From Candidatus Methanoperedens nitratireducens (lineage in GTDB: Archaea; Halobacteriota; Methanosarcinia; Methanosarcinales; Methanoperedenaceae), in the NCBI RefSeq assembly GCF_000685155.1, contig NZ_JMIY01000002.1:419755-472761 (forward strand): a stretch of 53,007 bases of DNA. Direction: 5' to 3'. The position numbers and the translations under genes are program-made. The first letter of the stretch is position 1; each line of letters starts with the position of its first letter. This document shows, in pieces, positions 1 through 53,007 of this stretch. Under the pieces are notes generated by a model, which did not search any database, was not told the DNA's origin, and saw only the letters and a program-made list of their open reading frames with translations.

Positions 1-39
1 TGTCATTACCCCACATTACCCTACATTGTAATTCTTCTA

Positions 40-58
40 CTTTTCGGATAGGCTCTTA
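40..58. repeat. terminal inverted repeat of a MITE/IS copy cut by the window edge
   Basis: The 19 bases match, with one difference, the right end of the 298-bp MITE at 31495-31792 (core CTTTTCGGATAGRCTC followed by TTA). The TTA at 56-58 corresponds to the 3-bp target duplication deduced at the other copy. The rest of this element would lie to the left of the window. Bases 59-167 hold the AT-rich leader of the histidine kinase gene and nothing else I can name. Confidence 0.6.
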
Positions 59-167
59 GTTGCCCGATCACATAATTTTTTCGTATTAAAATTTTTAGAT
101 ACACAACGAAGGGATAATGTTTATCTGATTCTTAGATAATCAAGAGATATAATACGGGGGCAGATAT

Positions 168-1982
168 GTGAGTATACGATCCGAACTTGTTATCTTTTTC
201 CTGCTTATATCAGTAATACCGCTATCTGCTGTTGTTTACGCATCTTATGAGCACAGTAAAGAAGCTATCCGCGACTCCGTTATGGCCAACCTGCTTGGCG
301 CGACAGAAAATACCGGTAATGCGATAGATAACTGGATGGATGCAAGAAAGGATGATATTCGTGTGATTTCCCAGTCCAGAATAGTTGTATATGCAGAAAA
401 AGAGCACCTTCAAGAGTACCTGAATACCTTTGAATATGAATACCAGGGTGTATACAAAGAGTTTTTTATGCTTGACCTGGATGGGAACATAATATTCTCG
501 ACCTTAAACAGTACAGGAAATAGAGATAAAGAACTTTATTTTATCGAAGCCTATAAGGGGAAGCTGTATGTATCCGATGTCTCTTTCTCCGAGATTACAG
601 GTTCCTCTGAGATAACAATCACCAGCCCGATTAAAAAGAATGATACAATCACAGGAATAATGGCGGCAAGAGTGAGTATTGAGAACCTGTACAGGATAAT
701 AGAGAATATTGATATCGGAAAATCCGGGGAGATATTTATAGTTAATAAAGATGGGGACATCATCTTTAATGAGAACAGATCCATAATCCTGCCTGGTAAC
801 ATAAATAATAATTTTGCAGTAAAAGAAGTGACATATGAAAAGAACGGGATAAACGAGTATACCAGTTACAAAGGTGAAAAAGTGCTGGGCTCATATTACT
901 GGCTGCCGCTTTACAGATGGGGGCTTATAGTCGAGCAGAATATAGATGAGGCGTATGCAGGAGTTGTGATTCTTGAGCGGCTGATGTTGGGTATATCTTC
1001 TTTTGCTATTATTGGTGTCGTTTTTCTGGTCGTCATTATCTCAAGAAAACTCACAGAACCTATACGATCTCTTGAAGATGGAGCGCAGGGTCTTGTTAAA
1101 GGGAACTTCAAACCAATACCTGTATCCTCAAGCAATGAGATCGGCCGGTTGACAGAGATGTTCAACACGACCGCCACTGAGCTTTTATGTATCAGGAAAA
1201 AGCTTGAGGCCAAAATCGAAATAGTAGATAAAGATCTGAAAGAAAAAAATAAAGAGCTTATTACAGCAAATGAAGAATTAAAAAAACTCGATGAACTTAA
1301 ATCCGATTTTATCTCTCTTGTCTCCCATGAACTCAAAACGCCTCTTTTATTAATAAGGTTATCAGCTGAGTATCTTGAATCTGAGGATAATGTAGATCCT
1401 GCTTTGAGGAAAGAGCTGCTGCAGAAAATAATAAGGAACGTCGATCGCCAGACACGGTTGATAAATGATATCCTTGATATATCAAAGATCGAAGCCGGGA
1501 AGATGGAATTACGATTAGAGCATGTGGATATTAGTGAAATAGCGAGTATGGCTTTTGAGAATATCAATCAGTTTGCTTTGAAAAAAAATATAACAGTTTC
1601 TTTAGATATTCCTGAAAAACTCTCTCCAGTACTTGCTGATAGAGAAAAGCTTATTATTGCTTTAAACAATTTCTTCGAAAACGCATTGAAATTCACCCCG
1701 GGTGGTGGAAGTATCCTTCTGTCGGCGAAGGATTGTGTGGATAGTGTAGAGGTTAGAATGAAAGATACGGGTATCGGGATAGAGAAAGAAAAATTAGGAA
1801 AGATATTTGAAAAATTCTACCAGGTGGATGGCACATCAAGAAGAAGAGCAGGTGGCTTCGGGCTTGGATTAGCAATATCCAGCGGAATAATCAGAGCGCA
1901 CGGCAGTGAAATACATGTGGAGAGTGAACCTGGAAAAGGCAGTGCTTTTAGTTTCAGATTAAAAAAGGCAGGTAAAATATGA
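168..1982 (+). CDS. membrane sensor histidine kinase (sensor-HAMP-HisKA-HATPase)
   Basis: A 604-residue two-component sensor. TM1 spans about 6-25 and TM2 about 273-292, enclosing an extracytoplasmic Cache-like sensor. HAMP follows (about 293-345), then a charged coiled coil (345-380), the HisKA box SLVSHELKTPL with phospho-acceptor His387, and an HATPase_c domain with N box near 500-510, DTGIGI (533-538) and GFGLGLAI (563-570). All catalytic boxes are intact. The start is GTG at 168 behind a G-rich GGGGGCAG; the ATG two bases upstream runs directly into TGA. No response regulator is adjacent. Instead the stop overlaps the start of a substrate-binding protein by 4 bases (ATGA), so that protein may feed a ligand to the sensor. 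The ligand is unknown. Confidence 0.92.
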   Translation: MSIRSELVIFFLLISVIPLSAVVYASYEHSKEAIRDSVMANLLGATENTGNAIDNWMDARKDDIRVISQSRIVVYAEKEHLQEYLNTFEYEYQGVYKEFFMLDLDGNIIFSTLNSTGNRDKELYFIEAYKGKLYVSDVSFSEITGSSEITITSPIKKNDTITGIMAARVSIENLYRIIENIDIGKSGEIFIVNKDGDIIFNENRSIILPGNINNNFAVKEVTYEKNGINEYTSYKGEKVLGSYYWLPLYRWGLIVEQNIDEAYAGVVILERLMLGISSFAIIGVVFLVVIISRKLTEPIRSLEDGAQGLVKGNFKPIPVSSSNEIGRLTEMFNTTATELLCIRKKLEAKIEIVDKDLKEKNKELITANEELKKLDELKSDFISLVSHELKTPLLLIRLSAEYLESEDNVDPALRKELLQKIIRNVDRQTRLINDILDISKIEAGKMELRLEHVDISEIASMAFENINQFALKKNITVSLDIPEKLSPVLADREKLIIALNNFFENALKFTPGGGSILLSAKDCVDSVEVRMKDTGIGIEKEKLGKIFEKFYQVDGTSRRRAGGFGLGLAISSGIIRAHGSEIHVESEPGKGSAFSFRLKKAGKI

Positions 1983-3034
1983 GAATTTATATTTATATAT
2001 TAATAATACTGCTATTATCATCGGCCGGGATTATTCTCTATGAAAAATCACAAACTCAAAAGTCGATATACGTTGTTTCAATGACTGCAGATGAGATGTC
2101 GGAAAACCTGAAGAATGGGACTATTAAGGGTTTCATATCATGGGAACCATATGATTCAAAAGCCGTTGCCGACGGCTATGGACGGTATCTGGTGAATTCT
2201 AAAGATATATGGGATAACCATCCATCATGTGTCCTGGCAGTATCTGAGGATTTGAAAGATGAAGATATGATTAAAGCCATTATCTGGGCGCATGTAAAAG
2301 GTACAGGGTTCATCAACGATCCTGTAAACAGGGAAAAAGTCTTAAAATATGGATCAGAATATACCGGACTTGATAGGGCGACAGTATCGGCAGCGATCAA
2401 TAATACGATGTATGTAGAATTCCCAGATCCTAATGAGACAAAAAAAGGTTTCGAGATACTGGATAAAGCCGGAACTTTTAAAAAGAATCCAGTTTCAATG
2501 GGTTATAATAATCCGGATGAATTTCTATCAAGTATAATCCTTGATAAATATTATAATGAGATCAGAAAAAGACTGGATGATGATCCAGACTGGGTGCCAC
2601 GTGCTGTTAACGGAAGTCTCAGATTCGCATATTTAGAGGGTAATTTGCATGAATTGGCGATGTATGTTGCACAAAAAGAAGGGTATTTTGAGAGGGTGGG
2701 CCTTGTCCCCGGCAAGAATATCCAGTTCATCGGCTACCGTAATGGGCTTGCAATAACTAATGCTTTTGACCACCGTGAAGTGGATGCAGCAATCCTCGGC
2801 ATGACACCGATTTTAAGATACAGGATAAACAATAATGGCAGGGTTAATATTATCAGTGGAGTTAATTCTGGTGGTTCTTCGCTCATAGTGAGAGCAGATT
2901 CTGGTATAAAATCTCTCGATGACCTCAGCGGGAGTACAATTGCTACCCCTGGATTTGGCTCATGTCAGGATGTCATAATGAGGAAGATGTTTGAAGGGTT
3001 TGAGATAAAGGCCATCTCCATCAAGGCTCAATGA
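1979..3034 (+). CDS. membrane-anchored NMT1/SsuA-type substrate-binding protein with permuted lobe order
   Basis: 351 residues. An N-terminal hydrophobic anchor (about 4-22) is followed at 30-180 by what normally forms the C-terminal lobe of SsuA/NMT1-type periplasmic binding proteins (pattern EMSENLKNGTIKGFISWEP, then HPSCVLAVSEDL and a helical tail). Residues 208-345 look like the family's N-terminal lobe (LRFAYLEGNLHELAMYVAQKEGYF, then VDAAILGMTPIL, SSLIVRADSGIKSLDDLSGSTIATPG). It ends abruptly after the N-lobe. The order is therefore C-half then N-half. That would fit a circular permutation, or a relic of two tandem copies. The gene is translationally coupled to the upstream histidine kinase and abuts uvrA tail to tail with no spacer. 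No ABC permease or ATPase is near, favouring sensing over transport. Confidence 0.72.
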   Translation: MRIYIYILIILLLSSAGIILYEKSQTQKSIYVVSMTADEMSENLKNGTIKGFISWEPYDSKAVADGYGRYLVNSKDIWDNHPSCVLAVSEDLKDEDMIKAIIWAHVKGTGFINDPVNREKVLKYGSEYTGLDRATVSAAINNTMYVEFPDPNETKKGFEILDKAGTFKKNPVSMGYNNPDEFLSSIILDKYYNEIRKRLDDDPDWVPRAVNGSLRFAYLEGNLHELAMYVAQKEGYFERVGLVPGKNIQFIGYRNGLAITNAFDHREVDAAILGMTPILRYRINNNGRVNIISGVNSGGSSLIVRADSGIKSLDDLSGSTIATPGFGSCQDVIMRKMFEGFEIKAISIKAQ

Positions 3035-5851
3035 TTATGCATTAAGGATTTTTTTCAGGTAGTAACCCGTGTAAGAGCCTTCTATCTTTGCTACCTTTTC
3101 AGGCGTCCCCTCTGCAATGATCCGCCCGCCGTTATCCCCTCCTTCAGGGCCAAGGTCTATTATATGGTCTGCCACCTTTATGACATCGAGGTTGTGCTCT
3201 ATGACAACGACGCTGTTGCCTGCATCCACGAGCAGGGATAGCATATCAAGCAGTTTCTGTATATCGGCAAAGTGCAGTCCTGTCGTGGGCTCATCAAGGA
3301 TATAGAGCGTCCTGCCAGTATTCCTTTTAGTGAGTTCTGTCGCAAGCTTGATGCGCTGTGCCTCTCCACCTGAGAGAGTGGTAGCAGACTGCCCGAGCCT
3401 GATATACCCAAGCCCGATATCAAAGATCGTCTGGAGCGGACGCTTAATCCTGGGAATATTCTCAAAGAACGCAAGCGCCTCTTCCACTGTCATATCCAGC
3501 ACCTGCGCGATATTTTTATCCTTATATAAGATCTCAAGCGTCTCGCTGTTAAAACGCTTCCCGCGACATACCTCGCACGGCACATACACATCAGGGAGGA
3601 AATGCATCTCGATTGTTATTATACCGTCTCCCTGGCATGCCTCGCACCTTCCTCCTTTAACATTAAAACTGAACCGCCCTGGCATGTATCCTCTTGCCCG
3701 CGATGAGGGGAGCTTGGCAAAGAGCTCTCTTACAGGTGTAAAAACGCCTGTGTACGTGGCAGGGTTTGAGCGCGGCGTCCTTCCGATAGGGGACTGGTCT
3801 ATTATTATGATCTTATCTATTTTCTCAGACCCGATTATACCCCTGTGTCTTCCCGGTTTTTCTTTTGCATGGTAGAACTTCTGTGCCAGGGCTTTGTAGA
3901 GAATATCGTTAACCAGTGTACTCTTTCCTGAGCCTGATACACCTGTGACACAGGTCATCACTCCAAGCGGTATGTGGACATCTATCTGCTTCAGGTTATT
4001 CTCACCTGCCCCTATGATCATGATCTCGCTTACGGGTTTTCTTCGTTTATCAGGAACCTGTATCACTGCTTTGTGGCAGAGGTATTTCCCTGTCAGGGAT
4101 CTCTCGCATCCGATAACATCCTCCTGACTTCCTGTTACCACGATCTCGCCGCCGTGCACTCCTGCGCCAGGCCCCATATCCACGATAAAGTCAGCACTGC
4201 GGATCATCTCCTCATCATGCTCCACTACAATCACAGTGTTGCCAAGATCCCGAAGCTGGGTGAGCATGCGTATCAGCCTGCCGTTATCCCGTTGATGCAA
4301 ACCTATACTGGGCTCATCAAGGATATAAAGAACCCCGACAAGGCTTGAGCCGATCTGCGTGGCAAGGCGAATCCTCTGGCTCTCACCCCCTGAAAGTGTG
4401 CCCGCTGCCCTGTCCAGGGTAAGGTAATCAAGACCCACATCCATAAGGAAGCCAAGTCTTGCCTTAAGCTCCTTGAAGATGGGTTTTGATATGATGGCAT
4501 CTTTTTCAGTGAAATTGATATTCTCAAGAAATTCCCGTGCCGCTCTCACAGACAGGCGGGATATAGAGATAATGGATCTACCTTCTATCGTGACAGCAAG
4601 GCTGGATGGTTTTAAGCGCTCGCCATTGCAGACCGTGCAGGGTTTTATGCTCATGTACTGCTGGATCTTTTCTCTTGATTCTTCGGATTGTGATTCCCGG
4701 TGTTTTCTTGCCAGATGGGGTATTACCCCTTCAAAACTGCTCCAGTGCTCCCAGAACCCGTCGCGATCGCGCGGCACATACCTGAAATGGATCTGCTCAC
4801 TCCCTCCGTGCAGTATTACCTGCACATGCTCAGGATTCAGATCAGAGAAGGGCGTATCAAGTGAGAAACCATAATGATTTGCCACTGACTGAAGCATCTG
4901 TCTGTAATATCCGTATTCATATCCCCAGGGCTCTACAGCCCCCTGGCTGATCGATCTGCTTTTATCAGGGATTATCAGATCAGGGTCGAACTCCATTGTA
5001 CTTCCTAGCCCCTGGCATGAAGGACATGCGCCCCTGGGACTGTTGAACGAGAACATATTTGGCTCAAGCGGCTCAAAACTTATCCCGCATCTTGCGCAGG
5101 CAGCATGCTCGCTGAACAGAAGCTCTTTGCTCTCAGGGATATCAACTACAAGGATACCGCTGCCCTCCCTGAGCGCTGTGGCGACCGAATCTGCAAGCCT
5201 CTCCTCTATTCCCTGTTTTATTACCAGGCGATCTACAACGACATCGATATCATGCTTCTGCTGCTTGTTAAGATTGATCTCCTCTGATAGCGCATACATC
5301 CTGCCGTCCACACGTACCCTGCTGAACCCTGACTGAGCAAGCGCCTCAAACATCTGCTTGTACTCCCCTTTCCTCTGCCTTGCAAGCGGGGCCAGTACAT
5401 GGATCTTCGTGCCTGAGGGCAAAGCCATGAGCCTTTGTACTATCTGTTCCACCGTCTGCGGGGCTATCTCACTTTTGCAGCTCGGACAGTGCTGCTTTCC
5501 TATCCTGGCATACAGCAGGCGCAGGTAATCATATATCTCAGTGACCGTGCCCACAGTGGAACGCGGGTTCTTGCTAGTGGATTTCTGCTCAATAGAGATA
5601 GCAGGCGACAGACCCTCAATATACTCCACATCAGGCTTATCCATCTGGCCGAGGAACTGGCGGGCATACGCTGATAATGACTCAACATACCTGCGCTGGC
5701 CTTCAGCATAGAGTGTATCAAATGCGAGTGAGGATTTCCCTGAGCCTGAGAGCCCTGTTATAACAATCAGCTTGTTCCTTGGAAGCTCAAGATCGATGTT
5801 CTTCAGGTTATGAGCGCGTGCGCCTTTTATAATGATCTTATCTGTTGACAT
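3035..5851 (-). CDS. uvrA: excinuclease ABC subunit A
   Basis: Damage-recognition ATPase of nucleotide excision repair, 938 residues, full length for the family. The first Walker A is GLSGSGKS at 33-40. The UvrB-binding and zinc modules follow (CPSC near 125, CARCG and CPSC near 255-280). The first ABC signature is LSGGESQR, the second Walker A GVSGSGKS lies near 640, the C-terminal zinc finger is CEAC/CEVC, and the second signature is LSGGEAQR. UvrA is of bacterial origin in archaea and usually accompanied by uvrB and uvrC; neither is in this window. It has its own leader (5852-5922); an A/T-rich TATAAATATT overlaps the stop codon of the gene upstream and could serve as its promoter. Confidence 0.98.
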
Positions 5852-5922
5852 GAAGAGGATGGATGTTTTGCTATATGGCGGGAAGTAACTAAAACATTAT
5901 GCCAGATGCTTCTTATAGTAGA

Positions 5923-6285
5923 TCAATATTTATAAGAATCAACCTCTTCTATGATCTTTCTGTCTTTTTTAAGAGATTCGTTTTTAATATCAATGTCTGA
6001 GGGTATTACTCTCTCTGTTTCTTTGACAGTACCAACCGTCATGGCAATCTTCTGCAGAGAATCTTTTCTTTCTTTTGAGATTGGTTTGCGTTTTTCATGC
6101 GCTTTTTTTAATTTATAACCTGCATGCGGCAGTTCGGATTTCAAAAGCCCCAGCTCTACTTTTCTTTTGTTGATTAAATTAAGTATCGGCTGTCTTGAGT
6201 TCTCAGGCATGGACGCAAGCATGCGCTCAAGCTTGGCAAGGACTGCATCTTTCTCAGGTTCAATAGTTTTATTTTCGTTTTCCAT
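5923..6285 (-). CDS. small charged hypothetical protein, coupled to the upstream synthase gene
   Basis: 120 residues, lysine- and glutamate-rich, soluble, with predicted helices and no motif I recognise. It starts two bases after the stop of the homocitrate/citrate-synthase-like gene and reads in the same direction, so the two are almost certainly co-transcribed and perhaps translationally coupled. It has no signal peptide or membrane span. A role as accessory or regulatory partner of the synthase is inferred only from position. Confidence 0.7.
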   Translation of the reverse strand: MENENKTIEPEKDAVLAKLERMLASMPENSRQPILNLINKRKVELGLLKSELPHAGYKLKKAHEKRKPISKERKDSLQKIAMTVGTVKETERVIPSDIDIKNESLKKDRKIIEEVDSYKY

Positions 6286-6287
6286 AA

Positions 6288-7598
6288 TTAACCGGGATTA
6301 TTTTCCCCTTTATCATTTTCAAGCTGATTTATTTCATCAGCACTGTGTTCATCGATAATCGGCTGAAGCATGAAATATTTCTCGACATATTTCTTGAGTT
6401 CTTCATCTGATATGCTGGAGACACGCTTCTCCTGATTATACAGTTTCTGGATCTCGGCCTGGATAGCCTTAATGCGCAGATCGCTTTTATCAACTTTTAT
6501 AGCTATATTCATCAATTCGTTCAGCGTTTCCTCCACCTTAAAGCGTATTACCTCAAGCCCTGAGGAATCGCCTATCAATAACTGTCTCTTTCCTCCTACA
6601 AGTTCAGGCGGATAGGGCTCATAGGTGAAAGGATTCTTAATTATCCCTGCTGTATGTATGCCGCTCTCATGAGCAAAGATATTTTTTCCAACAACCGATT
6701 TATTGCGCGGCACCCTTATTCCTATCTCCTTTTCCATAAACCCAGCAAACTCTGTGACTGATTGCAGATTATATTTCTGGAATCCTTCTACACGCTGTAT
6801 CAGGAATACTGCAACCTTCTCAAGCTCAGCGTTCCCGGCCCGCTCACCTACTCCTAAGAATGTCAGGCTTGACCAGTTAGCTCCATACCAGTATCCTGCA
6901 ATGGAGCACGCGATCGACATCCCGAAATCATCATGGATATGGGTCTCTATATTTCTTGCCCCTGTATTCTTTAGCCTGCGCACAATATAGGGTATGCCGT
7001 ACGGCTCATCGACATCAGGGAACGGCAGGCCGTAGCCCAGGGTATCGCACAGGCGTATTGTACAATCAGGGTCGATCTCAAGTAACTTCTCAACAAGCGG
7101 GAAGACAAAACCTTCATTATCCGCGCGGGTCATATCCTCGATATGCGCCCTGGTACGAAGCCCGTGATCCACTGCGTACTGCAATGCATCAGTATACTTC
7201 CTCTCAGCCTCATCACGTCCTGTCAATCCCATCTTGTCGATGACATGTGAGTCCGAGACAGACATCAGTATGCCTGTTTCTTTTATCCCGTCCATTCCGA
7301 GCACGAAATCAATATCTTTTGGATTTGCCCGCGCCCATCCTGTAACCTCAGGGAACTCATAACCCCTGTCAAGCATTTCTCTGACGGCTTCCCTATCACG
7401 TTCATTGTACACGAATGTCTCAAGCTTTTCAATCCCGATCTTGTGGAGATACTCATAAATCTGGATCTTATGCTTTTTTTTCATCACTATTCCGGGCATC
7501 TGTGAGCCGTCCCGGATTGTGCTGTCGCTTATAAATACCTCCTGTCCCAGTGGTAGCCTGATCTTGGGTAAATCCTCGTATGACCTGTATACCTTCAT
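6288..7598 (-). CDS. DRE-TIM homocitrate/isopropylmalate synthase family enzyme, possibly Re-citrate synthase
   Basis: 436 residues, DRE-TIM metallolyase fold that condenses an acyl-CoA with a 2-oxoacid. Visible motifs are DSTIRDGSQ near 26-34, EVTGWARA, KETGILMSVSDSH, the metal-binding HIHDDFG, and LGVGERAGNAELE. The spacing (FVYNERDREAV then YEFPEVTGW) is like the subgroup annotated as 2-isopropylmalate synthase-like or (Re)-citrate synthase rather than classical LeuA. There is no LeuA-type C-terminal regulatory domain; the tail after about 330 is short and helical. In methane-cycling archaea lacking Si-citrate synthase this subgroup could make citrate for glutamate synthesis, but homocitrate or citramalate synthesis is not excluded. 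It shares an operon with the 120-residue gene downstream. Confidence 0.8.
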   Translation of the reverse strand: MKVYRSYEDLPKIRLPLGQEVFISDSTIRDGSQMPGIVMKKKHKIQIYEYLHKIGIEKLETFVYNERDREAVREMLDRGYEFPEVTGWARANPKDIDFVLGMDGIKETGILMSVSDSHVIDKMGLTGRDEAERKYTDALQYAVDHGLRTRAHIEDMTRADNEGFVFPLVEKLLEIDPDCTIRLCDTLGYGLPFPDVDEPYGIPYIVRRLKNTGARNIETHIHDDFGMSIACSIAGYWYGANWSSLTFLGVGERAGNAELEKVAVFLIQRVEGFQKYNLQSVTEFAGFMEKEIGIRVPRNKSVVGKNIFAHESGIHTAGIIKNPFTYEPYPPELVGGKRQLLIGDSSGLEVIRFKVEETLNELMNIAIKVDKSDLRIKAIQAEIQKLYNQEKRVSSISDEELKKYVEKYFMLQPIIDEHSADEINQLENDKGENNPG

Positions 7599-7618
7599 CG
7601 TCTGATTGATTGTTATTG

Positions 7619-7635
7619 GGATTTATATTACTTGT
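7619..7635 (-). promoter_or_regulatory. TATA box for the citrate-synthase-like operon
   Basis: On the minus strand this reads AAGTAATATAAATCCC. It is centred about 29 bases before the ATG at 7598, the distance expected for a leaderless or very short-leader archaeal transcript. No Shine-Dalgarno is seen before that ATG, consistent with leaderless translation. The divergent aminotransferase gene starts at 7722. Confidence 0.5.
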
Positions 7636-7721
7636 GGTATTGGAGGGAGATGACAAAAGATATACATGCAAGTTAGTTGTATTATGCGAAAGATGAGAGA
7701 GAAAATCAGGAGAACTCCCAT

Positions 7722-8867
7722 ATGAATCTTGAAAACACTTTACTGATGATACCCGGCCCCGTGCCTGTAGCCCCGAGGATACTTCGTGCTATGTCAAAGC
7801 CGATAATCGGGCACAGGGGAAAAGAATTCGGAGATATGTATAGTGAATGCAGACATATACTTTCTGAGCTTTTTGCTACAAAAAATGATATTTTTATCAT
7901 AAGCGGTTCAGGCAGTTGCGCCATGGAAGCAGCGGTTGGCAACGTTATCGGAGAAAATGATACGCTTGTGACCATAGAGAACGGAAAGTTCGGGGAGCGC
8001 TTCAGGGAGATAGGGGAGCGCTATGGTAAAGTAAGATCTGTTAAATTCGACTGGACAAAAGGTGAATCAATAGAACTGGATCGAGTGGAAGATGCCCTGG
8101 ACGCGGGAGCAAAAGCTGTTACTCTTGTGCATAATGATACCTCAGTGGGTATAAAGAACCCGGCAAAAGAGGTAGGAGCGCTTGCAAAAAAGTACGGCGC
8201 CCTGTTCATAATGGATGGCGTTACGACCATAGGCGGGGATGAGGTACTTGTGGATAAATGGGGTGTGGATCTGGCTGTGGTGGGCTCCCAGAAATGCATC
8301 GGCGCCCCACCAGGATTATCTGCGATCTCGGTGAGTAAAAAAGCATGGGACTCCATTGTCGAGAGACCTCCTTACTACATGGATCTTAAGGCATACAGGA
8401 AATCAGCAAGCAAAGAAATTGCCCAGACACCATATACGCCTGCGGTGCCGCTGTTCTTCGCGCTGCACGAAGCACTGCGCATCATAAAAGAGGAGGGGCT
8501 TGAAGCCCGTATCAAGCGGCATGCCAGGTTTGCAGAAGCCATACGCGCTGCAGCAGATGCGATGGATGTGGAGATGTTCCCGCAGTTAAATGAGTACAGC
8601 AGATACTCAAATACGGTCACTGCCATGAAGATACCCACAGGCATTGATGACAAGAAACTCAGGGGCGGGATAAAAGATCTGGGAATCCAGGTTTCAGGCG
8701 GCCAGGGACCTCTTGAGGGCAAGATATTCAGGATCGGAAGCATGGGTAATATAAGTAAGCTTGATATCCTGAGTACCATACAGACAGTGGAGCTTGTGCT
8801 TCATAAGAACGATGTCGTCAAGAAGATGGGAACTGGAGTCGAGGCAGCAAGCAATGTGTTGAAGTAA
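7722..8867 (+). CDS. class V aminotransferase (serine/alanine-glyoxylate aminotransferase type)
   Basis: 381 residues, PLP-dependent fold-type I enzyme. The start MNLENTLLMIPGPVPV is the usual family beginning and is preceded by AGGAGA at 7709-7714; an in-frame TTG at 7677 is less likely. Features are the GPVPVAPRIL entry, HRGKEF, the glycine-rich SGSGSCAMEA cofactor pocket, FIMDGVTTIGG, and the Schiff-base lysine in VVGSQKCIGAPPG (Lys191). In methanogens such proteins are annotated as serine-pyruvate, alanine-glyoxylate or aspartate aminotransferase; the amino donor cannot be read from sequence. It is transcribed divergently from the citrate-synthase-like operon. Confidence 0.93.
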   Translation: MNLENTLLMIPGPVPVAPRILRAMSKPIIGHRGKEFGDMYSECRHILSELFATKNDIFIISGSGSCAMEAAVGNVIGENDTLVTIENGKFGERFREIGERYGKVRSVKFDWTKGESIELDRVEDALDAGAKAVTLVHNDTSVGIKNPAKEVGALAKKYGALFIMDGVTTIGGDEVLVDKWGVDLAVVGSQKCIGAPPGLSAISVSKKAWDSIVERPPYYMDLKAYRKSASKEIAQTPYTPAVPLFFALHEALRIIKEEGLEARIKRHARFAEAIRAAADAMDVEMFPQLNEYSRYSNTVTAMKIPTGIDDKKLRGGIKDLGIQVSGGQGPLEGKIFRIGSMGNISKLDILSTIQTVELVLHKNDVVKKMGTGVEAASNVLK

Positions 8868-8963
8868 TTGCAGTTCAATAAACAGCGACCTGCATCTGGA
8901 AGATGATAATCATTATTCTGATAGGTTTTTATAGTAGAATAATAATAAAGATATGATTTGCAT

Positions 8964-10490
8964 ATGCCTATAGCTGATGAGTTCATAAAATACTGCACCC
9001 AGATACTGGAAGTTAATTTCGGAGAGTATTCCAATAAAATCATAAATAAAGTAAAATCAAAGAAGAATTTAAATGATGCATCGAGCATCAGAGATTTTAA
9101 AGAATTTATTTGTCTAATCGGACTCTACACCAGTGTGCTTGCAGGGAAAAATAAAGCAGTTGATATATGTGATGCTCTAAGGGCTAAAGCAACGGAGATA
9201 ACTGGAGAACAAAAGCCACCTGAGGTTTCTATAATCAGCGAAATGGACAGAGAGATAAACACTTTTTTGATGAAAAAGACTCTTTCAACTGAAGATGATA
9301 CTACCGATTATGCTAAATATTTAGCATTGAAATACGGCGACAATACTAAAGAGGTTGAAAAAGATCTTATTAGAAAAATTAAAATTTATATCAAGAATGC
9401 AATCAACATAAATAGAATAAAAGAGGCAATAAACCGATTCCTTACAAACTACCCGCAACCAGCACAGAATGATATTGATGATTTTATCCATTATATTCGC
9501 TTATTAAAACTTAAGTTCAGAGAAGATGAACTGCTGCAACAGATTAAAAAAGAAAGACTCTTCCGTAAATTCCAGGAACCCCGGAATTCAGAGGAAAAAC
9601 CCGAGATTAATCAATTACTGGACCTTATTAAAACCCATAATGATAAAAAAGATATCATCAAATCAATACAAAAACAAGAGATCAGTCATATCATTAACCA
9701 TGAGCCAGGATTATCTGATATATTGCTATCTGAAGATCTTGAGGATCATAAATTGAATAATCCCATTGCGCTTTGCGATGAAAAGCTCATGGTACTTATC
9801 GATAATAAAGGCGGAATTGTTAGAGGAAACGGAAGCAGTGAGACCAAAGAGATCTACAATGAGTTGCCTAAAAGAGAGGATGATAGATCCTTTGAGCCTA
9901 AAATCAAAGATGCACTGGATTATTTTTTTGAAACAAAAGGTATCCCGGCCGAATCAGATATTGATGATATCGTAGATTATTTAATCTTGTGCGGCCATAA
10001 GCAGGACAAAAAACAACTTATCGAAACGTTTAAGCAACTTTCAAAAGAAAAGATCATTTCGGCATTGAATTACTGTGTAATAAATAATGAGATCAAGTAT
10101 TTCATTCGTAGATCTACATCATATACTCAGCTGGATATTGAGAATTTCATCTACTATATGAAAGCAAAAAAACTCGATATAAACGATGATGATGTGAAGG
10201 ATATGATCGAGAGAGAGCGGCTTTTCAACAGGTTCAACGAGATGGATCGAGAGAAAAGCAAAGAGGAAAAAATATCCAGACAGTATATTGCATTGTCTAA
10301 TTCTGGTAAGAAGAACTATTATGAGTATATTCTCATGCTTGATGAAGAGCTAATCCAGTTAAAATTACAACTGAAACTAGCGAAGGTTTTGAAAAAGAAT
10401 CAAAAACATGGGAAAATTGGCAAAAAGCATTTAAAGAAAACTGATAATCAGGATGTAGATCAAAATTCTGTTATCCTCAAGTTACAGTAG
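8964..10490 (+). CDS. hypothetical repeat-containing helical protein
   Basis: 508 residues, soluble, K/E/D/I-rich, no signal or membrane span. I do not recognise the family. It contains at least four copies of a roughly 45-residue motif, at about 96-143, 155-203, 315-358 and 377-424. Each has an aromatic FL or YF start, a DI-D-F-x-x-Y core, a K-L turn and a closing acidic/basic helix. The clearest pair are NDIDDFIHYIRLLKLKF...KKERLFRKF and LDIENFIYYMKAKKLDI...ERERLFNRF. These look like tandem helical hairpin repeats, perhaps for protein binding. ATG at 8964 is chosen over a TTG six bases earlier. The region is AT-rich compared with neighbours, which hints at recent acquisition. Confidence 0.75.
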   Translation: MPIADEFIKYCTQILEVNFGEYSNKIINKVKSKKNLNDASSIRDFKEFICLIGLYTSVLAGKNKAVDICDALRAKATEITGEQKPPEVSIISEMDREINTFLMKKTLSTEDDTTDYAKYLALKYGDNTKEVEKDLIRKIKIYIKNAININRIKEAINRFLTNYPQPAQNDIDDFIHYIRLLKLKFREDELLQQIKKERLFRKFQEPRNSEEKPEINQLLDLIKTHNDKKDIIKSIQKQEISHIINHEPGLSDILLSEDLEDHKLNNPIALCDEKLMVLIDNKGGIVRGNGSSETKEIYNELPKREDDRSFEPKIKDALDYFFETKGIPAESDIDDIVDYLILCGHKQDKKQLIETFKQLSKEKIISALNYCVINNEIKYFIRRSTSYTQLDIENFIYYMKAKKLDINDDDVKDMIERERLFNRFNEMDREKSKEEKISRQYIALSNSGKKNYYEYILMLDEELIQLKLQLKLAKVLKKNQKHGKIGKKHLKKTDNQDVDQNSVILKLQ

Positions 10491-10503
10491 CCAAAATCAA
10501 CGT

Positions 10504-11598
10504 TCAACAGCCAGATAATATCTCCCTCAATGCCTCAGAGATCGTATCCAGATCACTCTTACTTACAGAAGGATGAACCGGCAGGGATATGACCTCGGAC
10601 GCTGCTCTCTCGGATACTGGCAGAGAGTCGTTGTATCCTATCTGCTTATAGAAGGGCTGTTTATGTATCGGCAGGGGATAATATATCCCTGTTCCTATTC
10701 CTCTGTTGCTTAAGAGGGATGCAGCATCATCCCTTAAGATAGATTCGCTGTTTAACCTCACAGTGTACTGGTGGAATACATGCCTGCAGTGCCCTGATAT
10801 ACAGGGAATCTTTATTCCTTTGATTTTATTTAACCTGCTGCTCAGGTACTCCGCATTATTGATCCTGGTCTGATTGAAACCATCAAGTCTCCTTAGCTGA
10901 ACCAGTCCCAGAGCAGCAGCCATATCGGTCATGCGCAGGTTGTACCCCAGCATCTCATGGAAATACCTCTGCTTTGAGCCGTGTGATCTGATCATTCGTG
11001 CGCATTCTGCTGCGCTCTTATCATCTGTTGTGATCATGCCCCCTTCTCCTGTGGTCATGTTCTTGGTTGGATAGAAACTGAATGCGCCTGTGCCGAATGA
11101 GCCCGTCATTTTATTATCATATGTAGCCCCGTGCGCCTGGCATGCATCTTCTATCACAAGCAGGTTATTATCCTGCGCGATCTCAAGTATTCTCCTCATA
11201 TCTGCAGCCTGCCCGTACAGATGAACAGGAACAATTGCCTTTGTCTTCGGGGTTATTTTCTCAACAATGCTCTCAGGATCTATATTGTATGTGTTCTCCT
11301 CGATATCAGCAAAAACCGGCCTTGCGCCGGTGAATAAAATCGAGTTGGATGATGCAACGAAAGTAAAGGGAGTAGTTATAACCTCATCCCCGGTCCCGAT
11401 ATTATGCGCAAGTAATGCAACATGAAGCGCGGCAGTTCCTGAGCTAACTGCAACCGCATATGATGTGCCCGCATACTCAGCAAAAGCAGACTCAAAATCT
11501 TTTACTTTCTGACCTTCAGCAATATTACCGGACCTGAGCGCCCCGGTAACAGCATCGATCTCTTCTTCACCAATAAAAGGCTTTGCTATAGGAATCAT
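10504..11598 (-). CDS. DegT/DnrJ/EryC1/StrS aminotransferase (nucleotide-sugar aminotransferase)
   Basis: 364 residues, full length. PLP-dependent sugar aminotransferase converting a keto-sugar nucleotide to an amino sugar. Family marks are IAKPFIGEEEID at the start, SSGTAALHVAL, TTPFTFVASSN, the cofactor-binding VIEDACQAHGA and the lysine in SFYPTKNMTTGEGG (Lys179). Downstream marks YNLRMTDMAAALG and HVFHQYTVRL are present. It follows the acyltransferase gene by 6 bases, and the pair fits amination then N-acylation of the same sugar, as in N-acetylated diamino or quinovosamine-type sugars. That substrate is inference. Confidence 0.95.
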   Translation of the reverse strand: MIPIAKPFIGEEEIDAVTGALRSGNIAEGQKVKDFESAFAEYAGTSYAVAVSSGTAALHVALLAHNIGTGDEVITTPFTFVASSNSILFTGARPVFADIEENTYNIDPESIVEKITPKTKAIVPVHLYGQAADMRRILEIAQDNNLLVIEDACQAHGATYDNKMTGSFGTGAFSFYPTKNMTTGEGGMITTDDKSAAECARMIRSHGSKQRYFHEMLGYNLRMTDMAAALGLVQLRRLDGFNQTRINNAEYLSSRLNKIKGIKIPCISGHCRHVFHQYTVRLNSESILRDDAASLLSNRGIGTGIYYPLPIHKQPFYKQIGYNDSLPVSERAASEVISLPVHPSVSKSDLDTISEALREILSGC

Positions 11599-11604
11599 AA
11601 TTAT

Positions 11605-12264
11605 TCAGATGGTATTAACAGTTCTTAGTTCTTCGGTCAGATCCTTTATTACGGCCGGGAAACCTATCGCTAATTTCCATGGCGGCACATCCTTTGTCAC
11701 AAGTGCGCCTGCAGCCACCATAGCGCCCTCACCGATCTCAACTCCAGGCAGTAAAGTGGCATTTGCCCCAACAGATGTACCACTTCTCAGTATCGGGCCT
11801 ATCAGATCTGATTTTCTCCTTACAGGATATCTATCATTGGTAAGCACTGCGCACGGCCCTATGAAAACATTATCCTCAATTACAACGTTCAATGGTATGT
11901 ACACATTCCCCTGTATGCTGACGTTGTTTCCAATCACTGTGCGTCCATCTATGATAGTATTGGTGCCGATAAGCACATTATCCCCTGTGATGGTCTCTTC
12001 ACGGATCAGGACATTGTGTCCGGTACGCAGGTTACTGCCAGTCTCGACATCAGTATAAATAATAGAATTCGACCTGATGACCGCATTATCCCCTATAACA
12101 GCACCTCTAAAATCCATGTCATCTATACTTATCCCATCAGATGCTGCCTGCCGCAGAATACTGGCTGTTGGATAGCCAATAATCACACCTTCACCAAGTA
12201 TGGTGTTCTTTCCAATGTTACTTTGCCCATATATTTTGAAATACCCTGTTCTTTTATGTTCCAT
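11605..12264 (-). CDS. left-handed beta-helix (hexapeptide repeat) acyltransferase
   Basis: About 219 residues from the ATG at 12264, which has a good GGAG at 12271-12275; an upstream in-frame ATG at 12285 would overlap the previous gene by 11 bases. The sequence is made of hexapeptide repeats of the [I/V]-G-x-N type ([54 protein letters not shown]). This is the trimeric LbH fold of WbbJ/WlbB-type acetyltransferases, with the usual C-terminal [19 protein letters not shown]. It likely acetylates the amino sugar made by the adjacent DegT enzyme, from acetyl-CoA in the cytoplasm. Confidence 0.92.
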
Positions 12265-12274
12265 AATTAACTCC

Positions 12275-13249
12275 TTATCCATCAATAAATAATATCCCTA
12301 TAATAGAGAACACGGCTGTAACTGCATACATAGCATAGGTTGCCTGTTTTTCTGTCATCTTCATGTAATATGGAAGTACCCACTTAAGAGTGAGGGGATT
12401 TGGGACCTCGAGTGTGCCATCGTCCCTTATCTTTCCAAATTTTGCAGGTGGGTATTTTTTGATGCGCCAGTACACATACAGCAAGAAATTGACCGTATGG
12501 GGAATAAGCATTACAAACCCGCTGATGATGTAACCCTGCATGACTATCATTACGCCAATCGCCGCACCTACGGTCAATGATCCTATGTTTCCCCAGAACA
12601 CGCGGGAGGGGTAGCGCTCGAATAGATGAAAACCAAGTGTTGCACCTGTGATCGCAAAGATGGCCATAATCTTATTGATATCCTCAATAGACCCCGTTAT
12701 CAGGGATTTAATGAGCAGTGAGATAAGAACTATGAGCGAAAGTCCTGATGACATTCCATTGAAGCCTGAATGCATATTCACGAGATTAGCAGTTACCAGT
12801 ACGTAAGTAGGCACGATAAATTGACTGTAGAAATTTGCAAAATCGACCTGGCCAAAAAAAGGAGATATCACTCCTGAATGTGTTGCATACTGTATTAATG
12901 GATATGAGCTATAATACACAAGGATAAGCTTTACTGTCCTTCCGATATCTATCATATCATCGAGGATGCCGAACAGACCAAACAGCATAATCACACTTAG
13001 TATCACATAATTGATGGCATCGAATTTATAGAACAGTGAATTTATGGACAGAGAGAAAAGAGCAGCAAGCATGATGGCAATCCCCCCACCTGTAGGTACC
13101 ATCTTCTCACCCTTCTTATGGTAATCCTTTGCCACAAAACCCTTTTCTTTGAGCTTCCGTATAAGGTACGGCATAGTGATAAGCATAATTAAAAAAGGAA
13201 GCAGAAATACAACCGCTATCTCAATAAAAAGCCAGTAGATATACTTCAA
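12275..13249 (-). CDS. MraY/WecA/GPT-family UDP-sugar:dolichyl-phosphate phosphoglycosyltransferase
   Basis: 324 residues, about ten transmembrane segments. It transfers a sugar-1-phosphate to a polyprenyl phosphate, the first membrane step of glycan or N-glycan assembly. Signature elements are the [10 protein letters not shown] loop, the acidic [13 protein letters not shown], the family asparagine in [16 protein letters not shown] (canonical N-x-x-D-G-x-N-G, here with H-S-G in place of D-G), and [15 protein letters not shown]. The start is TTG at 13249 behind GGTGAGAG; no ATG gives the complete first helix. It heads a three-gene minus-strand operon with the acyltransferase and the DegT aminotransferase. 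Confidence 0.9.
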
Positions 13250-13359
13250 ATACTCTCACCCTGATTATAAATATAAATAAACCTCAAACACTCACCAGGC
13301 TAATAATGGTGGATTACATATATAGATTTATTTGACAAAATAAAGGAAAAAGAGAAATA

Positions 13360-13506
13360 TCAGTTAAGTGTTCTGCATTTCAAGGACGGCTCTCCCGTAT
13401 ACGAGTCCATGCATCCAAGTGTACAGAACATCTTTTCCCTGATATAATCCTCTTGAATATAGATCTTCCTGTTGCAATTCTCACATTTAACTTCAATTAT
13501 CTCCAA
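13360..13506 (-). CDS. small zinc-finger protein (48 aa), TTG start
   Basis: 48 residues beginning MEIIEVKCENCNRKIY. It carries C8-x2-C11 and C28-x3-C32 (FCTLGC), plus Cys44, so a treble-clef or TRASH/MYM-like zinc knuckle is plausible. The start is TTG at 13506 preceded by AGAGG seven bases upstream; the nearby ATG on the same strand is followed by an in-frame stop. The gene lies between the PEF-CTERM protein gene and the GPT gene, all on the minus strand. Function unknown. Confidence 0.6.
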   Translation of the reverse strand: MEIIEVKCENCNRKIYIQEDYIREKMFCTLGCMDSYTGEPSLKCRTLN

Positions 13507-13574
13507 TATACATCCTCTTTTTACTGCAATAAAAGAGTAGCCAGGAAAGTCTGGCTATCTTTTCTCAATCTCTG

Positions 13575-14135
13575 TTAGCTGTTTCTCCCTTTTCTGTACT
13601 GGAAGAGGAATACCAGTCCCATTATTGCTGCGATCGGCAGAGCTACTGTCGGGAATTCAGGGACGCTGACAGGAGGCGTTGGTGTTGGAGTAACTACTGG
13701 TGTTGGTGTTGGTGTCGGTCTTATTTTGATGTCATTCTGTATCTTTGCTTTCTTAGTTATAGGATCACCGTGAGTGAATTTTGCTGCATAATTGATGGTG
13801 AGGTCTTCATCTGATCCACCTTTACCATTAACAAGGGTAACAGTAAATGTCTTAGGAGAGGTGAAATCTCCTGAGATTGATGTCCTTTCTTCCCCATCAA
13901 TAAATACATCGAACTTATCTGTTATTTTAAATCCAACGCCACTGACTTTAAGTGATGTTATATTACCATCTTCTGCAGTTACAGTTACTTCCTGTGTTGC
14001 CGTTCCACCTGCGTCGATAGTTATCACGCCAGGTTCCACTCTGATCTCATTCTGAGCCGCCGCTATTCCCGTAATGGCTATCATCACAGCAAAAAGCGTA
14101 GCCACAGCTACAATTTTGTTCCTAATATTAACCAC
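13575..14135 (-). CDS. exported PEF-CTERM protein
   Basis: 186 residues. A Sec signal peptide (about 6-28, cleaved near IAAAQ) is followed by a beta-rich Ig-like exported domain (about 30-130), a TPTPTP proline/threonine linker, and a C-terminal sorting signal SVPEFPTVALPIAAIMGLV ending in FQYRKGRNS. The PEF motif plus TM helix plus basic tail is the PEF-CTERM tag cleaved by an archaeosortase in Methanosarcinales. The protein is thus expected at the cell surface or S-layer. It sits next to glycan genes, consistent with a heavily glycosylated linker. Strong ribosome site AAAGGAG before the ATG. Confidence 0.88.
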   Translation of the reverse strand: MVNIRNKIVAVATLFAVMIAITGIAAAQNEIRVEPGVITIDAGGTATQEVTVTAEDGNITSLKVSGVGFKITDKFDVFIDGEERTSISGDFTSPKTFTVTLVNGKGGSDEDLTINYAAKFTHGDPITKKAKIQNDIKIRPTPTPTPVVTPTPTPPVSVPEFPTVALPIAAIMGLVFLFQYRKGRNS

Positions 14136-14197
14136 TCCTTTAATTTTCGCTCAAGGCCTACCCACTCGCCAAGAGCATTAGGTACTACTACCTGTGA

Positions 14198-14208
14198 CTA
14201 TATAAATT
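14198..14208 (-). promoter_or_regulatory. TATA box upstream of the PEF-CTERM gene
   Basis: The plus strand reads GACTATATAAATT, an archaeal TATA element about 65 bases before the start codon at 14135. The transcript would therefore carry a leader of roughly 40 bases ending in a strong GGAG. The rest of 14136-14384 is AT-rich intergenic DNA between divergent genes. Confidence 0.4.
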
Positions 14209-14384
14209 TAGCGATTTCCAAAGGCAGAAATTATATCATTATCAAGATAATATTGGATATATTTAATATTGCTTTATATTCAATCCTGCTGCAACTCATG
14301 GTCCAGAAATACCGAACTGTATTTTAGATAGGCTTATTACAGATGCGGTATTATTATAAAAGCATTAACGGGGGTAAGGTAGGA

Positions 14385-15008
14385 ATGGTAGGAACCATTT
14401 TAATTCTCAGCCCGCACACAGACGATGGTGAGTTAGGTTGTGGGGGCAGTATCGCCAGATTTGTTGATGAAGGAAAAGAAGTGTATTACGTGGCACTCTC
14501 AACGTGTGAAAAATCAGTACCGGCCGGGTGCCCTATCGATATACTCATGCATGAGGTCAGGAAGGCTACAAAAGTGCTTGGAATAGAGAATTTGCTTCTT
14601 TATGGTTTTGAGGTCAGGGAATTCCCGCGTCTCAGGCAGAATATCTTAGATGCGCTTATAGAAATAAGAAAGGAAATCAACCCGGATATTGTTCTCGCCC
14701 CGTCCTCCTATGATACCCACCAGGATCACAAGATTGTCAGAGAAGAGACCCTGCGTGCTTTTAAGAAATGTACCATACTGGGCTATGAACAACCCTGGAA
14801 CAATATAACCTTTAATACAATGGCATTTATCCCCTTAAAGAAAATACATATATTAAAGAAGATAGAAGCATTGAATTGTTATGAGACCCAGAAGGATAAA
14901 GGCTATTTTTATGAGGATTTCATTAAAGGGCTTGCTCAAACAAGGGGAACGCAAATAGAAGAGGAGTACGCCGAGGCATTTGAAGTTATTAGATGGGTCA
15001 TAAGATGA
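14385..15008 (+). CDS. LmbE/PIG-L family N-deacetylase
   Basis: About 207 residues from ATG 14385 (MVGTILILSPHTDDGELGCGG), where the family normally begins; an in-frame ATG at 14343 would add 14 unusual residues. The zinc site is P-H-T-D-D at the start and the distal H-Q-D-H (DTHQDHKIV). PIG-L/LmbE enzymes remove the N-acetyl group from GlcNAc-linked lipids or nucleotide sugars. Its position at the head of the plus-strand glycan run suggests a cytoplasmic sugar-modifying step. Confidence 0.9.
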   Translation: MVGTILILSPHTDDGELGCGGSIARFVDEGKEVYYVALSTCEKSVPAGCPIDILMHEVRKATKVLGIENLLLYGFEVREFPRLRQNILDALIEIRKEINPDIVLAPSSYDTHQDHKIVREETLRAFKKCTILGYEQPWNNITFNTMAFIPLKKIHILKKIEALNCYETQKDKGYFYEDFIKGLAQTRGTQIEEEYAEAFEVIRWVIR

Positions 15009-15090
15009 AATGGATTTATACGTAAAGTCATGTCAACTTATGCACAACCCTCCTGCATATAGAAAAGTTAATAAAGGATTTATGCGTTAA

Positions 15091-15144
15091 TTGGTTGTAA
15101 GAGTGGAGTTAATTGTAAGAGTGGAGTTAGTCGTGAGAGTGGTA
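15091..15144 (+). repeat. three 18-bp tandem repeats across a translation start
   Basis: Three imperfect units begin at 15091, 15109 and 15127. The shared core is GTAAGAGTGGAG, decaying in the third. Each of the first two units carries a GGAG that can act as a ribosome site, so the repeat array overlaps the initiation region of the DUF354 gene. Confidence 0.7.
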
Positions 15145-16221
15145 ATTGATATAGGCCATCCTGCCCATGTGCACTTTTTCAGGAATACAATAAGGAATCT
15201 TGAGAACAGGGGACATGATGTAAAGATCACAGCCAGAAATAAAGAAGTAGCTCTTATGCTGCTGAGTTTATACAGGCTTGAATACACCAATATTGGTGAG
15301 AACTATGATAGCATACTGAAAAAAGCCCTGGGAATGCCTGTGATAGATTATAAGCTTTATAAAACCATTAAAAGCTTCAAGCCCCAGCTTCTTATAGGAG
15401 TACATAACCCCTATGCTGCCCAGGTCGCTAAACTTACAGGTGCAAAGAGTTTAATTTTCACGGATACAGAGAATGTTAAAATAGCGAGCGCACTGACGTA
15501 TCCTTTTGCCAGTACTATATGCACGCCTGCATGCTTTAGAGAGATACTTGATTCTGATAAACATGTAAAATATAATGGGTACAAGGAAATTGCCTATCTA
15601 CATCCTGCATATTTTAAACCTGATGTTTCAGTTCTTGATTCTCTTGGTATATCCAAAAACGAGAAATTCACAATCATGCGGCTTATATCCTGGAGAGCCA
15701 ACCATGATATAGGTCTGAAAGGGATTAAAAAAGAGGAAGAATTTATAAGAGAACTGGAGAAATCTGGCCGCGTTATTGTAAGCTCTGAGAGAGCACTCGA
15801 TAAAAAGCTTGAGAGGTTTGCCCTTAAAATCCCTCCTGAGAAGCTTCATTCCCTGCTTGCTTTTGCGCAGCTCTACATAGGAGAAGGAGGTACTACAGCA
15901 GTCGAAGCAGCCATGCTCGGGACACCGGCAATCCACATAGAGGCTGATTCAAAAGGCAGGGCTACAGGCGAATCGAGCGGCAACTTCCTTGAACTGAGAG
16001 ATAAGTACGATCTACTTTATTTCTATCCAGATACTGCTTCTGCCCTCAAGAGAGCAGGGGAGATACTTGAGGATAAAAATTCAAAACCAGAGTGGGGACG
16101 TAAGAGGGAGAGGCTGTTAAAGGATAAGATAGATGTAACCGCCTGGATGACCGATTTTATTGAAGGATACCCTGGGAGTTTTTATGAGTACAGGAGGGGG
16201 AGTGTACAGCAAAATTTTTAG
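15133..16221 (+). CDS. DUF354 family protein (GT-B glycosyltransferase-like)
   Basis: About 362 residues from GTG at 15133, preceded by GGAG six bases upstream; the family usually begins like MRVVIDIGHPAHVHFF. Translation from the upstream TTG at 15091 would add a repeat-encoded VRVEL stretch. The two-domain GT-B-like fold shows a C-terminal donor-site pattern GEGGTTAVEAAMLGTPAIH. DUF354 proteins occur in archaeal and bacterial surface-polysaccharide clusters; their donor and acceptor are unknown. The next gene overlaps its 3' end by about 38 bases. Confidence 0.85.
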   Translation: MRVVIDIGHPAHVHFFRNTIRNLENRGHDVKITARNKEVALMLLSLYRLEYTNIGENYDSILKKALGMPVIDYKLYKTIKSFKPQLLIGVHNPYAAQVAKLTGAKSLIFTDTENVKIASALTYPFASTICTPACFREILDSDKHVKYNGYKEIAYLHPAYFKPDVSVLDSLGISKNEKFTIMRLISWRANHDIGLKGIKKEEEFIRELEKSGRVIVSSERALDKKLERFALKIPPEKLHSLLAFAQLYIGEGGTTAVEAAMLGTPAIHIEADSKGRATGESSGNFLELRDKYDLLYFYPDTASALKRAGEILEDKNSKPEWGRKRERLLKDKIDVTAWMTDFIEGYPGSFYEYRRGSVQQNF

Positions 16222-17536
16222 AAATCTATTATTCCCGGTAATGGAGCTGTGTTATGGTACAAATACACAGCAGTATCTTTCATTGCTTTGCAAAACACAG
16301 TGGTGGTCAAGAGAAGGACTTGAAGAATTGCAGAACAAAAAACTCAGGGTGCTGATCAATCATGCATATACCAATGTTCCATATTATCATAAAATGTTTA
16401 AAGAGAGAAATATCCGTCCTGAGGATATAAAGAATAAGGATGATTTAGAAAAATTACCCATTCTGACAAAGGATATAATACGTAAGAACCTGCCAGAGCT
16501 TGTTGCAAGGAATATTAATAAGTCAAGGATTATAGAATTTCACAGCAGTGGCTCAACAGGCGAACCCATGAGGTATTATCTTGATAAAGGAGCATATTCC
16601 TCCGGATGGGCGCAGACATATCGCTGCTGGACATGGGCCGGGTATAATATAGGCGATCCGTATGTAAAGATAAGCCTGAACTCAAGAACAGCAGCCAGTA
16701 AAAAGATCCAGGACAGATTACTAAATACCTGTTATGTTTATGCTTCAGGAATTACTGAGAATAACCTGGGTCAGGAATTAAGCAGAATAAAAAAATGTAG
16801 CCCTAAGATCATCAGAGGATACGCATCGTATCTATATACTATATCGAAACTTATGGAGAATCTATATATATACTATACAGGAGCTAATATTGCGACCACC
16901 GGGGATATGTTATTTCCACATTACAGGGAGGCTATAGAAAGGCAGTTCAATTGTAAGATCTTTGATGGGTATGGTGGAGAAGGAACCCCGATCTCTTTTC
17001 AGTGCGAGAACCATAATGAATACCATATCTGCGATGAAGATGCGGTTGTAGAATTTATCAGAGAGGGAGAAAGAGTAGCACCGGATGAGATCGGCAAGAT
17101 TGTTTTTACAAATCTCAATAACTATGCTATGCCGTTTATCAGGTACGATATAAACGACCTTGGAAAATCCTCTGAGGAGCTGTGCAACTGCGGTAGAGGA
17201 CTATCCCTTATGAAATCAATTGAGGGCAGGGATACGGATATAATAATAACTCCTGCAGGTGGTTTTATAGTAGTACAGTTCTTTACGGTTCTATTTAAAA
17301 GCATTGAGGGAGTAGACCAGTTTCAGATAATCCAGGAAAGAATAGATAGAATAATTGTAAAAATTATTAAAAATGATAGATTTACAGCAGATGATCTACA
17401 TAATATAAAGAACAAAATCCAGAGCAAAGTTGGGGGTGATGTAGAAGTGAATATAGAATTCGTTGATGAGATTCCATTATCGGGAAGGTCCGGGAAGCGA
17501 AAATTTATCATATCCAGAGTACCGCTGAGAATTTGA
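16184..17536 (+). CDS. CapK/PaaK-like AMP-forming ligase family protein of a polysaccharide cluster
   Basis: About 450 residues. It resembles phenylacetate-CoA ligase (PaaK) and the CapK proteins of capsule clusters. Seen are YYHKMFKERNI, the phosphate-binding FHSSGSTGEPMRYY loop, FDGYGGEGTP in place of the usual YGxTE, and FTNLNNYAMPFIRYDINDLG. Start chosen at ATG 16184 (GGGAG five bases upstream); GTG 16202, behind AGGAGG, is an alternative. In this context it probably activates a carboxylate for attachment to a sugar rather than aromatic degradation. Overlap with the DUF354 gene indicates one operon. Confidence 0.87.
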   Translation: MSTGGGVYSKIFRNLLFPVMELCYGTNTQQYLSLLCKTQWWSREGLEELQNKKLRVLINHAYTNVPYYHKMFKERNIRPEDIKNKDDLEKLPILTKDIIRKNLPELVARNINKSRIIEFHSSGSTGEPMRYYLDKGAYSSGWAQTYRCWTWAGYNIGDPYVKISLNSRTAASKKIQDRLLNTCYVYASGITENNLGQELSRIKKCSPKIIRGYASYLYTISKLMENLYIYYTGANIATTGDMLFPHYREAIERQFNCKIFDGYGGEGTPISFQCENHNEYHICDEDAVVEFIREGERVAPDEIGKIVFTNLNNYAMPFIRYDINDLGKSSEELCNCGRGLSLMKSIEGRDTDIIITPAGGFIVVQFFTVLFKSIEGVDQFQIIQERIDRIIVKIIKNDRFTADDLHNIKNKIQSKVGGDVEVNIEFVDEIPLSGRSGKRKFIISRVPLRI

Positions 17537-17544
17537 GATCCGAT

Positions 17545-19152
17545 ATGAGCATAACAATTAATTTTGCAAAAGACAGGTACTCTCTGTATGGCCTGAGAAG
17601 TTTCCTTATAAAATACGGTATTGATCTTACAAGCACAGATCAAAGATCACAGATACGGTTTGTTTCTTTTAATCATAATAGAATCAGTCTTAAAAATATA
17701 ACCGGCTGGATTGAACTGGGGAATGAGAGATTACCTGTGTTTAGAGCTCCTCTTGACCTGGCTGATGAAGGGGATGCACTGCTAACATACTCAGGGGGTA
17801 ATAGAAAATACCCATGTGCTGTTACTGCGGGCGAGGATATCATCATAGGCCTGGATATATTCGGGCATATAGGCTACAGCCTGTCGGGATACCTTGAGAA
17901 AATATGGATGCATATAGGAGGAGAAAAGAATGGGATAGTAAACATTCCATTTGCCGATTACTATGGTGAAATTTTATTTAATTCATTGCTCAATGCCCAT
18001 AAGAGGTCAAACCTGCCCCTTGTACACAAGGCATTCTGGCCAGACGGGAAGAGATTTGCAGTCTGTCTGACACATGATGTTGATGAGATAAAAAAATTGT
18101 ACCAATGGATAACCTATCCTCTCAGATTTGCCGCCAGATATGACCTGAGGGGTATCTATAACCAGTCATCCTCATTTATACATAAGATCAGGGGAAAAGA
18201 ACCGTACTGGACTTTTGAGAGGATAATGGAACTGGAGAGTAAGCTTGGTGTCAGATCCTCTTTTTTCTTTCTTAATGAAACAGGGAAAGTAAAACTGCTT
18301 GATAAAAAAACCTGGAGGCACTCCGGCAGAAGATACAGTTTTAATGACCCGAAAGTTGCAAGTATGATAAAGGAACTGCATTCAAAGGGATGGGATGTTG
18401 GTCTGCATGGTTCTTTTTATTCACATAACGACTTTGAGAAAATACAAAAAGAAAAAGAAGCACTGGAGGGTGCACTTGGTAGTGAGGTCCATGGCATCAG
18501 GCAGCACAACCTTAATCTTAGCATCCCCCAGACATGGCTGCATCAGGAGAGGGCAGGGCTTGAGTATGATACTACCCTGGGCTTCAATAACTGTATTGGC
18601 TTTAGATGGGGCACATGCTTTCCGTTCAGGCCTTTTTACGCACATGAGGACCGCGCTCTTTCTATCCTTGAGATCCCTCTTGTGATCGAGGATCTTCCTT
18701 TTTACAGGTACAAAAACCCATGTGTAGAGGGATTAAAGGTTCTAGGAGAAGTGGAGAGGTCCGGGGGTGTAGGCACATTGCTGTGGCACCACTCAGTATT
18801 TAATGATTATGAATTCCCGGGATGGAGTGCTCATTATGAGAAAATGATAGAGTACTGCAAGAAAAAGAATGCCTGGGTTACAAGCGCCAGGGAGATCTCC
18901 AGATGGTGGATATGGAGAGAAAAAACAAGCTTTGAGTGGGATTATGAAGGTACATGCCTGAGAATAATCCCTTATCCAAAGGAGAAAAACCATTTCCTGA
19001 ATGTTTATCCACCTGAAAAGATGATTGTTAAGAAAATCTCCAATGCCAGGGTTACCGGGACAAATGGGGATCTATTTTCAATCCGAACAGATAGTCTTAG
19101 AAATAATGAGTGTGTAGAGATAGAATTCACGGAGTGGAACCATGGAAATTGA
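17545..19152 (+). CDS. polysaccharide deacetylase (NodB/CE4-like) with N-terminal extension
   Basis: About 535 residues from ATG 17545. An N-terminal region of about 165 residues without a known domain precedes a CE4-like TIM barrel. The metal/catalytic motif is CLTHDVDE (Asp and His near 177-180), followed by the second histidine motif GLHGSFYSH and GIRQHNL, then LLWHHSVFND. About 95 C-terminal residues form a beta-rich tail. There is no signal peptide, so action on a lipid-linked or cytoplasmic glycan is likely. Coupled to both neighbours (8-base gap upstream, 11-base overlap downstream). Confidence 0.88.
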   Translation: MSITINFAKDRYSLYGLRSFLIKYGIDLTSTDQRSQIRFVSFNHNRISLKNITGWIELGNERLPVFRAPLDLADEGDALLTYSGGNRKYPCAVTAGEDIIIGLDIFGHIGYSLSGYLEKIWMHIGGEKNGIVNIPFADYYGEILFNSLLNAHKRSNLPLVHKAFWPDGKRFAVCLTHDVDEIKKLYQWITYPLRFAARYDLRGIYNQSSSFIHKIRGKEPYWTFERIMELESKLGVRSSFFFLNETGKVKLLDKKTWRHSGRRYSFNDPKVASMIKELHSKGWDVGLHGSFYSHNDFEKIQKEKEALEGALGSEVHGIRQHNLNLSIPQTWLHQERAGLEYDTTLGFNNCIGFRWGTCFPFRPFYAHEDRALSILEIPLVIEDLPFYRYKNPCVEGLKVLGEVERSGGVGTLLWHHSVFNDYEFPGWSAHYEKMIEYCKKKNAWVTSAREISRWWIWREKTSFEWDYEGTCLRIIPYPKEKNHFLNVYPPEKMIVKKISNARVTGTNGDLFSIRTDSLRNNECVEIEFTEWNHGN

Positions 19153-20170
19153 GTCGAGAATCGCTGATGATAGCGATGCTGAACTGTGGGATAGGATAGT
19201 GGAATCTTCACCCCATGGCACTGTATTCCATACATGGAAGTGCCTGAAGATATTAGAGAAATATTCTAAAACAAAGCTGTACCCTGTAATAGTACAAAGG
19301 GGCATTGAACCTGTAGGGTGCATTCCCCTCTTTTACCAGAAAAAACTGTGGATGAAGCTTCTATTTTCCCCCCCGCCCCATGTAGCCATCCCCAGGCTTG
19401 GACCTGTATTAGCGGGTTATGATGGATTAAAGCAGCATAAAAGAGAATCAATTACTATAGAATTCCAAAAGAGTGTTGATGAATTTATATTCTCCAGCAT
19501 AAATCCGGATTACCTTGTCTTAAGTTCTGCGTCTTTGCAGGACTCACGCTGCTACAAGTGGGGAGGATACGATGTTGAACCGACATACAATTACATCTTC
19601 TGCCTGAATGATGAGTTAGATAAAATATGGTCGAATATCAGAAAAAACACAAAACAGGATATAAAAAGAGCGCAGAGGCGTGGTATCTCTGTAAGGGAGG
19701 GCAATAGAGAGGATATGCTGCGTGTCTATGAGCTGCTGGTGGAACGATATGCCGAGCAGGGAAGGAAAGTCCACGTCCCAAAAGACTATCTGCTTGAGAT
19801 GTACGATGCACTCTACCCCTACAATCTCAGGGTGTTTGTGGTAGAGCATGAGGGGAATGTTATTAGCGGTTCAATTGATGTTTATTTTAAACATTCAGCC
19901 GCTGCATGGATAGGTAATGTTAAGGCAGTTGAGCACGCTAACGATTTATTAGACTGGGAATGTATTAAATGGGCATATGATAATGGCTTCAAGTATTACA
20001 GGATAACAGGAACCGCAGGCGATAGAAGGCTTTATAGCTCTAATTCAAAATTCAATCCAGACCTGGTAGTTACTTTTTTGGCAGAGCGATATTCTTCCTC
20101 TATATCAAAGCTAATTACTGATATTGTTAGAAAAAACGTTAGTGTAAAGAGGTGGGTGAACAAGATATGA
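19142..20170 (+). CDS. FemAB/GNAT-like aminoacyl- or acyltransferase, copy 1
   Basis: 342 residues, a FemAB-like double-GNAT protein. The N half has HGTVFHTWKCLKILEKYS, the linker region contains the WSNIRKNTKQDIKRAQRRGISV motif typical of peptidoglycan bridge-forming FemAB relatives, and the C half has a GNAT-like core ending SNSKFNPDLVVTF. In archaeal glycan clusters these may attach an amino acid or acyl group to a sugar amine; archaea lack murein, so a bridge-forming role is excluded. The next gene is an adjacent paralogue, overlapping by 4 bases. Confidence 0.85.
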   Translation: MEIESRIADDSDAELWDRIVESSPHGTVFHTWKCLKILEKYSKTKLYPVIVQRGIEPVGCIPLFYQKKLWMKLLFSPPPHVAIPRLGPVLAGYDGLKQHKRESITIEFQKSVDEFIFSSINPDYLVLSSASLQDSRCYKWGGYDVEPTYNYIFCLNDELDKIWSNIRKNTKQDIKRAQRRGISVREGNREDMLRVYELLVERYAEQGRKVHVPKDYLLEMYDALYPYNLRVFVVEHEGNVISGSIDVYFKHSAAAWIGNVKAVEHANDLLDWECIKWAYDNGFKYYRITGTAGDRRLYSSNSKFNPDLVVTFLAERYSSSISKLITDIVRKNVSVKRWVNKI

Positions 20171-21171
20171 CCCTGGAGATAAAGGTAGCCGGTGAGTCGG
20201 ATGTAGAGAAATGGAATAGTGCAGTAGCATCATCATCGCATGGAACATTATTTCATACATGGGAATGGCTTAAGATCGTACAAAACCATACCAGCAGTGT
20301 CCTTTATCCTCTAATGGCCTACAGGGGCGAAAACCTGGTCGGAATCTATCCAGTATTTATACAAAAAAAAGGATTTTTTAATATTGCCTTCTCACCTCTT
20401 CCTAAGGCATATCTCCTGTACCTGGGGCCGGTTATCATGGATTATGATAACTTGAAGCAGAATAAAAAAGAGAGTACTTTTATGCAGCTTCAGGAAGAGA
20501 TCGATAGATTTCTCTTCATGAAACTCAAATGCAAGTATGTCAGGATTCGCTCCTCCCCTGGCCTGTTTGATTCAAGACCTTTTATATGGGGCGGATACCA
20601 GGTAGAACCACTATACACCTATCGTATTAATCTTACCGGTGGCGTAGATCGTGTATGGGAGCAGTTTGATAGAAAGCTCAGAGTAGATATTAACCGGGCG
20701 ATTAGAGAGGGTGTCAGGGTAGAAGAAGGGAATAAAGAGGATTTAAGATTTATACGCTCCTCCCTGTACAGGAGATTTGAGAGGCAGGGTTTTAAGCCAT
20801 CAGACCATAGTAGATATCTATCAGAATTATATGATACATTTTATCCAGACAACCTGAAGATTTTTATTGCTACATACAAAGGAGAGAAAGTAGGAGGTAT
20901 GATCTCTCTGTGCTACAGGGATATCATGTACCTGTGGGTGGGCGTGCCAAAATCAGATCTAAAAGGAATATCTCCTAACGACCTGGCACAGTGGGAAGCT
21001 ATAAAATGGGCATGTAATAATGGATACAGATATTACGAGGAAATGGATGGCGGCGATGATCCAAGATTGCGGCATTTTAAATCAAAATACAATCCTGAAC
21101 TTGCTATATGGTATTCAGCAGTTAAGTACTCATCATATATTTATAAAATAGCAAAAGAAACTGTAAAATAG
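20167..21171 (+). CDS. FemAB/GNAT-like aminoacyl- or acyltransferase, copy 2
   Basis: About 334 residues from ATG 20167, which overlaps the previous stop as ATGA. It is clearly paralogous to the preceding protein in the same order of motifs: HGTLFHTWEWLKIVQNH, VWEQFDRKLRVDINRAIREG, and the C-terminal HFKSKYNPELAIWYS. Divergence is moderate (roughly a third of positions shared by eye), so the duplication is not recent. Different acceptor specificity within one glycan is the simplest explanation. Cytoplasmic, no signal peptide. Confidence 0.85.
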   Translation: MTLEIKVAGESDVEKWNSAVASSSHGTLFHTWEWLKIVQNHTSSVLYPLMAYRGENLVGIYPVFIQKKGFFNIAFSPLPKAYLLYLGPVIMDYDNLKQNKKESTFMQLQEEIDRFLFMKLKCKYVRIRSSPGLFDSRPFIWGGYQVEPLYTYRINLTGGVDRVWEQFDRKLRVDINRAIREGVRVEEGNKEDLRFIRSSLYRRFERQGFKPSDHSRYLSELYDTFYPDNLKIFIATYKGEKVGGMISLCYRDIMYLWVGVPKSDLKGISPNDLAQWEAIKWACNNGYRYYEEMDGGDDPRLRHFKSKYNPELAIWYSAVKYSSYIYKIAKETVK

Positions 21172-21185
21172 GGAGGAAGAAAAGA

Positions 21186-22316
21186 ATGAATGCGGTTATC
21201 ATAAATGGTGAGTTTAATGTTGCTCTATCTGTTTTGAGATCTCTGGGAAAAAAGGATATAGATACTACTGTAGTTGCAAGTGACAGGTATGCACTGTCAT
21301 TCTATTCAAAATACTGCAACCATAAGGCAATATCTAACTACAATATTGATTTTTTCAAGAGAATGTCTGGGGAGGATATTATAATGCCTATGGATGAGGA
21401 TGTTATGCTGCTTCTTGCTAAGAATAAGCAGAGACTGAGATGCAGACTGCCATTCTCTGAATACTCTACTCTTGAAAAAATCATTAACAAATCTTCATTG
21501 ATCAGGCATGCCATGGAGAATAAGATTCCCTGCCCTAAAACATGCTTTGTTAATGGTTCAGATACTTTAGATGGGGTAGCAAAAGAACTTGATTTTCCAG
21601 TTGTAATAAAACCTAATAGCGGAACTGGCGGGAGTGGAATAGCAATAGTAGATTCACCAGAAGAACTAAAAAATACTTACAGGCATGTTTTAAAAAATTA
21701 TGGCCCGGCCTCTATTCAAGAAAAAATTCCTTTTAAGGAAAAATATAAAGTACAGGCCCTGTTAAATAGCGATTCAAAGGCAAGGAGAGTTACCGTATTA
21801 AAAGTACACAGGGCATATCCACTGGTAACAGGGCCTTCAGTTTTTGTGGAAACCGTGGAGCGGCCGGATCTAGTAAATTATAGTTTAAAGTTGCTTGAAT
21901 CCCTGAATTATTATGGTATGGCTGATTTTGATTTTGTGATAGATGAACGCAATAAAAAGCCAGTATTAATGGAAATAAATCCGAGGTTCTGGAAATCAAT
22001 TCAGGCAGCAATTACATCCGGGGTTGACTATCCGTATTTATTATATAAAATGGCAATAGAGGGGGATATCGATGTTTCACTTAATTACAAACTCGGGGTA
22101 AAGTGTCGTTTTGCCATATTTAATGACCTGTATCGTTTACTGACAGTATTAAGGGGAAACTACCCTCTCTCTTATAAACTGACCAATCTGGTTGATTATC
22201 TTAAATTTCACCAGGATGATTCATATTACATCTTTGAATTAGAGGATGTTAAGCCATTTCTGGCTTTAATCCCGATCAAACTACACAGAAAATTTGGGGC
22301 AAAGAAGGATACATAA
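21186..22316 (+). CDS. ATP-grasp ligase, copy 1
   Basis: 376 residues. N-terminal Rossmann-like preATP domain (VIINGEFNVALSVLRSLGKK), ATP-grasp core with FPVVIKPNSGTGGSGIAIV, QEKIPFKEKYKVQALLN and the metal-binding LMEINPRFWKSIQAA. It resembles the CarB-like ATP-grasp ligases that join a carboxylate to an amine in surface-glycan and peptide tailoring. A strong AGGGAGGA lies before the ATG. It is followed by a paralogue 88 bases downstream. Substrate unknown. Confidence 0.9.
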   Translation: MNAVIINGEFNVALSVLRSLGKKDIDTTVVASDRYALSFYSKYCNHKAISNYNIDFFKRMSGEDIIMPMDEDVMLLLAKNKQRLRCRLPFSEYSTLEKIINKSSLIRHAMENKIPCPKTCFVNGSDTLDGVAKELDFPVVIKPNSGTGGSGIAIVDSPEELKNTYRHVLKNYGPASIQEKIPFKEKYKVQALLNSDSKARRVTVLKVHRAYPLVTGPSVFVETVERPDLVNYSLKLLESLNYYGMADFDFVIDERNKKPVLMEINPRFWKSIQAAITSGVDYPYLLYKMAIEGDIDVSLNYKLGVKCRFAIFNDLYRLLTVLRGNYPLSYKLTNLVDYLKFHQDDSYYIFELEDVKPFLALIPIKLHRKFGAKKDT

Positions 22317-22404
22317 GGGGTGATTTAATTCTGTATATTAAATTGAAAAGCACTGGTAAGAGCGGTACTGAGCATAGAACAGGACTAATGGAAAGGAGCA
22401 AAAG

Positions 22405-23532
22405 ATGAGTGCAGTAATCACTGCTGGTGACGGTAACACTGCTTTAGCAATAACAAGGTCTCTTGGAAGAAAAAAGATAGACACTACTGTAGTTTCAAGT
22501 AATAGATACGCGTTAACTTTTTTTTCGAAATATTGCAGTCGCAGGATAGTATCTAATAACCATATTGATTTTTTTTCAAAGCTATCTGATAAAGATGTTG
22601 TAATGCCTGTGGATGAAGATCTGATGATGCTTCTGGCTAAAAATAAGGCAAGATATAAATGTAGATTACCATTTTCTGATTACCCTGTTCTTGAAAAATT
22701 AAGTAATAAATCCTCACTGGTTAAACATGCAATAGAGAATAATATCCCCTGTCCTAAAACATACTTTGTTAATGGCTCAGATAATTTAGACAGGGTAGGA
22801 AAAGAGATTGGTTTTCCACTTTTGATAAAACCTGATAGAGGAACCGGCGGGAGAGGAATAGCAATAGTGGATTCGCCAGAGGAATTAAAAAGTGCTTACA
22901 AACATGTCCTGAATAATTATGGTCCCCTGATTATTCAAGAAAAAGTTCCATTTAAGGAAAAATATAAATTGGAATTTTTGTTAAATAGAGATTCCAAGGT
23001 CAGGAGAGCGACTATATTAAAAGTAATCAGGACTTATCCTTTAAAGACAGGGCCGTCAACCTTTGTAGAAACTGTAGAGCAGCCCGATGTATTAAAGCTG
23101 GGCATGAGGTTTCTGGAACATCTGGATTATTACGGTGTAGCTGACTTTGATTTTGTAATAGATGAACGCGATAAGAAACCAAAACTATTAGAAATAAATC
23201 CGAGGTTCTGGGGCTCAGTGCAGGCAGCTATTGCGGCCGGGGTTGATTATCCATATTTGCTATATAAAATGGAGGAAGAGGGAGATATAGATGTTTCACT
23301 CAGTTACAAAACAGGATTAAAATGCCGCCATCCCGTATTTTCTGATTTATATCATTTACTCGCCATATTAAAAGGTGAATATCCTGTCAATTATAAACTA
23401 ACTGAATTAATAAATTATATTAAATTTCATGAGGATGATGCGTATTACATCTTTGAGCTTGAGGATATTAAACCATTCCTTGCCTGGATTCCAATAAAAT
23501 TCCTTAGAAGGTTAAAGCGTATAACATTCTGA
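22405..23532 (+). CDS. ATP-grasp ligase, copy 2
   Basis: 375 residues, about 65% identical by eye to copy 1 over the whole length, with the same core motifs (FPLLIKPDRGTGGRGIAIV, LLEINPRFWGSVQAA). DNA identity is also high, so this is a comparatively recent tandem duplication. The 88-base spacer 22317-22404 is non-coding with GGAG before the ATG. Both copies keep ATP- and metal-binding residues and look active. Followed after 6 bases by the flippase gene. Confidence 0.9.
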   Translation: MSAVITAGDGNTALAITRSLGRKKIDTTVVSSNRYALTFFSKYCSRRIVSNNHIDFFSKLSDKDVVMPVDEDLMMLLAKNKARYKCRLPFSDYPVLEKLSNKSSLVKHAIENNIPCPKTYFVNGSDNLDRVGKEIGFPLLIKPDRGTGGRGIAIVDSPEELKSAYKHVLNNYGPLIIQEKVPFKEKYKLEFLLNRDSKVRRATILKVIRTYPLKTGPSTFVETVEQPDVLKLGMRFLEHLDYYGVADFDFVIDERDKKPKLLEINPRFWGSVQAAIAAGVDYPYLLYKMEEEGDIDVSLSYKTGLKCRHPVFSDLYHLLAILKGEYPVNYKLTELINYIKFHEDDAYYIFELEDIKPFLAWIPIKFLRRLKRITF

Positions 23533-23538
23533 GTACAT

Positions 23539-25002
23539 ATGAAGAAGACATTAACGTTCTATTCAATCCTTTTTATACTATTTGTAGTCCTGCAAAGAGG
23601 GGTAGGCGCACTGACAAAGGTCGTGCTTGCAAATAGCATAACGCCTTATGAATATGGAATTATAACGCTGGTGGCGATCTCACTGCCTGGAATGTTCCAA
23701 CTGGTATCCACCCTCAATTTTTTTTACATACTGTCCCATGCTGGTGAGGGCAAGAACTATTTCGGATCAGCAGTGGCTTTTAGTCTACTGGTAACAACCC
23801 TCTTAGCTATTATTTTGCTTATATATAATAAAGAATTTTTTAATTACCTAAACCTGCCTATGGAGAGATGGGAACTTCTCTATATCGTGATCATAAGTTC
23901 GCTTCTTTTTATTAGCATAACCGTGGTCTTCCAGGGACTTTTTAAGGGATTGAGAATCTACTCTATGCCAGGGATAATAATGACCCTGCCATCGCTATTC
24001 AGATTAGCGGTTGTATTCATTCTAGTTTATATACTCAATATAAACTCTTTTGCTATAGTAATTCTTATTTTTGCTCTCTCTAACGCCATTCCTCTGGTAT
24101 ATATATCATTATCAGAGCGGTTCAGGAGTTATATTAGCATGATTCGGCCGATCAACATCCCGTCAAAAAGGATGTTTGTCTTTGGCGCCTCGCTCTTCAT
24201 TGTTGGCTCTTTTTCTTCAATGGGGCAGTACATAATTAAAATTGTCCTGAGCCATGATCTGGGCGTTGTATGGCAGGGCTATTATGATGTTTCTTTAACT
24301 ATCGCTTCTGTTCTGCTCTTCTCAGTGGGCACTATGAGCTACGTATCCGTACCAGAAGCAACAAATCCGAACAAAAATACTATTTATGAAAAAGGAGGGT
24401 TAGGTGATGTAACAAGAGGGCTGTTCTCTCTGCTGGTCTTTCTGATAATAATACTGTACTTCTATGCAGACTACATCGTGGTAAAATTTTTTTCAGAAGA
24501 TTATATACTTGCATCCGAGTATGTATTTATATTAGCGATAGGCTATCTTTTCAATTTTATTCAGATATTCCTTGCAAACTTGAATCTATCTTTTACCAAA
24601 AATGCAAAGGATTACATATCACTTACCATTAGAAGCTTTTTTCTCCTGCCTTTGTTCTTTTTCCTGACCAGATTCTTAATAAATTTTTTTGAAGGATACG
24701 GCTATGGAAATGGATTTGTGGGAGCATATATATCCTATACAGCTCTTTTGAGCCTGTATACACTGTTAACCATACATTACTCCAGTGATCTCTCCCCTCT
24801 TAAGATTCTCCTGCACAGGATAGATCGGCTTATTACGTCGCTTACAGTCACATTCCTGTTTTTATATTATATAGATCCACCCGTCCTGATAGGGATTATT
24901 ACCTCAGCCGCTCTATTTACATTACTGGTTATCAGCTCAGGTTACCTGAGCAAAACAATGTTCCTTGAGATCATAAGAGGCTCAAAACCAAGCCTGCAAT
25001 AA
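23539..25002 (+). CDS. Wzx-like polysaccharide flippase (MATE/MVF/MOP superfamily)
   Basis: 487 residues with about 12-14 predicted hydrophobic segments over the full length. The N-terminal pattern LQRGVGALTKVVLANSITPYEYGIITL is typical of RfbX/Wzx lipid-linked oligosaccharide exporters. It is the last gene of the plus-strand glycan run and likely moves the finished lipid-linked glycan across the membrane. It ends 7 bases before the tail-to-tail LVIVD-repeat gene. No polymerase or oligosaccharyltransferase is visible in the window. Confidence 0.92.
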   Translation: MKKTLTFYSILFILFVVLQRGVGALTKVVLANSITPYEYGIITLVAISLPGMFQLVSTLNFFYILSHAGEGKNYFGSAVAFSLLVTTLLAIILLIYNKEFFNYLNLPMERWELLYIVIISSLLFISITVVFQGLFKGLRIYSMPGIIMTLPSLFRLAVVFILVYILNINSFAIVILIFALSNAIPLVYISLSERFRSYISMIRPINIPSKRMFVFGASLFIVGSFSSMGQYIIKIVLSHDLGVVWQGYYDVSLTIASVLLFSVGTMSYVSVPEATNPNKNTIYEKGGLGDVTRGLFSLLVFLIIILYFYADYIVVKFFSEDYILASEYVFILAIGYLFNFIQIFLANLNLSFTKNAKDYISLTIRSFFLLPLFFFLTRFLINFFEGYGYGNGFVGAYISYTALLSLYTLLTIHYSSDLSPLKILLHRIDRLITSLTVTFLFLYYIDPPVLIGIITSAALFTLLVISSGYLSKTMFLEIIRGSKPSLQ

Positions 25003-25009
25003 CTATACT

Positions 25010-27028
25010 TTAATCTGCAATTGGCACAGAGAGGATATATGCTCCTGCTTTGCCAGCAGCAACAAACAGCTTTCCATCAGAGTAACGTATATCTTCTGCA
25101 TTCTCTGGCAGGTCAAAGGTATCTATTAGCTTTATGTTTGATGGGTCTGTAATGTCAAACACCCGGATATCTCCTGTAGGCCCCCCGGCTGCATAGGCGA
25201 TGTTATTATAGATATCGACTGAGCGACCAGACCATGCGCCTGAATAATCTATCTTATTAAGTAGAACAGGGTTTGCTGCATTACTTATATCGAGTGTAAC
25301 TATGCTGCTCCCGGTAAGAGCAAATGCAGTATTTCCGCTGATTGCAACATCTTTATAAGCTACTCCAGAATCGAATACACTTACAGGCACAGGATTGGTT
25401 TTTTCGCTTATATCAAATATATGCAGTCCTCTGCTGCCGCCTGCAACTGCGGCTAATAAATAGTCCTGGCCGTATTTTGCGAACCTGCTTTTTGAGGTAT
25501 TATATGCTGATTTTGATACATATACAAGCTTTTTCGGGTCGGACATACTGATAACTCCCAGTGATTTGGTGGGGTAATAGATAGAGGTGTACAGATAATC
25601 CCCGTCTGGCAGGGCATTACCATCAATATTATCCCCGTAGCGGTTCACCACAAGCTCAGGATTTTCCGGGTCAGTTATATCAATCGTATTAAGCCCTCCC
25701 CAGTCAGATGCAGCAAACAGGTAATTACCCTGTATCTCTACACCCTCATTTCTCCCCCCGCTATTAATAAATGCAACTTCTCTGGGCTCTGCAGGGTTGC
25801 TCACATCCACAACCCAGACTCCATCGTTATGGGCACCTATGTAGAGGTAATTATCTTTTAACGCTACTGAATCCGCACCACCAACCACAGGTATTGTTAC
25901 CATTAATCCTGGTTCTTTTACATCTGATGTATCATATATGACCAGACCCTTGGATTCGGCTGCAACAAATGTGTATCTGGATGTCGGGAATATTCCCTCA
26001 ATATATCCTTTAATACCTGTTCCTTTGCCAATGATTTTGATATCAGGTGGATTGGAGATGTCTATTATATCGAATCCCTGATACCTTACTGACACGTAGG
26101 CATAGTTATCAAGGATCTTGATATCATTGGCATTGATGCCCATCAGTTTTGTCACACCAATGGGATTTTCCGGGTCTGATATATCCACAACATGCACGCC
26201 CTTATGGTACTCGGCAACATATGCGTATTTTCCTTCCACAGCAACACCGGACAGGCTACTATTTCCAGAGTCTGCAGACCAGCTTCCCCTTATCGATGGA
26301 TTTACTGGATCTGTAATATCTATAATATCCAGCCTGTTATCAGATTCCATGGCAACGTACAGATAGTTATCAGATGTTGTGAGTCTTCTGGGTCTGTTAT
26401 AGCCGCCAAGTTTAAGTTTAGCTGCAAGCACAGGATTTTTCTTATCAGATATATCAACTACTAATACCCCGGCACCCGGGGCTGAGAGAAAAGCGTAATT
26501 CCCTTTGATCTCAACATCACGCAGTTGTGCTGATTTCGATGTAAGCGGCTCGATGTATGATACCATAACTGGTGAAGATGGGCTGGAGATATCAAGAATA
26601 ACAAGCCTCTTCGTGTTCGCTATGTACAGATAGCCTGAGTCGATATACAGTGCTCTCACAAGATATTCCGTATTAATTCTAAAAACGTAATCTTTCCAGT
26701 CAAGCTGCGCTATTTTGCTTTCGGATGAGGTATCATATACCCTGACCTCAGTGCCCTGACCGGCATACAGGTAACCATTCGCCTCCACCATATCAAACGA
26801 ATTTCCATTTCCAAGGTGTCCGATCTTCTGGATCTTTGAGGTAATAACTGTCGGGGTCTGTACTGGTGCTGGCTCCGGGGTTACAGTCGGAGCAGGCGGG
26901 GGATAGGTCTCTTCTCCTGTCTCAATGAAGAATATGGCAGCAACACCCGCTAATACAATTATAGTTATGACTATTGCCTTCTCCAGTTTTGTTGAATTCC
27001 GAAGCCATTTAAGGAATCTGTTATACAT
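25010..27028 (-). CDS. membrane-anchored LVIVD-repeat beta-propeller protein
   Basis: 672 residues. A single N-terminal TM helix (about 18-36) is followed by a proline/threonine linker (PPPAPTVTPEPAPVQTP) and more than a dozen LVIVD-type repeats of about 42 residues, such as YAYVAEYHKGVHVVDISDPENP and YLYIGAHNDGVWVVDVSNPAEP. These build beta-propellers on the outside of the cell. Such proteins are common surface proteins in Methanosarcinales; no catalytic motif is seen. It converges on the flippase gene and lies downstream of the CxxCH protein gene, separated by a candidate terminator. Confidence 0.93.
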   Translation of the reverse strand: MYNRFLKWLRNSTKLEKAIVITIIVLAGVAAIFFIETGEETYPPPAPTVTPEPAPVQTPTVITSKIQKIGHLGNGNSFDMVEANGYLYAGQGTEVRVYDTSSESKIAQLDWKDYVFRINTEYLVRALYIDSGYLYIANTKRLVILDISSPSSPVMVSYIEPLTSKSAQLRDVEIKGNYAFLSAPGAGVLVVDISDKKNPVLAAKLKLGGYNRPRRLTTSDNYLYVAMESDNRLDIIDITDPVNPSIRGSWSADSGNSSLSGVAVEGKYAYVAEYHKGVHVVDISDPENPIGVTKLMGINANDIKILDNYAYVSVRYQGFDIIDISNPPDIKIIGKGTGIKGYIEGIFPTSRYTFVAAESKGLVIYDTSDVKEPGLMVTIPVVGGADSVALKDNYLYIGAHNDGVWVVDVSNPAEPREVAFINSGGRNEGVEIQGNYLFAASDWGGLNTIDITDPENPELVVNRYGDNIDGNALPDGDYLYTSIYYPTKSLGVISMSDPKKLVYVSKSAYNTSKSRFAKYGQDYLLAAVAGGSRGLHIFDISEKTNPVPVSVFDSGVAYKDVAISGNTAFALTGSSIVTLDISNAANPVLLNKIDYSGAWSGRSVDIYNNIAYAAGGPTGDIRVFDITDPSNIKLIDTFDLPENAEDIRYSDGKLFVAAGKAGAYILSVPIAD

Positions 27029-27130
27029 TTATAAATCTACTATTCAATTTAATTTACAAGCTATCCCACTGAGCAATTATGAAATGGACTATGATTGAAT
27101 AAATACTTTATTATCAAAAAATGTAGGAGG

Positions 27131-27195
27131 ATAGTGGGTAGTTGGGGATTGTGGTGGTTGGTGGTGTAAAAAAAGTTTATTTTACTACCCACTAT
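27131..27195. repeat. 12-bp perfect inverted repeat with G-rich loop
   Basis: ATAGTGGGTAGT (27131-27142) pairs with ACTACCCACTAT (27184-27195) across 41 bases rich in TTGG/GGTGG. It is in the leader of the LVIVD gene, about 100-165 bases upstream of its start. It may fold in RNA, bind a protein, or be a trace of a mobile element. The rest of 27029-27298 has no gene. Confidence 0.55.
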
Positions 27196-27226
27196 TGATT
27201 CGTAGATATGCGAACTTGATATATAT

Positions 27227-27247
27227 AGTTTACGTTCTTTGTAAACT
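27227..27247. repeat. short hairpin AGTTTAC/GTAAACT
   Basis: A perfect 7-bp stem with a 7-base loop adjoins a TATATATAG stretch at 27219-27227. On the minus strand it lies between the candidate terminator and the LVIVD gene, so it could be an operator near that gene's promoter. Confidence 0.35.
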
Positions 27248-27258
27248 TACGCTTCTTT

Positions 27259-27298
27259 TGAAAAAAAAAGACTAAAGCCAGGGTTCCAGCTTCAGTTT
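27259..27298 (-). terminator. hairpin plus poly-T terminator after the CxxCH/PGF-CTERM gene
   Basis: Immediately after the stop codon the minus strand can pair CTGAAGC with GCTTTAG (one G-T pair) and then runs through nine consecutive T residues. Poly-T tracts terminate archaeal RNA polymerase, and the position directly after a gene supports this reading. Confidence 0.55.
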
Positions 27299-27844
27299 TT
27301 AATTACGCCGCTTCAACAGGAAGAGCAATGCCAATAATCCAGCCAGGGAGATTATAAACCCGAACCCAGGAGCAGACGGAGTTGGTGTTGGTGTAATTAT
27401 CTCGTCCGGAGTTTCTTCAGGAGTCTCTTCTGGAGTTTCTACTGGTGTTACTTCCGGAGTCTCTTCAGGTGTCTCTTCTGGTGTTACTTCCGGAGTCTCT
27501 TCTGGAGTTTCTACTGGTGTTGGCGTAACCATGTCATACGGGGTTTCCATCGGTGTTGGTGTTACGCCCGGGGTTCCTGTTGTATCAGGCGGAGCCCCTA
27601 TAGCCATCAGAGCTGCACTGGGATCTTCAGCATAGTTTGGTTGGTCTCTAAAACTACTCCCATAAGTAGTCAAATCTGCTGCAGCTTCTGGGCTTGCAGG
27701 TGCTGGGTTAACATGACATGTACCGCATGTACCTTCACCATACACTGCAGTTAGATTTGAAAGATATTCGGGTCTTGCTAAGGCATCCGGTGCCCCAATA
27801 AAAGCTACGATTAGTAGTATTACAGGTATTATTTTCCTATTCAT
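27299..27844 (-). CDS. exported CxxCH (haem-binding-like) protein with PGF-CTERM anchor
   Basis: 181 residues. Signal peptide (about 4-23, cleaved near DALA), then a single haem-c motif EGTCGTCHVNPAP near 37-49, followed by a long ETPEETPEVTPEE linker made of near-identical repeats, and the C-terminal sorting signal APGFGFIISLAGLLALLFL with KRRN tail (PGF-CTERM, processed by archaeosortase A). The design suggests a small monohaem surface protein on a flexible stalk. ANME-2d archaea export many c-type cytochromes; this one is small and has one site only. A shorter relative of its N-terminal half is at 43988-44170. Confidence 0.85.
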   Translation of the reverse strand: MNRKIIPVILLIVAFIGAPDALARPEYLSNLTAVYGEGTCGTCHVNPAPASPEAAADLTTYGSSFRDQPNYAEDPSAALMAIGAPPDTTGTPGVTPTPMETPYDMVTPTPVETPEETPEVTPEETPEETPEVTPVETPEETPEETPDEIITPTPTPSAPGFGFIISLAGLLALLFLLKRRN

Positions 27845-28020
27845 TTATTCATCTCCCTTCTATACATATCTTATATCTTTTATTCTCTGTTTTGTTTAGT
27901 GATTTCGTGCAAATGTCTCTTTTACACAGGATTAACATCTAAAGCAGAGAATCATACATTAACATAAAATCACTGATTTGATATAAAAACATCGAAAGTT
28001 TTTAGGATTGTTTTAGTTTT

Positions 28021-28040
28021 TTAGCATATATAAATGCTAA
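28021..28040. promoter_or_regulatory. palindrome flanking a TATA-like core
   Basis: TTAGCAT-ATATAA-ATGCTAA, a perfect 7-bp inverted repeat around an A/T core. It lies in the 327-base gap 27845-28171, which otherwise holds no gene, about 180 bases upstream of the CxxCH gene start. It could be an operator over a promoter. On the plus strand it is followed by a T-rich stretch, so a terminator reading is also possible. Confidence 0.4.
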
Positions 28041-28171
28041 TTTTTGTTTTTTATAGTTTATAACGATACAATTTTCTATTTAACTCCCGGATACTGCCCC
28101 GAATGCTCATATATACTTTATTCATAATCATCATAGTTATCAATAAAAAAAGATCTAAACTAAAGAAGGGG

Positions 28172-28750
28172 TTATTTTAACCAGATAATTTCTGGCTTGC
28201 TTCTTTCAGGCATCTTGATTTCGCCTTTCGGATAGCCGAATATCAGCGGTGCAACAGCTTTATAGCCCTCCGGAGCGCCGAGTTCTTTTAAGAAAGTCTC
28301 GTCCATGAGTGCAGGCAACACGCCCCCAACCCAGCAGCTTCCAATACCTCTGGAGTGCGCTGCCAGCATCATGTTCTGTGCCGCCATAGCGCAGTCCCAG
28401 TCGGTTGTCATCATGTTTTTATTCCCGAGGATAATCACAAGCACAGGTGCTCCGTAGAACATATCCGTGCCCTTTGTTTTAAGAAAGACGAGAAATTCCT
28501 TTGCATTTTGTGATGTGTCTTTAAACGGATCAATTAAAGGGATCATAGCCTTCTTGCCGTTTTCCGAGATCTTTCTCATAACGTCTTTATTCTCTATTAC
28601 TAAAAAGCTCCAGGGCTGAAGATTAAAACCTGAAGGAGCATACTTTGCGCAGTCGATGAGGAATTCAATCTCCTCCTCCGGTACAGGATCGTCCCTGTAT
28701 TTTCGAACGCAACGCCTTGTTTTTATTATTTCGATTACATCTTTCAACAT
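28172..28750 (-). CDS. nitroreductase family protein (FMN)
   Basis: About 192 residues, NfsA/NfnB fold. FMN-binding signature RRCVRKYRDDPVPEEE near the start, then CAKYAPSGFNLQPWSF, GSCWVGGVLP and PLIFGYPKGE. It reduces flavin- or quinone-like or nitro compounds with NAD(P)H or F420H2; the donor is not evident. ATG at 28750 is chosen, with GGTGG just upstream. It is divergent from a DJ-1/PfpI gene, and a 24-bp palindrome lies between them, which points to a shared stress regulator. Confidence 0.93.
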   Translation of the reverse strand: MLKDVIEIIKTRRCVRKYRDDPVPEEEIEFLIDCAKYAPSGFNLQPWSFLVIENKDVMRKISENGKKAMIPLIDPFKDTSQNAKEFLVFLKTKGTDMFYGAPVLVIILGNKNMMTTDWDCAMAAQNMMLAAHSRGIGSCWVGGVLPALMDETFLKELGAPEGYKAVAPLIFGYPKGEIKMPERSKPEIIWLK

Positions 28751-28767
28751 TACCACCTTTATCTTAA

Positions 28768-28791
28768 ATGGTTCTTAATATTAAAAACCAT
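28768..28791. promoter_or_regulatory. 24-bp near-perfect palindromic operator in a divergent promoter
   Basis: The half-sites are ATGGTTCTTAAT and ATTAAAAACCAT, symmetrical except for one position pair. The centre lies about 29 bases before the nitroreductase start and about 83 before the DJ-1 start. Location and symmetry fit a dimeric repressor, for example MarR or ArsR type. No regulator gene is adjacent. Confidence 0.55.
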
Positions 28792-28861
28792 ATCGCTCAT
28801 AGCTTTCTTAAAATGGCGAAGGTATTTAACACTAAATGAAATAGATATCGTGGTAATCAAT

Positions 28862-29404
28862 ATGATAAAAGCACTGGTTCTAATGGCAGAGGGCTTTGAA
28901 GAGATTGAACTCTCAAGCATAGTAGATATACTGAGAAGAGGCGGAATAACAGTGACAACGGCTGGTTTAAAAGGCGGAATCATAACAGGGTCCAGAGGTA
29001 TTAAAATACAGCCTGACTCGTCGCTGGATAGCATTAAAGAGTTGTATGATATTGTAATATTACCTGGCGGCTCTCCAGGATACATAAATCTTGGCAGGAA
29101 CAAACGGGTTCTGGATCTGGTGAACAAATACCATAACGAAGGAAAGATCGTTGCAGCTATATGCGGGGCTCCTTCTGTGCTGGCAAAATGTGGTCTCCTC
29201 TCCGGACGGAAGGCAACCATTTATAAAGGGATGGAAAACGAGTTAAAAGGCGCGGAGTACGTAGTTGAACAGGTTGTTGAGGATGGAAATATAATAACCT
29301 CACAGGGTCCTGGAACAGCTATCAGGTTTGCTTTAACAATATTAAAGAGGCTCACAGACGAGGAAAAAGCAGGAGAGATTCAAGATCAGTTAATGTTCAG
29401 GTGA
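28862..29404 (+). CDS. DJ-1/PfpI family protein
   Basis: About 180 residues from ATG 28862. DJ-1/ThiJ/PfpI glutamine-amidotransferase-like fold: KALVLMAEGFEEIELSSIVDILRRGG at the start, DIVILPGGSPG, and the nucleophile elbow AAICGAPSVLAKCG with the conserved cysteine. GFEE supplies the conserved glutamate. Members act as deglycases, chaperones or glyoxalases under carbonyl or oxidative stress. The shared operator with the nitroreductase suggests joint induction by reactive carbonyl, quinone or redox stress, which is inference. Confidence 0.93.
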   Translation: MIKALVLMAEGFEEIELSSIVDILRRGGITVTTAGLKGGIITGSRGIKIQPDSSLDSIKELYDIVILPGGSPGYINLGRNKRVLDLVNKYHNEGKIVAAICGAPSVLAKCGLLSGRKATIYKGMENELKGAEYVVEQVVEDGNIITSQGPGTAIRFALTILKRLTDEEKAGEIQDQLMFR

Positions 29405-29442
29405 ATGAGAGATAAACACTTTTTAAATGTCTGCTGCCATAA

Positions 29443-30597
29443 TTATACCTCAGGCTCAAAATAATGCAGCATCACAGTAAAACCCGCCTCATGTGCATCT
29501 TTTGCAACTTTAAGTATGCGCTTTGTCTTTTCTTTCATATCAGGCTCAATATCAGGTCTTGAAAGCAGCCTCTCGCACTCCTCAACCAGTGGCTCAGGTT
29601 CCTGCTCGTTTTCCATTGCATAGAGTTCCATTAGACCTGAGAGAACGGGAAAATCGCCGAGATTTCTTACTTTCTCAACATAGTCCTCAAGCTCATTTTG
29701 TGTACCGAATTCCTCATCAAGAGAGTCGGGATCCATATTAACGATGGTTACTGAGCCGCAAGTATCGTATTTACCGGGCGGGAGATCTAATTTTTTTGGT
29801 TTTTTGATTTTGGCTGGCGTTTCCGCCTGTAGAGGAGCTTTTTCTGCGGTGTAAACATCGGCAAAATACTCCTTCAAATGGAAATAATAAAGGTATCCTT
29901 CAAGTTTGTCCCTGTTCTCTCGCAGGCTTTTTATGTATTCTTCGATACCTGCTTTTGCCTTTTGGAGATTTTCCTGGGTTGGTTCTAATTTGTATTCGCA
30001 TAATGGGACAAGGGCTTTAGGGAGGGCATATTCTACCTTTCTCCACATCTCGCCGGATTTTTTATACTTATTCAGGTAAGGGATTACCTGTGTCAGAGGT
30101 TCATATGCTTCTTCGTATCTTCCAAGGTTCAATAAGGCATAACCGCGCCACAGGTATCCTACTGCAATTTCGTCATAAAGTCTGTATTTAATTCCCGCTG
30201 CTATGTCTTCATCTGATTGATAGCAGTTCTCAGCAGCCCACTCGAAGAGCTGGTTGGCTTTTTGCGGATCGGTTTTTGCGAGGTTGAAGTAGATTCCCTT
30301 CCTTAATTGATATATTCCTTCTTCAACTAAGGAACTTGTACTTTCTTTATCTTTTCCAGTCGATTCCTCAATTCTTGATGTAGGCACGCGAAAAGTAGTA
30401 AAGTATTGAAACATTTTCCTTGATTTTTGTTCATCACTCCAATATTTGTATATTACTGCTAAATTGTTATAACATCTTGCAGTTTTTGATTCGACTTCCC
30501 TTGGAAATTTATCATATGCACCTTTTTCCTTTAAGTAAATCTCGCATCTATTTTGCTCATTTTTTATAAATTCAATAAACTTTTTATTGTTTATCAT
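29443..30597 (-). CDS. TPR-like helical-repeat protein downstream of toxin cassettes
   Basis: 384 residues, soluble, no signal. Helical repeats of TPR type are visible, for example YNNLAVIYKYWSDEQKSRKMF and YLWRGYALLNLGRYEEAYEPL. A lysine-rich linker near 265-275 and an acidic C-terminal domain (about 280-384) follow. It begins 9 bases after the PD-(D/E)xK nuclease-like gene and reads the same way, so it probably belongs to the same transcript. A role as immunity or chaperone for the nuclease is possible but unproven. Confidence 0.7.
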   Translation of the reverse strand: MINNKKFIEFIKNEQNRCEIYLKEKGAYDKFPREVESKTARCYNNLAVIYKYWSDEQKSRKMFQYFTTFRVPTSRIEESTGKDKESTSSLVEEGIYQLRKGIYFNLAKTDPQKANQLFEWAAENCYQSDEDIAAGIKYRLYDEIAVGYLWRGYALLNLGRYEEAYEPLTQVIPYLNKYKKSGEMWRKVEYALPKALVPLCEYKLEPTQENLQKAKAGIEEYIKSLRENRDKLEGYLYYFHLKEYFADVYTAEKAPLQAETPAKIKKPKKLDLPPGKYDTCGSVTIVNMDPDSLDEEFGTQNELEDYVEKVRNLGDFPVLSGLMELYAMENEQEPEPLVEECERLLSRPDIEPDMKEKTKRILKVAKDAHEAGFTVMLHYFEPEV

Positions 30598-30605
30598 GAT
30601 GCCTC

Positions 30606-31067
30606 TTACTTATTCACTGCTATGACAACGATATCAACAGTTCCTGTAATTTCTTCTCCAGTTATAGAATCTTTGAACTTATACGGCAGACTCGCTGGCA
30701 GATTCAAATTATCCTTTATTGCCTGGCTTTTCGGTCCATTAAGATAGAGAATAAATTGCTTCTGAACGTTTTCGTTCTTAAAGTAATCTTCTCCAACGTC
30801 CTTAACCACATATTTTGCATTAAACTCAAGGGCATCTGTTAATTTATTAGGTTTAATGTACCTATCTAAATTGCCCAACGTCAAGCTCTGCCTTGCCTTA
30901 GCCTCCACAATCTTCAGCACAGTCCCATCGAGCACTGCATAATCCACGCCGCCTTTATTGATATGTTTCAGATCAATTATAGTAGTACATAATGAGTGTA
31001 TATTGCTTAAATTAGATAACTTACTCAATAAAGAGTTTCCATCGAATGGATGCAACATCTCTATCAC
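30606..31067 (-). CDS. PD-(D/E)xK nuclease-like protein, candidate toxin cassette
   Basis: 153 residues. GGVDYAVLDGTVLKIVEAKA gives an Asp42...Glu55-x-Lys57 pattern on consecutive predicted beta strands, the active-site signature of PD-(D/E)xK nucleases, including many polymorphic-toxin tips. The rest has QKQFILYLNGP-like strands and no other domain. No signal peptide. Its ATG overlaps the stop of the OB-like 108-residue gene by four bases (ATGA), typical of coupled toxin-immunity pairs. It may be a stand-alone toxin tip that can recombine onto the large secreted protein upstream, or an ordinary nuclease of unknown role. Confidence 0.65.
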   Translation of the reverse strand: MIEMLHPFDGNSLLSKLSNLSNIHSLCTTIIDLKHINKGGVDYAVLDGTVLKIVEAKARQSLTLGNLDRYIKPNKLTDALEFNAKYVVKDVGEDYFKNENVQKQFILYLNGPKSQAIKDNLNLPASLPYKFKDSITGEEITGTVDIVVIAVNK

Positions 31068-31390
31068 ACTGGTTCGACTGCTTTTAGATCAAGTCGTGCT
31101 CCTTTAAGTCTAATATAATCACCTTTCTTGAATATTTTAAGACGCTCTTTACTGAAAAAAATGCTTAATTTACCTACTCCTATATTCAAAACAGCATGTG
31201 GAATCTCCTCCATCTTTTTATCGATGGGTACAATAATATCTTCTATATATCCATATATATCAGCATATGGACCTTGGTATTGGTTCTGGTTTATTGAAAT
31301 TGGTATAATTTTTAATTCTTTTTTATCTGTTTTCTCAATCAAATCTGCAACATAGATTAAAACTTTTAAATATTTTAATTTTCCTAACAA
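31064..31390 (-). CDS. small OB-like protein related to the candidate immunity protein
   Basis: About 108 residues, TTG start at 31390 behind AAAGGA. The C-terminal stretch KKGDYIRLKGARLDLKAVEP matches the end of both repeats of the 303-residue protein at 32167-33078 (KIGDYIKAVGRLDIRKVKE). A conserved strand pattern and a closing GD-x-I-K-x-x-G-R-L-D motif suggest an OB-like barrel. No catalytic residues are evident. The coupling to the nuclease-like gene and resemblance to the toxin-adjacent gene make an immunity function the best guess. Confidence 0.6.
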   Translation of the reverse strand: MLGKLKYLKVLIYVADLIEKTDKKELKIIPISINQNQYQGPYADIYGYIEDIIVPIDKKMEEIPHAVLNIGVGKLSIFFSKERLKIFKKGDYIRLKGARLDLKAVEPV

Positions 31391-31494
31391 ATCGTCCTTT
31401 CAAAGTTTTTTTGAATCGTCCAATGCCAGTTTTGTACCATCATCTAATTCGACTATTATATCCTGGGTATAGATTTTCTCCTGATAAACACTTA

Positions 31495-31792
31495 GAACCT
31501 ATCCGAAAAATCAATCAATAGTATATTTCCGAACGAACCACAGAGTCGACTATGAACGCTGTTCATAAATGAACATGAAAAAGACGATTAACAACGAACT
31601 CAAAACGAACTTAAACGAACTCATAAGCCCGAGTTCGTTTAAGTTCGTACCAGTTCGTTGTTTATATTAGCTCAACCACATCGGAATCTAAGATGCAGTA
31701 TAGTTGAACTTTTTCATACCAGGACACAGAGGGCACGGAGACGTCTCTGTGTTCTCTGTGCTCTCTGTGGTTTTAACTTTTCGGATAGACTC
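31495..31792. mobile_element. 298-bp MITE with 16-bp terminal inverted repeats and TTA target duplication
   Basis: Ends are GAACCTATCCGAAAAA and, on the other strand, GAGTCTATCCGAAAAG (12 of the first 16 bases plus the neighbouring core agree). TTA flanks both sides (31492-31494 and 31793-31795). No transposase is inside. It contains a long hairpin at 31590-31662, a 16-base palindrome near 31559 (TGTTCATAAATGAACA) and a CACAGAG/CTCTGTG-rich segment at 31724-31770. A related end lies at 40-58. The transposase that would mobilise it in trans is not in the window. Confidence 0.72.
31590..31662. repeat. long imperfect hairpin with CGAACT iterations inside the MITE
   Basis: A 33-base arm made of three CGAACT units (31590-31622) pairs with its complement at 31631-31662. 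The inner 18 bp are perfect and the outer 10 bp are perfect, separated by a short mismatched patch; the loop is ATAAGCCC. It could fold in single-stranded DNA or RNA. Confidence 0.7.
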
Positions 31793-31846
31793 TTACATGT
31801 ATAATTTTAATTATGCGAGCCTTTAGACTCCCACTTTCTTCATGGT

Positions 31847-32141
31847 TCATAAAGGTACTCCTGGGCGAGCGGTTACTACATACCCATTATCGCCAACTAA
31901 GACAGATAGCTTCTTTCTATCAGTATTTGGCACTTCGTAAACACGCCATATATTTCCATCAACCATTTTTGGCTCCTTCTAAAATAAGATTTTGAATCCT
32001 ACTTTCATCTGCATATTCTGAACCAGAGATCAGGAACTGATTACCAGACGGGTTTATTACATGATTATCTCTGATATGAGCCCAACCAGATCCATCCGCG
32101 TTACGTGTACATGTCGTAGCGCCATTTACCGAGTTTGCCAT
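31847..32141 (-). pseudogene. displaced polymorphic-toxin tip (EndoU/BECR-like), frameshifted
   Basis: The first part reads MANSVNGATTCTRNADGSGW then AHIRDNHVINPSGNQF and ends at a TGA near 31959. Reading past a run of five A (31966-31970 on this strand) in the next frame continues as VDGNIWRVYEVPNTDRKKLS...GYVVTARPGVPL with stop at 31847. Dropping one A restores a single roughly 97-residue domain. Its W-x-H-I-x-x-x-H start and G-x-V-V-T-A-x-P end match the layout of the tip of the large toxin at 33106-36237 and of EndoU/BECR toxin domains. It lacks a secretion domain, as expected for a displaced orphan cassette. Confidence 0.68.
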
Positions 32142-32166
32142 CTTTTAACGTAGCTCATCAATAAGT

Positions 32167-33078
32167 TCACTCTTTGACTTTTCGAATATCCAATCTTCCT
32201 ACTGCTTTAATATAATCCCCTATTTTTAGATTCGAACCCTTTGGTATTTTTACTGCAACAAAAATACCACAATCTACTATTACATATTTGTAATGATAGT
32301 CTTTTTTTATGTAGTTCGAACCCTTCTTTACCTCGCAATAAAATTCAATTAAAGGAACAAATTCTACTAATTTACCAGAAAGATAACAATATTCTTCGTA
32401 TCTTTCTACATTTTTGATCTCTTTTTTAATTTCACTAGTTTCAGTTAGTACAGTGGGTAGTAATGAAAGCATCACATTATATTTCTCTCCTACAAAGAAA
32501 GTACCTTTTTCTTCAAAATCACTAACGAAACACTTTAGTTCACGTCCCCTAATATTGATTATAATACGTTCTCTGGATTTTTTGAGATCTAGTCTACCTT
32601 CTGCTTTAATATGATCTCCAATTTTAAAATCATAGTCTTTTGGCATTTCTATAGCAACAAAAATGCCGCAATCCACAATACCATCTTTATAATCAACATA
32701 TTCTCTGATATAGTAGCCATCTATTGCATCATAATATAAGCTCACTAATGGAGTAAAGTCGACTATTTCGCCAGAGAGTGTATAATGAGTTTCATATTTT
32801 TCTCCTTTTTCGATCTCTTTTTTAATCTCGTCAGTTTTAGCTAGTTCGGTAGTCAGTAATGAAAGTACCACATCGCACATCTCTCCCTTAAAAAAAGGAC
32901 CTTTTTCTTCAAAATCACTAACGAAACACTTTAATTTATTTCCTTTAATGTTGATAATAACATTTGCTGTGATCTTCTGAATGTCAAAATCTTTAACATC
33001 GATGATTTCTACCTCTAAGGAGTATTTATCGTCTTCTACATTCACTATTTCTATCTCTTCGGAGCGCATCTTATTCAT
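32167..33078 (-). CDS. tandemly duplicated candidate immunity protein
   Basis: 303 residues in two homologous halves (about 41-165 and 166-303), more than half identical. Each begins IIN-I-x-G-x-x-LKCFVSDFEEKG and ends VDCGIFVA...KIGD-x-IKA-x-GRLD. DNA identity between the halves is also high, with a period of about 393 bases. The fold looks OB-like, soluble, acidic. It lies 27 bases downstream of the large toxin gene, where immunity genes of polymorphic toxins normally lie, and is related to the 108-residue gene at 31064-31390. A zinc or enzyme motif is not seen. Confidence 0.72.
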   Translation of the reverse strand: MNKMRSEEIEIVNVEDDKYSLEVEIIDVKDFDIQKITANVIINIKGNKLKCFVSDFEEKGPFFKGEMCDVVLSLLTTELAKTDEIKKEIEKGEKYETHYTLSGEIVDFTPLVSLYYDAIDGYYIREYVDYKDGIVDCGIFVAIEMPKDYDFKIGDHIKAEGRLDLKKSRERIIINIRGRELKCFVSDFEEKGTFFVGEKYNVMLSLLPTVLTETSEIKKEIKNVERYEEYCYLSGKLVEFVPLIEFYCEVKKGSNYIKKDYHYKYVIVDCGIFVAVKIPKGSNLKIGDYIKAVGRLDIRKVKE

Positions 33079-33105
33079 TTAATCACCTATAAATGGAATG
33101 CAAAT

Positions 33106-36100
33106 TTATTTTATCTCATCTGGGAATGCAGTTACTACATTACCTTTACCAATGCCACCCATTTCAAAGGGTCTGTCGCTTACAACAACACTAAAATCGT
33201 GTAATGATCCGTCTTTGGCTGTGAATTTCTTCGTATATTTATATTGGTCTCCCGGTATTGATTTGGCTATCTCACCATACTTTATAGTGTCAAAAATCAT
33301 TTCTTGAACTTCTTGTTCTGTTTTTGAGCCAAATTTATCGATTATTTGTGCCCAATGCACTTCCTTAATCTTCGTCCATCCCCAAGTACTTGTTCCCTCC
33401 TCCAGCCACCTTACTTCATCATCGCGCTTGGTAACACCAATGGTCTTTCTCAAATCTCTATTATTCTCAACCACTTTCAGAATATCATCAGCAGTAATGT
33501 CCCCTTTCTTCAAGGCGCTCACAGCACCGCCATAGATAGCATCCAATGCCCCCAATTTAACACCTTCGAAAGGCACGTATTTCAACACGTATCTTGCCAA
33601 AACCTTACCAACATCGATAGCTTTGCTCGGATATTTAGTAATAAACAATCCTACAGCTCCGCTAACCTTGACAGCATCTCCTAATCCTGAAAATATACCT
33701 GCTGCATTCAGTGCCGCGCCAAGCGCATCTCCATTTATAAACGCCTGCACAGCATCCCTTGCATCAGCTACTGCTCCTGCTACAGGTATTAATGAGAAGC
33801 CTATCCAGCCCACTAAGTAATAGGGTGAAGATGCTATATCGCCTACTAACCAGTTCATGCCTCCGCCTTCGATGCCCGTTTCTCCGAAGACCGCACCGAG
33901 TATGATCGCCCTTCCTATTTCAAGAGCACCAGCTTCTGGAGTAGCCGTTTGTGGGATAAGCGGCTCCGGATCCACGTTATCAGGAATGCCGTCGAAATCC
34001 GTGTCAGAGTTTAAAGGATTAATTCCCAGTGCGATCTCGTCAGGGTCATCTATTCCATCGCCATCACTATCCACCAGCGTTGGCTTACTGTTAATCTTGA
34101 AATACTTCTTTCCATCAACTTCAACGAGTACTCCAGCCTCTTCCCCATCCGACAGTCCATCGCCATCCGTATCAGGATCATACGGGTCAGTAAAGTACCA
34201 GTTCCCAAGCCCATCCCTGAACCCTCCTGTCTCCAGGGCATCAGGGATGCCATCGCCATCTGTATCTGCATGTTGGGTTTCTTCAGCATAAACCAAAACA
34301 TATGTAGCATCCGCAGAATTATCTCCATAGTAATCGTCTTTATCCCAGATTCCAATAGGCCCGCCCTGATGTGTAAACTCTAAAATACCTGCTGCAACCC
34401 TCAGTGCGCTCACAGGTGAGTCACTGTTTCCATATCTTACGTGCATTCCATAGTTCCCTGAGCCATAAGACTTTGCCCTGTTGCACCAGGCGTAAATCGG
34501 TCCGCCATCTATGCCAGTTTGATCTGGGCATCTGGGAGTACCACCACCTGACCAATGATGATACCAGCCTGATGCGTTTATTCTGTACAGGCCAGGCAGG
34601 AATGAAGCACTTCCATTAAACCAGTTTGTTCCACCATGTCTATTATTGGTAATACGAATAGTCCACGAATTGTAAACAACATCACGCCCTGTATTCATTT
34701 CAGCCTCGAACAGGGCATTCCATGCAGGTACGTAAAAGATCGCGAACACAGAGAAGTGTGATGTTGTTCCTGTGACCGTGCGATTATCAGGATCTACTGT
34801 TGATTCTATCTGGATAAAGGTGCCAAGAGTCTCATTGAAATAGAAAAGAGAGAGGTTTGCAGGATCGCTTACTTTATCTGGATTGTAAGGCAGGCTTATC
34901 CTGGCTGTTTCAAATGATCTATTCAGGCTGAGATCAACAACAGGACTTACAAGTGCAGAGACGTTATTGAGATATCCTGAAGCAACATTATATATCTTCA
35001 AATCTCTTGCCAGGTCTCCTCTACCTGTAATTGATACCCTGACATCGAGTGTATCGTGAGTTTTTACAGAAGTATAGACCTCATCCCCGTCCAGGATACC
35101 GTCGCCGTCTGTGTCAGGGTTTAAGGGATCTGTACCAAGGCGCAGTTCACTGTCATCATCCAGACCGTCGTTATCTGTGTCTTTCAGAAGTGGATTCGTG
35201 CCTATGCTTACCTCAAAGCCGTCTGGCAATGAATCCTTATCTGTATCGCTGACAAGGGGATCTGTTCCGAGCGTTTGTTCCTGAAGATTGGTAAGACCGT
35301 CGTTATCTGGATCTTCTTCTGCATCGGGTATTCCGTTGCTGTCTGAGTCGACTGAGCGAATGTCAGTGAGAAGACCCAGCTTCATCAATTCAAAGTAATC
35401 AGTTAGACCATCGCCATCCGTATCTTCTTTGAAGGGATCTGCTCCTATGCGATATTTTACAAACACGGGTAGCTGGCCTCCCAGCATCTCATAGCCGTCT
35501 TTAATTCCGTTCCCTGCCTCGTTCTCCTGTGTTAATGAGGAGTCTGAATCAGGGTTTTGCGGATCGAATCCCAGCAGTCTCTCGTAGTATTCGGGAAGCA
35601 TGTCCCCATCAAGGAGAAGGGTGATGGATCTTGTCCGTCCGATTGAATCTACGGCACTGATGGTGATGTTGTTTATTTCAACAAGATCTACGATTGTTGA
35701 GAAATTCTGATCTATGACCGGTACTGTGAATGCCGCTCCGTTGTGAGTTAAAGTGATACTGGTTACTGCTGCCTCGGCTATGGTGCCTGAGACTGTGATT
35801 GGCTGGTTTGAGGCTGTGTCGTCGGATGGGGAAAGTATGGTGATTAATGGTGTTTCGTCTTCTATCCAGAGCGTGGTATGGCTTCCAGGGCTGCTTCTTA
35901 CCTGAATTTCCAGTTCATTTTTTTCTTGGACTGCTATGTTCTTTTCTATCAGGCGGATGTTTTGATTGAACTCGTTTGTCCTGACTACTGTTTCTCCGTT
36001 GAGCCTGATTAAAGAACTGCTGCTTTGATTGTTTTCTTCATCGCCATTCTGGATGTATAAGGTATAGTTACCGTTTATTCTGCTAAGTGAGAAATTATCC

Positions 36101-36237
36101 TGGACTGTGGCAGGTGCACCATTGGTCCGCTCAAACTTAACAGGGCCATAAACAATTGAGGCTGTTGCTGCAGGGCTGAATGTCGATACAAGAATTAATG
36201 CTATGACTATATACGAAGTGAAGGGCCTATGATCCAT
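33106..36237 (-). CDS. large secreted polymorphic-toxin-like protein with calcium repeats and nuclease-like tip
   Basis: About 1043 residues. Signal peptide (about 7-26), beta-rich module (30-130), Ig-like domain (130-210), a thrombospondin-3-type calcium block (about 215-390, many D-x-D-x-D-G units such as DTDGDGLTD), a beta domain (400-500), a lectin-like stretch (505-655) and a second calcium block (657-760). A hydrophobic glycine/alanine-rich segment (790-866, SLIPVAGAVADARDAVQAF) resembles pre-toxin regions. The last about 100 residues have HWAQIIDKFGSKTEQEV (His961) and end GNVVTAFPDEIK, matching the layout of EndoU/BECR RNase toxins. ATG 36237 is preferred over GTG 36249. A candidate immunity gene follows. 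Confidence 0.78.
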   Translation of the reverse strand: MDHRPFTSYIVIALILVSTFSPAATASIVYGPVKFERTNGAPATVQDNFSLSRINGNYTLYIQNGDEENNQSSSSLIRLNGETVVRTNEFNQNIRLIEKNIAVQEKNELEIQVRSSPGSHTTLWIEDETPLITILSPSDDTASNQPITVSGTIAEAAVTSITLTHNGAAFTVPVIDQNFSTIVDLVEINNITISAVDSIGRTRSITLLLDGDMLPEYYERLLGFDPQNPDSDSSLTQENEAGNGIKDGYEMLGGQLPVFVKYRIGADPFKEDTDGDGLTDYFELMKLGLLTDIRSVDSDSNGIPDAEEDPDNDGLTNLQEQTLGTDPLVSDTDKDSLPDGFEVSIGTNPLLKDTDNDGLDDDSELRLGTDPLNPDTDGDGILDGDEVYTSVKTHDTLDVRVSITGRGDLARDLKIYNVASGYLNNVSALVSPVVDLSLNRSFETARISLPYNPDKVSDPANLSLFYFNETLGTFIQIESTVDPDNRTVTGTTSHFSVFAIFYVPAWNALFEAEMNTGRDVVYNSWTIRITNNRHGGTNWFNGSASFLPGLYRINASGWYHHWSGGGTPRCPDQTGIDGGPIYAWCNRAKSYGSGNYGMHVRYGNSDSPVSALRVAAGILEFTHQGGPIGIWDKDDYYGDNSADATYVLVYAEETQHADTDGDGIPDALETGGFRDGLGNWYFTDPYDPDTDGDGLSDGEEAGVLVEVDGKKYFKINSKPTLVDSDGDGIDDPDEIALGINPLNSDTDFDGIPDNVDPEPLIPQTATPEAGALEIGRAIILGAVFGETGIEGGGMNWLVGDIASSPYYLVGWIGFSLIPVAGAVADARDAVQAFINGDALGAALNAAGIFSGLGDAVKVSGAVGLFITKYPSKAIDVGKVLARYVLKYVPFEGVKLGALDAIYGGAVSALKKGDITADDILKVVENNRDLRKTIGVTKRDDEVRWLEEGTSTWGWTKIKEVHWAQIIDKFGSKTEQEVQEMIFDTIKYGEIAKSIPGDQYKYTKKFTAKDGSLHDFSVVVSDRPFEMGGIGKGNVVTAFPDEIK

Positions 36238-36268
36238 ACCTAATACCACAGCTATACGTAGATTAATT

Positions 36269-36280
36269 AAGATATATATA
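36269..36280 (-). promoter_or_regulatory. TATA box of the toxin gene
   Basis: The minus strand reads AATTATATATATCTTAATTA about 35 bases before the ATG at 36237. No Shine-Dalgarno is evident, so a short-leader or leaderless transcript is likely. Confidence 0.4.
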
Positions 36281-36352
36281 ATTATTGATTATAATTATAA
36301 TGATGATATGTAGGTTTAGGACAGGAGAATACTGATGACAGAACGTTAGGGT

Positions 36353-36405
36353 CAAGGGGTGAGCGCAAGCTCCCGATTTTAATCGTGGAGTAAGCGAACC
36401 CCTTG
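36353..36405 (+). repeat. structured left end of the TnpB-only element
   Basis: Outer stem CAAGGGG/CCCCTTG (36353-36359 with 36399-36405), an inner hairpin GAGC-GCAA-GCTC (36361-36372) and a hairpin CGATT-TT-AATCG (36374-36385). CTCC at 36370-36373 can alternatively pair with GGAG at 36387-36390, so two folds compete. This is what IS200/IS605-type subterminal hairpins look like. A 30-base related sequence lies at 51499-51529. The rest of 36250-36511 holds only promoters. Confidence 0.6.
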
Positions 36406-36511
36406 TAAGAGCAGCTATAGAAAGCATAATAAGAATAGCAGAATAACAGCCGCCGACACATATATATATGTATTCAAAGATTATAATAGTTATTGTCCAA
36501 GAAGTACAGTT

Positions 36512-38068
36512 ATGAAAACTACAACTCCATCGTTCATATTAGAACTGCCCTTAAAAACAACTACGGTACAGGAATCCACTATACTGGTACGATTGGACGC
36601 TGGAAGGCAGTTATATAATGCGTGTCTTGGGGAATCCCTTAAACGTCTGGATTTATTGAGGCAGTCAAAAGAGTATCAGCAAATAAGAACCCTTCCAAAG
36701 GTAAAAAGCATGACCGAAGCGTTCAATGCACTGAACAAGAAGTTTGAGTTCACGGAATACGATATTCATCATTACGCTGCTGGAATAAGACATAGTTGGA
36801 TTCAGGATCATATCAATATCCATATAGCTCAGAAACTGGCTACAAGAGCCTTCAAAACCGTCCAGAAAAAGTCATTCGGAAAAGCAAAGAACGTCAGGTT
36901 TAAGGGCAAGAACCAGTTCGATACTTTGGAAGGTAAAAACAACGAAACTGGACTGATATTCAGGAACAATACCTTATACTGGGCAGGTCTTGAGATATCC
37001 TGCATAATCGATGAGAAGAGCGATGTAATAACATATGGGTTGGGTCACGAAATCAAGTATTGCCGTATTGTCAGAAGAAAGATCAATTCTAAGAACAGGT
37101 TCTACGTACAGCTCATCCTTGAAGGAACTCCATACCAGAAGTCTAAAAATAATATCGGTACAGAAGAAATAGGATTAGATGTAGGTCCCAGTACGATAGC
37201 CATAGTTGGAGACACCAAAGCCGAGCTAAAACAGTTTTGCAGCGAGATAGCACCAAAACAGAAAGAAAAACGAAAGCTGCAAAGGAAACAGGATAGGCAG
37301 AGAAGGGCCAACAATCCGGAGAATTATAACGAGAACGGTACTGTCAGGAAGGGTAAGAAGAAATGGAAGAAATCAAATCATTATAAGAAAACAAGCAGCG
37401 AACTGGCAGAACTTGATAGGAAGTTAGCTGCCCATAGAAAGTCCCTTCACGGAAAAGATATCAACGAAATAATAGCCATGGGAACGAGGATTACCACTGA
37501 GAAAATTCCATATACAGCATGGCAGAAGACGTTTGGAACATCAGTTCTGATGAGAGCACCATCAATGTTTATGAGTAGTCTCAAACGAAAAGCTGAAAAT
37601 GCTGGGGGCTACCTGATAGAATTCCCTACGAACACAACAAAACTATCTCAGATATGCCATATTTGTGGAGAAGCGCTTCCGAAGCCGTTGAGCCAGCGAT
37701 GGCATATATGCTGTGGTATAGAGATGCAGAGGGACTTATACTCAGCATTTCTGGCTAAATGTGTTGATATAGAAACAAGCTCCCTTGATATAGCCAAAGC
37801 GAAACAACTTTGGCCAGGTCTGGAACCAGTCCTGAGCGAGGCGGTATCAAGGGTTATTCAATCTGCAAATGGCGGGAAAGTTCCTTCCAGCTTTGGCGTT
37901 CCAGCAAAAGGGCTGCCGAAGGCGCCCGCATGTTGCGAAGAGACGCAGTCTCTCGACCAGAGACAGAGCGGATCGCCCGTTAAACCAGTAGCGACTGTAA
38001 CTGAGGCTGCGGATGATGTAATCAGAGATAATATCTACGAAGATGAGAGCCGCAGAGAGGTTATATGA
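36512..38068 (+). CDS. tnpB: TnpB-like RNA-guided endonuclease (IS605 OrfB family)
   Basis: 518 residues, longer than the typical 370-430. RuvC-I is IGLDVGPSTIAIVGD (catalytic Asp near 225), RuvC-II is TRITTEKI (Glu), the zinc finger is CHICG...WHICCG and RuvC-III is EMQRDLYSAFLAKC with Asp. The three acidic residues appear retained. The N-terminal arginine-rich region contains KGKNQF and KKKWKKSNHYKK. The extra C-terminal 90 residues (VSRVIQSANGGKVPS onwards) are low-complexity and coincide with the DNA expected to encode the guide (omega) RNA. It has homology to a Cas12 ancestor; an active guide-directed nuclease is plausible. Confidence 0.88.
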   Translation: MKTTTPSFILELPLKTTTVQESTILVRLDAGRQLYNACLGESLKRLDLLRQSKEYQQIRTLPKVKSMTEAFNALNKKFEFTEYDIHHYAAGIRHSWIQDHINIHIAQKLATRAFKTVQKKSFGKAKNVRFKGKNQFDTLEGKNNETGLIFRNNTLYWAGLEISCIIDEKSDVITYGLGHEIKYCRIVRRKINSKNRFYVQLILEGTPYQKSKNNIGTEEIGLDVGPSTIAIVGDTKAELKQFCSEIAPKQKEKRKLQRKQDRQRRANNPENYNENGTVRKGKKKWKKSNHYKKTSSELAELDRKLAAHRKSLHGKDINEIIAMGTRITTEKIPYTAWQKTFGTSVLMRAPSMFMSSLKRKAENAGGYLIEFPTNTTKLSQICHICGEALPKPLSQRWHICCGIEMQRDLYSAFLAKCVDIETSSLDIAKAKQLWPGLEPVLSEAVSRVIQSANGGKVPSSFGVPAKGLPKAPACCEETQSLDQRQSGSPVKPVATVTEAADDVIRDNIYEDESRREVI

Positions 38069-38110
38069 ACGCTGGAATCTCCAGCCGAAAGAAGGGAGAG
38101 GTCTCAAAGT
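37860..38110 (+). ncRNA. candidate omega RNA overlapping the 3' end of tnpB
   Basis: In TnpB systems the guide RNA scaffold runs from the 3' part of tnpB to the element's right end. Here this span has several short hairpins (GCAAAAGGGCTGCCG region, CAGTCTCTCGACCAGAGACAG, and GCTGGA-ATC-TCCAGC at 38072-38086). This is predicted by analogy only; borders are approximate. Confidence 0.35.
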
Positions 38111-38167
38111 GCAATTGCCATAATTTATAGGGTAAATTTATCACAAATTGTAGATATCTTGAGCATT

Positions 38168-38944
38168 ATGAAAAATTTATCCGAAAAGCCGGACCAGTTC
38201 TCACAGAAAATTCCAGTTAACACCGGCAGAGAAACCCCCTCTCTCAGATCATCCTGGTCCAGCCTGTTTAAAGCCACTTACCATTGGATCATTCAGCATG
38301 ACGATAGTAAAATTTTCGTGGTGCTGTACATTGCCCTTGCCGTGGTGTTGAGCATATTCATCAGCCTTTTCTGGCTGGTGTTTGTGGTATGGGTTCATTT
38401 GATATTCGAATGGTTACGGCAGAGGCATTTACTGCCGGATGGGGTTTTTCAAATATTCGCACGGGTGCTCTGGGAACTCAAACTGGATATTGCCCTTATC
38501 CTTTTTGCTTTCGTCGTAACCGTATATATGGAATTTATTCTGGGCGTAGCCGGTTTGAGTGCCGCCTCCCGGCTGGGCCAGGCCGGCCAGATCGGGTTGA
38601 AAGGCGGAACCAAATTCGCCGGCTGGCAGCGGGCCATTCGCGGATTCTTATTGTCTGTGGATGATGCCGCGCAGGTATTGCGGTCGATGTCGGGAGTAAA
38701 AAAATCCGGGGCGTCGAATAACCCGAATAACCCGGAGGCAAAACATATTTCCCAATCAGTGGATCGTCCTGAAAAAATTTGTAGATGGGGTGGTTGGCAG
38801 GCTAAATGGTCATGCTGGGATCGGATTTCTCTGGCTTTTGCAGCTCTATGCTTTCTGCTGCTGGGAATCGCACCATGGATTACGGAGCATACCTTTTTCA
38901 CAGTCCTGCAGGCGATCTCTCTGGAATTGCGCCCTTTCCCGTAA
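38168..38944 (+). CDS. hypothetical multi-helix membrane protein, foreign-looking
   Basis: About 258 residues from ATG 38168. Three or four transmembrane segments are visible: one at about 50-75, one at about 100-130, and one near 225-245, with soluble glycine- and serine-rich stretches between. I recognise no family. The DNA is GC-rich and uses codons such as GCC, GGC and CGG more than its neighbours, so recent transfer from a bacterium is possible. It follows the TnpB element by about 60 bases, which may have brought it. Confidence 0.65.
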   Translation: MKNLSEKPDQFSQKIPVNTGRETPSLRSSWSSLFKATYHWIIQHDDSKIFVVLYIALAVVLSIFISLFWLVFVVWVHLIFEWLRQRHLLPDGVFQIFARVLWELKLDIALILFAFVVTVYMEFILGVAGLSAASRLGQAGQIGLKGGTKFAGWQRAIRGFLLSVDDAAQVLRSMSGVKKSGASNNPNNPEAKHISQSVDRPEKICRWGGWQAKWSCWDRISLAFAALCFLLLGIAPWITEHTFFTVLQAISLELRPFP

Positions 38945-39120
38945 CAACGTGCAATAAGTATATATGTTTCAATGACAATTCTAATCGAAGCCTGAGACAA
39001 TATCAAATACAGCCATCCGTGATTGATTTTTATGCATTTATACAATGTTATAAGAACCTGTAGCGGTAGCGGTTTGTCCGGCATAGTACAATTAAAAATT
39101 TAAAAAATTTGAATAATATC

Positions 39121-40413
39121 ATGCAGCGAGAAAAATGGTCATCAAGCATGGGCTTTATCCTGGCGAGTATAGGCTCTGCTGTAGGTATAGGTAATATCTG
39201 GCGTTTTCCATACATCGTGGGCATAAGCGGAGGCGGGGCATTCCTGATCCCATATCTGATCGCTATTTTCTTATTCGGCCTGCCTTTGATGATTCTTGAG
39301 TTCGCACTGGGAAGACATTTCAGGGCCTCAGTGGTGCCAACCTTCAGCACTATCGGGAAAAGATTCAGATTTGCAGGTTTCTTCATTGTCTTTATCATGG
39401 TCATGATAGTTAGCTACTACCTTGTGATTACAGGCTGGGTGCTTGCTTATTCCCTCTTCTTTATTCTGGGAGATCCTATCTCTTTCTCCCTGTTCACGGA
39501 TTCTTATTATCCACTGCTGTTCTTTTTAATCTCAGGCGGGATATCCTTCCTTGTAGTCAGGGCGGGTGTCAGGAGTGGTATTGAGAAACTTTCAAAATTA
39601 CTCATACCAATTTTGCTTATAATTCTGCTTATGTTACTGGTTTTTTCCCTCTCCCTACCAGGCGCAGCGCGCGGGGTAGAGTTCTATCTCACTCCAGATT
39701 TCTCAAGGCTATCTGATCCTATTATATGGACAGCAGCTTTCGGGCAGGCGTTTTTCTCTCTGAGTGTGGGCGTAGGCATAATGCTCACCTATGGCAGCTA
39801 CATGCGTGATGAGAATATTGTAAAAAGCGCCAGCATAATTACAGTATCCGATCTTCTGATCGCGATCATAGGAGGACTTGTGATATTCCCCATCGTCTTC
39901 TCCTTTGACCTTGACCCGGCAGCAGGCGTACAGCTTGCTTTTGTGACACTGCCTCCTGTTTTTCAAGAAATGGGTTTTGGAGTTATCCTGGGTGCTATGT
40001 TCTTTTTACTTCTGTTCTTTGCAGCCCTGACCTCTGCAGTTTCCATGATGGAGGTACCTACGGCTACTCTAATTGATTTCTATGGTTTTGAGAGGAAAAA
40101 GGCCACCTCGATGGTCTCAGTCATTATCATTTTTATAGGACTACTCTCGGCCTTAAGCTATACTCCCCTCAGATTACAGCTATTCAGTGTACCAGTTTTC
40201 GATACCATGGACTTTGTCTTCGGCACTCTTGGTATCATAGCGGCCGGATTGGTTTTGAGCATAATCGCAGGATGGTTTTTTGATCTTGGGATCATATGCA
40301 AAGATATTGGATGCAGCCTGAGGATGCAGAGGTTTCTTATGCTCGTCATTAAATTTTTCATACCGGTTATACTTTTCGTCAATCTTGTGGTAAGAGTGAT
40401 CGGATTTGTTTAG
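39121..40413 (+). CDS. sodium-dependent neurotransmitter-symporter (NSS) family transporter
   Basis: About 430 residues, roughly 11 TM segments, LeuT-like fold. ATG 39121 is chosen over TTG 39109. Family marks are the first helix WSSSMGFILASIGSAVGIGNIWRFPY with the unwound GSAVGIGN segment, GGGAFLIPYLIAIF, and the sodium-site AAFGQAFFSLSVGVGIMLTYGSYM. It most likely imports an amino acid or similar small solute with Na+. Its 3' end lies 5 bases from the tail of the corA gene on the other strand. Confidence 0.94.
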   Translation: MQREKWSSSMGFILASIGSAVGIGNIWRFPYIVGISGGGAFLIPYLIAIFLFGLPLMILEFALGRHFRASVVPTFSTIGKRFRFAGFFIVFIMVMIVSYYLVITGWVLAYSLFFILGDPISFSLFTDSYYPLLFFLISGGISFLVVRAGVRSGIEKLSKLLIPILLIILLMLLVFSLSLPGAARGVEFYLTPDFSRLSDPIIWTAAFGQAFFSLSVGVGIMLTYGSYMRDENIVKSASIITVSDLLIAIIGGLVIFPIVFSFDLDPAAGVQLAFVTLPPVFQEMGFGVILGAMFFLLLFFAALTSAVSMMEVPTATLIDFYGFERKKATSMVSVIIIFIGLLSALSYTPLRLQLFSVPVFDTMDFVFGTLGIIAAGLVLSIIAGWFFDLGIICKDIGCSLRMQRFLMLVIKFFIPVILFVNLVVRVIGFV

Positions 40414-40418
40414 TTCCA

Positions 40419-41483
40419 TTATAGCCATTTTTTCCTTCTGAAATAAACAAGCATTGAGACACTGACTACCATTATGATGACCCACACCACAGGATAACCC
40501 CAGCGCCATTTAAGCTCAGGCATATATTCAAAATTCATTCCATAAACACCTACTATAAAGGTCAGAGGAATAAATATTGTAGCCATAATAGTCAGTATCT
40601 TCATAATTTCATTAGTTCTATTGCTGATACTGGAGATATAAATATCAAGCATACCTGAGAGCATCTCTCTGAGCGTCTCGATCGTATCAATAATCTGGAT
40701 TATATGATCATAAACATCTCTTAGATGGATATCAGTATAATCATGAATAAGCAGTGAGTCGCTCCTCTCAAGTCCACTTACCACCTCTCTTAATGGCCAG
40801 ACCGATTTACGCAAAAGTATCATCTCTCTTTTTAAATTTTGAATAGCCTTTAATGCCTCTGGCGTGGGATTGGCTACCAGGTCTTCCTCGATATCTCCTA
40901 TCTTCTCCCCGAGTCTCTCAAGGATTATAAAATAATTATCGACAATTGTGTCCATTAGAGCATAAGCAAGGTAATCTGCCCCCATCCTCCTGATACGGCC
41001 TTTGCCACTTTTGATAATCTCTCTTACGGAATTAAAAATATTCAATTCCTTTTCCTGGAAAGAAATAACAAAATTCTGGCCGAATATTAAACTGACTTGC
41101 TCTGTTAGTATTCGATTTGCTTTTCCTTCATAATAGAGTATTTTTAAAACTATAAATACGTAATTCCCAAAGTCCTCCATTTTCGGGCGCTGCTCTGTGT
41201 TCAGAATGTCCTCAAGCAGGAGAGGGTGAAGGTTAAGTTGCTTTCCAATTTTTTCTATAATCTCAACTTGATGAAGACCATCTATGTTAATCCACGTGAT
41301 TGCTGGCTTATCTCTGAGGGGAAATCATTCCTCAATTGTTTTTACCTCTTTTTCCTGAAAATGCGCTTCATCGTAATCAATGATTGTAATCTTTACCCTC
41401 TCGGTCTTCCTCTTACCTATATGGATTAAGGTTCCTGGAGGAAGACCAGCTTTTTTTGATCGTCTGTTAGTGTATTTTGCCAT
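40419..41483 (-). pseudogene. corA: CorA magnesium/cobalt transporter interrupted by an in-frame TGA
   Basis: From ATG 41483 the frame reads MAKYTNRRSKKAGLPPGTLI...KTIEE then TGA at 41325-41327 (codon 53), and continues in the same frame as FPLRDKPAITWINIDGLHQ...HPLLLEDILNTEQRPK to the end. The downstream part has the usual helical stalk, two TM segments and the GMN motif VYGMNFEY near the C-terminus. Without the stop the protein would be 354 residues, normal for CorA. A 253-residue product could start at ATG 41180 but would lack most of the cytoplasmic domain. One base change (or a sequencing error) explains it. Confidence 0.85.
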
Positions 41484-41701
41484 TACATTCTACCTCACGC
41501 TTAAAAAGGGATAAATTGGATAACATATCAAGAGCACCGGGGTAATACATCAAATATAAGTACATACAATATAAGTATAAGAAGTATATCCTCAGATTAT
41601 AAATACATACGTAATATATGTGTATGAGAGAGTTGGCAGATTAAGAACAAAGAATCAAATCTGGTATTTATTAAATTACATTCGATGTTATAAGAGGTCT
41701 T

Positions 41702-43018
41702 ATGGTCGATATTACTTTTCAAATTCTGTTTATAATCCTGCTTATCATTGCCAATGGCGTATTTGCCATGGCAGAGATTGCCATTGTCTCTGCACGGAAG
41801 GCACGGCTTCAGCAATTGGCCAATGAAGGTGATGCGAAGGCACGTGCAGCGTTAGAACTGGCAAGTTCGCCCAATCGTCTCCTGTCTACGGTTCAGATTG
41901 GCATAACACTCATCGGTATACTGGCAGGCGCATTCGGAGGGGCAACCATAGCAGGGGAACTGGCTGCACGCCTGAGATCTGTGCCGTTATTTGCACCGTA
42001 TAGTGAAGCTATCGCTGTAGGTGCTGTTGTTCTTGGCATTACATATCTTACACTGGTTATCGGTGAACTTGCACCCAAAAGGGTGGCATTACACAACGCC
42101 GAACAGATAGCTCGTATTGTTGCCAACCCCATGCGTGTAATATCCCGGCTTGCCTCCCCTGCTGTTTATATATTGAGCGTTTCGACAGATGCAGTGCTCA
42201 GGATATTAGGTATACGACCGATTCCTGCGCCTCCTGTCACAGAAGAGGAGATAAATATCTTGATTGAGCAGGGCATGAAAGCTGGAACATTCGAAAAAGC
42301 AGAACGGGATATGGTAGAACATGTGTTCCGCCTGGGCGATCTGCGGGTGGGTGCATTGATGACACCGCGCACTGAGATTTTCTGGCTTGATATCGATGAT
42401 TCACCTGAGGAGATAAGGCAAAAGATAGCCGACAGCGGGCATTCCCGCTTCCCGGTATGCCAGGATAACCTTGATAATATCCTCGGCGTGGTGCAGGTTA
42501 AAGACCTGTTGAGCCATGATATGGCAGGTAAGCCGGCTGATCTGAGGACAGCTATGCGACGTCCATTGTTTGTACCCGAGAGTACGCACGCTTTAAGAGT
42601 CCTGGAATTGTTCAAGCAATCTGGCATACATATCGCACTGGTTGTCGATGAATATGGCAGTATCCAGGGATTGATAACACTCAACGACATCCTGGAAGAG
42701 ATCGTTGGTGAAATACCATCTATAGAGGAGCTGGCTGAGCCACTGGCTGTGCAGCGCGAGGATGGTTCATGGCTACTGGATGGAATGTTGCCAATTGTCG
42801 ATTTCAAGGATATCTTTGGCGTCAAAAAGCTGCCGGGAGAGGGAATATATCAGACACTGGGCGGCTTCATAATGATGCAGATGGGACGTATTCCTTCAGT
42901 CAGCAGCCATTTTGAATGGGGCGGGCTGCGCTTTGAGGTGGTGGATATGGATAAAAACCGGGTGGATAGGGTGCTGGTCATGCCTGCCAGAAGGGCTCCA
43001 CCTGCTCAAAAAAAATAG
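41702..43018 (+). CDS. CNNM/CorC (hemolysin-like, DUF21-CBS) membrane protein
   Basis: 438 residues. DUF21/CNNM membrane domain with four helices (about 1-185, LSTVQIGITLIGILAGAFGG, LGITYLTLVIGELAPKR), then two CBS domains (about 210-330; VGALMTPRTEIFWLD, VPESTHALRVLELF) and a CorC_HlyC C-terminal domain (about 350-430). Such proteins bind Mg2+-ATP and are linked to magnesium or divalent cation efflux. GAGGT precedes the ATG. It lies divergent from the interrupted corA gene, and both concern divalent cations; a link is inference. Confidence 0.94.
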   Translation: MVDITFQILFIILLIIANGVFAMAEIAIVSARKARLQQLANEGDAKARAALELASSPNRLLSTVQIGITLIGILAGAFGGATIAGELAARLRSVPLFAPYSEAIAVGAVVLGITYLTLVIGELAPKRVALHNAEQIARIVANPMRVISRLASPAVYILSVSTDAVLRILGIRPIPAPPVTEEEINILIEQGMKAGTFEKAERDMVEHVFRLGDLRVGALMTPRTEIFWLDIDDSPEEIRQKIADSGHSRFPVCQDNLDNILGVVQVKDLLSHDMAGKPADLRTAMRRPLFVPESTHALRVLELFKQSGIHIALVVDEYGSIQGLITLNDILEEIVGEIPSIEELAEPLAVQREDGSWLLDGMLPIVDFKDIFGVKKLPGEGIYQTLGGFIMMQMGRIPSVSSHFEWGGLRFEVVDMDKNRVDRVLVMPARRAPPAQKK

Positions 43019-43107
43019 CTAAAAAGCGGATGGTCTCTGGCCTCAGAAAAGCTTTATATAGCATTAAACTTTCGTATAAAGAAAACGTAAATACAGGCAG
43101 GGATATA

Positions 43108-43974
43108 ATGTTTGAAAATATATTATTTCCAACGGATTTTTCAGAGTATGCGCAGAAAACCCTTGAATGCATTGGTGAGATTCCAGGAGTAAAAGAGGCG
43201 GTGTTGCTTCATGTGGTAGATGTCGCGCATCTTTCAAAGCGAGGAGTGGCTCAAGAGCCCTATATTGAAAATGCCAGGGTTCGCCTCGATGAGCAAAAAA
43301 AACAACTTGAGAGTCTTGGGTTGAAAGTTAAAACAAAGGTAGATGTGATAACAGAGGGTGATGCTTCACACGCTGTTCTGGAAAACGTAAATAAAGAAAA
43401 AGTATCTCTGGTTGTAATGGGCGCGCACGGTAAAAGTCTCATCGAAGGCATCCTTCTTGGAAGCGTCGCCACAAACGTACTGCGATACGGAAACACGCAC
43501 GTTCTGATTATGCGTTATAAACTGGCAGAGTGGCTGGGGACAAAAAAATTTGAAAAATTCTGTTCGAGGATATTTTCAAAAGTGCTTTTACCTACTGATT
43601 TTTCCGAACCTGCCATGGAAGCGTTATCGCTTGTAAAAAACCTGGAGGGGATTGAAGAGGCTGTGCTGGTGCATGTGGTTGACAGGGGAGAAACACAGGA
43701 AGAGATAGAAGCCAATGTCCAGGAGGCAAAAAAGAAGCTTGAAGATATTAAAGAAGATCTAAGCAAAGCAGGTCTAAGGGTGAAGGCTCACATCTGTGTG
43801 GGTAGTCCACCAGATAAGATCATTTCTGTGGCAGAGGAAGAGGATGTTTCGTTGATAATAATGAGTACGCTTGGGAAGGGTGTGTTCAGGGAACTGCTGT
43901 TAGGAAGCACTGCCCGTGACGTGGTAAGGCAGACGGAGAGATCTGTTCTGGCGGTTAGAGCTAAAAGAGTGTGA
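43108..43974 (+). CDS. tandem universal-stress protein (two UspA domains)
   Basis: About 288 residues from ATG 43108 (MFENILFPTDFSEYA); starts further upstream would add residues without homology. Two Usp domains follow in tandem: FPTDFSEYA...GAHGKSLIEGILLGSVATNVL and LPTDFSEPA...STLGKGVFRELLLGSTARDVV, each with the GxxG-x9-G-S/T nucleotide-binding motif, so ATP binding is likely. It is cytoplasmic and stress-linked, preceding an exported peptide and a DUF389 gene in a plus-strand run. Confidence 0.93.
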   Translation: MFENILFPTDFSEYAQKTLECIGEIPGVKEAVLLHVVDVAHLSKRGVAQEPYIENARVRLDEQKKQLESLGLKVKTKVDVITEGDASHAVLENVNKEKVSLVVMGAHGKSLIEGILLGSVATNVLRYGNTHVLIMRYKLAEWLGTKKFEKFCSRIFSKVLLPTDFSEPAMEALSLVKNLEGIEEAVLVHVVDRGETQEEIEANVQEAKKKLEDIKEDLSKAGLRVKAHICVGSPPDKIISVAEEEDVSLIIMSTLGKGVFRELLLGSTARDVVRQTERSVLAVRAKRV

Positions 43975-43987
43975 AATGCGTGAATAA

Positions 43988-44170
43988 ATGATTATAAAAA
44001 CAGTACTTATATTGCTGTTAACGGTGCTGGCTCTGACAGGGTTACCAGAGGCTTTGGCAAGCCCAGCCTATCTGGGTGTATTCAACACAAAATATAATAC
44101 TTCAGGAACGAGGCTTGACACTTGCGATGTTTGCCATACTACCGGGGCAAATCTGAATCCGTGCCCGTAA
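43988..44170 (+). CDS. short exported CxxCH peptide, probably truncated
   Basis: 60 residues. Signal peptide (about 4-25, LLLTVLALTGLPEALASPAY) and one haem-c-like motif DTCDVCHTTGANLNP near 44-58, then a stop. The first 25 residues and the region around the motif resemble the CxxCH/PGF-CTERM protein at 27299-27844 (LARPEYLSN...CGTCHVNP). The TPE-rich linker and PGF-CTERM are missing, and none of the other frames continues it, so this is probably a 3'-deleted copy. It may still be expressed. Confidence 0.6.
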   Translation: MIIKTVLILLLTVLALTGLPEALASPAYLGVFNTKYNTSGTRLDTCDVCHTTGANLNPCP

Positions 44171-44210
44171 GAAAAAGTTGAGGTCGGAACAACAGACATA
44201 GGAGTATGAC

Positions 44211-45218
44211 ATGGTGCTGCGTTTAATAGAGGTGGTACTTCCTGAAGAGAACACCCGAGGGATACAGGAGCTGCTCAAAGAGCAGCAGTTGTTAAGCATC
44301 TGGTTCAAGGAGCTGTCTGAAGGACAGATGCTCGTAAGAATTCTTCTTTTAGCAGAGAAAGTCGATGGGGTACTTGATATCCTGGAAAAAAATTTTGGTA
44401 TGATAACCGATTTCAGGATAATAATTCTTCCTGTAGAAGCTACTATGCCAAGACCGGCTGAAGAAAAGCCGCCGAAAAAGGAGGGAACTGAGCCTGAGAA
44501 AAAGTCTAATGCAGATCGAATCAGTCGTGAAGAGCTGTACACGGATATAACAGGTTCAACCAGGCTTTCAAATGTATACGTCGCAATGATCCTTCTTTCC
44601 TCCATAGTTGCCGCGTTCGGTCTATTGAAAAACAATATAGCTGTTATAATAGGAGCGATGGTCATCGCACCGATGCTGGGACCGAACATGGCTCTATCTC
44701 TTGCTACCACCCTCGGCGATATCGTTTTAGCTCGCACCGCGCTGAAAGCCAGTGCAACAGGGATTCTCATCGCTCTCATTATTTCTGTCTTAGCAGGATT
44801 TATTTTTACAGTCAATCCTGACATCCCGGAGATTGCTTCGAGAACAAAAGTGGAACTTGATGATGTTGCCATTGCCCTGGCATCAGGCAGCGCAGGAGCG
44901 CTCGCATTTACAACCGGAGTCTCTGCTATTCTCATCGGTGTAATGGTAGCGGTGGCATTGCTTCCTCCGCTGGTAACGTTTGGACTGATGCTTGGGTCTG
45001 GAAATGAACAGCTTGCTTCAGGAGCTTTATTGCTGTTCTTTGTAAACATCATCTGCGTCAACCTGGCTGGAGTTATAACCTTTTTAGCCCAGGGTATCCG
45101 TCCAAAAACATGGTGGGAAGCTGATAAAGCGATGAGAATGACACGAATCGCAATTGGACTGTGGATTATACTGTTACTGTCACTCATAATTGTGATTCTT
45201 CTGCTGCAGAAGAGCTAA
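44211..45218 (+). CDS. DUF389 membrane protein (TIGR00341 type)
   Basis: 335 residues. A soluble N-terminal ferredoxin-like region (about 1-105) and acidic/lysine linker precede a DUF389 core with about six TM segments: LSNVYVAMILLSSIVAAFG, IGAMVIAPMLGPNMALSLAT, and the later FTTGVSAILIGVMVAVALLPP. DUF389 proteins are widespread in methanogens and of unknown function; some carry an N-terminal extension like this. GGAG six bases before the ATG. It precedes clpP by 55 bases. Confidence 0.9.
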   Translation: MVLRLIEVVLPEENTRGIQELLKEQQLLSIWFKELSEGQMLVRILLLAEKVDGVLDILEKNFGMITDFRIIILPVEATMPRPAEEKPPKKEGTEPEKKSNADRISREELYTDITGSTRLSNVYVAMILLSSIVAAFGLLKNNIAVIIGAMVIAPMLGPNMALSLATTLGDIVLARTALKASATGILIALIISVLAGFIFTVNPDIPEIASRTKVELDDVAIALASGSAGALAFTTGVSAILIGVMVAVALLPPLVTFGLMLGSGNEQLASGALLLFFVNIICVNLAGVITFLAQGIRPKTWWEADKAMRMTRIAIGLWIILLLSLIIVILLLQKS

Positions 45219-45273
45219 AGAAAAACGGTTAATACATGCAAGATGATTAATACAAAAAATTGGAGGACGAGCA

Positions 45274-45879
45274 ATGGCAGCTCCTAAGACACTTTATGTA
45301 GCGCATGGTACGCAGTCAGTGGATATTTATTCGCGCCTCCTGGACGACCAGATAATATTCCTTACAGGTGAAATTAATGATGATACAGCAGAAAGCATCA
45401 TAGCACAGCTTCTTTATCTGGAATCAAAAGACTTCGAGGGCGATATCCAGATATATATAAACAGCCCTGGAGGATTAATTACCTCAGGTCTTGCCATTTA
45501 TGATGCCATGCAGTGCATCTCCTGCAGTGTTGCTACCATCTGTGTTGGTCAGGCCTCCTCGATGGCAGCAGTTCTACTGGCAGCAGGGACTAAGGAAAAA
45601 AGGATGGCATTTCCTGATGCACGAATGATGATACACCAGCCCCTGGGCGGTGCGCAGGGACAGGCATCTGATATCGAGATCCAGGCGAAAGAGATGAGCA
45701 GGGTCAAGAAGCGCATGAACGAAATCTTAGTATATCACACAGGTCAGCCTATGGAGGTCATCGAGAGAGATACTGACAGGGATTTCTTCCTGACAGCAGA
45801 AGAAGCTACAAAATATGGATTGATAGATAGAATAGTGAGGGCCGGGGAAGGAATAGTAAAACGAATAAAGAGATCCTGA
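45274..45879 (+). CDS. clpP: bacterial-type ClpP serine protease
   Basis: 201 residues, full ClpP length. Catalytic triad Ser96 ([14 protein letters not shown]), His121 (MMIHQPLGG) and Asp170 ([14 protein letters not shown]). The N-terminal loop [15 protein letters not shown] is like bacterial ClpP, and [16 protein letters not shown] is intact. ClpP normally assembles as a tetradecamer driven by ClpX or ClpA. No Clp ATPase is in this window and ClpP is uncommon in archaea, which rely on the proteasome and LonB. Transfer from bacteria is likely. It may act alone or with a partner elsewhere. Confidence 0.95.
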
Positions 45880-45892
45880 ATGAAGGCGGAGC

Positions 45893-46579
45893 ATGATTGA
45901 AAAAAACATAGCATTGAAAACAGACTTCTTTGGGAAAGAGTATGTTTTTGAGAAACTGAATCCATTTACAGTCAAAATCACCTCTGAAACGCAGCACACC
46001 ATCACAAGCTTTTCCGGGGAATTATCTGTTGATATGGAAAAGGATTTTTATGAAAGACCCTATCTGATAAAATTCAAGGATAGCCTGCACCTCTCCGCCA
46101 GATCACAGCTCAAGTTCTTCTTAAAACTTCCTCTTATCACAAAACTTGTGCTTAAGAACAATAGAAAATCAATTGAGATAGACCGGCATATCGAACATAA
46201 GAGGAAGGCGTGGCACGGCGAGGTTCACAGAGGTACACTCTGCACATATGTAGAGGCAGAGTTTGCATTCGAACCTTTCTCAATACAGGATGCCCTTGTG
46301 CCTTTAAGAATCGTCAATAGAAGCGACGTTACAAGAGAGATATCGAAGATAGTGATTGAACCAGAGAACCTGTTACTTGTAAAAGGAGATAATGGTCTTT
46401 TTACAAATAAGGTATACATACTTGTCGTATCTTCGAATGCGTTCGGTGTGGAATACGGTACTGAAACTACTGCCAGGGTAATTAATCCGCGAACAATAAT
46501 AGACCTGAAGATTTCCATAGCCAAGACCGTTTTAATAAGATTTGACAGGTTTGGTATTGCAAGGGAGCTGGGACTATGA
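45893..46579 (+). CDS. DUF432 protein next to MscS
   Basis: 228 residues, beta-rich, no signal or membrane span. It has the DUF432 pattern seen in archaea (RPYLIKFKDSLHLSARSQLKFFLKLPL, then a central HRGTLCTYVEAEFAF and a terminal strand run). DUF432 genes are commonly beside mechanosensitive-channel genes, as here, where its stop overlaps the MscS start by 4 bases. It is likely a channel-associated or osmotic-sensing partner; the mechanism is unknown. Confidence 0.85.
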   Translation: MIEKNIALKTDFFGKEYVFEKLNPFTVKITSETQHTITSFSGELSVDMEKDFYERPYLIKFKDSLHLSARSQLKFFLKLPLITKLVLKNNRKSIEIDRHIEHKRKAWHGEVHRGTLCTYVEAEFAFEPFSIQDALVPLRIVNRSDVTREISKIVIEPENLLLVKGDNGLFTNKVYILVVSSNAFGVEYGTETTARVINPRTIIDLKISIAKTVLIRFDRFGIARELGL

Positions 46580-47397
46580 TCGATACATTATATGATGTTT
46601 ACTCACAGTACACAACAATAATCAAGGCCATACTGATATTAGTGATAGGGCTAATTATCTCAAAGATCATTTCAAATGTATCAGGTAAACTTGTAACATC
46701 AAAACTCGGAGGTCACATAGGGAGTGTGACCAAGAATATCTTATTTTATGTGCTTGTAGTGGTAACAATCATCGTATTCCTGGGAACATTTGATATCAAT
46801 CTCACAGGAATACTGGCTGCAGCAGGAATACTGGGCATTGTTATAGGCTTTGCTGCCCAGACATCGGTTTCCAATATAATCTCAGGGTTCTTCCTTATTG
46901 CTGACAAGCCTTTTGAGATCGGCGAAGTAATAGAGATCGACGGACAGGGCGGCCATGTTCTCGATATTAGCCTTCTATCAACAACAATAAGAACCTTTGA
47001 TAACCGGTATATGAGAATTCCGAACTCTACTGTTGCAAATGCAAGAATAGTGAATCTATCAAGATATGAAATAAGGAGACTTGATATAACAGTTGGGATC
47101 GCTTATAAAGAAAATATACAAAAGGCACTTGAAGTACTGGATTCAGTGGTTAAAAATCATGAGAATGTTCTTTTAGAGCCTGAGCCGTTCATCCTTATTA
47201 CGCGATTCGGAGAATACAGCATCGATTTTGAGATTCGTGCCTGGATACCGAGATCTGAGCTTTTCACAACAAGGACTGAGCTTATAAAAGGTATCAAGAA
47301 TGCCTTTGACGAGGCCGGAATTGAAATACCCTTTCCCCATAGAACGGTGTATTTTGGTGATAATAAAACGGCTGAAATAGATTCACCCAAAAGGTAG
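46576..47397 (+). CDS. small-conductance mechanosensitive channel (MscS family)
   Basis: 273 residues. Three TM segments (about 15-35, 55-75, 85-115), the last with the glycine/alanine-rich pore pattern GILAAAGILGIVIGFAAQTSVSNIISGFFLI, followed by the beta domain (FEIGEVIEIDGQGGHVLDISLLST) and C-terminal alpha/beta domain. This releases solutes under hypo-osmotic stress. Coupled to DUF432. Confidence 0.95.
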   Translation: MIDTLYDVYSQYTTIIKAILILVIGLIISKIISNVSGKLVTSKLGGHIGSVTKNILFYVLVVVTIIVFLGTFDINLTGILAAAGILGIVIGFAAQTSVSNIISGFFLIADKPFEIGEVIEIDGQGGHVLDISLLSTTIRTFDNRYMRIPNSTVANARIVNLSRYEIRRLDITVGIAYKENIQKALEVLDSVVKNHENVLLEPEPFILITRFGEYSIDFEIRAWIPRSELFTTRTELIKGIKNAFDEAGIEIPFPHRTVYFGDNKTAEIDSPKR

Positions 47398-47448
47398 TAA
47401 GCTAGAAAAGCTTTATATGTTTTAAAATAACCTTGATGCGAAGAAGCT

Positions 47449-48537
47449 ATGAACGCACTTGATTTAATAAAAGACTCTAGAAAATTCGCAAAAGGAATGA
47501 GAATATTGCTGGAACAATCTGATGAAATTTCAACCGGGACAACGCCTTCTGAGGTAGTTTACAGTGAGGATAGGATGAGGCTTATCCATTATATCCCCAG
47601 GGTAGAAAGACCACATCCAGTTCCGGTACTCATAGTATATGCACTTGTAAACCGGTATTATATCCTGGACCTCCAGCCGGATAAAAGTGTGATAAAGAAG
47701 TTGCTGGATGAGGGCCTTGATGTCTATATCATTGACTGGGGATATCCCTCAGGCTCTGATAGATACCTTACACTTGATGATTATGTGAACGGCTATATAA
47801 ACAATGCTGTGGACAGGATCAGGGAAATATCTGGACTTGATAAGATCACGCTCCTGGGCGTATGTCAGGGAGGGACCCTCTCAGTAATGTATGCCTCATT
47901 GCATCCTGAGAAGGTGGAAAATCTTGTTACCCTTGTGGCACCTGTAGATTTTGATACAGATAAAGGACTTCTTAACATCTGGGCAAAGAGCACAGATGTG
48001 GATAAGATCGTGGATTACTATGGTATAGTGCCAGGGGACTTATTGAATATGGGATTCCTGCTTCTGGACCCGTTCAGACTTACGATTGATAAGTATGCAA
48101 GTATGTTCGAGCGCATAGAATGCAAACCGAATGATATAGAATGCCAGCGCAGGAATGAGGAGATCATCAAGAATTTCCTCAGAATGGAAAAATGGATATT
48201 CGACAGTCCCGGTCAGGCAGGTGAAGCCTACAGGCAGTTCATGAAAGATTGCTACCAGAAGAACCTTCTTATAAAAAACGAGATGAAGCTTGATGGAAAG
48301 AGGATCGATCTGAAAAATATAACCATGCCTCTGCTCAATGTCATGGCAGAGGCCGATCATCTGGTTCCCAATGAGGCAAGTATACCGCTGACTGATGCGG
48401 TATCGAGCCAGGATAAGGAGGCGCTGATCTTCCCGACAGGACACATAGGTATCTTTGTTGGCTCCAAATCCCAGAGAGAGGTCGTCCCAAAGATTGCGCA
48501 GTGGTTAAAACCGAGGTCTCTTTATAATCTATCCTGA
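47449..48537 (+). CDS. phaC: class III polyhydroxyalkanoate synthase catalytic subunit
   Basis: 362 residues, alpha/beta hydrolase. Lipase-like box GVCQGG with nucleophile Cys139, Asp303 (VMAEADHLVP) and His332 (FPTGHIGIFVG). It matches PhaC of the class III (PhaEC) type in length and in MNALDLIKDSRK...RLIHYIP. Class III PhaC needs PhaE, which is not in this window. The gene stands alone in its run, 51 bases after mscS, with its own likely promoter (TTTATATGTTTTAAAATAA). PHA storage is a known trait of Methanoperedens-type archaea; the other pha genes must be elsewhere. Confidence 0.92.
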   Translation: MNALDLIKDSRKFAKGMRILLEQSDEISTGTTPSEVVYSEDRMRLIHYIPRVERPHPVPVLIVYALVNRYYILDLQPDKSVIKKLLDEGLDVYIIDWGYPSGSDRYLTLDDYVNGYINNAVDRIREISGLDKITLLGVCQGGTLSVMYASLHPEKVENLVTLVAPVDFDTDKGLLNIWAKSTDVDKIVDYYGIVPGDLLNMGFLLLDPFRLTIDKYASMFERIECKPNDIECQRRNEEIIKNFLRMEKWIFDSPGQAGEAYRQFMKDCYQKNLLIKNEMKLDGKRIDLKNITMPLLNVMAEADHLVPNEASIPLTDAVSSQDKEALIFPTGHIGIFVGSKSQREVVPKIAQWLKPRSLYNLS

Positions 48538-48550
48538 ATTTCCTGAGATA

Positions 48551-49735
48551 TCACAGGAATGTAAGAACGCGGTTTGCATGGCATAGTATCGGGTCTGGCG
48601 CCAGTATTCCTCTGTACTGCTTTGCCCTGAACCTGCACCCACCCCTGCAATCACGAATGATCTTACAATCGCGGCAATCAAGCTTATCAAGCGTCCATAA
48701 ATAATCTCTACATACCTTTGCCCATGCTGCTTTAAGATCATTAACATTCCCTACCTGGTTATCTTCAAAAAAACCGCATTTACTGACAGTACCATCAGAC
48801 GAGACGGCACAGAGATGCGATCCGCATGTATAATCGCCGCTGCTCTCATGTGTTCCGGCACCGAACCCATACTTTAAGAACAGTGCCGCCTCCTCATTAT
48901 CAGGTATGTAATCCGGGTTATCCTTTAGATTCCCGGTAGCGCAGGGTACGTCAACACCCCATGACAGGATATTCAGATCAGAAAAAAGCCTTTGCATCTC
49001 CTCGAATTCTTCCATGTTGTATCTGTGTACCATTGTAGCGATAGAAACAGGTATATCGAAACTCTGAAGATTGGAAATACCGCGCATGGCTTTATCATAA
49101 GTACCCCTTCCTCGCAAAAGATCGTGCGCCCTGATGCCATCTATACTGACCTGTACCTCGTCCACATATTCTGAGAGTTCTTCAGCCTGCTTTTCGCCAA
49201 TCAGGGTTCCATTTGAGAGGACTACTGTCCTGAGTTCATAGGAAGCCAGAATTTCCATAAGCTTCCAGAATCCAGAGTGCAGAAATGGTTCTCCACCTGT
49301 GATCATGAGTTTAAGCCCGCCCATGTTCTCAAATTGCGAGACTGCCCTCTCAAACATGTCTATTTCAATTTCTTTATTCCCTTTTTCAAGATAGCAGTGC
49401 CTGCATGCAAGGTTGCATTTGTTGGTAATGCTTAATAGAAGATACCGAAGGGATGGTACGGCTGATTGCTCTGCTCTGATCTCTCTTATCTGAGGAATCT
49501 CCTGCATCTGGATTATGCCTTCGCTCAGCATATAATCAATGGCTTCCCGATCCTCGCCAATGTCCAGGATCAGGTTTGAGAGAGGAGTTCCACCATCGCA
49601 TTTTTTCAAGAAAAAAAACGCCTCATCATCCAGTTCATATAGCTCATCATCAGGTATATTATAGATATATGGACTCTCAAGCTTTCTCAGTACAAAACCA
49701 GGTGCAAGTACGGGAAAAAACTCATTTGAGGACAT
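48551..49735 (-). CDS. radical SAM-SPASM protein with N-terminal PqqD/RRE-like domain
   Basis: 394 residues. Residues about 1-80 resemble PqqD, the RiPP-recognition element (LAPGFVLRKLESPYIYNIP...YELDDEAFFFL). The radical SAM core has CNLACRHC (Cys107, Cys111, Cys114), GGEPFLHSG and SIDGIRAHDLLRG. A C-terminal SPASM-like cysteine cluster follows (CGSHLCAVSSDGTVSKCGFF, CRDCKIIRDCRGGC). This architecture is typical of maturases of ribosomal peptides. The ATG lies inside the end of a 58-codon gene immediately upstream, which is a candidate substrate or partner. Confidence 0.92.
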   Translation of the reverse strand: MSSNEFFPVLAPGFVLRKLESPYIYNIPDDELYELDDEAFFFLKKCDGGTPLSNLILDIGEDREAIDYMLSEGIIQMQEIPQIREIRAEQSAVPSLRYLLLSITNKCNLACRHCYLEKGNKEIEIDMFERAVSQFENMGGLKLMITGGEPFLHSGFWKLMEILASYELRTVVLSNGTLIGEKQAEELSEYVDEVQVSIDGIRAHDLLRGRGTYDKAMRGISNLQSFDIPVSIATMVHRYNMEEFEEMQRLFSDLNILSWGVDVPCATGNLKDNPDYIPDNEEAALFLKYGFGAGTHESSGDYTCGSHLCAVSSDGTVSKCGFFEDNQVGNVNDLKAAWAKVCRDYLWTLDKLDCRDCKIIRDCRGGCRFRAKQYRGILAPDPILCHANRVLTFL

Positions 49736-49898
49736 CTTCTATCGCTTCTGGAGTGATCATGCCCCGTTCCAGCATCGCCTTCAAAACTTTGAATGCAGCA
49801 CACTCAAGCTGGACATCATCTTCCCTGAAGAACTCGCAGTGTGTACAGATAAGTGCTACATAGGGATTATTCTCATTTTTTATCAAAGGATAAACCAA
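49722..49898 (-). CDS. small cysteine-containing protein overlapping the radical SAM gene
   Basis: 58 residues beginning MVYPLIKNENNPYVALICTH. It has cysteines at 18, 21 and 33 (ICTHCEFF...LECAAF) and a helical C-terminal half ending PEAIEDVLK. The TTG at 49898 is six bases after the tautomerase stop, and the last codons overlap the radical SAM start (14 bases), so the two are translationally coupled. It could be a RiPP precursor, a small metal-binding protein or an accessory subunit. It has no known leader motif. Confidence 0.6.
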   Translation of the reverse strand: MVYPLIKNENNPYVALICTHCEFFREDDVQLECAAFKVLKAMLERGMITPEAIEDVLK

Positions 49899-49903
49899 CT
49901 CAA

Positions 49904-50095
49904 TCAGACTTTTCTATCAGAGATTAACTGGCCGCCTACGGATACGTTCTCAGGCTGGGTCTCTTTAATCAGAACCACAATCGATTCTACAGGCAATTTG
50001 TAAGCCTCTACTGCAGCCTCTGTCATCTCTTTTACAAGCTTTCTCTTTATCTCAGTATCATTTATCTGTGGTCCATCTATGGTAATAAGCGGCAT
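49904..50095 (-). CDS. 4-oxalocrotonate tautomerase family protein
   Basis: 63 residues, normal for the family. The initiator methionine is followed by the catalytic Pro1 (MPLITIDGPQI), then KLVKEMTEAAVEAYKLP and IVVLIKETQPENVSVGG. Acts as a small oligomeric tautomerase or related enzyme. It is between the TrpRS gene and the small cysteine-containing gene, all on the minus strand with short gaps, so a common transcript is likely; a functional link to the radical SAM protein is not evident. Confidence 0.92.
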   Translation of the reverse strand: MPLITIDGPQINDTEIKRKLVKEMTEAAVEAYKLPVESIVVLIKETQPENVSVGGQLISDRKV

Positions 50096-50140
50096 TCTTT
50101 CACCACTTCTCTGATGTATGTTCCAATTATTTAACTTTTA

Positions 50141-51433
50141 TTATCTTACCTGCAGCCCGAACTCACCTAACTTCTCTTTTGCAAGCTCCCTCTTCTCCTG
50201 ATGCTCTTTTAGGAACTCTCGCATCAGGTCTGCAGCATATTTCTTGCACCTGCCGCAGACACGCGTTCCGCCCACGCAGTCCTTATAGTAATCCATGAGC
50301 TCTTTATCATCCTCAACAAGATGATAGAGCAAAAGCTCATACACAGTGCACTGCTCTGGCTCACCGCCAAGCCTTTTCTGCTCCTCAAGCGTTACCCTCC
50401 CGCCTGTCTTTGCGCGCATGACCTTCTTTGCGCCCTCATCAGGTGTATCTGTGAGGGCAATATAGCTCTCAGGTATGCTGCTTGACATCTTTCCACCCTG
50501 AAGCCCTGTCATGAACTTGTGATATGTGGATGCAGGAGGCATGAAGGCATAACCACCATGCTTTAACTCTACTTCACGAACCACGGATTCTACTTCCTGG
50601 AGATCGCGGGCAAAAATATCCACATGCTCTTCATAAAGTTTGCCTCCGGTACGCTTTGCGATCTCAAGGAGGGCTCCCTTCAAAGCCGCCTTGCCCCGCA
50701 CGCTTATATATGCTCCCTCTGCGCCCGATCGCTCTTCCACAATGAACATGTTCATCTTATACGCAAGACCACGGGTCAGCCTGATGTGCGGGTCCTGATC
50801 TGCGCCCACAGGAATGACCACGGGCTTTGGCCCTCCAGAATCCTTTAACTGGGGATGGAGTATGTCTGCGCTCTGCGTCAGGACGCTTACCATGTGTGCT
50901 ATATTCGTCTCACCGCTGAAACCATACACTGCTGAGAGCTCTGAGAAATTGGCCTTTATACCAAGCTCAAATGCCAGGTCTTTTACAGGGTCTGATCCTG
51001 ACTGGAAATAGATATGGCCGCCAGGCTCAAAGCCAAGCGCGATTGCACTTAGAATATATTCGTTTATGCCCAGTTCCCTGCATTTCTCCCATGATATACC
51101 CCTTACTGCATGCGCTTCCCTGTCTGCAATGGCCAGGTAAGCATCCCCGCCATGCTTCTGGTGCCATATGATCTCTTCCATCACCATCTTATGTCCAAGA
51201 TGCACCCTGCCAGAGGGCATGAAGCCTGAGAGGGCAGCAAAAGGCTTACCTTTTAGCATGGCATCCAGGATTGATTCATAGCTTCTGTGCCCGAAAATAA
51301 CATGCCTTCGCATGTATCTGTGCGGATCTGGTATTCTTCCAAGAAGCTCATTGAACCTTGATATCCCGAACTCATCAAATAGCTTTGAGTAATTATCGAT
51401 TCTAACTGCGCCCCATGGATCAAGTGTTGTCAT
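50141..51433 (-). CDS. trpS: tryptophanyl-tRNA synthetase, archaeal type
   Basis: 430 residues, class Ic synthetase of the archaeal/eukaryotic form that charges tRNA-Trp. The HIGH-like motif is [12 protein letters not shown] near 89-100; the KMSKS-like motif is [12 protein letters not shown] near 305-315. Also seen are [15 protein letters not shown] and the C-terminal [18 protein letters not shown] with a small cysteine motif. The N-terminus [17 protein letters not shown] is the archaeal start. No anomaly. Confidence 0.97.
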
Positions 51434-51498
51434 ATGGAATCTTTTCTACTAAAAACTCTTACAGATATGTAAAGCTTATTATGGTTTGAGTGAACTGA

Positions 51499-51529
51499 TT
51501 TAAAATCGGGAGTTTGTACTCACCCCTTG
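51499..51529 (-). repeat. 30-bp relic of the TnpB-element left end at the 3' end of phoU
   Basis: On the minus strand this matches the left end of the TnpB element at 36353 in 27 of 30 positions (shared CAAGGGGTGAG and CTCCCGATTTTAA). Two of the three differences are a matched pair: stem GAGC-GCAA-GCTC becomes GAGT-ACAA-ACTC, keeping base pairing. The match includes the phoU stop codon (51520-51522). The outer CCCCTTG arm is absent. Confidence 0.6.
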
Positions 51530-52554
51530 CCCCCGTTTTTCCTATCATTAAAAGTCATGGTACCTGCCGACATATTAATAGCTATCTCGGCTATATCCCC
51601 GCTGTAACTTGCTATTCTCTCAATGCTATCAAGCATCGTTTTCTGAAGGATAGCAGACTGGATATTTTTTGGCTGGAGTAATTCGTTTGAAATATCAGAA
51701 TGGTATTTTTTAACCTCTTTTAACTCCTGGAATATCCTCTCAGCCATTGCATGATCTCTTGTAAACAGTGCATGGACTGACCTTTCGAAAATTACAACTA
51801 TACTACTGTTAAGTTTTATAAAATCATCAAGCTGTGCATTCCCCTGAACCTCGATTAACTGGATATAGCTTTTTGCTATGTTCTCAATATGGTCTGCAAT
51901 TCGCTCAAGCACTTTGACCGCGATCCTGTAGCCCAGGCAGTCCCTCTGGTTCTCTATTCCGAGCTTCTCTGCTATCTGCTGGTATTCCACAGCGCTCTTA
52001 AGCTGCCTGACGACTAAAAAATAAAGCCTGTCGATCTCCCGCTCTCTCACTATTACGTCTTTTGCAAGTCCTATATCCATGGTCTTCAAAGCCCTGCCAA
52101 GATCAAGAAGCATTGACCTGTTAATAGAGTACATTCTCTGGAGTATCTGCATGGATGTCATGCGTTTGTAATCAACCATTATCTCAAGGGTCATAGAGTC
52201 GTCCGTATCCTCAACTATCTCTATGCCTATAAGATAATCAAGCATCTTCCGTATGCTCTTTCTATAGGGGAGATGATCTTTCCTGTCCAGCTTGATCCTG
52301 ATCGTATCATAGCCCACAAGATAGAAGGCAATAATCATGCGCTCAAGGGCTTCGCTTGATATCAGTTGTGAGATCCTGACCTCTTTTACTCTTGATTCTT
52401 TTTCTGTGATACTTGTCTCGATCAGTAAAGAGCCGCCCTGCTCTGTAACTACAAGAGAGTCCCCTGCTTTTAGATTGGCCTTCTTGACCCATTTTTTCGG
52501 CAGCGAGATCACATAGGTTGAGCCCCCGCTTACGTAAACTTTCCGTGTTTCCAT
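51520..52554 (-). CDS. AbrB-PhoU regulatory protein
   Basis: 344 residues, a common archaeal architecture. N-terminal SpoVT-AbrB DNA-binding domain (METRKVYVSGGSTYVISLPKKWV, residues 1-48) followed by two PhoU helical bundles (about 110-330, with ERIADHIENIAKSYIQ and DSIERIASYSGDIAEIAIN). This is a likely metal-binding phosphate-status regulator. The gene starts at ATG 52554 with GGAG upstream and a TATATATAG box near 52590-52600. Its last few codons (GGKG) and stop come from an element-derived sequence. Confidence 0.92.
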   Translation of the reverse strand: METRKVYVSGGSTYVISLPKKWVKKANLKAGDSLVVTEQGGSLLIETSITEKESRVKEVRISQLISSEALERMIIAFYLVGYDTIRIKLDRKDHLPYRKSIRKMLDYLIGIEIVEDTDDSMTLEIMVDYKRMTSMQILQRMYSINRSMLLDLGRALKTMDIGLAKDVIVREREIDRLYFLVVRQLKSAVEYQQIAEKLGIENQRDCLGYRIAVKVLERIADHIENIAKSYIQLIEVQGNAQLDDFIKLNSSIVVIFERSVHALFTRDHAMAERIFQELKEVKKYHSDISNELLQPKNIQSAILQKTMLDSIERIASYSGDIAEIAINMSAGTMTFNDRKNGGKG

Positions 52555-52652
52555 GATATTTTCTCCTTGTTATACTGATATTTTATAGTATATATAGATT
52601 ATTTGGAGAAAATATATAACTTTGTGAGAAGAATATAGATTAGGTGATAGAA

Positions 52653-52784
52653 ATGAAAGAGATTTTGAAAAAAACATTAACGTGCAGAGCACGATATTAT
52701 TTGCTCAAAGAGGAATTTCAGGAAATGGATAGAGAAGATAAAGAGTTGTACCTGTTCCTGCGCGGTGGTTTTGCTGCCAAGTGA
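52653..52784 (+). CDS. small basic hypothetical protein (43 aa)
   Basis: 43 residues beginning MKEILKKTLTCRARYYLLKE and ending LFLRGGFAAK, helical and charged. The start is supported by GGTGAT (a strong archaeal ribosome site) at 52643-52648, five bases before the ATG. Transcribed divergently from phoU, both with TATA-like A/T boxes between. No family recognised. Confidence 0.5.
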   Translation: MKEILKKTLTCRARYYLLKEEFQEMDREDKELYLFLRGGFAAK

Positions 52785-53007
52785 GGCATTATGAAGTTCC
52801 ATCTTTTGCTGGGATAATCTTGGATTGATAGGTGCTGTACTGTATATCGGATTACAGCTGTCGTTTTTTTGTGGAATATCAGGTGAGATTATCCTGAATA
52901 TCAAGGGTAGAAGAAAATGGAATGAGTATTCTGGCTCGGGGTTGATAGTGTCACGTCAGCTCTCAAGAGTCGGATAAAGTCTGGATAATTTAATCCTTGC
53001 ATCTTCC
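52785..53007. other. right-edge intergenic DNA without a supported gene
   Basis: I see no credible coding frame in these 223 bases. The final 40 bases contain the imperfect repeat CGGATAAAGTCTGGATAAT, which could be the end of a mobile element but has no partner in view. Confidence 0.4.

Follow-up and report, generated by a model that had tools for sequence, protein, structure and literature searches.

A conserved archaeal gene pair: a radical SAM-SPASM enzyme with an RRE-like domain and a small cysteine protein that is its likely substrate

We analysed a stretch of 53,007 nucleotides (the window) from contig NZ_JMIY01000002.1 of Candidatus Methanoperedens nitratireducens, in which two overlapping genes lie on the minus strand. 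The larger one (48551..49735, minus strand) encodes a protein of 394 aa that is an RRE-radical SAM-SPASM enzyme, and its ATG start is located inside a small upstream gene. An earlier note on this DNA, made from the letters and a list of open reading frames, had stated that the small gene encodes three cysteines and overlaps the enzyme gene by 14 bases; the coordinates of the open reading frames confirm this (overlap at 49722..49735, minus strand). The note had also given the small protein 58 residues. An open reading frame of this length with a TTG start and three cysteines exists (49722-49898, minus strand), but the start codon of most relatives is found 13 residues ahead of the first cysteine, and the equivalent codon in the window is the second TTG, at 49886. 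As placed by the relatives, the true start is thus more likely 49886 than 49898, which gives a candidate peptide substrate of 54 aa (49722..49886 with the stop codon, minus strand). Just upstream of the small gene lies a gene for a DmpI-type 4-oxalocrotonate tautomerase (window 49904-50095, minus strand, 87.8 bits against a cut-off of 70), followed by a gene that by eye resembles a tryptophan-tRNA synthetase. Among the 40 loci compared below, the tautomerase and the synthetase accompany the pair only in the window and in a close relative (G024). Rfam had no match in 48300-50400.

The assignment of the larger protein to the radical SAM-SPASM enzymes, made in the earlier note, was borne out. The radical SAM domain spans residues 102-250 (48986..49432, minus strand; PF04055, E 4.8e-24), and its CxxxCxxC triad, C107, C111 and C114, is invariant in 33/33 orthologue rows. 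The C-terminal segment, recognized by its motif (48581..48826, minus strand), reads C304-x10-G315-x4-C320...C354-x2-C357-x5-C363-x3-C367...C385 and corresponds to the complete seven-cysteine SPASM pattern, CX9-15GX4C-gap-CX2CX5CX3C-gap-C, as set out in a section of PMC6231123. All seven cysteines and the glycine are invariant in the same 33 rows, and in many Archaeoglobi rows the CX2C spacing is replaced by CXC. The Pfam SPASM model itself scored below threshold (11.5 versus a cut-off of 21.5 bits); among the best 25 of 88 NCBIfam matches none attained its curated cut-off, the top model among them being WgkB with 113 bits against 650. An enzyme encoded on a contig of Candidatus Methanoperedens nitroreducens is 92% identical to it.

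The AlphaFold2 model of the enzyme (mean pLDDT 91.7, pTM 0.90) was compared with solved structures. The best relative was SkfB (Z 27.1, rmsd 4.8, 330 residues aligned, starting from residue 12), followed by SuiB (Z 25.9, rmsd 4.0, 363 aligned, from residue 7), with an identity of 18-19% to both. The next matches, anSME and CteB (5why and 5wgg, which we take to be CteB structures), aligned only from residue 91 or later; the CteB match (Z 24.0) started at residue 92 and left out the N-terminal domain. PqqE was also found by fold, and viperins, MoaA and others, which have the barrel in common, stood lower in the list. When the sequence profile of the enzyme was compared with the PDB, the matches included SkfB, PqqE, CteB (5wgg, over residues 23-205), anSME, viperins and MoaA. 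SkfB, SuiB, anSME and CteB are enzymes that change peptides and proteins. Judged by its sequence and its predicted fold, the enzyme is an RRE-radical SAM-SPASM protein whose architecture resembles that of RiPP maturases.

The earlier note had described the enzyme as PqqD-fused, and this part of the description stands by profile and fold and fails by Pfam: at E<=1 the Pfam PqqD model (PF05402) matched 0/33 orthologues (20 families were matched, and all were inspected). The only PF05402 match in the genome itself lies elsewhere (L001, G000:C2:291094-291288), within an ORF of 719 aa; several relatives have comparable ORFs of 719-748 aa, which are unrelated to the gene pair. When a profile of the N-terminal 88 residues was compared with PqqD domains (20 of the 21 PF05402 domains from 40 relatives; L209, which contains a stop, was excluded), the probability was 91.8% and the E-value 7.5e-7 over 37 columns, i.e. 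about half of the domain, while two control pieces of the same enzyme each reached 0.2%. The profile match, together with the two full-length fold matches that reach the N-terminus (SkfB and SuiB; few rows of the structural alignments extend to the part ahead of residue 90), supports an RRE-like domain at about residues 7-88 (49472..49717, minus strand).

The small protein is conserved around its cysteines. In an alignment of 41 rows from both classes of archaea that carry the pair, C14, C17, F19, E28 and C29 were invariant, so that CxxCxF...EC was kept in 41/41 rows; position 24 was D or E in 39/41, and residues 12-13, before the first cysteine, were hydrophobic and mostly kept. This alignment excludes five close copies (L006, L010, L011, L013 and L020), a fragment cut by a contig end (L028), a second copy (L031) and a sequence in which one base is ambiguous (L082); on inspection by eye, these excluded sequences and both copies from the genome G448 keep the five invariant residues as far as they reach. 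The core motif, C-x2-C-x-F-[FY]...[LM]-E-C, which was defined by conservation and selection, occupies residues 14-29 of 54 (49800..49847, minus strand). In 23 Methanoperedens sequences (G010, G013 and G019 were excluded) pN/pS was 0.077 for residues 12-36, 0.36 for residues 37-49, 0.45 for the last five codons and 0.52 for residues 2-11, the least constrained part; these ratios are rough, as the synonymous sites are near saturation. The cysteine core is thus under strong purifying selection.

The same numbers bear on the idea that the small ORF acts as a leader or uORF and is conserved merely for the translation of the enzyme. As this idea would predict, many Methanoperedens members share the overlap and have a start context similar to GAGATAAAAGATG. 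The strongest constraint, however, falls in the cysteine core, roughly 40-115 bases before the overlap, while the last five codons are far less constrained than the core, and the motif is shared by the proteins of Methanoperedens and Archaeoglobi. We therefore consider a mere translational role highly improbable.

The earlier note had called the small protein unlike known precursor families, and indeed no known precursor family matched the copy in the window: no Pfam or NCBIfam model exceeded its cut-off for this protein. The SCIFF model was absent from the 10 NCBIfam families that the 41 members matched at E<=0.1, and the PqqA model was likewise absent from their NCBIfam matches; SCIFF peptides are defined by six cysteines in about 45 residues, and the small protein has three invariant ones. 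SHOCT_2 matched the C-terminal half in 12/41 members at E<=0.1 (best E 2.9e-4; E 0.064, below the cut-off, for the copy in the window); we read this as a generic short helical pair and give it no weight. In the structure model (mean pLDDT 79), two C-terminal helices are confident and the cysteine region is less certain; neither the sequence nor the fold of this very short model had a match in the PDB. A viral or plasmid origin of the pair was considered and set aside: the viral contigs searched contained no relative of the small protein, the best PHROGs match had an E-value of only 0.031, and the enzyme found three weak radical SAM matches in viral contigs.

The predicted C-terminal helices suggest a small folded protein rather than a free core peptide, and by sequence a C-x2-C with a third cysteine can equally be a metal site. 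The main rival to the small protein being the substrate is that it is an obligate partner which binds zinc or an Fe-S cluster and either feeds electrons to the enzyme or positions the true substrate. The arrangement of the three invariant cysteines (CxxC plus C), the helices, the weakly conserved N-terminus and a faint similarity of a few members to zinc-binding families (best E 0.0027, L33; Pfam zinc models at E 0.035 or worse) are all consistent with such a partner, which we regard as rather unlikely. An ordinary zinc site would need a fourth invariant cysteine or histidine, and the alignment has none; moreover, the enzyme carries an RRE-like domain of its own.

The association of the two genes was followed across genomes, a genome-neighbourhood survey being one of the checks that the earlier note had named beforehand. 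The small gene was found directly upstream of the enzyme gene and on the same strand in 40/40 loci (13 from Archaeoglobi and 27 others; these are genomes with enough flanking sequence, picked because they hold the small gene). With starts chosen by rule, 25/40 loci have an ATG or GTG start and an overlap of 4-14 bases, 2/40 have a gap of 1 base, and 13/40 have an overlap of 32-65 bases if the chosen TTG start is right, which is less certain; one of the TTG loci (G034) also has an ATG that gives an overlap of 14 bases. The overlap and the common strand suggest that the two genes form one operon. Because the pair recurs in all 40 loci and the core of the small protein has a pN/pS of 0.077, it is confirmed that the pair did not arise by chance.

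We also asked the reverse question: does the enzyme occur without the small gene? In 392 genomes of the phylum (inferred to be Halobacteriota), the enzyme profile at E<=1e-60 was present in 25, and 24 of these also contained the small gene; in the exception (G318) the enzyme is cut at the contig end and its upstream side is missing. An absent or unrelated small gene in genomes with the enzyme, which would have spoken against the earlier proposal, was thus not what we found. The search with the small-protein profile gave 26 matches in the 392 genomes, or 24 after the removal of two that look like chance (L087, which is short and contains stops, and L088, which lies inside a 380-aa ORF). Some radical SAM match to the enzyme profile at E<=1e-25 was present in 267/392 genomes. 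The enzyme family nevertheless has a sharp edge, since the orthologues score 390-618 bits and the best enzyme outside the family 147 bits. In one genome (G294) a 177-bit piece on another contig overlaps the model range of a contig-cut orthologue; it is either the rest of the cut gene or a second copy. When we inspected by eye the small ORFs with three or more cysteines at the five next-best enzyme loci (L212-L216), no similar small gene was seen. At two of these loci, L214:88-1340 (+) and L215:2388-3658 (-), which belong to another family of the phylum, there is a different RRE-like radical SAM protein beside repeated small proteins that by eye look like nitrile-hydratase-type leader (NHLP) precursors. 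The genome G448 has two diverged copies of the pair, each with the small gene directly upstream of its enzyme (L210 and L211); one of the two enzymes is cut at the contig start.

Single-protein searches of 60 relatives found the small gene in 29 and the enzyme in 28, and the two counts differ solely at G010, whose contig breaks off within the small gene; the enzyme genes of G013 and G016 are divided between contig ends. Within the genus, 26/31 sampled Methanoperedens genomes have the small gene. Two near-complete Methanoperedens genomes (G020 and G026) have no pair, so the pair is not essential across the genus. An order-level sweep detected the pair in 29/148 genomes, including those of a second family (one pair in G034 and two in G448). 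Outside the order, it was present in 19/59 genomes of the class that holds G270, G080 (Ferroglobus placidus) and G097 (Geoglobus ahangari), a class that we take to be Archaeoglobi. The chromosomes of Ferroglobus placidus and Geoglobus ahangari are published (PMC3236036 and PMC4600277). In the family of G080, 16/55 genomes carry the pair, with all or none of the genomes positive in most genera and a mixed picture in two (g55 and g67). Thus, across Halobacteriota, which the search covered together with one narrow pattern scan beyond the phylum, the pair occurs in two classes, on the Methanoperedens side and in Archaeoglobi (Ferroglobus and Geoglobus).

We then compared the neighbourhoods. When the 732 same-strand ORFs of 40 aa or more from the 40 loci (within 2.5 kb upstream and 3.5 kb downstream) were clustered, and clusters of at least three genomes were considered, only the small gene and the enzyme formed clusters common to both classes. 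Two further clusters, of 24 and 18 genomes, come from the Methanoperedens side only and have offsets inside the enzyme gene, and were taken as shadows in other frames. A second clustering (proteins of 75 aa or more, four upstream and five downstream, the 40 largest clusters) placed a few broad families, e.g. flavoprotein reductases, on both sides, at differing positions or strands. A 202-aa protein recurs on the opposite strand in 12/40 loci, in the Methanoperedens family only; otherwise the neighbours vary and include tRNA synthetases and RibB-like, cobalamin-like and flavoprotein genes. Neither a toxin gene nor an export gene was found to recur in both classes. Nor does any other precursor recur beside the orthologues in both classes, so that the candidate named in the earlier note is not refuted by a competitor. 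The claim that there is no exporter is weakened by a MacB/FtsX-like permease (exporter type) on the same strand upstream of the pair in three loci, L131:8524-9645 (-), L152:7630-8883 (-) and L132:9716-10969 (-); the three genomes (G006, G017 and G021) are all Methanoperedens, and none of the other clusters seen contains it. Pfam was run on 41 of the 68 close same-strand ORFs (27 were omitted as apparent other-frame shadows), and no peptidase was among the 25 of 63 matched families that were listed. The lack of a processing gene common to both classes would also suit a metal-binding partner; such a partner, however, leaves the enzyme in need of another substrate, and no other gene recurs by the pair in both classes as the true one.

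In at least 3/44 genomes (G140, L124; G448, L211; G003, L159) the gene for a heavy-metal P-type ATPase (TIGR01525) is no more than 5 kb away from the pair, against 0.5-0.7 genomes expected by a rough hand estimate from per-genome counts. This suggests, and only suggests, a copper or heavy-metal link. By eye, a CopY/BlaI-type regulator and HMA domains are also found near the pair in G140 and G448. In G021 (L132:9093-9446 (-)) the reading frame of the small gene continues upstream without a stop into a YHS-type (TRASH-like) metal domain, forming an ORF of 118 aa that is possibly a natural fusion of the two; YHS-like ORFs are present near the pair in G032 (L129) as well, and the YHS/TRASH names were given by eye. 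In the family of G080, we compared the 41 genomes of the 55 that are at least 90% complete (including G372, with 9% contamination): the median number of tandem CXXCH motifs was 11.5 in the 16 genomes with the pair and 8 in the 25 without it (one-sided Mann-Whitney p 0.058; the species are not independent). The genomes richest in CXXCH have the pair, and so do some with 2-3 tandem motifs; we do not claim a multihaem link.

What might the two genes do together? The enzyme has the architecture of a RiPP maturase, it is never seen without the small gene save at contig ends, and it is tied to nothing else; the small protein is therefore the prime candidate for its substrate, and likely is its substrate. 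The explanation that we favour, and hold to be somewhat better than evenly probable, is that the pair is a two-gene module in which the enzyme modifies the cysteine segment of the RRE-bound small protein, probably by a thioether, in a housekeeping role. The two genes would form a self-contained, translationally coupled module. The N-terminal RRE-like domain of the enzyme would hold the small protein, the CxxxCxxC cluster would generate the 5'-deoxyadenosyl radical, and the two SPASM clusters may bind the substrate thiolate and take up electrons. One or more bonds would be installed in the C-x2-C-[DEQ]-F-[FY]...[DE]...[LM]-E-C segment, most likely a thioether from a cysteine to a neighbouring residue, of the sactipeptide or ranthipeptide type. 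What the data show directly is the pair itself, its joint occurrence wherever no contig end intervenes, the architecture of the enzyme with its intact cluster motifs, and the selection on the cysteine core; the identity of the substrate, the binding by the RRE, the type of bond and the role are inferred. The invariant cysteines with acidic residues nearby would fit the formation of thioethers like those of ranthipeptides and QhpD, for which passages of PMC8326336 describe this chemistry (Cys-Asp/Glu thioethers in the case of QhpD). As conservation is strict and the two classes share no third gene, a housekeeping product, either the small protein in its modified form or a cofactor, seems more likely than an antibiotic; the strict co-occurrence of two genes with no shared third one points to a conserved cellular role and away from warfare.

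Leader sequences that are read by an RRE usually carry a conserved recognition sequence. In the small protein, residues 2-11, where such a site would lie, are weakly conserved (pN/pS 0.52), and this counts against a textbook RiPP, as does the lack of a processing gene recurring in both classes. The proposal of the earlier note, a candidate precursor, therefore holds in part: wherever the contig extends upstream of an orthologue, the small gene is found next to it, but with its weakly conserved N-terminal stretch and no shared third gene, the protein is an unusual precursor. Because of the weak N-terminus, the folded C-terminal half and the missing processing gene, we keep "substrate of the enzyme", which is likely, apart from a possible "RiPP precursor with leader and core".

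A variant of the favoured explanation, whose probability overlaps with it, is that the small protein is a substrate whose final form is a cross-linked small protein or subunit, like the QhpD-matured gamma subunit of quinohaemoprotein, and not a cleaved RiPP product. The conserved helices C-terminal to the cysteine core fit this outcome, as does the lack of a protease family among the 25 of 63 neighbour Pfam families listed, and the acids near the cysteines (D/E at position 24 in 39/41 rows, E28 in 41/41) recall the thioethers of QhpD in the passages cited (PMC8326336). However, no enzyme subunit that could be its partner accompanies the pair in both classes, and we consider this outcome possible, though not probable. 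A bolder and quite speculative proposal, to which we give still less weight, is that the pair makes a new peptide-derived cofactor, or a cross-linked small redox or metal protein, for anaerobic energy metabolism in archaea such as Methanoperedens, Ferroglobus and Geoglobus, with the substrate read through its folded C-terminal part or its cysteine core and not through a conserved leader; the pair would then be an archaeal two-gene counterpart of PQQ, mycofactocin or SCIFF. A likely substrate, its enzyme and a sharply bounded family are now defined, and the pair is present in culturable organisms (Geoglobus ahangari and Ferroglobus placidus).

Finally, we compared the pair with known systems. 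Like the SCIFF peptides and their maturases (CteA/CteB and Tte1186; ranthipeptides), it combines a small conserved cysteine peptide with an RRE-radical SAM-SPASM enzyme; it differs in having three invariant cysteines instead of six in 45 residues and in being archaeal. In a part of PMC8326336, the wide spread of SCIFF in Clostridia was regarded as evidence against an antimicrobial function. SkfA/SkfB (sporulation killing factor) and SuiA/SuiB (streptide) are the nearest by full-length fold, with an RRE, a radical SAM barrel and a SPASM/twitch end. The twitch domain of SkfB contains a single auxiliary cluster, as stated in a section of PMC6231123, whereas the archaeal enzyme has the full SPASM motif, and, in contrast to both systems, no toxin or export gene recurs in the two archaeal classes. 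With PqqA/PqqD/PqqE the pair shares a PqqD-like recognition domain, a SPASM enzyme and a short conserved substrate (the Pqq side as outlined in portions of PMC8326336), while the RRE is fused to the enzyme in the archaeal pair and separate in Pqq, and no further gene recurs in both classes. No paper on this pair was found in the literature searched, which leaves out most subscription journals and is not proof of absence. Archaeal radical-SAM RiPP pathways have been predicted in numbers, and few archaeal RiPP products have been characterised, according to portions of PMC12144867; that paper gives the numbers of archaeal ranthipeptide and sactipeptide clusters counted by antiSMASH, among which the enzyme may sit, and its main text contains neither "Methanoperedens" nor "Archaeoglob". 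Thus, the kind of system is known, and the two-gene archaeal version with this substrate family is new.
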